A stretch of DNA of 29,447 nucleotides from a virus, in IMG/VR virus record IMGVR_UViG_3300037504_000284, positions 1 to 29,447 of that record, one strand, 5' to 3'. This document shows positions 1 through 29,447 of this stretch, one piece after another. Within the stretch, counting starts at the first letter, position 1. Every line of letters begins with the position of its first letter. The notes under the pieces were generated by a model. The model searched no databases. It was not told the DNA's origin and was given only the letters and a program-made list of their open reading frames with translations. Position numbers and translations under genes: made by a program.

Positions 1-1057
1 TATGATAAGCAAGTTTTTCCCAATCTGCGCTTCTATTAACCTGCGCAATTTCTATATGATCAAGTATCGCATCTGCCCAGGTTCCTGTTTCCCCTTCAGC
101 CTCCCATCCAAAGTGCAGATCATAATCTGAGTCGATAGTAATACTGCCAATACTAGCATTTGTGTCTGTTCCTTCCTGAACACCATCCACAAATAGGTAT
201 ACAGTTCCGCTTCCATCATATATTGCTGTTACCTTATGTTTGTTTCCATCTAGGAGGTTGGAAGTACCCCAAACAGTTACTTTATTCGTGCCATCCCCAA
301 ATTCAGCACGAGCAAGTCCACTACCTGATTCATTAACTACAAGTGAATACCCTCCCACGACAACTGTCCCATAATTATACTGGTCTGACTGCATTAATAT
401 AGCCAAAGTATGCAGCTTATCTACAGTCGATTGAAATACTACACTCACATAGAAAGCCTCACTGCCCGGATATAATGTACTATGATAAGGAACATTTATC
501 CTGTCATCAACTCCATCAAAATCCAGACCTTTTCCTATTAGAGCATCTACCAGATCACCGGAAGTCATGCTTCCCTCTGTAGTGCCATGATTGCCATTTC
601 CACTTGAATCAGTCATTTGCGGGACAGTACCAGATGGATCTTGTTCTAAACTCCATGCTCCACTATAATTGCTATCCCAAATTTCTGTTCTGCTTCCCGG
701 CCCGGCTACATAAGTTGTGTTATCCGATTGTGAATTGTCATAATATATATAGATTGTATCAGCAGAAGCAGCACTTCGCACCCAATCACTTCTTGAAACA
801 ATCAGGTAGGCTACTTCATTGACTTCATCCCAGTGAACCACTTCTACATATAATTGAGTATTGCCTGTTGAATCACATACGGCAATTTTCTGCCAATTTG
901 CCCCAACTTCATCAAATATACGTGATATATCCTGATTGCTCTGACCAACAGCTGTACCAATCTTAATCAAATGCCGAAAATGCGTCTGATCACTGTCAAC
1001 ATTTGTATTATCAAGTGTAATCTCTGTTCTCTTAACCCATCCTGTTAACCAAGCCAT
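1..1057 (-). CDS. DUF2341 + LamG-like (concanavalin-fold) phage surface protein, partial
   Basis: The frame runs from an ATG at 1057 off the left edge, so the C-terminus is missing; about 352 codons are visible. Residues 1-125 look like a DUF2341 domain: a start MAWLTGWVKRTEI, a middle part that speaks of LYVEVVHWDE, and an ending YIYYDNSQSDN, the typical 'YYGN-like' close of that family. After about residue 150 comes a LamG/concanavalin-like beta sandwich, with GKGLDFDGVDDRINVPYHS, HKVTAIYDGSGTVYLFVDG and a W-x-D segment. Such proteins bind glycans or act as fibre or decoration proteins on phage particles, so a role in host attachment is inferred. It begins two bases past the stop of the preceding gene and is the last visible gene of the leftward structural operon. 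It could instead be a capsid decoration protein. Confidence 0.8.
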   Translation of the reverse strand, partial: MAWLTGWVKRTEITLDNTNVDSDQTHFRHLIKIGTAVGQSNQDISRIFDEVGANWQKIAVCDSTGNTQLYVEVVHWDEVNEVAYLIVSRSDWVRSAASADTIYIYYDNSQSDNTTYVAGPGSRTEIWDSNYSGAWSLEQDPSGTVPQMTDSSGNGNHGTTEGSMTSGDLVDALIGKGLDFDGVDDRINVPYHSTLYPGSEAFYVSVVFQSTVDKLHTLAILMQSDQYNYGTVVVGGYSLVVNESGSGLARAEFGDGTNKVTVWGTSNLLDGNKHKVTAIYDGSGTVYLFVDGVQEGTDTNASIGSITIDSDYDLHFGWEAEGETGTWADAILDHIEIAQVNRSADWEKLAYH

Positions 1058-1059
1058 AA

Positions 1060-1464
1060 TTAAGTATAGTTATAATTTACACTAGCTCCACCTACTCCCA
1101 TTGTTATTGTACCACTGAACGCCCCTGTTTCAGTTGTAATAAAATCAAGGTATTCTGGCAAATCAGAAAGTGTAATGCTTTCAGTGAAGTTCTGACTACC
1201 TACAATTAGAGTACCATTGTAATCTTCATACCCGGTTTTAGTTATCGTGTAATTATAATTTTTATTACCATACAACTCAAACTGTGCCTCTCCGTTGACA
1301 TCTGTATCCTGTGATTCTCCGTTGCAGGTTATTGTTGCACCCTGAACATTATTGCTTTCTGAAAAAGTAACAACTACTGTCACTCCTCCCCACGGAAATG
1401 GAATTTTGACCGCCTTGAAAGCTGATCTCCAAACTGACTTATGTACTGATTTACCTACACTCAT
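1060..1464 (-). CDS. Small beta-rich structural protein with carboxypeptidase-regulatory/PEGA-like domain
   Basis: A 134-residue protein. After a basic N-terminus (MSVGKSVHKSVW) comes a beta-sandwich pattern: VQGATITCNGESQDTDVNGE, then a tyrosine-rich turn and YTITKTGYEDYNGTL. The 'A-x-I-x-x-x-G ... T-D-x-x-G' followed by 'I-x-K-x-G-Y' pattern is typical of carboxypeptidase-regulatory-like or PEGA domains. These occur on phage tail and capsid proteins, where they act as surface-exposed binding or stabilising modules. It lies between another small beta protein and the LamG protein in the leftward operon, so a virion surface role is inferred. The exact role is unknown. Confidence 0.7.
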   Translation of the reverse strand: MSVGKSVHKSVWRSAFKAVKIPFPWGGVTVVVTFSESNNVQGATITCNGESQDTDVNGEAQFELYGNKNYNYTITKTGYEDYNGTLIVGSQNFTESITLSDLPEYLDFITTETGAFSGTITMGVGGASVNYNYT

Positions 1465-1480
1465 ATCCTAACTTATTATC

Positions 1481-1798
1481 TTACCAATCAAATCCAACCG
1501 TTACATCTCCTGTACTTAAATTACCACTCTTCACACCCGCTCTCCATATTACTGATGGAGACATTTCAATTACACGACGGTCATCAGCAGTATAACTATC
1601 ATAATCATGCCAATATGTATCTCTATCAGCATTTTTAAACTGAAGATGAACAGTGCCACTAAAATCAGAAGATGCACGAATAGTAAAAAATATTTTATCT
1701 CTATTTCTCTTATACATACCTACCGGATCAGTAAAGAATCCAGCAGTATCTATTGTGGCTTCTACATAATAACTACCACTGTCTTTTGAATTTGCCAT
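1481..1798 (-). CDS. Small putative virion protein, unknown family
   Basis: A 105-residue protein rich in alternating hydrophobic and polar residues, with several aromatics and aspartates (GTVHLQFKNADRD, YWHDYDSYTADDR) and no signal peptide or membrane segment. It looks like a compact beta sandwich. It is co-directional with, and close to, the putative fibre genes (17 bases before the next gene, 12 after the membrane gene). A fibre, decoration or receptor-binding accessory role is inferred from position only; I do not recognise the family. Confidence 0.65.
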   Translation of the reverse strand: MANSKDSGSYYVEATIDTAGFFTDPVGMYKRNRDKIFFTIRASSDFSGTVHLQFKNADRDTYWHDYDSYTADDRRVIEMSPSVIWRAGVKSGNLSTGDVTVGFDW

Positions 1799-1809
1799 AT
1801 CTTAAATTT

Positions 1810-2316
1810 TTATAATATTTCAACTAAAAGTGTAATCAAAACAAGATGAAACCAAATTACCTCTATCCAATACGTATGATTCTCAATTTCTTCTTTAACC
1901 ATAAACCAGCTAGTCAAACCGCCTAAAGCTGCAATAAAGAACCAAAACCAACTTGTAAACGCCATAAACAAGGCTCCAAGTAAAATACCACCAACAGCTC
2001 CATATGTGTGATTTCTCATTACAATTTCATCTTCTTCTGTATCCCCGGCAAGCGATGAAAACACTATCGACATTGCCGCCGCCGGTAGAAACATTGCCTG
2101 CCAGCCTAAATATCCTTTAGCCACTCCAATAGTAGCTGCTATAAATATACAAGCGGAAAAACCAAACTGAACCGTTTGGAATATCCACTGCTTACCTTCT
2201 TTCTCCAACTTATCAAATGTTGCAGAAATTGAATGTGTTATACTATACTTCTTATAAGTATAAAACAAAAAACCGTTAAAAAGCAGAAAAGCTAATCCTA
2301 ATAAAATGTACTCCAT
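1810..2316 (-). CDS. Multi-pass membrane protein within the structural operon
   Basis: A 168-residue protein with about five hydrophobic segments: near residues 2-20 (YILLGLAFLLFNGFLFY), 50-66, 70-88, 108-140 (GAVGGILLGALFMAFTSWFW, probably two passes) and 150-168. Charged stretches (TEEDEIVMRNH, KEEIENH) separate them. No enzyme motif is visible. In a phage structural operon such a protein may be a holin, an antiholin or an exclusion protein, but it is large and multi-spanning for a classical holin and no endolysin is in view. It starts only one base past the stop of the small acidic gene upstream. The function is unknown. Confidence 0.7.
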   Translation of the reverse strand: MEYILLGLAFLLFNGFLFYTYKKYSITHSISATFDKLEKEGKQWIFQTVQFGFSACIFIAATIGVAKGYLGWQAMFLPAAAMSIVFSSLAGDTEEDEIVMRNHTYGAVGGILLGALFMAFTSWFWFFIAALGGLTSWFMVKEEIENHTYWIEVIWFHLVLITLLVEIL

Positions 2317-2317
2317 A

Positions 2318-2506
2318 TTAAATGCTGTTTATTACTTCTATAATATCTTCTTCTATTTCAGGTTGTCTATTACCTCTACTGTCAAGAACCATTACAGTAT
2401 ATTCTTCTTCATCTGATATATAAGTCTCTTCAAATTCTGGTATTGCAGTGCCACTTTGCGTATATCCAAGAAGTGCTGCATCACTATCGCTTAATTGTAA
2501 TGTCAT
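2318..2506 (-). CDS. Small acidic protein coupled to portal
   Basis: A 62-residue, strongly acidic protein (EFEETYISDEEEY, EIEEDIIEVI). Its ATG overlaps the portal stop codon (TCA at 2503-2505, CAT at 2504-2506), the classic ATGA arrangement of translational coupling, so it is probably made in a fixed ratio to the portal protein. Small acidic proteins next to portals can be scaffold- or adaptor-like, but I see no family signature. Confidence 0.6.
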   Translation of the reverse strand: MTLQLSDSDAALLGYTQSGTAIPEFEETYISDEEEYTVMVLDSRGNRQPEIEEDIIEVINSI

Positions 2507-3966
2507 TCGTTTATCGGTTTACTTTGTCCATTATTTCTTTCTCTTTGTTGTTCTTCTTGCACTCGTCTTACTTCTTGTGCAACTTCATCATCCTCCATAT
2601 TTAGAATATCCTCTATCTGTTTACTATCAAGGCTCCAACCGTACTTCAAGAAAGCCTTGAACGGCAATATCTCTGGCAAGTACGGAGAACGTGCATAATA
2701 ATAAGCCGCTTCTGCTCTTACTCGTCCAACTTCTGCTTTTTCTTTTTGAGATGGAGCAAATAAATCTTCTTGTTCTATCAAATAATCTCCTGTATCCGGC
2801 CTTCTTATAACTCCATACTCCATTAATTTGTCTAAAAGTGGTCGTATAATTTTATCTTCACCAAATTCTTCTCTGCGTGTTTTAATTTCAGAAAGCCACT
2901 GCGTTCTATCTTCACTAGATGCAAGCTCTCCTCTCTCGGAGCCTACAAGTATTCTTTTCGGAATGCCGGTTACGGCAGAAATCATTTGTATTTGCACATC
3001 AACGTGTTCAGCCGGAGAGGCTATCTGTTGATCAAGTGGTTGTAAATCCACACCTCTTACTGCAAACACACGCCTTAAATTATGCTCGTACTTCTGAATT
3101 TCTTCTTTCATTTGCTCACGTTTCTCAGAAGTAAGATTGTAGTTCGGGTCTTCTTTTGCAACATAACCCGGTCTTGCACCTCTCCAGAACATCTCTGCAT
3201 CACCGCCTGTGAGTTTCTCCAAATCCATCAAACGATTATAAACGGATTCTAGCCTCGGCTTGCCATAAGTGTGAGAAGATAAAGCTCCGTCAATTACATG
3301 AATAACACGAGACGGATGAACTTCTATACTTCTGCTGCTTGTTTGCTCCGGTCCTTTAATTGTAATATTATACGATTTAGGCATCGAATAACGAGGTGAA
3401 GAAGTATCATTTTCCCATTCTTTTACCTCAGCACGATTTTCTCCATAAGCCATCACGTATTGTAATTTACGCATGCCTCTTTTTATCGGCTTTTTAAAAT
3501 CAGCCTCTTTCTTTACATCATCAAATCCAAGCAGAAGAACGCCGTATCGTCCTAGTCCGGTTAGTTTATCCAAACGAGAGAACCAGTTTTTAAGCCGGAG
3601 CCTCTTTTGTAGTTCTTCTACATCCTCTTCAAATCCTGTTTTCTCCTGTTTTTCTCCTGCCTCACGTATATTAATCTCACCACGCCAAGTTGCATTAACA
3701 GGCTTATCAATAATAGCCCGTGCAATATCCTGCCTGTGATACTTGGCAAGATAATCATTAAATTCAATCGTGTCAGGATAGCCAAGTGCAGCATAAATAT
3801 CACGATCACCACCGTACTGTTGTCCAAAACGAGCAGCAAGTTGTGAACGTTCTATCATTTCAGTTGGCAGAGTAGTATTAGTGACTTGCGAGTGTATTTT
3901 CACAAGCTGATTATCACTAATATTGTCAAGCCAACTTAATTTATTTGTATTTTCTTCTTCTGCCAT
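2503..3966 (-). CDS. Phage portal protein (DUF1073-like)
   Basis: A 487-residue protein. The portal is the dodecameric ring at one capsid vertex through which terminase pumps DNA. Residues about 80-150 (IARAIIDKPVNATWRG ... LKNWFSRLDKLTGLGRYGVL) match the usual portal opening, in which a 'double-helix then gly-arg-tyr-gly' segment leads into a beta strand (LLLGFDDV). Around residue 330-390 it has VTGIPKRILVGSERGELASS, followed by a long helix ending in IIRPLLDKLM. This is the characteristic core of DUF1073-type portals (the Pfam entry now named after Acb1-like proteins). The C-terminus is a charged helical tail. It lies downstream of both terminase genes, as expected, but behind a 237-base non-coding stretch. 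The start at 3966 follows an A-rich leader without a Shine-Dalgarno sequence. Confidence 0.88.
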   Translation of the reverse strand: MAEEENTNKLSWLDNISDNQLVKIHSQVTNTTLPTEMIERSQLAARFGQQYGGDRDIYAALGYPDTIEFNDYLAKYHRQDIARAIIDKPVNATWRGEINIREAGEKQEKTGFEEDVEELQKRLRLKNWFSRLDKLTGLGRYGVLLLGFDDVKKEADFKKPIKRGMRKLQYVMAYGENRAEVKEWENDTSSPRYSMPKSYNITIKGPEQTSSRSIEVHPSRVIHVIDGALSSHTYGKPRLESVYNRLMDLEKLTGGDAEMFWRGARPGYVAKEDPNYNLTSEKREQMKEEIQKYEHNLRRVFAVRGVDLQPLDQQIASPAEHVDVQIQMISAVTGIPKRILVGSERGELASSEDRTQWLSEIKTRREEFGEDKIIRPLLDKLMEYGVIRRPDTGDYLIEQEDLFAPSQKEKAEVGRVRAEAAYYYARSPYLPEILPFKAFLKYGWSLDSKQIEDILNMEDDEVAQEVRRVQEEQQRERNNGQSKPINE

Positions 3967-4203
3967 ATATTTTCGTTTTACTACAAAAAGTGTAGTTTAT
4001 CGTTTTTAAAGTAACCCTTCAGAACGTATCCTGAAGGGACCAAGTGGCATATTAGCCACAAGGGATGTAACCGGTTTATTTTCGGAGTCCCGATTCAACT
4101 CCAGTGCAAACGCTCTTTGAGCAATGCAGATTTTTAAAACAATCCCGGCTGGTGCACCATGTTAGTAAGTTTCATCCCTCCTAGTACATAAGCGTCCGAG
4201 GTC
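3967..4203 (-). ncRNA. Candidate structured RNA between the terminase block and portal
   Basis: A 237-base gap in an otherwise tight leftward operon; it has no credible gene but many complementary segments. Read on the minus strand these are: a palindrome TGGTGCACCA (4150-4159); a hairpin with nested stems TGCA/TGCA and GCTC/GAGC (4105-4128); a hairpin GGAGT/ACTCC (4084-4102); GTGGC/GCCAC (4044-4059); and an 8-bp stem CCCTTCAG/CTGAAGGG with an 8-base loop (4015-4038). GGGATG (4178-4173) can pair over a long range with CATCCC (4067-4062), extended by AAC/GTT across an A-A mismatch. A last small hairpin, ACTACA/TGTAGT, precedes the portal start. Base composition is visibly more GC-rich than the neighbours. 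It could be a cis-regulatory leader of portal or an independent RNA; no known family is recognised. Confidence 0.45.
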
Positions 4204-4401
4204 TTATTCTGTACCATACAACATTTCATCATCAATCTCGGAGATACTCTCGACAACATTTATCCACACAAGCCGATTAAGGCTATATGATTCATCCTGT
4301 ATAACAAGCAAACTCGTATAACCTTCTTTTGGCTGATAATCCATTATATCATCTGCTCTCACCTCGATTGTCTCGCCGGTATTTTTATCTGTTAAATACA
4401 T
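4204..4401 (-). CDS. Small unknown protein, beta-rich
   Basis: A 65-residue protein starting MYLTDKNTGETIEVRADDI. It looks like a small beta barrel, with strands around TSLLVIQDESY and VWINVVESI. It lies four bases downstream of the next leftward gene, and the structured non-coding gap follows its stop. No family is recognised. Confidence 0.6.
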   Translation of the reverse strand: MYLTDKNTGETIEVRADDIMDYQPKEGYTSLLVIQDESYSLNRLVWINVVESISEIDDEMLYGTE

Positions 4402-4405
4402 TTCA

Positions 4406-4594
4406 TTAATATCCCAATCCTTTTTTCTTATTATTTTCTGTTCCCGGATAAGGCAAAATATCCTTCTCGAACTTATACACTTTTATACCAAACAACCAAT
4501 ACTCGACAACCAAATGTTGATGTGAAACCATATCAGCATAATTGTCATTGTCTTGTCTATAAGACTGCTCTACATATAATTTTTTCTTTACCAT
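4406..4594 (-). CDS. Small unknown protein overlapping the terL end
   Basis: A 62-residue basic protein (MVKKKLYVEQSYRQ ... WLFGIKVYKFEKD) with a central hydrophobic strand pair. Its start overlaps the last 7 bases of terL, which argues for co-translation with the packaging genes. No motif was recognised. Confidence 0.6.
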   Translation of the reverse strand: MVKKKLYVEQSYRQDNDNYADMVSHQHLVVEYWLFGIKVYKFEKDILPYPGTENNKKKGLGY

Positions 4595-6063
4595 ATAATT
4601 ACTTCTTTCTCTTCAACTAAATGCGCAAAAGCACCACTGCAACTATCGCAAATATCTTTATGCCTCGAATACGGAAAGTACCGGTGTTCTTCAATAAATT
4701 CTGTGTTCCAGTCTCCTCTCATAAGCCATACATTACCGTTGTTAACCTGAACAGAATAACTATCTGCCCTCTTTACCTTATCTCCTGTTGGCCGATCCAT
4801 GTAAACGGCAAAACCGGCCAGATTTCTCACTGTTGCCTCCGCAGATTCTTTGCCGCCTGAACCCGGCTCTACTTCAATCCATATTTCTGTATCCGGACCG
4901 TCTGCACGAGCTGTTTCTTTAATTATTCGCTCTCTTTCATCACTACCCCACTGTCCACGCTTCATATCAGATATAAGCCAATAACCGCCTTTAAGCTGGT
5001 GCATTTTAACACCTACCGTGTAATCTCCTCCACCGGCAGTACCGGCTTTGTCCCAATATCTTACAGTGCGTTGTATGTTGTTCGACGGCAACTGATCAAG
5101 AATCTGAAACCGATCAGCTTTAAACAATCCCCCACCCGGCGGCACAGGTTTTTGTCCTATTTGCGAGGCGTAATGAAATTGTCCTTTCTGCGCTTCTTCA
5201 TTAAGTGCTTTCCAGCTTAAACGTCTCGGATCGAGAAGCCCTTCACCGGAATAATATTTTTTTAGTTCTTTCGGCTTAACCTCATCAGGATAATTTTTAA
5301 TCTCACCCGGCAGGCAAATATGCCTTATGGATTTGCCACGATGATGAAGCGCATGGCCGGTTGGATCATCCTGGTGTATTCTTTGTTGTATTAATATATA
5401 CGGAGTAATTTCTTTTTGTACTTTACGTGTTAAGAATGTAGAATTAATCCACCTGTTTGTTCTCTGCACCTGAGCTTCTGCTTCTGCCGATGCCGGATCA
5501 ATCGGATCGTCCATGATCAGAAAATTACCGTGAAAACCCATCATTGTACCACCGATAGAAGATGAAAACCGGTTACCGCCCGGCAGCTCATTGCCGTCCT
5601 CATCATATTTTACAACCCGGTAATTTTCTTTCGTGTCTTTATCCCGTTTCACACCAAGTTCAGGAAAAAGCTGGCGAAATCTTGCGCTTCTGAGTATGTC
5701 ACGTGCGTAAACAGCACTCTCCAGTGAAACACGAGAAGAATAAGAAGCAGTGATGAATCTCATCCAGTACCAATTACACCAACACCAGATTGGAAAAGCT
5801 ATTGATACACAGTACGTTTTACTTGATCCCGGGGGAACGTTAATAATAAGATCGTGTTTTTTAGCCTCCCCCTCAGCCACACGCTCGGCCATATCCTGAA
5901 GCTCATCCGCTATCACTCTAATATGCCAGTTCGGTATAAACTCGTCAGCAGAATACTCCGGCCAGAAATACTGGATAAACTGGTAAAAATCCTCCTGCAC
6001 CAATTTTCGCATTGCAGCAAGCGGATTCTCGAATACCGTTTGTAAATCCTGATTATTGCCCAT
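4588..6063 (-). CDS. terL: Terminase large subunit (packaging ATPase/nuclease)
   Basis: About 491 residues. This motor drives DNA into the prohead and cuts concatemers. The ATPase half shows a Walker A of the terminase kind, NVPPGSSKT (about 75-83), a Walker B strand FLIMDDPID (about 181-189) and a coupling segment YILIQQRIHQDDPTGH. The nuclease half, an RNase H fold, starts with VRYWDKAGTAGGGDYTVGV, whose first Asp is a metal ligand. It continues with EIWIEVEPGSGGKESA and ends in FAHLVEEKEVIIW; the acidic residues there are candidate further ligands. I chose the ATG at 6063, which overlaps the terS stop by 11 bases; a GTG two codons upstream (6069) is an alternative. The length is normal for the family. 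Confidence 0.95.
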   Translation of the reverse strand: MGNNQDLQTVFENPLAAMRKLVQEDFYQFIQYFWPEYSADEFIPNWHIRVIADELQDMAERVAEGEAKKHDLIINVPPGSSKTYCVSIAFPIWCWCNWYWMRFITASYSSRVSLESAVYARDILRSARFRQLFPELGVKRDKDTKENYRVVKYDEDGNELPGGNRFSSSIGGTMMGFHGNFLIMDDPIDPASAEAEAQVQRTNRWINSTFLTRKVQKEITPYILIQQRIHQDDPTGHALHHRGKSIRHICLPGEIKNYPDEVKPKELKKYYSGEGLLDPRRLSWKALNEEAQKGQFHYASQIGQKPVPPGGGLFKADRFQILDQLPSNNIQRTVRYWDKAGTAGGGDYTVGVKMHQLKGGYWLISDMKRGQWGSDERERIIKETARADGPDTEIWIEVEPGSGGKESAEATVRNLAGFAVYMDRPTGDKVKRADSYSVQVNNGNVWLMRGDWNTEFIEEHRYFPYSRHKDICDSCSGAFAHLVEEKEVIIW

Positions 6064-6682
6064 TACCACTAATCACTTTTTCGAGTGCCTCACGCATCTT
6101 ATCCTTATCCGACATATCTACACCAGAGAAATTAATCTCTTTAGTCTCTTTAAACTGAACGCTGTTGCGTTTACTATTGTCATGGCCTTTTTGCGTGTAT
6201 TTCTCCGGCCTGTTATGAGAGAGAAAATATTTTATAGCATTAATATCCGGCTGAAAATAACGATTCACTTTTACTCGTTCGGCTGTGCCGGTTTTATTGT
6301 TAAATTTCAATTCTTCAACCTCTTTTTCAAATCCAAGAGCTTTTCTATACAAAGCATATTCAACATCTTCAACAGCCGCCTGTTGTCCTTGCGAAAACGC
6401 CTTTTCAACCAATTCATTCTCATCACGCAATTTCTTCAGTTTATCCAGACTCATGCCAATCTCTTCGGCTACTTTTGTCTGAGGAAAACCACGAGAGGCA
6501 AACTTGAATATTTCAAAGATCAATTCATCACTAACTACAGCAGGCTTACTATAATCTACAGTAATTTCACCGGTCTGACGAGGATTGTCTTTATTATACC
6601 CCCCGGAAACCTCTAAATTTTTTTCAGAATTTTCAGAGGTCCTAGTATATTTTGAATCTGTTCGTTTTCGTCTTTGCGTCAT
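6053..6682 (-). CDS. terS: Terminase small subunit
   Basis: A 209-residue protein. It recognises the packaging site and regulates TerL. After a basic, disordered N-terminus (about 1-48) there is a helix-turn-helix: FEIFKFASRGFPQTKVAEEI followed by GMSLDKLKKLRDENELVEKA (about 55-95). Then comes a helix with VEYALYRKALGFEKEVEEL, typical of phage small terminases that bind DNA with an N-terminal HTH. The tail carries the late helix MREALEKVISG. It directly precedes and overlaps terL. It is the first gene of the leftward operon, with an untranslated leader of roughly 170 bases if the promoter at 6862-6890 is used. Confidence 0.9.
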   Translation of the reverse strand: MTQRRKRTDSKYTRTSENSEKNLEVSGGYNKDNPRQTGEITVDYSKPAVVSDELIFEIFKFASRGFPQTKVAEEIGMSLDKLKKLRDENELVEKAFSQGQQAAVEDVEYALYRKALGFEKEVEELKFNNKTGTAERVKVNRYFQPDINAIKYFLSHNRPEKYTQKGHDNSKRNSVQFKETKEINFSGVDMSDKDKMREALEKVISGNGQ

Positions 6683-6793
6683 ATACTTCTTAATTTATTA
6701 CCCTCCAGAGAACTTTAATTTTTGATCGAGTGTCGAGAGGTGTACTTCCGCCTTCCTCCTAAACTCAACCTGCAAATAATATTATTTATATTT

Positions 6794-6898
6794 AAGTATT
6801 CGAGTACCACAATTGCAAATAAGATTTAAGTAAATTAAGTATTGAAATACTTGTTTACAAATATACGATAAAAACATTAAAAAAGTATTCGAGTACCA
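6794..6898. repeat. Operator-like repeats: two exact 16-mers and a related palindrome
   Basis: AAGTATTCGAGTACCA occurs exactly at 6794-6809 and 6883-6898. Its core GTATTCGAGTAC is a palindrome apart from one mismatched pair. Between them, at 6837-6852, lies AAGTAT-TGAA-ATACTT, which shares the AAGTAT half-site. The right-hand copy overlaps the upstream element of the leftward promoter-like site, so a protein bound there would be placed to block or activate transcription of terS-terL. Confidence 0.6.
6862..6890 (-). promoter_or_regulatory. Leftward promoter-like site of the packaging operon
   Basis: On the minus strand the site reads GAATACTTTTTT, 10 bases, TCGTATA, then TTTG. This closely matches the motif GAAACTTTwTT-N9-TCGTATAAC found at three rightward operon starts in this window. 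The overlapping TATATTTG (6865-6858) also fits the Bacteroidota -7 form TAnnTTTG, but a TTTG at -33 is not at the normal distance. It would start an RNA near 6855. Confidence 0.5.
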
Positions 6899-6976
6899 AA
6901 ATTATTTTGTCTAATAATATGAATTATGTTAAATAGAATAGTTGTTTTAAACATATGTTCAGAATGTTATATCATT

Positions 6977-6995
6977 ATTTAGAATCATTCTAAAT
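6977..6995. repeat. Perfect 19-bp palindrome (operator candidate)
   Basis: ATTTAGAAT-C-ATTCTAAAT is perfectly symmetrical. Its half-site TAGAAT recurs at 6934, 6995, 7034 and 7064. The 7034 copy falls between the -33 and -7 elements of the rightward promoter and the 7064 copy at its likely start point, so this is a plausible binding array for a dimeric regulator. Confidence 0.6.
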
Positions 6996-7027
6996 AGAAT
7001 AAAAAATTAAAATTTTCTTTGAAAAAG

Positions 7028-7059
7028 TTTGGATAGAATACAACATTTATATATATTTG
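7028..7059 (+). promoter_or_regulatory. Rightward early promoter, Bacteroidota type
   Basis: TTTG (7028-7031), 20 bases, then TATATTTG (7052-7059) is an exact match to the Bacteroidota housekeeping promoter form TTTG-N19-21-TAnnTTTG. Transcription would start about 7066, 44 bases before the first rightward ATG. TAGAAT half-sites sit inside the spacer and at the start point. Confidence 0.65.
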
Positions 7060-7109
7060 TACGTAGAATATAATAAAGAAAACATTGTTCAACTAAAACA
7101 AACAAAACT

Positions 7110-7247
7110 ATGAAGTACGTTGACGGATCAAAAACAAAAGTAAGAAAAACCAGGTCAGCAGAAGAGATTGAACGTGCTGCAAACTGGCTTAAAATTGCAT
7201 TCGTTGCAATGATAGTGATAATTAGTGTTTTATTTCATGTATTGTAA
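7110..7247 (+). CDS. Small single-pass membrane protein, first early gene
   Basis: A 45-residue protein starting MKYVDGSKTKVRKTR, with a basic N-terminus, an amphipathic stretch (SAEEIERAANWL) and one membrane helix at the end (IAFVAMIVIISVLFHVL). It is the first gene after the rightward promoter and so probably among the earliest expressed. Its size and topology fit a membrane-acting host-modifying peptide, but no family is recognised. Confidence 0.6.
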   Translation: MKYVDGSKTKVRKTRSAEEIERAANWLKIAFVAMIVIISVLFHVL

Positions 7248-7258
7248 GAATTAAATTT

Positions 7259-7293
7259 ACGGCTCCCGCTAACGTAGAGTTGGCGGGGGCTGT
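7259..7293 (+). other. Strong 15-bp hairpin after the first early gene
   Basis: ACGGCTCCCGCTAAC and GTTGGCGGGGGCTGT pair over 15 positions with three G-U pairs around a GTAGA loop. No U tract follows, so it is not a standard terminator. It may be an RNA-processing, stability or partial-termination element between the first gene and the next one 93 bases on. Confidence 0.6.
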
Positions 7294-7385
7294 AGAGAGT
7301 AAAGAACTAACTACATACAAAGTTGAAAACCATAAAACTACAAAAAAGCAAATAAAAATTAAATCAATGTAAAATTCAATTAATT

Positions 7386-7604
7386 ATGAAAATACAGAAC
7401 AGAGAAAAATCAAATTACAAAGGATTAACAATTATCCACCCTCATTCAGGAAAAGTTAGTCGCACAGTTGTTGAAACAAAATTAAAAAATTATTTCGGGA
7501 AAAAGAATTATATTCCAAATACAGGATATATAATCCTAGAAGACGTGAATTATAAAATTGTTATTAGAGATCATTTTGATTTTATAGAAGAGTTAAACAT
7601 TTAA
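7386..7604 (+). CDS. Small unknown early protein
   Basis: A 72-residue protein starting MKIQNREKSNYKGLTIIH, with a basic middle (KLKNYFGKKNY) and beta-strand-like ends (GYIILEDVNYKIVI). No motif is recognised. The start follows an AT-rich leader (TCAATTAATTATG). Confidence 0.55.
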   Translation: MKIQNREKSNYKGLTIIHPHSGKVSRTVVETKLKNYFGKKNYIPNTGYIILEDVNYKIVIRDHFDFIEELNI

Positions 7605-7671
7605 AACTTGTCAATATTAATTATCATTATTATTCATTCAGTCTAAAAAATGTTCTAAACCAGTCAATAAA

Positions 7672-7842
7672 ATGAAACCTTATTTCTATCAACAATTAAA
7701 ACGTATTATCCGAAAAATGGATAATGAAAGTAAAATGCAAAATTCGTACGGAGTGATCTACAATGTAAATGGAATAGATTATGACGTACGAATTTACAAC
7801 GCAATTACCAAAGATTATAGTTTTGTAATAATTTTAAATTAA
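7672..7842 (+). CDS. Small unknown early protein
   Basis: A 56-residue protein: a basic helix (QQLKRIIRKMDNES) followed by a beta hairpin with several Tyr (GVIYNVNGIDYDVRIY). It is followed 7 bases later by the next gene. A helix-plus-hairpin layout can bind nucleic acid, but that is only suggestive. Confidence 0.5.
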   Translation: MKPYFYQQLKRIIRKMDNESKMQNSYGVIYNVNGIDYDVRIYNAITKDYSFVIILN

Positions 7843-7849
7843 ACGTGTT

Positions 7850-8092
7850 ATGAAAGATTTAAGAACAAAAATACAAGATGATGACTGTATAATTTCAGAC
7901 AGTCGAAATGGCTATATTGTAAAATGTGAACTAGATAATCTAGGCGAATTTTTAGAAATGGATGAATGTTTAGACGCAATAAATAACTGGATGAAGAGAA
8001 ATAATTTTTATCCTAACATTTATTTTATTAATGATCATGGAAACATTCATTTAATTAATTTACAAGGAAAAATCATTCAATCGCAAGTTTAA
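7850..8092 (+). CDS. Small acidic unknown early protein
   Basis: An 80-residue acidic protein (KIQDDDCIISDSRNGYIVK, LDNLGEFLEMDECLDAI) ending in strand-like NIHLINLQGKIIQ. The mixed alpha/beta pattern resembles small phage inhibitor proteins in general, but no family was recognised. Confidence 0.55.
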   Translation: MKDLRTKIQDDDCIISDSRNGYIVKCELDNLGEFLEMDECLDAINNWMKRNNFYPNIYFINDHGNIHLINLQGKIIQSQV

Positions 8093-8103
8093 AATCAAAC
8101 AAA

Positions 8104-8265
8104 ATGAAAAAAGTAAAAACAGTAAATATTGAAGACGTTCAAAGCCATAAACCCTATATGTTACTTTTAAATAATTCGGCGTTTATCGGGACCGGACGGC
8201 AAGTGAAAAAACGTGCAAAAAAATATCATCATTGTATAATTTATGCTTTACCAGTTGAATTTTAA
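8104..8265 (+). CDS. Small basic unknown protein
   Basis: A 53-residue protein starting MKKVKTVNIEDVQSHKPYM, with a very basic segment TGRQVKKRAKKYHH (about 30-43) that could bind nucleic acid. The leader repeat element begins right at its stop codon. Confidence 0.5.
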   Translation: MKKVKTVNIEDVQSHKPYMLLLNNSAFIGTGRQVKKRAKKYHHCIIYALPVEF

Positions 8266-8283
8266 TTGTTAAACCTATAAATT
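8265..8283 (+). repeat. Recurrent leader element ATTGTTAAAYCTATAAATT, copy 1
   Basis: The same 19-mer, with one or a few changes, precedes three early genes: 8265-8283 (before 8293), 9529-9547 (before 9557, 18 of 19 identical) and 11082-11100 (before 11111, diverging after TTGTTAAACCT). Two of the three copies follow a terminator-type hairpin. It may be a promoter, an operator or a translation leader. Confidence 0.5.
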
Positions 8284-8292
8284 CAAATAGTT

Positions 8293-8799
8293 ATGAAATT
8301 CACAAAACAAACATTGCAGAAAATGAGCCGTGATAAAAATGTATTAAGAACAGTTGAAAACGTTTTAATGGCCCAAGCTTACCGGGAAACCGTTGAGGAA
8401 ATCGTAAAACCACAACAACATAAAGTTTTACAGAAACATCAATTTAAAATATCAAAAGAATGGACAAACAAAGGAAGAAAACCAGGAGTTTTAACTAACC
8501 CTAACCACCTAGAACTAATTTCTGATAAAGATTTTAAAATCTATGAAAAGGAAATGCACGAATTTTATTTAGATGAAGGTTTTAATGTTGATTATGGTTA
8601 TTGCCCTTTACTTATTGCAGAAAATCAAGAGAGAAAAGCCCAGGATAATTTAATTAAAGCCATTGAACCGTATACAGGTATAACAAAAGAAAATTTAATG
8701 TTGTCCGGTAATCCTTTGGAAAATTATAACAAATACATTGATATAAATATGCGATATTTTACCCAATTTGTTAATAAAAGGGAATTGTTAAACAAATAA
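8293..8799 (+). CDS. Unknown early protein, 168 aa
   Basis: Mostly helical and charged. It starts MKFTKQTLQKMSRDKNVLRT, has a middle part with NPNHLELISDKDFKIYEKE and YGYCPLLIAENQERKAQDNL, and ends in NMRYFTQFVNKRELL. The segment 'YCPLLIAEN' looks like the early-phage family seen beside replication genes, but I cannot name it. It is likely cytoplasmic. Confidence 0.6.
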   Translation: MKFTKQTLQKMSRDKNVLRTVENVLMAQAYRETVEEIVKPQQHKVLQKHQFKISKEWTNKGRKPGVLTNPNHLELISDKDFKIYEKEMHEFYLDEGFNVDYGYCPLLIAENQERKAQDNLIKAIEPYTGITKENLMLSGNPLENYNKYIDINMRYFTQFVNKRELLNK

Positions 8800-8812
8800 A
8801 ACACAAAAAATT

Positions 8813-9037
8813 ATGAAAACATTAAAAGAACAATTAAAAGAAAATTGTAACCTTAACGATTCAGATTTTGGCCGACACGAAACAGATTTATATGTGAGAA
8901 AAACTGATAAAGTATTTAATTATCTTAAAAACAATTATAAGTTTTTTAGGAATATTCAGCAATTTAAAAACCAAATTGATGGAAAAATCTGGTTAGACAT
9001 TCCTTTTGCTGCTTGGGAAGAAAAGTATAACTTATAA
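8813..9037 (+). CDS. Small unknown protein, helical
   Basis: A 74-residue protein starting MKTLKEQLKENCNLNDSDF, predominantly helical with many Lys and Asn, closing with WLDIPFAAWEEKYNL. It lies 13 bases after the preceding gene with an A-rich leader. No motif was recognised. Confidence 0.55.
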   Translation: MKTLKEQLKENCNLNDSDFGRHETDLYVRKTDKVFNYLKNNYKFFRNIQQFKNQIDGKIWLDIPFAAWEEKYNL

Positions 9038-9048
9038 ACTTATCAATT

Positions 9049-9495
9049 ATGAGTGTAATGCTAATAAACCACGAAGTATTTAACAAAGTAAACAATAAAA
9101 TGCAGTCTTATAAATTCCACAAAACTGTAGATATAAATTATTGTTCTTTGTTGTCCGATCAAACAATGACAAAAGAGAAAATTCAAAACATGGTAAAGGA
9201 TTGGAGTTATTTAAATGAATTATCATTTGTTCATAAATACGATAATGAACCAATCCCGGAAACCTGGATGTATTCATTTATTGATTTTTCACGCAATTAT
9301 CAAAAAGTAAATACATACCAGTTTTTAAAATATCTCAATGCCATTCAATACAATATTGAATCACAACATATTCCCGAATATATGATAAATGAAAGAATAA
9401 AAAAATCTTATAAATTTCTTAAAAATCTCATTCGGGATATTGAAAAAACAATTATAAGCAATATTGAGGAATATAAGCAAGCAGAATGGAGTTAA
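9049..9495 (+). CDS. Unknown early protein, 148 aa
   Basis: A helical protein (NYCSLLSDQTMTKEKIQNMV; KKSYKFLKNLIRDIEKTI) without membrane segments. It is the last gene before a hairpin terminator and closes the first group of early genes. The family is unknown. Confidence 0.6.
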   Translation: MSVMLINHEVFNKVNNKMQSYKFHKTVDINYCSLLSDQTMTKEKIQNMVKDWSYLNELSFVHKYDNEPIPETWMYSFIDFSRNYQKVNTYQFLKYLNAIQYNIESQHIPEYMINERIKKSYKFLKNLIRDIEKTIISNIEEYKQAEWS

Positions 9496-9500
9496 TCAAA

Positions 9501-9522
9501 AGAGGGGTTTATTTACCCCTCT
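9501..9522 (+). terminator. Hairpin terminator
   Basis: AGAGGGGT/ACCCCTCT, an 8-bp stem with a TTATTT loop, followed by the T-rich TATCTTATTGTT. It starts 6 bases after a stop codon. Confidence 0.7.
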
Positions 9523-9528
9523 TATCTT

Positions 9529-9547
9529 ATTGTTAAATCTATAAATT
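9529..9547 (+). repeat. Recurrent leader element, copy 2
   Basis: ATTGTTAAATCTATAAATT differs from copy 1 at a single base and lies 10 bases before the ATG at 9557, just after the terminator hairpin. Confidence 0.5.
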
Positions 9548-9556
9548 TTAATTATT

Positions 9557-10204
9557 ATGCAAACTAAAGAAATTTTAAAACAAATGTTAAAAGAAAATAC
9601 CGGACGTGCTTTATTAGATTCCGGTGATGCTTACGGACGTAACTATGAAAAAAATCAAAACATAGATTTTGACAGTCAGTCACGTGTAAGTTATGAAACA
9701 TTTGGAGACGGTGATATTTTATACGCCGTATCAGTATATCATTATCTAAATGAAATTTTAGAACGTGATCAGTTTTGCAATAGCATTGACCAGATCTTAA
9801 AAGATAATGAGTACCCGTGGGTTACTCATAAAGAAATTGAAGAGATTATACCACATGAAAAAATGCAACCTCCGATTAATACATATAACTACGATGAAAA
9901 CATTTCACAAACATTACTTTTCAGAACGTTTGTTTATAATGATACTCCTTACGTATTGTTACAAATTCATGGTGGTTGTGATGTTAGAGGTGGCTATACT
10001 GATCCGCGTTGTTTTAAACTTAACGGAATTTTGTCCGGTCTGGTTGATGTAATTGGATCAATTGACGGAAAAGAAGTAAATAACTTATACGATGGTGTAA
10101 CATTACATTATGAAGAAACCGGAGAAGAAGTTAAAGCAGATGAAAATTCAGAAATTGACCTAGATTTTTTTGTAAATGATGAAACATTCATTTATACTGA
10201 ATAA
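9557..10204 (+). CDS. Conserved phage protein of unknown function
   Basis: A 215-residue acidic protein. Near the N-terminus it has NTGRALLDSGDAYGRNYEKN, and about residue 138 it has QIHGGCDVRGGYTDPRCF. I recognise this pair of signatures from a widespread but uncharacterised group of phage and plasmid proteins. Gly-, Asp- and His-rich conserved segments suggest a ligand- or metal-binding site, but no reaction is known to me. It is flanked by terminator-like hairpins on both sides, so it may be expressed as a separate unit. Confidence 0.7.
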   Translation: MQTKEILKQMLKENTGRALLDSGDAYGRNYEKNQNIDFDSQSRVSYETFGDGDILYAVSVYHYLNEILERDQFCNSIDQILKDNEYPWVTHKEIEEIIPHEKMQPPINTYNYDENISQTLLFRTFVYNDTPYVLLQIHGGCDVRGGYTDPRCFKLNGILSGLVDVIGSIDGKEVNNLYDGVTLHYEETGEEVKADENSEIDLDFFVNDETFIYTE

Positions 10205-10218
10205 ATTGTCAAACCAAC

Positions 10219-10248
10219 GTTACCGGGGTTTTATTTTACTCCGGTAAC
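10219..10248 (+). terminator. Hairpin terminator
   Basis: GTTACCGGGGT pairs with ACTCCGGTAAC (11 pairs including one G-U) around a loop TTTATTTT, followed by TTTAAACTTTTTT. It is a good intrinsic terminator after the 9557 gene. Confidence 0.75.
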
Positions 10249-10265
10249 TTTAAACTTTTTTAAAA

Positions 10266-10472
10266 ATGAAAGCACTACCTTACATCTATACATTTCTTTC
10301 TTATTATGATTCTTATAAAACTAACAAGAAAGAGTGGGTTAAAAAATTACAAGATGAATGGGAAGAGACTAAAGAACTCCCACGCAAAAAGAAAAAAGAA
10401 GCCCGGAAAGCAATAAAAGCAGAATTAGATTTGGCTTTATACGATCCAATTGAAGAAATGTTGAATATCTAA
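10266..10472 (+). CDS. Small basic unknown protein
   Basis: A 68-residue protein with an aromatic N-terminus (MKALPYIYTFLSYYDSY), then a highly charged helix (KKKKKEARKAIKAELDLALY is the core of it) suitable for binding nucleic acid or another protein. No family is recognised. Confidence 0.55.
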   Translation: MKALPYIYTFLSYYDSYKTNKKEWVKKLQDEWEETKELPRKKKKEARKAIKAELDLALYDPIEEMLNI

Positions 10473-10509
10473 AACCAAATTAAAACGCAAACATTAAAAC
10501 TTAAAAACT

Positions 10510-10719
10510 ATGAAAGAACGTGAAAAAATGAAAATCGTATCAAAAGAAGATTATCAGAATGCAAAAATGATTCTGAACCATGATAGTAGTATGCTAGATG
10601 ATCTGGATAAAAATCTCTGTAATGGCATAATAATTTCACATTTAAGAGGTGAAAAGATGCCTGCTTATCAACTGATGAATTTTCGTGAACTTGTTAAAAA
10701 TGAATTGTCAAACTTTTAA
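10510..10719 (+). CDS. Small unknown protein
   Basis: A 69-residue helical protein (MKEREKMKIVSKEDYQNAKM ... RGEKMPAYQLMNFRELVKNE). An internal ATG six codons on (MKIVSKEDY) is an alternative start. The function is unknown. Confidence 0.5.
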   Translation: MKEREKMKIVSKEDYQNAKMILNHDSSMLDDLDKNLCNGIIISHLRGEKMPAYQLMNFRELVKNELSNF

Positions 10720-10731
10720 ATTTATTGAGAA

Positions 10732-11016
10732 ATGAAAATAAATAAAGAAAAATTAACTTTTATCGGATCAATGAACTATATTGTTCAGGTTTGGACAAGT
10801 GATTACAATTCACAATATTGTTTAATAGACCAATATCAACCTAGAAAAAATCGTATTTGGAGTGGTGAAATTGAAAAAGAAGAAGCAAAACAACAAATAG
10901 AGGAAACAATTGAAAGAATGAAAATTGCAATACAACACTATCAAGATTTTTTAGATGGAAAAAGAGATTATGTTTGCTATTGGGAACTTGAAAAAGAACC
11001 ATGGAAAGATGAATAA
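10732..11016 (+). CDS. Small unknown protein, 94 aa
   Basis: The N-terminal half is a likely beta sheet (FIGSMNYIVQVWTSDYNSQY), followed by a helix of EEAKQQIEETIERMKIAIQH and a Trp-rich acidic end. It is the last gene before the 11032 terminator. The mixed alpha/beta fold of this length is common among small phage-encoded inhibitors; that is only an analogy. Confidence 0.55.
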   Translation: MKINKEKLTFIGSMNYIVQVWTSDYNSQYCLIDQYQPRKNRIWSGEIEKEEAKQQIEETIERMKIAIQHYQDFLDGKRDYVCYWELEKEPWKDE

Positions 11017-11031
11017 TTAAAACAACAAAGA

Positions 11032-11067
11032 ACCTGTCAAGTAAATTGTATTATAATCTTGACAGGT
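11032..11067 (+). terminator. Hairpin terminator
   Basis: ACCTGTCAAG/CTTGACAGGT, a perfect 10-bp stem with a 16-base loop, then TCTTCTTTAACTTTT. It separates the small early genes from the next transcription unit. Confidence 0.75.
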
Positions 11068-11081
11068 CTTCTTTAACTTTT

Positions 11082-11100
11082 ATTGTTAAACCTTAAATAA
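11082..11100 (+). repeat. Recurrent leader element, copy 3
   Basis: ATTGTTAAACCTTAAATAA shares its first 12 bases with copy 1 and again follows a terminator hairpin and precedes a gene (ATG at 11111). Confidence 0.45.
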
Positions 11101-11110
11101 CTCGCAGATT

Positions 11111-11284
11111 ATGGAAACAAAAGTAAGAAGAGGAACCGCATGGTTTAGTATAACGATAGGATTAATAATGGCAGGATTTTTAGCTTTAAATTATCATTTT
11201 CATGGATTTGAAATTGCAGTTTTAGTCGGACAAACATTAATTGTAGTTGCATTAATGACAATAAAATTTAATCAAACAGAATAA
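11111..11284 (+). CDS. Small two-pass membrane protein
   Basis: A 57-residue protein: a short basic N-terminus (METKVRRGTAW), then two hydrophobic helices (SITIGLIMAGFLALNY and IAVLVGQTLIVVALMTI) separated by a short polar loop NYHFHGFE. It ends 3 bases before the SNF2 helicase gene. A membrane-active early protein is inferred; the function is unknown. Confidence 0.6.
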   Translation: METKVRRGTAWFSITIGLIMAGFLALNYHFHGFEIAVLVGQTLIVVALMTIKFNQTE

Positions 11285-11287
11285 ATT

Positions 11288-12964
11288 ATGAAACAAGCTA
11301 AAAAAACAGTTGTCCGTGCCGCTTGGATTTATACCACCCGGCACGGCAACAAAAAAATCCAAATAACTTTTCCTTATAACAAGGAAGACGTCCAACGTGT
11401 GCGGCAATTACCTAACCGTAAATTTCACGATGATAACGGCAAAAAATACTGGACGTGTGATTTATCAATAGAGGCAGTCGAATGGCTAGATATGTGGGGC
11501 TTTAAATTATCCGGGGATTTACGGGATTTTATCAACAATGCCTACATTGACCCTGATGATATAGATGATCAATTAGATGAAGAAAAAATCGGAGACAATG
11601 ACATCATTGAAAAATTGTATCCTTTTCAAAGAACCGGAGTAAATTTTATAGAAGAAACAGGTGGACGTGCTTTGATAACTGATGAGATGGGACTCGGAAA
11701 AACAGTGCAAGCCCTGACATGGATAAGAATGCACCCGGAAAAAAGACCGGTGCTTATTGTTGTACCGGCATCGCTTAAATTGAACTGGAAAAGAGAGGCA
11801 GAAAAATGGCTAGACAATCCAGATATTCAAATTTTATCCGGTAAAACTCCTTACGAAATTACATCAGATATTGTTATTATCAATTATGACATTATCAAAG
11901 ACTGGACTGAAACGTTAAAAGAATTTGGTCCACAAGTTTTTATAGGAGATGAAATTCATTATATAAAAAACAATAAAGCCCAGAGAACGAGAGCAGTAAA
12001 AGAGATAGCAAGAAAAATGCCTCATGTAATTGGACTAACCGGAACACCTGTTATCAACCGACCAATTGAAGTATACAATGCAATTAACTTAATTGACCGT
12101 TCTATCTTCCCATCTTGGTGGAGATATGTTAAAAAGTATTGTGGAGCAAAACAAACACGATACGGATTAGATGTATCCGGAGCAACCAATACAAATGAAC
12201 TGCACAGAAAACTTGTAAAGACTGTAATGCTCCGGAGAAAAAAAGAAGATGTTTTAAGTGAATTGCCGGATAAAGTTAGAACATTTTTGCCTGTAGAAAT
12301 TGACAATCCAGATGAATACAAAAGAGCTGAAAATAATTTTATCACTTTTATCAGAGAAACCAAAGGCAAAAAAGCAGCACGAAAAGCATCAAACGCTGAA
12401 GCACTTGCAAAAATTTCTACACTAAAACAAGTAGCTGTAAAAGGCAAATTGAAAAACGCTACTGAATGGATTAAAGACATTTTAGATACCGGAGAAAAAT
12501 TAGTTGTATTCGGACATCACAAATTTGTAATTGATGAACTGATGAAAAAATTCTCCGGTGTTGCTGTAAAGATTGACGGTAGTGTAAGCCAAAAGAACAG
12601 GCAACAAGCAGTAGACAAATTTCAAAATGATGATTCTGTTCGGCTGTTTGTAGGCAATATGAAAGCAGCCGGAGTTGGCATTACGCTCACTGCCGCTTCA
12701 AAAGTTGCTTTTTTAGAACTTGGTCATTCTCCATCTGACCACGATCAAGCAAGTGACAGAGTACATCGTATTGGACAGAAAAACTCTGTTAACGTGTATT
12801 ATCTTCTTGCCAACGACACAATTGAAGAAAAGATTGCAAGAATGATTGATGAAAAACGTAAAGTAGTTGACAGAGTTACAGATGGACAAGAAACAGACGA
12901 AAGCAGCCTATTAACACAACTTATGAACGAATATTACGAACAATTAGAAGAGGAGGAATTATGA
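11288..12964 (+). CDS. SNF2-family DNA helicase/ATPase (SMARCAL1-like)
   Basis: A 558-residue superfamily 2 ATPase. Residues 10-80 form a small N-terminal domain (WIYTTRHGNKKIQITFPYN) that resembles the HARP-like DNA-binding module of SMARCAL1/annealing helicases. The ATPase core shows YPFQRTGVNF (Q motif), DEMGLGKT at 132-139 (Walker A), DEIH at 221-224 (motif II), LTGTP at 250-254 (motif III) and QASDRVHRIGQ at 487-497 (motif VI). Phage members probably remodel replication forks or recombination intermediates. All key motifs are intact and the length is full. Its stop overlaps the next ATG (ATGA), so the two are coupled. Confidence 0.93.
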   Translation: MKQAKKTVVRAAWIYTTRHGNKKIQITFPYNKEDVQRVRQLPNRKFHDDNGKKYWTCDLSIEAVEWLDMWGFKLSGDLRDFINNAYIDPDDIDDQLDEEKIGDNDIIEKLYPFQRTGVNFIEETGGRALITDEMGLGKTVQALTWIRMHPEKRPVLIVVPASLKLNWKREAEKWLDNPDIQILSGKTPYEITSDIVIINYDIIKDWTETLKEFGPQVFIGDEIHYIKNNKAQRTRAVKEIARKMPHVIGLTGTPVINRPIEVYNAINLIDRSIFPSWWRYVKKYCGAKQTRYGLDVSGATNTNELHRKLVKTVMLRRKKEDVLSELPDKVRTFLPVEIDNPDEYKRAENNFITFIRETKGKKAARKASNAEALAKISTLKQVAVKGKLKNATEWIKDILDTGEKLVVFGHHKFVIDELMKKFSGVAVKIDGSVSQKNRQQAVDKFQNDDSVRLFVGNMKAAGVGITLTAASKVAFLELGHSPSDHDQASDRVHRIGQKNSVNVYYLLANDTIEEKIARMIDEKRKVVDRVTDGQETDESSLLTQLMNEYYEQLEEEEL

Positions 12965-13134
12965 TAACATTAAATCCAATCGACTATTCACAAGCAACTA
13001 TGCTATTAGACAAAAATCTGACAGACGAACAAATTGAGCTTGTAAGCGAAATTGTAGAAAATTACACAAAAGACAAGCAAGTTGATGGTTCTATTTACAT
13101 TAAATTCAGAAAACTAATAATCGAAAACCTTTAA
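12961..13134 (+). CDS. Small protein coupled to the SNF2 helicase
   Basis: A 57-residue protein (MITLNPIDYSQATMLLDK; LTDEQIELVSEIVENYTKD) whose ATG overlaps the helicase stop codon, preceded by GGAGGAATT, an unusually good Shine-Dalgarno for this window. It is helical and acidic. Co-translation suggests a functional link to the helicase, for instance as a partner protein, but no family is recognised. Confidence 0.6.
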   Translation: MITLNPIDYSQATMLLDKNLTDEQIELVSEIVENYTKDKQVDGSIYIKFRKLIIENL

Positions 13135-13140
13135 TGAATT

Positions 13141-13341
13141 ATGAACACACAAATTCAAAATTATTCGGATTTTAAAGCCGCAATTGACGGTGATAGCAGT
13201 ATAGACTGGATTTGGCAGAATCGTGCCAGATGTATGAAAAACGGAGTAGAAAATGTATATCCGTGGATGAGACATGACGGACAATCTATCCGTGAAGCGT
13301 GGAAACTATTTAGACAACTTTACGTAGAATCAAATAAATGA
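13141..13341 (+). CDS. Small unknown protein, Trp-rich
   Basis: A 66-residue protein starting MNTQIQNYSDFKAAIDGD. The middle has SIDWIWQNRARCMKNG and WMRHDGQSIREAWKLF. It has four Trp and a basic helix, and resembles nothing I can name. It sits in the helicase-sigma cluster. Confidence 0.5.
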   Translation: MNTQIQNYSDFKAAIDGDSSIDWIWQNRARCMKNGVENVYPWMRHDGQSIREAWKLFRQLYVESNK

Positions 13342-13348
13342 ATGAATT

Positions 13349-13558
13349 ATGAAAATACTACTGAAAATATTTACAACTTTAGGAGCAATATTTCTTTTTA
13401 TTGCGATAGCTACAACTTTCACTACTTTTGTTGAATATTTTAATGCTGAACCAGAACAAATAAAAACAGCAGAATTTGTTTGTTTAAGTTCATGGATATT
13501 AGGATCAGTATTTACAATAATTGCAATTAATATAGCACATAAAATAAATAAATTATGA
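13349..13558 (+). CDS. Small two-pass membrane protein
   Basis: A 69-residue protein with two hydrophobic segments: GAIFLFIAIATTFTTFV (about 12-28) and SWILGSVFTIIAINIA (about 48-63). Its stop overlaps the start of the sigma-factor gene by 4 bases. A membrane protein coupled to a sigma-like gene could be an anti-sigma factor, but it lacks a cytoplasmic domain of useful size, so this remains speculation. Confidence 0.55.
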   Translation: MKILLKIFTTLGAIFLFIAIATTFTTFVEYFNAEPEQIKTAEFVCLSSWILGSVFTIIAINIAHKINKL

Positions 13559-13995
13559 AACTAACTAAAACGCACCTCAAAGACATCTCGGCAATTGCTT
13601 ACAACTTCTACAAGACAACCGGAATAGACCGCAATGACTTGTATCAAGAAGCAGCAATTGGCTACATTAAAGCAGCAGAAAACTATAATAATCATTCTGA
13701 TGCTTCTTTTCTAACTTATGCTCATCGTTGTGCTGTTAACAATGTAATTGATTTTATCAGGCAAGAAAAAGAATTAAGACATTTACCGATTATAGAAAGA
13801 GATTATAAAACAATGCCTTCACTTACATTCATGCTTTATGATGCAATCGAGCATTTGAGAACTTATTATAAAACATCATTGAAGTTGTTTATGCAAGGAT
13901 ACACATATTATGAAATTGCTCAAATGCTTAATATAAAAGTATCCACTCTAAAACCATTGCTTCATAGAGCAAAAAAAGAATTGAAAAAAATTTGA
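13555..13995 (+). CDS. RNA polymerase sigma-70-like factor
   Basis: A 146-residue protein. Region 2 is visible: DLYQEAAIGYIKAAENYN, then SFLTYAHRCAVNNVIDFIRQ (about 28-75), the core-binding and -10-recognition helices of sigma-70 family members. The C-terminal 40 residues (LKLFMQGYTYYEIAQMLNI, KVSTLKPLLHRAKKELKKI) are the region 4 helix-turn-helix that binds the -35 element. Region 1 and a long region 3 are missing, as in ECF/minimal phage sigmas. A phage sigma would redirect host RNA polymerase to phage promoters. The phage-specific motif starts at its stop codon. It could instead be an HTH regulator derived from a sigma factor. Confidence 0.85.
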   Translation: MKLTKTHLKDISAIAYNFYKTTGIDRNDLYQEAAIGYIKAAENYNNHSDASFLTYAHRCAVNNVIDFIRQEKELRHLPIIERDYKTMPSLTFMLYDAIEHLRTYYKTSLKLFMQGYTYYEIAQMLNIKVSTLKPLLHRAKKELKKI

Positions 13996-14022
13996 AACTT
14001 TTTTAAAAAATTATCGTATAAC
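13994..14022 (+). promoter_or_regulatory. Phage promoter motif before the pentapeptide gene
   Basis: GAAACTTTTTT, 9 bases, TCGTATAAC. The GAAAC overlaps the sigma gene stop (TGA 13993-13995). It can also be read as TTGAAA-N19-TATAAC. One of four copies of the motif in the window. Confidence 0.55.
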
Positions 14023-14024
14023 TT

Positions 14025-14045
14025 ATAAAAACAATTGAATTATGA
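14025..14045 (+). repeat. 21-bp direct repeat at a start site, copy 1
   Basis: The 21 bases up to and including the ATG and first base of the next codon recur exactly at 14786-14806. The core is ACAATTGAATTATGA. The two copies bracket the pentapeptide-repeat gene. Confidence 0.65.
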
Positions 14046-14782
14046 AAACAATTAAATCAATTTTCGAACAAACTCTTTTTGAATCAAAAAATGCTCAAAC
14101 AGTTAAAGAGTTGTTAGAAGAAGCAGTCAAGCAAAATTCTGTCTTGAGAGGTGCTGACTTGACAAATTCTGACTTGAGAGGTGCTGACTTGACAAATTCT
14201 GACTTGACAAATTCTGACTTGAGAGGTGCTGGCTTGATAAATTCTGACTTGAGACATGCTGACTTGACAAATTCTGACTTGAGACATGCTGACTTGAGAC
14301 ATGCTGACTTGACAAATTCTGACTTGAGAGGTGCTGACTTGACAAATTCTGACTTGAGACATGCTGACTTGAGAGGTGCTGACTTGAGAGGTGCTGTCTT
14401 GAGAGGTGCTGACTTGAGAGGTGCTGTCTTGGAGGTAGACAAAATTAAACACCTATTTCAAATTGTGCCAGAAGAAGGATCATTCATAGCCTGGAAAAAA
14501 GGAGAAAATGATTACATCATTAAACTATTAATACCAGCAAATGCAAAAAGACACAATCACCTTGCGGGACGAAAATGTAGAGCTGAATTTGTTGATGTCC
14601 TCAATATCTTTGATAACAAAGGGAATGAGACTAATGAATGTCAAAATGGAACGAATGATAATAGAGTAACCTACAAAGTAGGAAAAAGAACTTATGCTGA
14701 CAGTTATGATCCTGATCCTCGTGTTAATTGTTCAAATGGTATTCATTTCTTTTTGACACGTAAAGAAGCAGAAGAATGGTAA
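14042..14782 (+). CDS. Pentapeptide-repeat protein with DUF5758-like C-terminus
   Basis: A 246-residue protein. Residues 34-129 are about 19 pentapeptides of the A(D/N)Lxx kind, drawn from three units (DLRGA, DLTNS, DLRHA). They predict a right-handed quadrilateral beta helix, the fold that mimics DNA in the gyrase-protecting MfpA/Qnr proteins. The C-terminal domain (about 140-246) contains GSFIAWKKGENDYIIKLLIP and ends in NCSNGIHFFLTRKEAEEW, a pattern I associate with DUF5758, which is often fused to pentapeptides in phages. The cellular role is unknown; DNA mimicry is an inference. It is bracketed by a 21-bp direct repeat and preceded by the TCGTATAAC promoter motif. Confidence 0.88.
   Translation: MKTIKSIFEQTLFESKNAQTVKELLEEAVKQNSVLRGADLTNSDLRGADLTNSDLTNSDLRGAGLINSDLRHADLTNSDLRHADLRHADLTNSDLRGADLTNSDLRHADLRGADLRGAVLRGADLRGAVLEVDKIKHLFQIVPEEGSFIAWKKGENDYIIKLLIPANAKRHNHLAGRKCRAEFVDVLNIFDNKGNETNECQNGTNDNRVTYKVGKRTYADSYDPDPRVNCSNGIHFFLTRKEAEEW
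14141..14425 (+). repeat. Array of 19 tandem 15-bp units inside the pentapeptide gene
   Basis: Units GACTTGAGAGGTGCT, GACTTGACAAATTCT and GACTTGAGACATGCT occur in mixed order, nearly identical at DNA level including third positions. The identity is far greater than protein selection requires and points to recent expansion by unequal exchange or slippage. Unit gain or loss keeps the reading frame. Confidence 0.9.
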
Positions 14783-14785
14783 TTA

Positions 14786-14806
14786 ATAAAAACAATTGAA
14801 TTATGA
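14786..14806 (+). repeat. 21-bp direct repeat at a start site, copy 2
   Basis: Exact copy of 14025-14045; here it supplies the leader and ATG of the primase gene. Confidence 0.65.
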
Positions 14807-15711
14807 GAATCTTTGATTTTCTTAACGATTACAGTATACCTTACACCACCACCGGAAAAAATGTATCCGGTGGTTGGTTAAATATCACTTGTCCGCACTG
14901 TGATGATCACTCCATGCACTGTGGATATAATTACAGTGATGATTACGGCTTCTTCTGTTGGCGTTGTGGCAGTTGGAACAAAACTATAACAATAAGTAAG
15001 TTACTTGATGTAAGTTACAAACAAGCAAAACAAATTGTTCACCGTTATGATGGAAAGCCGGACATACCGGCAGAGAAAAAACCGAATCAGAAAGAAATTG
15101 CTTATCCATCATCTACAAGTGATATGCTTAAACCGCTTCATAAAAAATACCTCAGAAAAAGAGGATTCAAACCGGATGAGATTCAAAATAACTGGCTGAT
15201 TAAAGCCACCGGACCAGTTAGCCAACTAGACGGATCAGAGTACCGACACCGGATACTAATGCCAATCAACTACCGAGGAAAACTCGTGAGTTGGCAAACA
15301 AGAGACGTGAGCGAAGAAGCAGAAATAAATTACAAGGCTTGTCCGAAATGGCGTGAAATTATTCATCATAAAGACATTTTATACGGAATGCCTTTTATCG
15401 AGTGGAAGACTTATGGATTCATTGTGGAAGGCGTGTTCGACGCTTGGAGAATTGGATGTGACGCTGCCGCTACATTTGGAATCGGATTTACAAATAGACA
15501 ACTCAGAATTATTGCCAATACTTTTGATTTTGTTTTTGTAATGTATGATCCAGAAGATGATGCTCAGAGAAAAGCATACGAAATGCGAAAAGAACTTGAA
15601 TTTCGTGGAGTAAAGACAAAGAACGTTCTGCTCGAAACTGATCCGGCTGATACTCCACAAGATGAAATGGATGAACTAATTGTAAAACTTAAAAAAGACA
15701 ATAAATTATGA
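14803..15711 (+). CDS. DNA primase, CHC2 zinc finger + TOPRIM
   Basis: A 302-residue protein that makes RNA primers for DNA replication. An N-terminal zinc ribbon is visible: C30, C33, C52 and C55 (CPHC and CWRC) around HSMHCGYNYSDDYGFF. The TOPRIM core follows: GFIVEGVFDAWRIG (catalytic Glu209), AAATFGIGFTNRQLR, then FVMYDPEDDA (Asp249 and following acids, metal binding), ending in LLETDPADTPQDE. It lacks a helicase domain, unlike T7 gp4; the window has a separate RecA-fold helicase at 25620. It overlaps the next gene by 4 bases. The start falls inside a repeated leader. Confidence 0.9.
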   Translation: MRIFDFLNDYSIPYTTTGKNVSGGWLNITCPHCDDHSMHCGYNYSDDYGFFCWRCGSWNKTITISKLLDVSYKQAKQIVHRYDGKPDIPAEKKPNQKEIAYPSSTSDMLKPLHKKYLRKRGFKPDEIQNNWLIKATGPVSQLDGSEYRHRILMPINYRGKLVSWQTRDVSEEAEINYKACPKWREIIHHKDILYGMPFIEWKTYGFIVEGVFDAWRIGCDAAATFGIGFTNRQLRIIANTFDFVFVMYDPEDDAQRKAYEMRKELEFRGVKTKNVLLETDPADTPQDEMDELIVKLKKDNKL

Positions 15712-15959
15712 CACGACAACAATTTGAAAAATTAAAACAAACTAATGAAAAGTTTCAAAAACTAAAAAAAGCACAAGATCATCTAAGACGTGTGCACACA
15801 TTCAGTGAGACTAATATCTCTGATCTTGATTTTGCATCGTATGAATTTCAATCGCTTTCTTATGAAAGTCAAAAAAAGATATTTGAATTCATATACAACA
15901 CTGTAACAGAAGAAATGAAACAACTTGACAATGAAATTAATAAACATTTAAACGAGTAA
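15708..15959 (+). CDS. Small coiled-coil protein coupled to the primase
   Basis: An 83-residue, charged helical protein (KLKQTNEKFQKLKKAQDHLR; TVTEEMKQLDNEINKHL). Its ATG overlaps the primase stop by 4 bases. It resembles its neighbour at 15963 in length and layout (helix, LDF/LDS segment, acidic helix), so the two may be diverged paralogues. Confidence 0.6.
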   Translation: MTRQQFEKLKQTNEKFQKLKKAQDHLRRVHTFSETNISDLDFASYEFQSLSYESQKKIFEFIYNTVTEEMKQLDNEINKHLNE

Positions 15960-15962
15960 ATT

Positions 15963-16211
15963 ATGAAACCAGAAAATTCAGAGAAAGTAATTGAACTGCT
16001 TAACACGAAAGAAGATTTAAAGCAGTTGCAGAAAGAACTTTATGATTGTAATGGATATGATCTCGACAGTATTACAATAAAAAATACTGAAGACATTAAA
16101 CATAGTTTTGATTGTTTAACAATAGGCAATCTAAACAAAATTCACGCTTATCTGCTTGACATAGTAGAACAAGAAATAGAAGAAATTGATAAAGAACTAG
16201 AGAAATTATGA
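15963..16211 (+). CDS. Small coiled-coil protein, possible paralogue of the preceding gene
   Basis: An 82-residue protein with a first helix KVIELLNTKEDLKQLQKEL, a middle YDLDSITIKNTEDIKHSFD and a closing helix DIVEQEIEEIDKELEKL. The final helix matches the pattern of the preceding protein. It overlaps the next gene by 4 bases. No known family. Confidence 0.6.
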   Translation: MKPENSEKVIELLNTKEDLKQLQKELYDCNGYDLDSITIKNTEDIKHSFDCLTIGNLNKIHAYLLDIVEQEIEEIDKELEKL

Positions 16212-16552
16212 AAAAACTAATTTTAATTTCACTAATTGGATTGTTTTCAATAACAATCGCAAATGCACAGTATCCAACTAATGTAGAGAAAGATGTACGT
16301 GAAAAAGTACAACTGCTAATACAAAAAGATTTTACAGAGAAAATTCAACCTCAACTACACAAAGTGTATGTGAGAGAAAATGTGTGGAGACTTATAAACA
16401 TTGAAACAAAAAAGAAAATTACACTTGTTCTTGCAATGTATGTTAATATGCACACGGACCAGGATGTAGAAATCGTTAAAATCTACTCATGGACCAGCGG
16501 ACAGAAACTTGCAAGATATAATTCTTTTTCTCAATTCAAATTTTTTGATTGA
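16208..16552 (+). CDS. Exported small protein with a signal peptide
   Basis: A 114-residue protein. It starts with a classical signal peptide: MKKLILISLIGLFSITIANA, with cleavage likely after ANA (residue 20), giving a mature protein of about 94 residues that begins QYPTN. The mature part is basic/helical then beta-rich (LVLAMYVNMHTDQDVEIVKI, YSWTSGQKLA) with no lipobox. It would act in the periplasm or at the surface of the infected cell, perhaps in exclusion of other phages, but that is only an inference. It precedes the structured RNA at 16584 by 31 bases. Confidence 0.75.
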   Translation: MKKLILISLIGLFSITIANAQYPTNVEKDVREKVQLLIQKDFTEKIQPQLHKVYVRENVWRLINIETKKKITLVLAMYVNMHTDQDVEIVKIYSWTSGQKLARYNSFSQFKFFD

Positions 16553-16583
16553 ATTGTTTGTTATTTTAAAAATTTTGTTTTAA

Positions 16584-16714
16584 TATTGCAGTATGAAAAT
16601 GGCCAGCAACATACAGAATAAAATTACTGTTTCTCATAGTTTCATAGGTTTAACAATAAGTGAAAGCCCGGATAGTTTTATGTTGCTGGCCGCAATACCT
16701 CTATCCGGGCTTTG
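16584..16714 (+). ncRNA. Interlocked A-B-A'-B' RNA upstream of the antirepressor fusion
   Basis: Two perfect 13-base complementarities are interleaved: A GGCCAGCAACATA (16601-16613) with A' TATGTTGCTGGCC (16679-16691), and B AAAGCCCGGATAG (16663-16675) with B' CTATCCGGGCTTT (16701-16713). TATTGC (16584-16589) can extend A with GCAATA (16692-16697). B lies inside the A-A' loop while B' lies outside, so the whole can be a pseudoknot, two mutually exclusive hairpins (B-B' followed by GTTTTG could act as a terminator), or an antisense segment (A,B) with a downstream target (A',B'). B' ends 29 bases before the ATG of the KilA-N fusion gene. Confidence 0.75.
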
Positions 16715-16724
16715 TTTTGTATAA
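16593..16724 (+). CDS. Possible 43-aa leader peptide across the structured RNA
   Basis: An ATG at 16593 opens 43 codons that run through both stem pairs, beginning MKMASNIQNK and ending in a hydrophobic SFMLLAAIPLSGLCFV, then TAA. A translated leader could choose between RNA folds, as in attenuation. There is no clear ribosome-binding site, and the frame may be accidental. Confidence 0.3.
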   Translation: MKMASNIQNKITVSHSFIGLTISESPDSFMLLAAIPLSGLCFV

Positions 16725-16742
16725 CTTAAAAATATTCTAATC

Positions 16743-18410
16743 ATGGTAGGACATTCAGAATTAACACAGTATAAACAAGAAGATGTTAAGAAAAACGTAG
16801 AACAAGTAATACAACGTTTGTTCAGAATTTTCAAAGAACATGATCCTTATTTATCTTATAGCAGACTAACTTTTATTGACTGTACCGCAGGAGATTTAGA
16901 AACCGGAGGAGATATGAATTTAACTTCTCCCGGAATATTCTTAAATGAAATAATCAGACAAAGCAAAGAAATTGATGATATACCCACAACCTTGTTTCTG
17001 ATTGAAAAAAATAAAAAAGCATTTGAAAAACTAACAAAAAATTATAACAAATATTTTAAGAAAGAAATAAAAAATAACACAAATTGTAATGTTAAACTAA
17101 AAAATAAAAACTTCAAAGATGCCTTATGGAATTTAGGCAGTGTAAAATATAGGTACGGACTTGTATATGTTGATGCAAATGGATACTCTCATGAAGACTA
17201 TTCAGCAGCAATAGACTTTGTTAATAAAAATGAAAGAGTGGACTTACTTGCAAATATAAATTACGCAAGTATAGCACGAGCAAGAGGATTTGGACAGAAA
17301 AATCCTGATAGTGCTTACGAAGTATATAAAGATTTATATATGGAAGACATCATAGATTCAATTGACAAAGACATCAAATATATAAGAGATGGAAAACATC
17401 AAGCAAAAATAAAAAGAAGAGGTAATCAGTTTACAATGATATATGCTTCTAATTACAGAAATCATAATCAATTACCAGATAACTTTGTACCAGCTTATTC
17501 AGAAAAAGGACAAGAACTTATGGACAAATATAATTTTAAGAAAGACAACAAAGATTCTATTCAATCAACAGAAGAATCAACGCAACAAACTAACACGAAT
17601 ATCACTCCATTTCAATACGGAAACTCTAAAATAACATTCAAACAAAACAATGGAGTAGTAATGATCAATGCCACTGAAATGGCTAAACCGTTTGGAAAAA
17701 GACCTAATGATTGGTTACATTTACCTTCAACTCGTTCATTTTTAGAGACTTTGAGAAATACAAGATTTTCTGGTATTACTGAAAATCAACTAATTACAAC
17801 TTCAAGAGGAGGACCTGCCACTAAAAATGTTGCACCCGGAACTTGGATGCACGAAGATGTTGCATTAGAGTTTGCACGCTGGCTTTCTCCTCAGTTCGCA
17901 ATCTGGTGTAATGATAAGATAAAAGAATTGATGACTGAAGGACAAACTTCAATAAAGAACACAGACAACAGAACACTTGCAAAAATGAACATTGAACTGG
18001 CCAATCGTCTTTTGAAATCAGAAGATGAAAAAGATGAATTAAAAAAACAAAACAAAGAACTTGAAAATAAAGCTGAATACGCTAATAAAATTTCAAACAG
18101 CGAATCATTATACAAAATATCGGAAATTGCCATGAAAGACTTTAAAATTTCTGGACAAAAACTAAATAAAGAATTGCAGAAAGCAAGTGTTCAATACAAA
18201 CAAGGAAATACTTGGTATTTATACAGAGAACATTTAGGAAAAGGTTATACCAGTTCTGTTACTAAATCATATACAGACAACAAAACCGGAAACGTTAATA
18301 CTGCAATTCAAATGAGATGGACTGAAAAAGGACGACAGTTCATCCATGACCTAGTTAATAATGGACATATATCACTTAACGGACAACCTAAAAGAAAAAG
18401 AAGAAAATAA
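16743..18410 (+). CDS. TcmP-like (methyltransferase-fold) + KilA-N + KilAC fusion
   Basis: A 555-residue protein in one unbroken frame. Residues 1-260 resemble the three-Cys-motif partner protein TcmP: YSRLTFIDCTAG (44-50) in the place of the SAM-type first strand, LFLIEKNKKAFEKL (84-97), a VYVDANGYSHED segment (141-152, where relatives have D-P-x-G) and LLANINYASIARARGF. Residues 290-400 form a KilA-N domain (INATEMAKPFGKRPNDWLH; TWMHEDVALEFARWLSPQFA), a DNA-binding domain of phage regulators. Residues 405-447 form a coiled coil. Residues 455-540 match the KilAC antirepressor C-terminus (ISEIAMKDFKISGQKLNKEL; RWTEKGRQFIHDLV). A regulator or antirepressor is the likely role; the activity of the N-terminal part is unknown. 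No separate three-Cys partner gene is visible nearby. Confidence 0.82.
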   Translation: MVGHSELTQYKQEDVKKNVEQVIQRLFRIFKEHDPYLSYSRLTFIDCTAGDLETGGDMNLTSPGIFLNEIIRQSKEIDDIPTTLFLIEKNKKAFEKLTKNYNKYFKKEIKNNTNCNVKLKNKNFKDALWNLGSVKYRYGLVYVDANGYSHEDYSAAIDFVNKNERVDLLANINYASIARARGFGQKNPDSAYEVYKDLYMEDIIDSIDKDIKYIRDGKHQAKIKRRGNQFTMIYASNYRNHNQLPDNFVPAYSEKGQELMDKYNFKKDNKDSIQSTEESTQQTNTNITPFQYGNSKITFKQNNGVVMINATEMAKPFGKRPNDWLHLPSTRSFLETLRNTRFSGITENQLITTSRGGPATKNVAPGTWMHEDVALEFARWLSPQFAIWCNDKIKELMTEGQTSIKNTDNRTLAKMNIELANRLLKSEDEKDELKKQNKELENKAEYANKISNSESLYKISEIAMKDFKISGQKLNKELQKASVQYKQGNTWYLYREHLGKGYTSSVTKSYTDNKTGNVNTAIQMRWTEKGRQFIHDLVNNGHISLNGQPKRKRRK

Positions 18411-18435
18411 ATCAAAAATAATACGGTGGTGCAAA

Positions 18436-18690
18436 ATGACACAAACAAACAAAAATTCTTATGAATGGAGAAGAAAACAACAAAATGAATTGTTAAAACA
18501 AGAGTTAATAAACAAAACAATCGAAAACATTGAAGTAAATGAAAATTTCTTAATCTGTATTTCAACAACAGATGGAGAATATTATGAATTTGGACCTAAT
18601 TATCGTGCAGGAGAATGGCTGCGTAAATTAAAAACACATAAAGAAATGAAAACCACAATAAATAATATGGAGGTAGACTATGAACTTTAA
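18436..18690 (+). CDS. Small unknown protein, 84 aa
   Basis: I chose the ATG at 18436 (MTQTNKNSYEWRRKQQNELL) because an upstream in-frame start at 18361 would overlap the fusion gene. A basic helix is followed by a beta hairpin (NFLICISTTDGEYYEFGPNY) and a C-terminal helix. It overlaps the next gene by 11 bases. No family is recognised. Confidence 0.6.
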   Translation: MTQTNKNSYEWRRKQQNELLKQELINKTIENIEVNENFLICISTTDGEYYEFGPNYRAGEWLRKLKTHKEMKTTINNMEVDYEL

Positions 18691-19111
18691 TGATGCAAAA
18701 CAACAAGAAAAAGACAAAATGCGAGAAGCTATGGAGAAAGTAGTAGGAAAACCTGCTAGCCAACTCAAGGCTTTAGATGCAAGAGAGCTTGCAAGACAAG
18801 ACAGAATTGATGAAGCATTGTATCAAAGACCAACAAGTAGAATGGCTGCTAACGTGTACAATGCACTTAATGCAATAAAAGAAGCAGCTCAATCTGGTAA
18901 TTCACATATTAATTTTAAATGTGTAATCGGAGAAGTAGACAGTGAAATATCAGATGCAAGAACAAATTACTTCGTTAATCTTGATCAATATGAACTTCTT
19001 CTTAACATTTTAAAAGATCGAGGTTTCACAATAGAAGAAGAGCCGTTCGATATGAATAGAGCTTTATCTTCAAGTAAATTTAGTGTTAAACAAATAAAAA
19101 TTAAATGGTGA
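18680..19111 (+). CDS. Unknown protein, 143 aa
   Basis: A charged helical N-terminus (AKQQEKDKMREAMEKVVG; ALDARELARQDRIDEALYQ) is followed by a compact alpha/beta domain (YVNLD-like turn, LLLNILKDRGFTIEEE). Near its start it has MREAMEKVVG, which resembles the MREALEKVISG found at the end of the small terminase; the likeness is short. The function is unknown. Confidence 0.6.
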   Translation: MNFNDAKQQEKDKMREAMEKVVGKPASQLKALDARELARQDRIDEALYQRPTSRMAANVYNALNAIKEAAQSGNSHINFKCVIGEVDSEISDARTNYFVNLDQYELLLNILKDRGFTIEEEPFDMNRALSSSKFSVKQIKIKW

Positions 19112-19287
19112 TGAAACTTTTTAAAACAAAAGAAGAAAAAGAATACGATTTGTATAAAAAAGCAGTTGGATATACTAAAACAGTAAAACCTTTATTCGGC
19201 AAGCCAAAAAAGAAATATGTAATGCCGAGTGCAAAAGCTATCCATAAATTTCTTAAAAAATACGAATCAAAAGATATTCGAGTGTAA
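19111..19287 (+). CDS. Small basic protein
   Basis: A 58-residue, very basic protein (FKTKEEKEYDLYKKAVGYT; FGKPKKKYVMPSAKAIHKFL). The ATG at 19111 shares bases with the upstream TGA stop (TGATG). An ATG two codons earlier (19105) is an alternative start. It may bind nucleic acid. Confidence 0.55.
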   Translation: MKLFKTKEEKEYDLYKKAVGYTKTVKPLFGKPKKKYVMPSAKAIHKFLKKYESKDIRV

Positions 19288-19292
19288 TAAAA

Positions 19293-19360
19293 AGTGAGTG
19301 CTTGTCAGCAAGAAACTTAGCTTATGCTAACCGATTCGATTTAGTTGACAAGCATTCACT
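19293..19360 (+). other. Long hairpin between operons (15-bp stem)
   Basis: AGTGAGTGCTTGTCA (19293-19307) pairs with TGACAAGCATTCACT (19346-19360) with one G-U pair. The 38-base loop holds a second hairpin TTAGC/GCTAA (19317-19330). No U tract follows. It lies between the 19111 gene and the replication gene at 19379 and could be a processing site, leader element or weak terminator. Confidence 0.6.
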
Positions 19361-19378
19361 CTTAAAACAAAATCCAAA

Positions 19379-20563
19379 ATGAGTGAACAACAAACTGAAT
19401 ATCAAACAAAAGAACAAGAAACGGTTGCAACTTATGATCCAAGCCAAGAACCGATAGTATTGTCAAAACCTACACTTGATTTATTTCTACGACAAGAAAA
19501 TCCAAGTGATCTGATTGCATTATACACGTTCTATTACTACACGGCAAAATGGCAGAAAACAAACCAACCGTGGGCAACAAAAAAATACTGTATGAAATCT
19601 TTAAAGTGGGGACAACAGAGAGTTGACAATGCAAGAAAGAAACTAACAGAACTTGGATTGATAGAGGCAATAGAAAAAAGAAACGACAAAGGCAGATTTG
19701 ACAAGTGGTACATCAAGATCAATTTCATCTGGAGCCGATCAGCTGTAGAATCCATCCATGAACATCAAAACCATGCTATGGATGAATCCAATGATGGACA
19801 TCAAGACACAAGTGCTTTAAGTTCTAATAATATAAGTGCTTCAAGTGATAATAAGAATACAGATACTAAAGTATCTTATGTTTCACAAGTGAAACATCCT
19901 GATAAAATCAAAGAAATTATTTCGTTCTGGAACAGCCTGAATAAAACTCAATCACACAAGCGTCCTGAAAGTAAAGTATATGAGGCTGCTGCAAGCAGAT
20001 TGGATAACTTACTTCAAGGACTGCCTGTGGTCTGTAAGAAAGACAATCGTCCAACACAACCGTTAATTAATTTCTGTAATAATTTCTCTGTACCGGAATC
20101 TCTGCTAAACAAGCAGTTTACCGGTCAGGAGATTAAAGAAATCTTACAAAGAATACACGATAATGAACTTTCTGAAAATAATAAACGTGATTTGCCTTCT
20201 GTACTTTTCAACAACTTTGCCTCTCGTAATAAAGCCTTTTCTTTGTTCTATCGTGAAGCTGCTCGCCTGCAAGTTGACAACAAATACACAAGGCTTGCAA
20301 AGAAACTTGCATCTGTAATTAATCCAGAACTATCAAGTGATAAACTTCTGCCGTGGGCGAAAGAATTTGAGAAACTAATCGAAGATGGACGTGATTATCG
20401 TGAAGTAAAAGAAGTTGTAGAGTGGTACGTAGTGAACTGGAATGATAAATACACTCCGGTTGTAGATGATGGATGGGAGTTTTGCGAGAAATATTCACGT
20501 ATACGGAGGCAAATGCGTAGAATGCAGAGAGAAAAAGAAAAAGAAGAATTTTTAAATAGTTGA
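19379..20563 (+). CDS. Replication-type protein with a winged helix-turn-helix
   Basis: A 394-residue protein. Residues 40-120 form a winged helix: SDLIALYTFYYYTAKWQKT, then KYCMKSLKWGQQRVDNARKK, LTELGLIEAIEKRN and a wing FDKWYIKINFIW. This is the HTH_36-like layout of phage replication initiators and replisome organisers. After a Ser/Asn-rich linker (about 130-175) there is a helical C-terminal domain (YTRLAKKLASVINPELSSDK; KEFEKLIEDGRDYREVKEVV) of the kind that loads helicase in DnaD/O-type proteins. Origin binding and helicase loading are inferred from this architecture and from its place between primase and helicase genes. It could instead be a regulator. Confidence 0.72.
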   Translation: MSEQQTEYQTKEQETVATYDPSQEPIVLSKPTLDLFLRQENPSDLIALYTFYYYTAKWQKTNQPWATKKYCMKSLKWGQQRVDNARKKLTELGLIEAIEKRNDKGRFDKWYIKINFIWSRSAVESIHEHQNHAMDESNDGHQDTSALSSNNISASSDNKNTDTKVSYVSQVKHPDKIKEIISFWNSLNKTQSHKRPESKVYEAAASRLDNLLQGLPVVCKKDNRPTQPLINFCNNFSVPESLLNKQFTGQEIKEILQRIHDNELSENNKRDLPSVLFNNFASRNKAFSLFYREAARLQVDNKYTRLAKKLASVINPELSSDKLLPWAKEFEKLIEDGRDYREVKEVVEWYVVNWNDKYTPVVDDGWEFCEKYSRIRRQMRRMQREKEKEEFLNS

Positions 20564-20567
20564 TTAT

Positions 20568-20633
20568 ATGGAGAGTTATACACTTGTCAATATAAGAGTT
20601 CATCTTGAAGATTTTCATGTATCTGATTTATAA
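20568..20633 (+). CDS. Possible 21-aa micro-ORF
   Basis: ATG at 20568 to TAA at 20633 encodes MESYTLVNIRVHLEDFHVSD plus one Leu. It fits the gap between two genes, but there is no ribosome-binding site and its length is within chance. Confidence 0.2.
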   Translation: MESYTLVNIRVHLEDFHVSDL

Positions 20634-20652
20634 CCGATAAACGATTAAAATT

Positions 20653-20832
20653 ATGAAAAAACTTACTGATGAAGGTAGAGGTAGAGAAATAGATGAGTTG
20701 GATGATCGTATTCGTCGAATGACAGAGAAAAATCAAACTATTGACAAATATGGGCGTTCAAAAGCATATTATGCAGCAAAAGTACAGGAGCTTTTAGCTT
20801 TTATGGATTGTAATCAGTCACGAAATAAATAA
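20653..20832 (+). CDS. Small basic/charged protein
   Basis: A 59-residue helical protein starting MKKLTDEGRGREIDELDDRI, with IRRMTEKNQTIDKYGRSKA and a final AAKVQELLAFMD. It has a coiled-coil character and a typical AAAATTATG leader. The function is unknown. Confidence 0.55.
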   Translation: MKKLTDEGRGREIDELDDRIRRMTEKNQTIDKYGRSKAYYAAKVQELLAFMDCNQSRNK

Positions 20833-20840
20833 TTAAAATT

Positions 20841-21143
20841 ATGGATTTATTAAAATTAGTTACAACAGATCAGTTACAAGAAAAATCTGATATTGATTAT
20901 TCAGATGTAATGGCACTTGGATTTGAAAGAAAAAATATTCACGATCCGGTGTGGGAGCAGATAATGGGCTATCCGTATTTTATAGTGTGTAAGAATTATC
21001 CGGGAGGACAAACAATAGAGTGGGATATTGAAGATCACACTTGCACTTTATTTTACGGATTGGGAGAAGATCAAAAACAAGTTATAATCAATAAACTGCG
21101 TGTTCTGAAATTAGTAGATAATATTTTAGAAAATAAAATTTAA
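20841..21143 (+). CDS. Unknown protein, 100 aa
   Basis: Alpha/beta, aromatic-rich: MDLLKLVTTDQLQEKSDIDY, then YFIVCKNYPGGQTIEWDIED and a final helix (QVIINKLRVLKLVDNILEN). No membrane segment. Its stop lies 10 bases before the next gene, and an AAGGAGG ribosome site begins at its last bases. Confidence 0.6.
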   Translation: MDLLKLVTTDQLQEKSDIDYSDVMALGFERKNIHDPVWEQIMGYPYFIVCKNYPGGQTIEWDIEDHTCTLFYGLGEDQKQVIINKLRVLKLVDNILENKI

Positions 21144-21153
21144 GGAGGTTATT

Positions 21154-21588
21154 ATGGGTACAAATTATTATGCAATTCCACAAGCTACTGAAGAGCGTAA
21201 AGAAGAAATCAAAAAAGCAGTAGACAGAGATGATTTTGAGAAAGCACGAGATATGATGGGTGAGAGAATCCATATTGGTAAATCTTCTATGGGTTGGGAG
21301 TTTAAATTTGATCACAATTATTGGGAGTATTTTAACAAGGACAAGGATGAGATTGTAGATTTTATAGATCGTTGCAATATTTACGATGAATATGGTCGGT
21401 ATATATCGCATGGAGAATTTTGGCAGATGGTAGAAAATAAGAAAGGTGGATTGAATAGTTTGCGTTATAAAGAAGAGTGGGAGAATTTACATGGTGATTT
21501 ATCTCGTCCGTCTTATATGTTTGAGAAAGATTATGGAGATATTTACGTGGATGATCTTTGTTTTTCTCAGCATTCTCCGTTTTCGTGA
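21154..21588 (+). CDS. MGTNYY-type conserved phage protein
   Basis: A 144-residue protein starting MGTNYYAIPQATEERKEE, with ERIHIGKSSMGWEFKF at about 44-59. 'MGTNYY ... HIGKSS-x-GW-x-F' is a signature I recognise from many phages of different hosts; its function has not been established to my knowledge. Family members often have two CxxC pairs after the opening, which are absent here. It is preceded by AAGGAGG at 21142-21148. A 9-bp hairpin straddles the stop codon. Confidence 0.8.
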   Translation: MGTNYYAIPQATEERKEEIKKAVDRDDFEKARDMMGERIHIGKSSMGWEFKFDHNYWEYFNKDKDEIVDFIDRCNIYDEYGRYISHGEFWQMVENKKGGLNSLRYKEEWENLHGDLSRPSYMFEKDYGDIYVDDLCFSQHSPFS

Positions 21589-21603
21589 TTTGCGAATCAC
21601 GAA
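21582..21603 (+). other. Hairpin straddling a stop codon
   Basis: TTCGTGATT-TGCG-AATCACGAA: a perfect 9-bp stem with a 4-base loop. The TGA stop (21586-21588) lies in the 5' arm. A T-poor tail follows; it may stabilise the mRNA 3' end or modulate termination. Confidence 0.5.
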
Positions 21604-21668
21604 TTAAACACAACTTAATTTGTGAATCATGTTAATTAAAATTTGAGTCAAAAACTTAAACTGAAAGT

Positions 21669-21905
21669 ATGTTTTATTTAAACAACCAGAGTACATTTAT
21701 CGAGCCACAAGGTCAAGGCGATCAGCAGAAAGTTAAACAAGCGATTAACAAACAATCCGATAGAGAGAAGAAAGGATATTGGTATAAAGTAGATGGTAAA
21801 ACTTGGAAGTGGGTGAAGAAAGGATTGTCCGGCAATCGTGCAAAAAAGAAGTATCATCAGCACAGAGAAGAAAATTATAGGAGAAACAGATTTAAAAAGT
21901 TATAA
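21669..21905 (+). CDS. Small very basic protein
   Basis: A 78-residue protein starting MFYLNNQSTFIEPQGQGDQQ, with a middle WYKVDGKTWKWVKKG and a C-terminus of almost pure Lys/Arg/His (NRAKKKYHQHREENYRRN). It is likely to bind nucleic acid. It ends 4 bases before the next gene. Confidence 0.55.
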   Translation: MFYLNNQSTFIEPQGQGDQQKVKQAINKQSDREKKGYWYKVDGKTWKWVKKGLSGNRAKKKYHQHREENYRRNRFKKL

Positions 21906-21909
21906 AACG

Positions 21910-22212
21910 ATGGATTTAGAGAGGATAATAAAAAGCAGGATAGGACAGCTTACTGAAGATCAAAAAGATTTTGAGATAAGTGAGATGTGGTGTTTGTTTA
22001 ATGATAACAGTGAAGGCAGATACAGAAATCGTAGATGGTCTGAAGAAACAGGTAAAATTATAAATGAACTGTATGATCTATTGGATATTTACTATAATGG
22101 CAAGTTTGAGAAATGTTGGAAATGCGATGGAGAAGGTGAATTTTGGGATGGATTGGATTATATGGAGTGTTCAGTATGTGATGGCAGTGGTCAAGCACCG
22201 ATTGTAGAATGA
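21910..22212 (+). CDS. Small protein with a DnaJ-type zinc finger
   Basis: A 100-residue protein. The C-terminal third holds two CxxCxGxG-like motifs, CWKCDGEGEF and CSVCDGSGQA, the zinc-binding pattern of the DnaJ cysteine-rich domain; the rest is an acidic helical domain (MDLERIIKSRIGQL ...). I chose the ATG at 21910 because the longer frame from 21838 would overlap the preceding gene. Phages often carry such stand-alone DnaJ-like zinc modules; their role is unknown, probably protein or nucleic-acid contact. Confidence 0.7.
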   Translation: MDLERIIKSRIGQLTEDQKDFEISEMWCLFNDNSEGRYRNRRWSEETGKIINELYDLLDIYYNGKFEKCWKCDGEGEFWDGLDYMECSVCDGSGQAPIVE

Positions 22213-22227
22213 TAAAATTTATATATT

Positions 22228-22425
22228 ATGGTAGAAAATAAGAATCAGCCGTTTATAGGCAGTGTTTGGAATGTCAGAGGTAATATTTATCATCAATATC
22301 CAAACAGAAGGCGAAGGCGTTGGCATTTGAACGCAGTACCAAATTCAACTAAAGTTGGAAAACAAGGTAAGGGAGTACAAGCTCCAATTCGTAGTATTAA
22401 ACAATTAATGAACAAGGAGGAATAA
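22228..22425 (+). CDS. Small Arg-rich protein
   Basis: A 65-residue basic protein starting MVENKNQPFIGSVWNVRGN, with YPNRRRRRWHLNA (about 30-42) and ending QLMNKEE. The C-terminal five residues and the following leader are repeated exactly at the end of the 22562 gene. Possible nucleic-acid binding. Confidence 0.55.
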   Translation: MVENKNQPFIGSVWNVRGNIYHQYPNRRRRRWHLNAVPNSTKVGKQGKGVQAPIRSIKQLMNKEE

Positions 22426-22434
22426 TTATGAATT
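22406..22434 (+). repeat. 29-bp direct repeat at a gene junction, copy 1
   Basis: Bases 22406-22434 are identical to 22686-22714. Each copy encodes the MNKEE end of one gene, an AAGGAGG ribosome site, and the start of the next gene (ATGAATT). The copies are 280 bp apart and bracket two small genes. Confidence 0.85.
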
Positions 22435-22565
22435 TTGAAGATTTAGGTGATGATTTTTTCAATGGTGATGATCAAAAAAGAACCTCTAATGACAAATATA
22501 ATATTGTATTAGCAGTAATGTGGTTTATAGGAGGTATGTATTTAATTATAAAATATTTGCTATGA
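22428..22565 (+). CDS. Small membrane protein
   Basis: A 45-residue protein with an acidic N-terminus (MNFEDLGDDFFNGDDQK) and a single C-terminal membrane helix (IVLAVMWFIGGMYLIIKYLL). Strong AAGGAGG ribosome site. Its stop overlaps the next ATG (ATGA). It lies inside the direct-repeat cassette. Confidence 0.6.
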   Translation: MNFEDLGDDFFNGDDQKRTSNDKYNIVLAVMWFIGGMYLIIKYLL

Positions 22566-22705
22566 AAGAACTCAATAAATTAAAAGAAATCATAAAAGAT
22601 GATAGTATTGCTATTACTTATCAATCTATGAGACAGTATAGGAATATGTTATTAAAAGTAATTAATGAAATGCAATCAAAACAAGTAATGAACAAGGAGG
22701 AATAA
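22562..22705 (+). CDS. Small helical protein coupled to the membrane protein
   Basis: A 47-residue protein starting MKELNKLKEIIKDDSIAITY and ending SKQVMNKEE. The ATG at 22562 overlaps the preceding stop; a longer in-frame start at 22520 would lie inside that gene. The MNKEE end matches the end of the 22228 gene. Confidence 0.55.
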   Translation: MKELNKLKEIIKDDSIAITYQSMRQYRNMLLKVINEMQSKQVMNKEE

Positions 22706-22714
22706 TTATGAATT
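22686..22714 (+). repeat. 29-bp direct repeat at a gene junction, copy 2
   Basis: Exact copy of 22406-22434; provides the ribosome site and first codons of the 22708 gene. Confidence 0.85.
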
Positions 22715-22878
22715 GTTGGAATTGTAAGTATTATGATTATGAAGATTATAGAATTGCACCGGATGGAACAGAACGTCCTTATGGACGATGTTTTAATCCT
22801 AAATCAGAAGAATATAAAAATAAAGTAGATGAAGATGATAGTTGTGAACATTGGAAATTGAATAAAATTATTAAATAA
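22708..22878 (+). CDS. Small Cys-rich protein (likely zinc knuckle)
   Basis: A 56-residue acidic protein. Cys at 3, 6, 29 and 47 (CWNCKYYDYEDY ... YGRCFNP ... DDSCEHW) form a CxxC plus two spaced Cys, a probable zinc site, like other small 'CxxCxxY' phage proteins. AAGGAGG leads its ATG. The function is unknown. Confidence 0.6.
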   Translation: MNCWNCKYYDYEDYRIAPDGTERPYGRCFNPKSEEYKNKVDEDDSCEHWKLNKIIK

Positions 22879-22890
22879 GGAGAAATAATT

Positions 22891-23349
22891 ATGAGTAAAT
22901 GGAGAATAAAAAAGTTATGGCCAGGTGACGAAGATGATGTAAATATTGGAGATATTTGGAGAGGCGTTGATTTATTTGATGAATTTAATGTTGATGAGCC
23001 AGAACAATGGCCGGAGTTTTTCGAGAAAGTGAGTGAGCACATTCTAAAAACTGAAGATGGATACAAGATTTATGATAAAAATGAAAAACTGTATTATATT
23101 GGCCGTGATTGGTCGATTATGAAAACATCTTTGAATAAGTTGGATATTTTTTCTGATGATGATAATAAGAAAATCTTTTTTGAAGAGAAAAACGCTCATC
23201 AATATGTTGAGGAAAATAAGCCGAAGTGGAGTGATAAAGATGTAATAGATTTTCTTGATTATGCAGTAAATGATAATGCTTATTATAGATTTAAAATAAT
23301 AGCTTTACTTAATCAATTTAAAAAACATAAGTCGAACGAAAATAAATGA
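22891..23349 (+). CDS. Unknown acidic protein, 152 aa
   Basis: An acidic, Trp-rich protein (LWPGDEDDVNIGDIWRGVDL; YYIGRDWSIM; DKDVIDFLDYAVND). AAGGAGAAA precedes the ATG. Its stop overlaps the metallophosphoesterase start (ATGA), which suggests a linked function. The family is unknown. Confidence 0.6.
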   Translation: MSKWRIKKLWPGDEDDVNIGDIWRGVDLFDEFNVDEPEQWPEFFEKVSEHILKTEDGYKIYDKNEKLYYIGRDWSIMKTSLNKLDIFSDDDNKKIFFEEKNAHQYVEENKPKWSDKDVIDFLDYAVNDNAYYRFKIIALLNQFKKHKSNENK

Positions 23350-24731
23350 TTATGAGATGTAAGAAATGTGGATCAGATCAGCGAGTATATCGTGACGGCA
23401 AAGAAAGAGATGGCACTCAGATGTGGCGACACAGACAGTGTCCGGCAAATAATTACCATGATTATCGCTTTTCTGAGAACGAAGAGCAAAGGCAAAAACA
23501 GTTTGATTATACATTTGAAGAAACGAAAGATGGCAAAGGCACTATATCTTCTCCAAACTATCCATCTGATAGTGAGGATAAAGATAAAGTGCTTAATGAA
23601 TTTCTCACCGAATGTGGTGTGGATAGAAAGAAGTGGGTTGTAGAAAAATATAAAATTTCTGCGTGGGATGTTTCATCAAAATACAGGGATCAGGATTTGA
23701 AATTCGATCAAGGTGTGATGGATGGACACGCAATTCGAAAGAATCAGTGGATCAGAACAAAGAATTACTCTATCTCTGTTACACTTGCAAGAAACAAACA
23801 TGCAGAGCTTATAGAAGGATTCGAGAATTATATAAAGCAAGTGCCGAAGTTTCAGTATATTAATAAACTACCACATTATCGCCGTAAAACAGGCCATGCA
23901 CTTGAAGCGTCTCCGTTTGATGCACATTTGGGTAAAATGGCATGGATAGATGAGACGGGATACAGAAATTATGATCTTGGCATTGCAGCAGAGGATTATG
24001 AATATTCTATTGATGAGATGTTAGAAGGTGCAAATCCGTGGCAGCCGGAGAAAATTTTTTATATTGTAGGTCAGGATTTGTTTCATGTAGATAATATGGA
24101 GAATGAAACTCCGCAGAACAGAAATCCACTTGATGTAGATGGTAGGATGCCAAAAATATACGAGAAAGTTTTTATCACTGTTACAAAATCCATATACAAG
24201 TGCCGGGCAATGGCTCCGGTAGAAGTAATTTGGATTCCGGGCAATCATGATTATCTTGCCTCTATGTTTCTTACGTATTCACTTTATGAGCATTTTAAGA
24301 ATGATGAGTATGTTGATGTGGATATATGGAGAGAAGAGGCAAAGAGAACTCGTAAGGCAAGGTTGTGGGGCAATCTACTTGTAGGCTGGACACATCAGAT
24401 TACAAAATCCGGGCAGACTACATGGGGAAATGAACTTGCACAGTCTTTTCCAGAGCTTTGGGGTAAATCTGTTTTTCGTGAGTGGCATCACGGGCATCTT
24501 CACAAAAAACAAACTGTCAAAACTACTCCAGAATTTACGTCCGGCGGCGTTCTTTGTCGGCAGCTTACAGCTCTGAGTCCGGTTGATCGCTGGCATTTTG
24601 AGAACGTATTTACTGATGCAGTGCCGGGAGGAGAGGCTTTTGTATGGACACTGGATAAAGGCATTAAATCCAATATTATCAGTTGGGTTGGACAGTATGA
24701 AAAAAGTAGAAATAAAAATGTTAAAAAATGA
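23346..24731 (+). CDS. Phage metallophosphoesterase with an N-terminal zinc ribbon
   Basis: A 461-residue protein. Calcineurin-like phosphoesterase motifs are in order: SPFDAHLGK (Asp192, His194), VGQDLFHVDN (242-250; takes the place of GDxxD), IPGNHDYLAS (Asn300, His301, Asp302), VGWTH (347-350) and WHHGHLH (380-386). These bind two metal ions and would cleave phosphodiester bonds, possibly of nucleic acid. The N-terminus has CKKCGS (5-10) and an additional Cys32, a likely zinc site; residues 40-180 form a linker with a predicted helical DNA-binding-like portion. The first codon overlaps the preceding stop; an ATG two codons later is possible. Such proteins are frequent in phages; the substrate is unknown. 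Confidence 0.88.
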   Translation: MIMRCKKCGSDQRVYRDGKERDGTQMWRHRQCPANNYHDYRFSENEEQRQKQFDYTFEETKDGKGTISSPNYPSDSEDKDKVLNEFLTECGVDRKKWVVEKYKISAWDVSSKYRDQDLKFDQGVMDGHAIRKNQWIRTKNYSISVTLARNKHAELIEGFENYIKQVPKFQYINKLPHYRRKTGHALEASPFDAHLGKMAWIDETGYRNYDLGIAAEDYEYSIDEMLEGANPWQPEKIFYIVGQDLFHVDNMENETPQNRNPLDVDGRMPKIYEKVFITVTKSIYKCRAMAPVEVIWIPGNHDYLASMFLTYSLYEHFKNDEYVDVDIWREEAKRTRKARLWGNLLVGWTHQITKSGQTTWGNELAQSFPELWGKSVFREWHHGHLHKKQTVKTTPEFTSGGVLCRQLTALSPVDRWHFENVFTDAVPGGEAFVWTLDKGIKSNIISWVGQYEKSRNKNVKK

Positions 24732-25024
24732 GTTGGGGAATAGATTTTTATACAAACGTGTTTATATCGAGACAAAATTTCGGCAGCAGTCACGAGGTTG
24801 CTGCCAAAATTGAGGAACTCGAAGAAGAACTGGAGATAATAAAAGACAAATTTCTTATTATGTCTGCGGCTTCTGATTTTACTAAGTTTTATGGAGATTC
24901 AGATGATAAGCCGTTCAATTTAAGAGATGAAGTTAGTGATCTTCTTGATTGGTACAGCCGCAATGTACGTTTGATTACAAAATTAAAGTTATACAAAGAA
25001 TATTTAGAAAATAAAGGGGAGTGA
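24728..25024 (+). CDS. Small unknown protein coupled to the phosphoesterase
   Basis: A 98-residue protein. Starting MSWGIDFYTNVFISRQNFG, it has a coiled-coil EIEELEEELEIIKDKFLIM-type helix and a later helix DEVSDLLDWYSRNVRLITK. The ATG overlaps the phosphoesterase stop by 4 bases. 'MSWGID-F-x-T' openings occur in phage proteins of unknown role. Confidence 0.65.
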   Translation: MSWGIDFYTNVFISRQNFGSSHEVAAKIEELEEELEIIKDKFLIMSAASDFTKFYGDSDDKPFNLRDEVSDLLDWYSRNVRLITKLKLYKEYLENKGE

Positions 25025-25026
25025 GT

Positions 25027-25215
25027 ATGAAATCAGAAGAGGCGGTCAGACAAAGGATAGAACATCTTGAAAATCATAAATCTTTTTTGAGAGCACAGAA
25101 AGAAGCGGATTATATTTCTGAATATGAATGGATAGAAGCTACAAGACAGTTTAATATGAGGATTCATGAGCTTAAATGGATGTTAGGCGAAAAATATTTA
25201 GAAGATGTATACTAA
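25027..25215 (+). CDS. Small helical protein
   Basis: A 62-residue, coiled-coil-like protein (MKSEEAVRQRIEHLENHKSF; WIEATRQFNMRIHELKWMLG). The ATG at 25027 has the GGGGAG leader; a GTG at 25021, overlapping the previous stop, is an alternative. The heptad-like spacing of Leu suggests an oligomer. Confidence 0.55.
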   Translation: MKSEEAVRQRIEHLENHKSFLRAQKEADYISEYEWIEATRQFNMRIHELKWMLGEKYLEDVY

Positions 25216-25334
25216 TACGATTTTATTTTGCTTATAATGCTATCATAAATCCTCAAATTTAAACTTAAATAAGTTGCGAGTGGTTATGTACATCTAAAGA
25301 TTTAAAGTTAAAATTTAAAAGATATATAGTCTTT

Positions 25335-25616
25335 ATGAAAAACATTCCAGAGAAAATCTATCTGCAAGTTGATACAGAAGATGAAGAACTTTATAATGAT
25401 TTTGAAGAATTGCAAGAAGTAACTTGGTGTCAAGACAAGATCAACGATAATGATATTGAATATATCAAAAATGATGTAGTGAGAAATATTGAAAGAGAAA
25501 GAAATTATTACTTATTACATTTACAATTGTATGAAGAACAAATTACTGAAGAAGAATTTGAAGCAGAAATTGACCGACATCCTGAAAAATATATAGTTGA
25601 TTATAAAGAAGATTAA
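25335..25616 (+). CDS. Small acidic protein before the helicase
   Basis: A 93-residue, very acidic protein starting MKNIPEKIYLQVDTEDEELY, with helix VRNIERERNYYLLHLQLYEE and end RHPEKYIVDYKED. It ends 3 bases before the helicase gene. A 119-base non-coding leader precedes it. No family is recognised; a DNA-mimic or helicase partner role is only a guess. Confidence 0.6.
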   Translation: MKNIPEKIYLQVDTEDEELYNDFEELQEVTWCQDKINDNDIEYIKNDVVRNIERERNYYLLHLQLYEEQITEEEFEAEIDRHPEKYIVDYKED

Positions 25617-25619
25617 TAT

Positions 25620-27059
25620 ATGGCAGACACAGGCATTGAACGCCGAATCATTATAGGATTAGTTGCATCTGATGAGTATATCGAGAGAATAAGAGACATT
25701 TTCGATCCAACATTTTTTGAATCTACTGCTGCACGCTATATAGCTCAATGGTGCATGGAGTATTTTGATAGATATGGTCAAGCTCCGGCTACTCAGAGTA
25801 ATATAGTAGGTATTTTTATAAAAAAGAAAAGAGAAGGCAAAATTAAACAACAGCTCGCTGATGAAATAGATGAGGATATAATGCCTTCTCTTAGCGATGA
25901 GTTTCTTAGAGAAGAGTTTAACGTAGATCAGCGTGTAGAAGAAACTCAACAATACGCATTGGAGAGGGTTGTGCAGCAAAAGATTGATCAAGGTCAAAGT
26001 TATCTCAAAACAGGTGAAATTGAGAAAGCGGCAGAACTCTTTGATGTAGATATAGATGCAAGTGATAAGGATATAGAAGAGTCAATCCAGTCTATTGAAC
26101 AAATTGAACAGGAGAAGCCGGAGAAGCCGAAAATGCTTATGGCCCCGTGGCTCCGGCAAGGAGAGACAACACTCTTGTATGCACAAGCCGGTGTTGGTAA
26201 GTCACTTATTGCAATATTAACTGCATATCTTCTTGGTCTTAAAGATTATGATAAAGATGAAGCTAAGATTGGCAATTGGGTTGTGAAGAACACTACAGGC
26301 ACGTTATATATTGATGGAGAGATGGGTAAAAGTGAGATGCTTGACCGGGTGAAAGGTTTCAGATGGGTTGGACAGCAGAGAAACGGTAAAGGCATTAGAA
26401 TACTTTCTTTGCCGGATTATCAAATTGAGCAAGAAAAACAATTTGATCTGTCTGAACGAGATCAGCAGCGTAAGATTATCAAGTGGCTGCAAGAGCATCC
26501 GAAGTATAAATTACTTGTCATTGATTCGGTTTCAACAGTTTTTGGATTGGATGATGAGAATAGTAATTCAGAGTGGTCACAAAAAATTAATCCATTTATT
26601 CGGGATTTAAGAGCTTTGGGTGTGGCGCATATAATTCAACATCATGCGGGTAAAAATGGTGAATTACGTGGAGCATCGGCTATGGATGCTATGGCGCATA
26701 ATAAAATCCGTTTGAAGGATCATGACAGTAAGATGCAAGGAGAGGCTTGGTTTTGGGTTGATAATCATGGCAAGCAACGTGCTGCCGGTAAAACTTTTCA
26801 ACGTTTTCAGATTAAATTTGTAAGCGAGAGAGGTAGAACGATTTGGTTTGAGCCGGAGCAAGATTACATCAGTAAAAAAGATAAACAAGCATTATTGCAG
26901 GATTTAAGTGAAGGTATTGAGATAGAAAAATTGGCAGAAGATTATGGGATAACAAAAGAGGAGGTTATGAATGTAAAATCTAACTTCAAAAGGCTATTCT
27001 TATTGAATGAAAATGACGAGATTACGGCAAGTGGGAGAGAATTTTTGAAGAATAAGTGA
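25620..27059 (+). CDS. Replicative helicase-like protein (DnaB-N + RecA-fold ATPase)
   Basis: A 479-residue protein. Residues 5-100 look like the DnaB N-terminal helical domain (RRIIIGLVASDEYIERIRDI ... FFESTAARYIAQWCMEYF). The ATPase (about 172-400) has YAQAGVGKS (Walker A, 187-195), a TLYIDGEMGK segment (229-237), LLVIDSVSTVFG (Walker B, 298-309) and IIQHHAGKNGELRGASAM (338-355), the AAA_25/RepA-like RecA fold. The C-terminus (about 425-479) is a small HTH (IEKLAEDYGITKEEVMNVKS). It is the likely fork helicase partnered by the primase at 14803, although the family also includes RepA-type plasmid helicases. Its stop overlaps a phage promoter motif. Confidence 0.87.
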   Translation: MADTGIERRIIIGLVASDEYIERIRDIFDPTFFESTAARYIAQWCMEYFDRYGQAPATQSNIVGIFIKKKREGKIKQQLADEIDEDIMPSLSDEFLREEFNVDQRVEETQQYALERVVQQKIDQGQSYLKTGEIEKAAELFDVDIDASDKDIEESIQSIEQIEQEKPEKPKMLMAPWLRQGETTLLYAQAGVGKSLIAILTAYLLGLKDYDKDEAKIGNWVVKNTTGTLYIDGEMGKSEMLDRVKGFRWVGQQRNGKGIRILSLPDYQIEQEKQFDLSERDQQRKIIKWLQEHPKYKLLVIDSVSTVFGLDDENSNSEWSQKINPFIRDLRALGVAHIIQHHAGKNGELRGASAMDAMAHNKIRLKDHDSKMQGEAWFWVDNHGKQRAAGKTFQRFQIKFVSERGRTIWFEPEQDYISKKDKQALLQDLSEGIEIEKLAEDYGITKEEVMNVKSNFKRLFLLNENDEITASGREFLKNK

Positions 27060-27086
27060 AACTTTTTTGAAATTTTGTCGTATAAC
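27058..27086 (+). promoter_or_regulatory. Phage promoter motif before a small RNA
   Basis: GAAACTTTTTT, 9 bases, TCGTATAAC. It begins inside the helicase stop codon (TGA 27057-27059), as the copy at 13994 begins inside the sigma stop. A TTTG 22 bases before AAATTTTG gives a weaker match to the host promoter form. Confidence 0.6.
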
Positions 27087-27087
27087 G

Positions 27088-27212
27088 TTATAGAGAAATT
27101 AAAAATGAGCCATGCAAGTCAGAAAGACCGGAGATGAATTATAAATTAAAATTAACTAATGTTGAATCTAACGTCCGTATCAATTGTTAGTGTTATTTCT
27201 CCGGTCTTTTTT
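27088..27212 (+). ncRNA. Candidate phage small RNA, about 125 nt, with own promoter and terminator
   Basis: Directly after the promoter motif lies a gene-free stretch closed by AAAGACCGGAGA (27123-27134) pairing over 12 perfect bases with TCTCCGGTCTTT (27198-27209), then a run of six T (27207-27212). Inside the loop, ACTAA/TTAGT (27155-27159 with 27187-27191) and TTGA/TCAA (27162-27165 with 27180-27183) form an inner stem. No good open reading frame is present. Promoter, stem and T-run together look like a free-standing RNA; alternatively it is a large terminator. Confidence 0.65.
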
Positions 27213-27223
27213 CTGAAATTTTC

Positions 27224-27263
27224 TTTGAGTTTTTGAAACTTTATTTTAATTTTGTCGTATAAC
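27224..27263 (+). promoter_or_regulatory. Promoter before the cupin gene
   Basis: TTTG (27224-27227), 19 bases, TAATTTTG (27247-27254) is an exact Bacteroidota promoter match. It overlaps GAAACTTTATT (27235-27245), 9 bases, TCGTATAAC (27255-27263), the phage motif. It lies only 11 bases before the ATG at 27275, so a short leader is expected. Confidence 0.65.
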
Positions 27264-27274
27264 ATAAATGAACT

Positions 27275-27619
27275 ATGAAAAGAGAACAGAAAATTTGGGG
27301 ACAAAGGTGGCTTATCCGATGTGATTCAACACACGCAGTAAGTTATCTTGAACTTGAAAAGAACGTACAGTGTAGTTGGCATCGACATGAAACTAAATAT
27401 AATTTATTCGTGGTTTTAGAAGGTGAGTTAATTTTGGAGATTGAAGAACTTGATAATATTAAAACAGTTACTTTGAATAAAGGAGAAGAATTTACTATCA
27501 AACCGGGACAATGGCATCTATTTCGATGCTTTTGTGAGAATACGAAAGTTATAGAAGAAATGTTCGTAGAATATAATGAATCAGATATTGAACGTCAAAA
27601 TAAAGGGAATAGGTTATGA
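27275..27619 (+). CDS. Small cupin-fold protein
   Basis: A 114-residue single-domain cupin. The metal-binding pattern is visible: CSWHRHETKYNLFVVLEGEL (His at about 35 and 37, with a following Glu near 56), GEEFTIKPGQWHLFRC (His at about 88). The layout resembles the mannose-6-phosphate isomerase type II/sugar-related cupins. In phages such proteins may modify a sugar or act as sensors; the substrate is unknown. It is led by the promoter pair at 27224-27263 and overlaps the next gene by 4 bases. Confidence 0.82.
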   Translation: MKREQKIWGQRWLIRCDSTHAVSYLELEKNVQCSWHRHETKYNLFVVLEGELILEIEELDNIKTVTLNKGEEFTIKPGQWHLFRCFCENTKVIEEMFVEYNESDIERQNKGNRL

Positions 27620-27957
27620 AAAGAAAAGATAAAATAAGAATTTGGAACATTGAAGAAAGATTAAAAAGAGCTGAAATGAATGCGTATAAAGCTAATAATT
27701 CGTTTAAATATGATTATGGTGATGTAGTTGAAGTGAAAGACATTGATTATCAGGATGAGCCGTGGCACGCAGTGATTACAGATAGATTTATATCCCATAA
27801 AGTTTTCAGATCAGGAGTAATTATGCAAAATATGTATTATGTGACTCCTTTGGATGAAGATGAATTTGAGTTACATAAATTTAAAGAAGGTGTTAAGACT
27901 GAAGAATATAATATACAAAAATTAATTGGTAAATTTAAACTTATTAGAAATGAGTAA
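27616..27957 (+). CDS. Unknown protein, 113 aa
   Basis: A basic N-terminus (MKRKDKIRIWNIEERLKRAE) followed by a beta-rich segment (YGDVVEVKDIDYQDEPWHAV; VIMQNMYYVTPLDEDEFEL) of SH3- or KOW-like spacing. Its ATG overlaps the cupin stop by 4 bases, its end overlaps the next gene. The function is unknown. Confidence 0.6.
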   Translation: MKRKDKIRIWNIEERLKRAEMNAYKANNSFKYDYGDVVEVKDIDYQDEPWHAVITDRFISHKVFRSGVIMQNMYYVTPLDEDEFELHKFKEGVKTEEYNIQKLIGKFKLIRNE

Positions 27958-28780
27958 AGAAAAGAAATGGCAAGATTTTACTGACGAGGATTGGGAGAAT
28001 TACCAGTTCTACGTGTATAATATGAAAGATGCGGTTTATGATTTACAAAAGAAACTAAATTTCGATCCTCCACTTGAATATGAAGATATGCGTCCATCGC
28101 AGCTTTACAGTCAGTTGGCAGAAGTAAGTACAATGGTTAAACCACAATATGATAAGAAAAAATTAAAGCCGGAGACATTGGACACGATTCGTGCATTAGA
28201 GCTTCCGATGGACGGAGAAGAGCCAAAAGACCACGATCCGAATTTGCCAAAAGGCCATCCGAGATATATCTATAACGAGAACAATCTGGTTAAACTGAAA
28301 CAAATTGCAAAAAGTAATTATCGGTTTAAACCGCTTCTGCCGAAACTTTCTACTTATCATGATGCGGCTACTTTGAAAGCTGATATGATCGCACAATTTT
28401 ACGAGAGTGAAGAGGAGTTCGAGAAAAAAGTTAAAATGGCCGAGTCTTATTGGGTTAAGGAGAGAAAAAAGAATCGTAATAAGAATATGTTTAAACTGTT
28501 TGAAGGCAAGAACAAGAGAACAGTTTATACAATCACACTTGCAGTAATTTATCATACTGGACAGTGGCCGGATACAGCCAGTGGTATTGTTGGACAGGTT
28601 ATTCGTGAAATAGAAGGTCTTCAGCCGCATCAAGATATTCCGAAAGAGAGATGGCCGGAGAGAGAAATCAGATCGTTGAATACTATAATAAGTATAGCAC
28701 TTTACGCATTGGTTGCATTTGGTATGTTAGAAAGAGACAATGAAAATAAATATCATAAAACAAACAATCAGGAGGAGTAA
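27950..28780 (+). CDS. Unknown protein, 276 aa, possible C-terminal winged helix
   Basis: I chose the ATG at 27950 (MSKEKKWQDFTDEDWENYQF); a longer frame from 27926 overlaps more of the preceding gene. It is acidic and helical, with a mid region LPKGHPRYIYNENNLVKLKQ. The C-terminal third (TVYTITLAVIYHTGQWPDTA; SLNTIISIALYALVAFGMLE) has a helix-strand order like a winged helix. No family is recognised. It has an AGGAGGAG ribosome site at its end for the next gene. Confidence 0.6.
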   Translation: MSKEKKWQDFTDEDWENYQFYVYNMKDAVYDLQKKLNFDPPLEYEDMRPSQLYSQLAEVSTMVKPQYDKKKLKPETLDTIRALELPMDGEEPKDHDPNLPKGHPRYIYNENNLVKLKQIAKSNYRFKPLLPKLSTYHDAATLKADMIAQFYESEEEFEKKVKMAESYWVKERKKNRNKNMFKLFEGKNKRTVYTITLAVIYHTGQWPDTASGIVGQVIREIEGLQPHQDIPKERWPEREIRSLNTIISIALYALVAFGMLERDNENKYHKTNNQEE

Positions 28781-28783
28781 ATT

Positions 28784-29134
28784 ATGGATACGTTTGTGGT
28801 TATTTTTTTAATTGTGTTGTTATTAGGTTTAATATATTATGGCATAAGAAAAAATAAAGTTTATAATTTTTTGGATCAGGTATTAGATGCAAAACACAGA
28901 TATAATGTACGAATGATACAAGAAGGCAATCCGGGTAGAATGTGGCATAATTTTGATGTCGAAGGTTTTTATAATAAGATGTTTTGGTCGTTTAAGCCGT
29001 TGAAGTGGCATATTTGGTTTGAGGATTGGCAGGTAGAGATTATAATTAAAGAACTTTTTAATCAGATTACAGATGAAGGCAATAATACTTATAGGAGTGG
29101 CAATTCTGATGTGGATATTGATAATAATTCTTAG
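28784..29134 (+). CDS. Membrane-anchored protein
   Basis: A 116-residue protein. It starts with one strong membrane helix (VVIFLIVLLLGLIYYGI, about 4-20) and continues as a basic then Trp-rich soluble part (WHNFDVEGFYNKMFWSFKPL; WHIWFEDWQVEIII). The soluble part is probably on the cytoplasmic side. The TAG stop at 29132-29134 shows that this codon is read normally here. The function is unknown. Confidence 0.6.
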   Translation: MDTFVVIFLIVLLLGLIYYGIRKNKVYNFLDQVLDAKHRYNVRMIQEGNPGRMWHNFDVEGFYNKMFWSFKPLKWHIWFEDWQVEIIIKELFNQITDEGNNTYRSGNSDVDIDNNS

Positions 29135-29149
29135 AAAAATTGATGATTT

Positions 29150-29377
29150 ATGAATAAAGAAACAATGAAAAAAGCAGTTAAACTGAATGAAGATTTAGAA
29201 AAAATTAAAGAAGCAATCAGTCGATTAGAAAATAAAAAATTGCTTTATAGTTTTAAAATCGTGGCGGTTGATAGATATTTAAGTGATATTGAAGTTCCTA
29301 GCAGATGTCAAAACAAATTATTGGATGTTTTATATAAGGAGAAAGATCAGATTGAAAAAGAAATTGATGAGTTATGA
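29150..29377 (+). CDS. Small coiled-coil protein
   Basis: A 75-residue helical protein with heptad-like Leu/Ile spacing (KAVKLNEDLEKIKEAISRLE; NKLLDVLYKEKDQIEKEID). Its stop overlaps the next ATG (ATGA). It probably forms an oligomer or partner complex. Confidence 0.6.
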   Translation: MNKETMKKAVKLNEDLEKIKEAISRLENKKLLYSFKIVAVDRYLSDIEVPSRCQNKLLDVLYKEKDQIEKEIDEL

Positions 29378-29447
29378 AAAATGAAACAATAAATATTACA
29401 ATTCCATTTAAGAAAATATGGAAACAAAATGAAGATGGTAGTTGGTC
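29374..29447 (+). CDS. Partial gene at the right edge
   Basis: ATG at 29374 overlaps the preceding TGA. The visible 24 codons begin MKNETINITIPFKKIWKQN and run off the end. Nothing more can be said. Confidence 0.5.
   Translation, partial: MKNETINITIPFKKIWKQNEDGSW

Follow-up and report, generated by a model that had tools for sequence, protein, structure and literature searches.

The window analyzed here, 29,447 bases long, comprises an entire IMG/VR record and is probably a phage fragment. It encodes an antirepressor, ant, with KilA-N (Pfam PF04383, E 6.7e-19) and ANT (PF03374, E 6.5e-25) domains. Fused to its N terminus is a TcmP-like (three-Cys-motif partner, methyltransferase-like) domain that matches TIGR04474 at E 4.6e-11 and 43 bits, under the curated cut-off of 53, and that had no match in annotated phages or plasmids. 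Searches of viral contigs gave no close protein relatives of ant, the primase, or the helicase, and the terminase search returned three distant contigs, all of them lacking ant. Phages with an ant gene starting with ATGGCCAGCAACATA were also sought; 84 stretches matched, and a KilA-N signature was present in none of them. Four sequence arms in the order A-B-A'-B' lie directly ahead of ant (Table 1).

Table 1. The leader of ant in the window, and positions of the R1 elements in related loci.
Feature	Position	Strand	Description
Putative Bacteroidota-type promoter	16557-16588	+	TTTG 16557-16560, 20 nt, TAATATTG 16581-16588
Outer extension of A	16584-16589	+	TATTGC; complement of GCAATA
43-codon open frame	16593-16724	+	MKMASNIQNK...; crosses both stems, stops 18 nt before ant
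Arm A	16601-16613	+	GGCCAGCAACATA; 5' copy, a1b1-like; at the expected RNA 5' end
Arm B	16663-16675	+	AAAGCCCGGATAG; 5' strand of the outer stem/terminator, c4 P1-like
Arm A'	16679-16691	+	TATGTTGCTGGCC; antisense-like segment inside the B-B' loop
Partner of the outer extension	16692-16697	+	GCAATA; complement of TATTGC
Arm B'	16701-16713	+	CTATCCGGGCTTT; followed by GTTTT, a terminator-like short-RNA end, to 16718
ant	16743-18410	+	antirepressor; TcmP-like N-terminal domain, KilA-N, ANT (KilAC)
R1 elements (locus and position)	L015 2636, L016 2784, L018 2530, L025 237, L029 2644, L045 2578, L049 2413, L057 2595, L058 2810, L075 2872, L088 2867, L092 2616, L096 2876, L105 1815 and 2653, L118 3667, L131 3709, L133 3707, L142 2553

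A pairs with A' and B pairs with B', each by 13/13 Watson-Crick matches, and the two interleaved complementarities stand exactly where the original prediction had placed them. Among perfect inverted repeats of the window spaced up to 150 bases apart, these two are the longest. Dinucleotide shuffling of the 190-base gap produced an interleaved pair of 10 bp in 6 of 20,000 trials and one of at least 11 bp in none, and an interleaved pair of more than 10 bp was absent from all 200 shuffles of the whole window. The earlier judgment that chance is an unlikely source of the arms is thus borne out. The B-B' stem has an energy of -21.9 kcal/mol and encloses a 25-nt loop with room for a small hairpin only, and the T-tract after B' is interrupted (GTTTTG). 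A is the sole other match to A' in the window at up to one mismatch; the A'-A energy is -27.3 kcal/mol, compared to -18.6 and -17.5 kcal/mol for A' with two GTG starts in the window.

Bacteroidetes promoters have a characteristic consensus and spacing, and a putative promoter of this type precedes A. Its -7 box has one mismatch to TAnnTTTG, and the RNA would be expected to start at about 16592-16597. In 16 of the 22 loci from relatives, A has an exact TAnnTTTG no more than 34 nt upstream of it, compared to 3.4% for positions chosen at random. Most relatives of the KilA-N region are from Bacteroidota, in agreement with the promoter type. The 6-bp extension of A that had been described is present, but it is interrupted by an 11-nt bulge on its 5' side, and its 5' half falls within the TAnnTTTG-like box. 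The extension is therefore probably absent from the RNA and a feature of the DNA only.

The 43-codon open frame is probably a chance occurrence. Its likelihood of staying open by chance is about 0.05, it has no family or phage match, and it does not recur among the relatives inspected. The frame bears on two other explanations of the leader. The first is leader-peptide attenuation, with translation of the frame through B blocking termination. The frame does span both stems and stop just ahead of ant, but its openness by chance and the failure to find homologues count against this scheme, as do an A arm without an ATG at locus L041 and an expected RNA start that leaves barely any leader ahead of the ATG. 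We consider leader-peptide attenuation very improbable. The second, drawn by analogy, is a dual RNA like IsrK of the prophage Gifsy-1, which is terminated, lies ahead of the small ORF orf45 and the antirepressor anrP, and has alternative folds (PMC4825925). The short terminated RNA would then activate translation of the read-through antirepressor transcript. The frame occupies the place equivalent to orf45, but it may be a chance frame, is absent from the relatives inspected, and the sign of the regulation is not readable from sequence. This explanation also appears improbable, if somewhat less so.

Other features were seen in the window. The motif GAAACTTT-N13-CGTATAAC occurs three times (13994-14022, 27058-27086, and 27235-27263) where zero occurrences are expected, and one copy directly follows an ECF-like sigma gene of the phage (13555-13995; TIGR02937, E 7.8e-20). 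The set is a possible phage ECF regulon. At 14042-14782 is a gene for a pentapeptide-repeat protein (DLRGADLTNSDL repeats), and the open frames on its opposite strand arise from the repeat. Region 27060-27275 has, in order, a promoter motif, a 10-codon frame (MSHASQKDRR) that stops within the 5' arm of a 12-bp terminator with a long loop (27123-27134/27198-27209), another promoter motif, and, at 27275, a cupin-like gene. It looks like a leader attenuator and is not c4-like. Its terminator (27123-27209) was considered as another copy of the element ahead of ant, but it has no leader pairing and was therefore classed as ordinary.

DNA relatives of the element were found neither in annotated phages nor, using the arm patterns, in viral contigs. 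We compared 138 KilA-N/antirepressor loci, some of them not independent of each other: 80 from viral contigs, 55 from Bacteroidota genomes, and 3 from annotated phage records. A first scan covered interleaved repeats, and a stricter scan covered terminator-like stems whose loop pairs upstream and/or downstream. The A-B-A'-B' plan is present on the antirepressor strand in 34 of the 138 loci (31 distinct sequences), a count that combines detection by complementarity, controlled by unrelated viral DNA, with matches to the covariance model R1 described below. The stricter scan gave 43 matches in the KilA-N loci and the window, with mirror-strand copies of the same elements counted, versus 1 match in 1.36 Mb (both strands) of unrelated viral DNA. 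The 84 stretches without KilA-N from the ATGGCCAGCAACATA search served as this negative control.

The plan is conserved in these relatives. B-B' forms a terminator-like stem with A' in its loop, and A is located at the predicted 5' end of the RNA, directly after the TAnnTTTG box. A' usually pairs as well with a third copy, A'', which starts at a start codon. The long downstream matches begin at ATG in 17 of 18 cases, and A' is antisense to a start codon in most of the judgeable cases. At L105, for example, the leader reads GCAATGCTAAAACAAGGGC, the antisense GCCCTTGTTTTAGCAGC is in the terminator loop, and the open frame starts ATGCTAAAACAAGG. The L105 contig has three tandem c4-like leader elements (1020-2780), each followed by an open frame. 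Arm sequences differ among all distinct loci and the pairing is retained; divergence of the arms without compensation, the outcome that the original prediction had set against itself, was not seen. Compensation was judged on the loci of the relatives, since no close DNA relative of the window copy was found. The strand-specific placement before ant and the antisense relation to start codons in the relatives point to an RNA. They argue against a DNA-level element of nested inverted repeats acting as a recombination or protein-binding site, a scarcely credible explanation whose attraction is that the TATTGC/GCAATA extension overlaps the promoter box and hence could matter only as DNA.

A MAFFT alignment that mixed all relatives was unusable, and a subgroup alignment, A3, was used instead. 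Model R1, built from 11 elements, covers the stem-loop body only, with A and A'' left out. Both sides changed in 12 of 16 pairs. Searching with R1 identified 8 more non-redundant elements along with duplicates, and each lies on the antirepressor strand. The subgroup has the core ACCCCCGUG ... UAAUG ... ACGGGA. Among the 19 R1 elements, the loop pairs with its own 5' leader at a mean of -37.8 kcal/mol, compared to -22.0 kcal/mol for mismatched leaders taken from other loci; its pairing with the next start of its own locus averages -20.4 kcal/mol, compared to -10.6 kcal/mol for mismatched starts. Neither value was equalled in 20,000 permutations. Rfam had no family at the place of the element in the R1 members scanned. 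The window element scored 6.4 bits against R1, from the outer stem alone, and the conserved core of the subgroup is absent from it. Two R1 members, L018 and L092, resemble the window in that the leader pairing is kept and the pairing with the next start is weak.

The leader encodes a fold that competes with the terminator. In the relatives, it pairs with almost the entire interior of the c4-like body, and a rough estimate, made with internal loops disregarded, indicates that the duplex often leaves a linker too short for the outer stem. Folding energies, which disregard pseudoknots and proteins, place the terminator and terminator-free folds of the relatives near isoenergetic, whereas shuffled leaders favor the terminator by about 10 kcal/mol (z -1.4 to -8.6 for real versus shuffled leaders). 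In the window, the fold difference calculated in this way is about +5, compared to +19 for shuffled leaders (z about -5). A terminator/antiterminator switch had been raised as an alternative to the c4 reading; these data support it, and the two may be one and the same. With linkers of 3 and 9 nt, a rough geometric estimate allows A-A' and B-B' of the window to coexist as a pseudoknot. The window duplex is only 13 bp and the pseudoknot is possible, so the competition between the A and B pairings is weaker than in the relatives.

The same linkers would permit a terminator or small RNA of a non-c4 kind that is pseudoknotted and self-contained, with both helices present simultaneously. The top non-c4 Rfam match, RT-12 (E 0.23), would suit such an RNA; it is below threshold, and like FopS and the other Rfam matches it was judged to be chance. 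Against this, the same rare plan recurs in the equivalent position at 34 KilA-N loci and by chance only once elsewhere, and we regard the self-contained structure as distinctly unlikely.

An A'' target is absent from the ant start of the window. Pairing of A' there is -9.1 kcal/mol, which equals background, and the window holds no second copy. The start was probably swapped when ant acquired the TcmP-like domain, which would account for an ant without A''. The original target may have been lost, or it may be situated in the part of the genome beyond the window. These features raise the idea of a relic: replacement or fusion of ant would have deprived a c4-like RNA of its target, and the RNA would no longer regulate ant. 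The missing A'', a TcmP-like domain where the usual ant start would be, and the missing inner hairpins all fit a relic. However, each stem retains 13 perfect base pairs and the competing fold is likewise retained in the leader, and we think a relic unlikely, though it is the alternative to be taken most seriously.

We favor the interpretation of the element as the 5' leader of the ant transcript and a reduced c4-type RNA switch, an antisense-controlled terminator/antiterminator, and give it a probability of roughly two in three. Transcription would start directly before A. A' is transcribed before B', so A-A' is able to form first, and this pairing would give the antiterminator-like fold or the pseudoknot. 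Alternatively, A' would remain free in the B-B' loop and B-B' would terminate transcription, leaving a short RNA of about 125 nt, in which A' would be exposed and able to bind A of a nascent transcript. Occupation of A would release A' and B, allowing B-B' to form and transcription to terminate before ant, and the antirepressor would stay off. In most relatives, the same A' would additionally cover the ant start codon. The start-codon target is missing from the window, where the leader pairing alone would remain.

A broader proposal, less likely than not, is offered tentatively. The leader copy (a1b1/A) of c4-type RNAs would be the antiterminator arm, the c4 RNA would attenuate its own leader, the start-codon target would be a second and dispensable layer, and the window would represent the bare attenuator form. 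If this is true, a phage immunity RNA would be the product of termination and would also signal termination in trans. The leader copy out-pairs the ant start in the Bacteroidota relatives (-37.8 versus -20.4 kcal/mol), which suggests a direct role in switching the terminator. Judged by sequence, c4-like RNA switches are common in Bacteroidota phages, and c4-type immunity RNAs would be far commoner there than the Rfam models reveal. Model R1 and the 31 distinct sequences are a resource for finding them.

Membership of the C4 antisense RNAs (Rfam clan CL00128) was examined with the Rfam covariance models C4, c4-2, and c4-a1b1. None scored the window element above its gathering score, whereas the positive controls matched (P1 with c4 and c4-a1b1, and L093 with c4-2), and the earlier remark that the sequence does not resemble c4 is upheld by the C4 and c4-2 comparisons. 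Rfam misses most of the relatives scanned, so this result does not exclude a c4-type function. Of the C4 features, the window has the 13-bp outer stem B-B' enclosing the antisense A', the upstream a1b1-like copy A near the expected RNA 5' end and complementary to the interior, and the downstream antirepressor gene on the same strand. The inner hairpins and three-way junction are absent from the 25-nt loop, and an a2b2 target at ant or the gene before it was not found. The c4 logic of the original prediction thus holds for the plan shared with the 34 KilA-N loci, where A' is mostly antisense to a start codon as in P1, but not for A'', the inner hairpins, or an Rfam match in the window itself. 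The window also fits the Bacteroidota c4-like leader group defined here in its A-B-A'-B' order, T-rich tail, position upstream of KilA-N/ant, and a leader that makes the terminator-free fold near-isoenergetic. Two defining C4 features and the Rfam models fail, and the element, which by its anatomy appears to work like c4, is best called a reduced variant and not a certified C4 member.

Several known systems share parts of this design. The IsrK/anrP leader is likewise a terminated small RNA with competing folds upstream of an antirepressor; it differs in activating translation in trans, and the interlocked A-B-A'-B' plan is not described in the parts of PMC4825925 drawn on here. P22 sar RNA is antisense to the antirepressor start and pairs directly with ant mRNA; a leader copy or attenuator is not described in the review (PMC12197685). 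The P1/P7 c4 RNAs with their a1b1 leader (RF01695, RF03163) share with the window a leader copy, an outer stem with interior antisense, and an antirepressor, all on one strand. The order in the P1 record is promoter P1c4, a1 (48255) and b1 (48269), annotated as putative target sites, c4 (48343-48419), a2 (48423), b2 (48452), icd, and ant1. P1 c4 has two inner hairpins, two pairings with arms of 7-8 nt, and a target before icd, whereas the window has a single 13-bp pairing, a terminator-like end, and neither inner hairpins nor a downstream target. The mature P1 c4 RNA is 77 nt and is produced by processing. The c4-2 family (RF02944) matches the element of L093, a Bacteroidaceae locus where A, A', B, B', and A'' are all present, and matches neither the window nor the other scanned relatives. 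In pT181-type attenuation, an antisense RNA chooses between terminator and antiterminator in the nascent leader. The pT181 antisense RNA comes from the opposite strand, whereas in the window the proposed antisense would be the leader itself.

Follow-up and report, generated by a model that had tools for sequence, protein, structure and literature searches.

The fused gene and its surroundings

We analysed a 29,447-base IMG/VR virus record (the window), which is a fragment of a phage genome. Its minus strand bears the portal and terminase genes, its plus strand the replication genes. At 16743-18410 (+), with primase-like, DnaD-like and other replication genes as neighbours, we identified a single open reading frame (ORF) of 555 codons with zero internal stops, which encodes a TcmP-like Rossmann domain, a linker, a KilA-N domain and a KilAC (ANT) domain. 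No repressor or integrase was recognised among the scanned ORFs of this incomplete contig, and there is no sign of lysogeny genes within the window. The terminase relatives L002-L004 have only the portal, TerL and, in one of them, TerS in common with the window, so the insertion status of the fused gene cannot be read from them.

The initial annotation had described one unbroken frame joining a TcmP-like N-terminus to KilA-N and KilAC, and this description holds. By codon log-odds, frame 0 beats the other two plus-strand frames in every 60-codon window, including residues 240-290, and the coding signal thus runs through the junction in one frame. The halves are separated by a low-complexity linker (residues 241-289; 17463-17609, +), modelled with a pLDDT under 50, over which the coding signal is also continuous. 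The G+C content of the two halves is similar (0.29 and 0.33).

Upstream of the fused gene, after an ORF that ends at 16552, a leader (16601-16720, +) contains two interlocked, perfect 13-nt inverted repeats. The repeats, 16601-16613/16679-16691 and 16663-16675/16701-16713, are arranged as A-B-A'-B'; no other perfect pair of 13 nt within a span of 150 nt was found in the window. The second is followed by a T-rich tail and is terminator-like, and the RNA fold has a z of -3.3. The element may act as a pseudoknotted terminator or represent a small RNA; we infer only tentatively that it is linked to the control of the fused gene. An Rfam scan returned nothing over threshold, and a match to RT-12 over the leader (19.7 bits, against a gathering threshold of 44.2) was taken as chance.

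Several other elements of the window were recorded. A small sigma factor gene (13555-13995) carries Sigma70_r2 and r4_2 domains. A promoter-like motif, TGAAACTTT(T/A)TT...TCGTATAAC, occurs in three copies (13993-14023, 27057-27086 and 27234-27263) that precede the genes at 14042 and 27275 and an intergenic hairpin, and these copies possibly mark a regulon controlled by an ECF-type sigma factor of the phage. The gene at 14042-14782, which immediately follows the sigma factor gene and one copy of the promoter-like motif, encodes a pentapeptide-repeat protein with a C-terminal DUF5758, and that at 27275-27619 encodes a cysteine-dioxygenase-like small protein, here in a phage (phrog_7851). The intergenic stretch 27087-27216 lies between one such motif and a hairpin, AAAGACCGGAGA/TCTCCGGTCTTT, that resembles a terminator and has a T tail; it may encode a small RNA about 130 nt long.

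Domain assignments and the rarity of the fusion

Both C-terminal domains named in the initial annotation lie in the same frame and score far over their Pfam cut-offs. The KilA-N domain (PF04383) spans residues 291-398 (17613-17936, +; E 6.7e-19, 68 bits, cut-off 23.8) and the KilAC, or ANT, domain (PF03374) spans residues 435-539 (18045-18359, +; E 6.5e-25, 88 bits, cut-off 25.3). They follow one another in the standard order and spacing and align with stand-alone two-domain proteins. Relatives of this half come nearly all from Bacteroidota genomes, as phages and prophages, and its best annotated phage matches belong to phages infecting Bacteroidota; thus, the phage host is likely a member of the Bacteroidota. 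By family membership only, the fused protein would act as an antirepressor. Nothing in our results supports the earlier proposal that it might also modify its target or act as a small-molecule sensor, although either is conceivable.

The N-terminal domain (residues 4-236; 16752-17450, +) was assigned to the TcmP-like class I methyltransferase fold from TIGR04474, an HMM of our own, hhalign, shuffled sequences, a structure model and its fold matches. When the first 285 residues were scanned alone, TIGR04474 matched with a core at residues 39-196 (16857-17330; E 4.6e-11, 43.1 bits), below its curated cut-off of 53 bits, and a profile search over the window gave 42.7 bits (E 7.1e-13). The default HMMER filters hide this match in scans of the full-length protein and of the ORFs; it is revealed by scanning the N-terminus alone or with the filters off. 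Our own TcmP HMM, built from TcmP genes collected in Bacteroidia genomes, gave 34.4 bits for the real N-terminus versus a best score of 11.3 among 1000 shuffles, and hhalign of the single N-terminal sequence against this profile gave a probability of 94%. The matches cover most of each profile (positions 29-185 of 263 in TIGR04474 and 37-241 in our own). The nearest TcmPs are of a Bacteroidia subtype with D-Q-N-G at motif IV (L184, L173), and identity to the closest TcmPs is only about 20%.

Judged by these sequence comparisons, the match is real but remote and the domain appears to descend from the TcmP methyltransferase family, in keeping with the initial annotation though under the curated cut-off. 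Scans of PDB sequences with the N-terminus found no TcmP relative. Weak TIGR04474 matches of about 18-33 bits also occur in E. coli and other Pseudomonadota, and these may be RlmJ.

An AlphaFold2 model of the N-terminal part, for which five TcmPs of viral contigs served as homologues, reached a pTM of 0.59 and a mean pLDDT of 55.7. The alternating, Rossmann-type order of its strands and helices is that of a class I methyltransferase, and its structure matches are methyltransferases, the highest Z being 14.1; RlmJ (Z 13.7, 202 residues, rmsd 3.4; VIA) is tied with O-methyltransferases. A model made from the single sequence, without homologues, was too poor to use (pTM 0.26). The fold model supports the TcmP assignment and is not independent proof of it, because TcmP homologues were used in building it.

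None of the searches made here recovered the same fusion elsewhere. The TcmP-like N-terminus is absent from 149 KilA-N relatives, none of which has an N-terminal extension of more than 150 residues. When 6,220 ORFs from the KilA-N loci and the window's stretch were scanned with HMMER filters off, the fused ORF gave the only significant TcmP HMM match. In some 1,160 genomes, drawn from the surroundings of three different centres, TcmP frames over the cut-off measured at most 447 residues, which, judged by length, is too short for TcmP, KilA-N and KilAC together. Relatives of the N-terminus were found neither in phages or plasmids by tblastn nor in viral or genome contigs by scans with peptide patterns; these results support rarity rather than uniqueness, because peptide patterns, used for the viral contigs, miss distant relatives. 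One loose genome match (L196) was set aside as chance, its gene reading by eye as HemB. We conclude that the fusion is real and uncommon, that both halves had been correctly named, and that the gene, seen in a single metagenomic contig, combines known domains in a new way: each part was already known, and the combination was found nowhere else in our searches.

Active-site residues and the TcmP partner gene

We compared the active-site residues of the N-terminal domain with an alignment of 34 TcmPs. The segments FIDCTAG, LFLIEKN and VYVDANG occupy residues 44-50, 84-90 and 141-147 of the fused protein, which keeps several residues conserved in the TcmPs: D46, G50, an acidic residue (D or E) at 88 (here E88), D144, G147, D167 and R179. 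The motif I region, FIDCTAGDL (residues 44-52; 16872-16898, +), differs from the TcmP pattern D-x-(F/Y)-x-G-x-G. Here IDCTAGDL has T48 in place of the aromatic residue and L52 in place of the second glycine, which is present in 32 of the 34 TcmPs and missing in L163 and L186. At motif III, N123 replaces the usual acidic residue (D). The motif IV region, VYVDANG (residues 141-147; 17163-17183, +), keeps the aspartate and the glycine, with A145 replacing the P or Q of the D-P-x-G usual in TcmPs or the D-Q-N-G found in 5 of 34, all of which adjoin a DUF5131-type partner.

An altered or lost activity had been suggested from the change of D-P-x-G to D-A-N-G. Because partnered TcmPs have D-Q-N-G, this change alone is weak evidence and we rejected it as proof of lost activity. 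The altered motif I (TAGDL) does speak for the suggestion and is, at the level of residues, the stronger sign; catalysis by the N-terminal domain has probably been lost. A comparable bacterial case is L163, which has T at the aromatic position (motif I LDLTLGFA), a score below the cut-off and no partner gene in its fetched stretch. It comes from the same Pontibacter genome as L161, another TcmP-like gene, which likewise has no three-Cys gene in its fetched stretch. Being degenerate and partner-less, L163 suggests that such relatives of TcmP may exist in bacteria too.

Of 39 TcmP loci, 34 have a three-Cys motif gene in the stretch that was fetched (a DUF5131 gene at the one locus where this was checked). 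No three-Cys gene (WNPxxGC...GCxxCY) is present in the window, in agreement with the partner's absence noted before; the contig being a fragment, a partner might lie elsewhere in the phage. Long TcmPs carry a GMT-wHTH domain (PF22560) after the Rossmann domain, and a Rossmann domain followed by a winged-helix-type domain is therefore already a layout of the TcmP family. KilA-N/KilAC sits in the place of GMT-wHTH, so that the fused protein keeps the order of Rossmann and then DNA-binding-type domain, with a phage module as the latter.

TcmP-like genes also occur directly after the immunity repressor and near the integrase in four temperate phages of Gordonia: ThankyouJordi, Easley, Fairfaxidum and Angelique (L213-L216). 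In these phages the gene is annotated 'methyltransferase' and a convergent gene comes next, which in ThankyouJordi is annotated 'hypothetical' and encodes a three-Cys protein by its sequence. The pair looks like prophage cargo expressed during lysogeny. Its position links TcmP, there as a stand-alone pair, to phage control regions.

A putative phage regulator and its relation to known systems

We propose, with a probability of about one half, that the gene encodes a phage DNA-binding regulator, placed among replication genes, with a probably non-catalytic recognition module derived from TcmP; such a regulator most likely acts early. As its family suggests, KilA-N would bind DNA, and KilAC may make a contact of the antirepressor type, much like the usual two-domain proteins that Bacteroidota phages encode. 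The TcmP-derived Rossmann domain would have been kept, with the phage KilA-N/KilAC module coming after it. Having lost key SAM-binding residues, this domain most likely works without catalysis and, by recognising a nucleic acid or a protein partner, would give the regulator its target. Retention of D46, G50, E88, D144, G147, D167 and R179 argues against a dead domain, which need not keep them. The TcmP score under the curated cut-off and the dependence of the fold model on TcmP homologues also weigh against the proposal, as does the finding that neither a repressor or integrase nor a known target was recognised close to the gene.

Five of these residues (D46, G50, E88, D144 and G147), together with the modelled class I fold, would also suit an active SAM-dependent methyltransferase that KilA-N, as the aiming part, directs to phage or host DNA or to a bound protein, for regulation or escape from restriction. 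The partnered D-Q-N-G TcmPs likewise indicate that the motif IV proline is unnecessary for a working gene pair. We nevertheless regard this reading as rather unlikely, given that both the aromatic residue and the second glycine of motif I are replaced, that an asparagine stands in place of the motif III acidic residue, and that the TcmP family's own chemistry is not established. That an assembly chimera or a frameshift error fused two separate genes, one TcmP-like and one for a KilA-N protein, is very improbable: the fusion was sighted once, in one metagenomic contig, and its linker (17460-17610) is AT-rich, but a single coding frame passes through the junction and the halves are close in G+C.

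The frequent presence of a three-Cys gene beside TcmP raises the clearly unlikely alternative of a decoy, in which the degenerate domain would bind the three-Cys DUF5131 protein from a TcmP pair in the host or in a prophage and block that system, while KilA-N/KilAC places the decoy on DNA or controls genes. In favour of this reading, the window copy lacks a partner and several conserved residues. The TcmP of the Gordonia phages lies between immunity repressor and integrase, a usual place of prophage cargo, and PMC12445080 lists a TcmP gene with the Hna defence gene of Sinorhizobium. Against this, TcmP-DUF5131 is not established as a defence system, the binding is putative, and identity to the closest TcmPs is low. 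A related and quite improbable idea is that the protein serves the phage as a counter-measure or switch: its TcmP domain, catalytically dead, would bind the host or prophage DUF5131, and KilA-N/KilAC would turn this contact into control of phage genes. We also consider it doubtful that the fused gene encodes a prophage-borne defence or abortive-infection protein, similar in layout to BstA. A leader of its own, with a hairpin resembling a terminator, separates the gene from what precedes it. Against this reading, it lies inside the replication region and in no recognised cargo position, the order of its domains is the reverse of that in BstA, KilAC typifies antirepressors, and the window lacks signs of lysogeny genes.

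The open literature that we searched contains hardly anything on TcmP with its three-Cys partner, and the mentions examined are table listings. The TcmP-regulator fusion and the Gordonia TcmP behind an immunity repressor tie the family to the control regions of unrelated phages, and the two kinds of locus provide two concrete handles on what TcmP binds.

Among known proteins, RlmJ, the 23S rRNA A2030 N6-methyltransferase, is one of the best structural matches of the model. It differs in having no sequence match to the N-terminus in the PDB scans and in its catalytic DPPY-type motif, for which the fused protein has DANG. The fused protein resembles TcmP (TIGR04474) in its Rossmann domain and in the conserved residues listed above, together with S62-P63. 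It differs in scoring under the cut-off, in the loss of the aromatic residue and second glycine of motif I, in the alanine at the P/Q position, in lacking a DUF5131 partner gene in the window and in the replacement of GMT-wHTH by KilA-N/KilAC. The KilA-N and KilAC protein of Bacteroides phage LoVEphage has both domains in the same order, with 39.5% identity over residues 290-541; unlike the fused protein, the 149 relatives examined all lack a TcmP-like N-terminus. BstA, a prophage defence protein that couples a KilA-N-like domain to another part (PMC8585504), is similar to the fused protein as a phage protein of joined domains, but its KilA-N-like domain is N-terminal and no methyltransferase-type domain is reported in it.

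Follow-up and report, generated by a model that had tools for sequence, protein, structure and literature searches.

The viral record analyzed here, 29,447 bases long with 34% G+C and referred to in its full length as the window, carries a unit at 27057-27212 that we read, with a probability of about one half, as a small-RNA gene that runs from its own promoter to its own terminator and belongs to a regulon governed by an ECF sigma factor of the phage itself. The transcription of this unit, its dependence on the sigma factor, and its function are what we infer from the arrangement described below. An orphan intergenic hairpin is in this way tied to a named regulator. A single sigma factor and at least three, probably five, promoters of nearly the same sequence, including one that would yield only a short RNA, may constitute a compact phage gene expression program.

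The genes of the window include those for a terminase, a portal protein, a primase, and a helicase. Among isolated phages, Croceibacter phage P2559Y has the closest terminase (34.5% identity); this match and the AT-rich start regions suggest that the host of the phage belongs to the Bacteroidota. The terminase relatives L003-L005 (52 to 54% identity) contained no match to the helicase or the sigma factor and no perfect long form of the ECF motif.

A phage sigma factor and its candidate promoters

The sole sigma factor gene found in the window lies at 13555-13995 (+) and encodes an ECF-type protein of 146 amino acids. It matched the Pfam domains Sigma70_r2 (E 3e-13, amino acids 5 to 72) and Sigma70_r4_2 (E 4e-11, amino acids 93 to 143), as well as the sigma70-ECF family TIGR02937, for which the score was 71.2 bits against a cutoff of 42.9. 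The protein consists of sigma-2 and sigma-4 domains only, with neither sigma-1.1 nor sigma-3, which is the domain composition of the ECF class, and its sigma-4 part weakly matched the SigW sigma-4 structure entry (E 0.009). ECF sigma factors bind the core RNA polymerase and use promoters with an AAC-type −35 element and a CGT-type −10 element. It is common, if not universal, for the gene of a cognate anti-sigma factor to lie beside that of the ECF sigma factor. A gene at 13349-13558 (+), which overlaps the start of the sigma factor gene by ATGA, encodes a 69-amino-acid protein with two hydrophobic stretches and no family match; it is possible that this protein is a membrane partner or an anti-sigma factor. 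The closest relative of the sigma factor in the phage collection was found in MT837064 (31% identity), and the 4.9 kb of MT837064 that was examined contained no promoter motif of the kind described next.

The 14 defined bases of the motif TGAAAC-N16-CGTATAAC occur without mismatch three times in the window, always on the plus strand and each time directly 5' of a gene or of the RNA unit. The first of these promoters, P1 (27057-27086), belongs to the RNA unit; its boxes are TGAAAC at 27057-27062 and CGTA at 27079-27082, and its TGA is the stop codon of the helicase gene. The second, P2 (27234-27263), serves the cupin gene, and the third copy (13993-14022) begins on the stop codon of the sigma factor gene. 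The gene directly 3' of this third copy, at 14042-14782 (+), encodes a pentapeptide-repeat protein fused to DUF5758. As the motif was derived from the two copies near the unit, the fair statistic is the occurrence of a third copy given those two, and about 0.0005 such copies would be expected in the window under base composition. A perfect copy was present in none of 1,000 shuffles of the window. A host sigma-70 promoter was considered for P1 and rejected: the TATAAC box would lie 19 nt from TTGAAA, and the TTG of TTGAAA is not retained at 27057.

The consensus for the Bacillus ECF sigma factor SigW is TGAAAC-N16/17-CGTAT (PMC2375139), and all three promoters of the window conform to the SigW-type pattern TGAAAC-N16/17-CGTA(T). 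The boxes and the spacing of the TGAAAC-N16-CGTAT promoters of Bacillus are identical to those found here (PMC2375139), whereas the copies in the window accompany a phage sigma factor gene in a virus that probably infects Bacteroidota, and each of them carries the longer CGTATAAC. Judged by its sequence, P1 is a promoter of the ECF (SigW) type, common to the sigma factor locus and the cupin gene, and this common motif would make the RNA unit part of the regulon. The class of the sigma factor, the adjacency of its gene to a promoter copy, and their co-occurrence suggest that it may be this protein which reads TGAAAC-N16-CGTATAAC.

The unit between the helicase and cupin genes

A first-pass annotation of this DNA had placed between the helicase and cupin genes a promoter, a perfect 12-bp closing stem, and a T6 run, and had given the next gene a promoter of its own. 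Each of these elements was recovered at its location, the promoter being an exact match to a motif whose ECF type had gone unmentioned and P2 being a repeat of that same motif. From the AAA/DnaB-like helicase gene (25620-27059) to the cupin gene (27275-27619, +; Pfam Cupin_2, E 5e-9), the sequence runs through P1, about 35 mostly unpaired bases, the 12-bp inverted repeat with its 63-base loop, the T6 run, and a 48-base cassette that includes P2. The arms of the stem are AAAGACCGGAGA (27123-27134, +) and TCTCCGGTCTTT (27198-27209, +), and three T's of the T6 run (27207-27212, +) lie inside it. The terminator-like stem follows P1 at a distance of no more than about 125 nt and the cupin gene is served by P2, which leaves P1 nothing long to transcribe. 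At the sequence level, the unit has both the promoter and the terminator of its own by which a small-RNA gene is defined.

The stem is unlikely to have arisen by chance. First-order Markov shuffles gave an expectation of 0.015 per window for inverted repeats, within 120 bases, that are perfect over 12 bp or more and include 6 or more G/C, and none of 200 shuffles contained such a repeat with a T-rich tail. A looser stem-plus-T search on both strands returned two matches against 0.08 expected per window, one being the stem of the RNA unit and the other lying on the minus strand within the helicase gene. The 12-bp stem followed directly by T6 has the form of an intrinsic terminator, a G+C-rich stem running into T's, with an atypical loop of 63 nt; this loop is far above the size of textbook intrinsic terminators and is the reason that a simple terminator scan missed the stem at 27123-27209.

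The predicted RNA, both of whose ends are estimates, spans 27089-27212 (+), or about 124 nt, and in the predicted fold it comprises an unpaired, A-rich 5' tail of 30 nt and a closed hairpin domain. The region 27119-27212 folded with a z score of −4.2, and 0 of 200 shuffles folded equally well; for the whole of 27090-27216 the z score was −2.65. The nested hairpin described in the first-pass annotation held in its outer part, the 12 pairs of the stem having probabilities of 0.87 to 1.0, but its inner part proved marginal: no inner pair exceeded a probability of 0.4, and the centroid structure was the outer stem alone. Rfam, tRNA, and tmRNA searches gave no match in the window, no Rfam score passing a family's gathering threshold and the hits for 27060-27274 being at chance level, and searches for homologues of the RNA found none. 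The exact stem pattern was matched three times on viral contigs, all of 49 to 72% G+C and with unrelated surroundings, and these matches were set aside as chance terminators.

The distance from the helicase stop codon to the stem is 64 nt and the cupin gene has a promoter to itself, as would be expected if the stem merely terminated the helicase operon and P1 were weak or incidental. P1, however, reproduces without mismatch a motif that also precedes two further genes of the window and two genes on related contigs, and we regard this explanation as very improbable. A different reading of P1 is offered by the bases it precedes. The absence of any credible gene from the roughly 125 bases, claimed earlier, agrees with the unit of about 124 nt but must be qualified by two putative tiny open reading frames: one of 10 codons, MSHASQKDRR (27105-27137, +), which ends inside the 5' stem arm, and one of 18 codons, MNYKLKLTNVESNVRINC (27134-27190, +), which overlaps it by ATGA. 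P1 might accordingly drive a micro-protein mRNA, or a leader, for one or both of these peptides, and a ribosome finishing the first frame would cover the 5' arm, by which termination could be made to depend on translation. The first ATG lies 22 nt 3' of CGTA, inside the 15 to 30 nt that separate the other four promoters from their gene starts. Frames this short are nevertheless expected by chance and these have no homologue, and with P2 in front of the cupin gene no leader is needed; we consider coding by the unit improbable. A free-standing short transcription unit, the layout proposed in the first-pass annotation, is still the best reading of a promoter, about 124 nt, a stem with a T-run, and a second promoter, with a cassette or insulator or the micro-ORFs as possible alternatives. 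Its suggestion of an antisense, titration, or decoy role gained no direct support: complementarity of the RNA to the phage contigs was not compelling anywhere, the 11-nt antisense matches being mostly A/T runs without pattern.

Promoter copies on other viral contigs

When 2.9 million viral contigs were searched for TGAAACTTT-N12-TCGTATAAC, five contained it, and on four of these the motif lies just 5' of a gene in the same direction. Two of the matching contigs, G004 (L011, 13.9 kb) and G005 (L012/L023, 21 kb), both come from metagenome 3300037504. Their promoter copies have the longer form CGTATAACATTATAG in common, and P1 carries CGTATAACGTTATAG. The copy on G004 precedes a gene, starting near 4380, for a small protein of unknown function, and that on G005 precedes a gene at 3730 whose product has a signal-peptide-like start. 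Tetranucleotide correlations among the window, G004, and G005 were 0.87 to 0.91, compared with 0.29 to 0.68 for eight other viral contigs tested. G004 encodes a DNA polymerase, a UvsX-like recombinase, and part of an SbcC-like exonuclease; G005 encodes tail proteins and part of an ATPase resembling the C-terminal half of an SbcC-like protein. Given this matching oligonucleotide composition and complementary gene content, the window, G004, and G005 probably derive from a single phage genome, about 65 kb long and carrying five ECF promoters. No match to the window's proteins was present on G004 or G005 and the ends of the contigs did not overlap, and it is possible that G004 and G005 come instead from a second, related phage. 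Searches with the helicase, the cupin, the sigma factor, and the G004 DNA polymerase retrieved no close relatives, the only helicase match (25%) being in a metagenome-assembled genome. The promoter motif can also be used as a marker to connect fragments of the window phage with one another.

The 48-bp cassette consisting of P2 and its upstream flank (27216-27263, +) is repeated exactly on G004 (L011 4304-4351), as a duplicated or mobile phage promoter would be. This copy, which includes sequence 5' of the −35 box, speaks for the main rival to a small-RNA gene, namely, a PeSL-like promoter-terminator-promoter cassette for module shuffling, which might be a gene slot that has been emptied. The promoters, being nearly identical, would then be recombination handles, the stem would isolate modules, and the RNA would be a by-product or what is left of a lost gene; an RNA body with neither a homologue nor strong inner structure is what one would expect. 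T4-like phages are described, as cited in PMC4503421, as shuffling modules through composite promoter-terminator motifs, and the PeSL of these phages, composite units of terminator and promoter repeated in the genome between genes, resemble the present arrangement. PeSL carry a host-like early promoter, in contrast to the ECF promoter found here, and the present stem-loop accompanies one of five promoter copies, with a promoter on both sides. In PeSL, stem-loop and promoter are repeated together; in our set the 48-nt promoter part is repeated and the stem-loop occurs once. P1 and P2, moreover, differ everywhere but in their boxes and a portion of the spacer, as selection on the promoter would explain better than a fresh duplication. 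We judge the shuffling cassette to be unlikely as an account of the unit.

The same ECF-type motif was also seen just 5' of genes on viral contigs L010 (10979-11008, −) and L014 (361-390, −), whose composition differs from that of the window. SigW-type promoters may thus be more widespread in phages. The layout could also be as we propose and its promoters be read by an ECF sigma factor of the host, by which the phage would tap the host stress response. This possibility concerns the reader of P1 only and is compatible with a small-RNA gene. In Bacillus the consensus is indeed that of a stress sigma factor of the host (PMC2375139), and no sigma factor gene was detected on the fragmentary records L010 and L014. 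Against it, the window has an ECF sigma factor gene of its own with a promoter copy on its stop codon, and a stricter 23-base form of the motif, narrower than the consensus, was absent from 84,980 bacterial and archaeal genomes. We think a host reader decidedly unlikely.

Relation to known regulons and a second structured element

We propose that the sigma factor gene is expressed along with the replication-side gene cluster and that its product would bring the host RNA polymerase to the TGAAAC-N16-CGTATAAC promoters; the motif, the gene, and their adjacency are observed, and binding is presumed from them. Transcription from P1 would start near 27089 and end at the 12-bp stem and U-run near 27212, giving the RNA of about 124 nt with its predicted open 5' tail and a closed 3' end that is probably stable. 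The stem would also insulate the cupin gene, which would restart from the near-identical P2. In the weakest step of this scheme, the RNA would most likely act in trans, pairing through its 5' tail or its loop as small RNAs under sigma-E control do, and the 30 unpaired bases of the modeled 5' tail are the best candidate pairing region.

Bacterial ECF sigma factors do drive small RNAs, examples being the sigma-E-dependent MicA and RybB. The unit resembles these in its predicted layout, a short RNA gene with a direct ECF promoter and a stem plus U-run at its end, and differs in being phage borne, no sequence relation being expected. By this analogy, a phage ECF sigma regulon with a dedicated trans-acting small RNA might be the phage counterpart, in a Bacteroidota host, of sigma-E with MicA and RybB, a suggestion that we put forward tentatively. 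If the RNA acts in trans, it would represent a phage version of sigma-controlled small-RNA regulation.

Phage ECF sigma factors with a few well-conserved phage promoters are described for phiEco32, 7-11, and other Kuravirus-like phages in PMC4331800 and PMC7881722, and the window resembles these regulons in both respects. The motif given there (of the TGTGATGTTATA type in 7-11) is without a classical −35 box, whereas that of the window is a classical two-box ECF promoter, and the available portions of these two papers mention no small-RNA member of such regulons. Phage small RNAs as such are already known (PMC12197685). As far as a brief literature search shows, what is new is the combination of a phage ECF sigma factor with a small RNA under a classical SigW-type promoter, in a phage whose host is probably one of the Bacteroidota.

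Elsewhere in the window, at 16595-16718 (+), another element with strong structure was observed, between an open reading frame at 16208-16552 and a gene at 16743-18410 (+). The latter encodes a 555-amino-acid protein whose C-terminal half carries KilA-N and ANT domains and whose N-terminal portion, about 290 amino acids long, had no match. Rfam matches for the element were far under threshold. It contains two perfect 13-bp inverted repeats (16601-16613/16679-16691 and 16663-16675/16701-16713), of a kind expected at 0.015 per window, which interlock as a pseudoknot; the second is followed by TGTTTTG, and a 43-codon open reading frame (16593) crosses the element.
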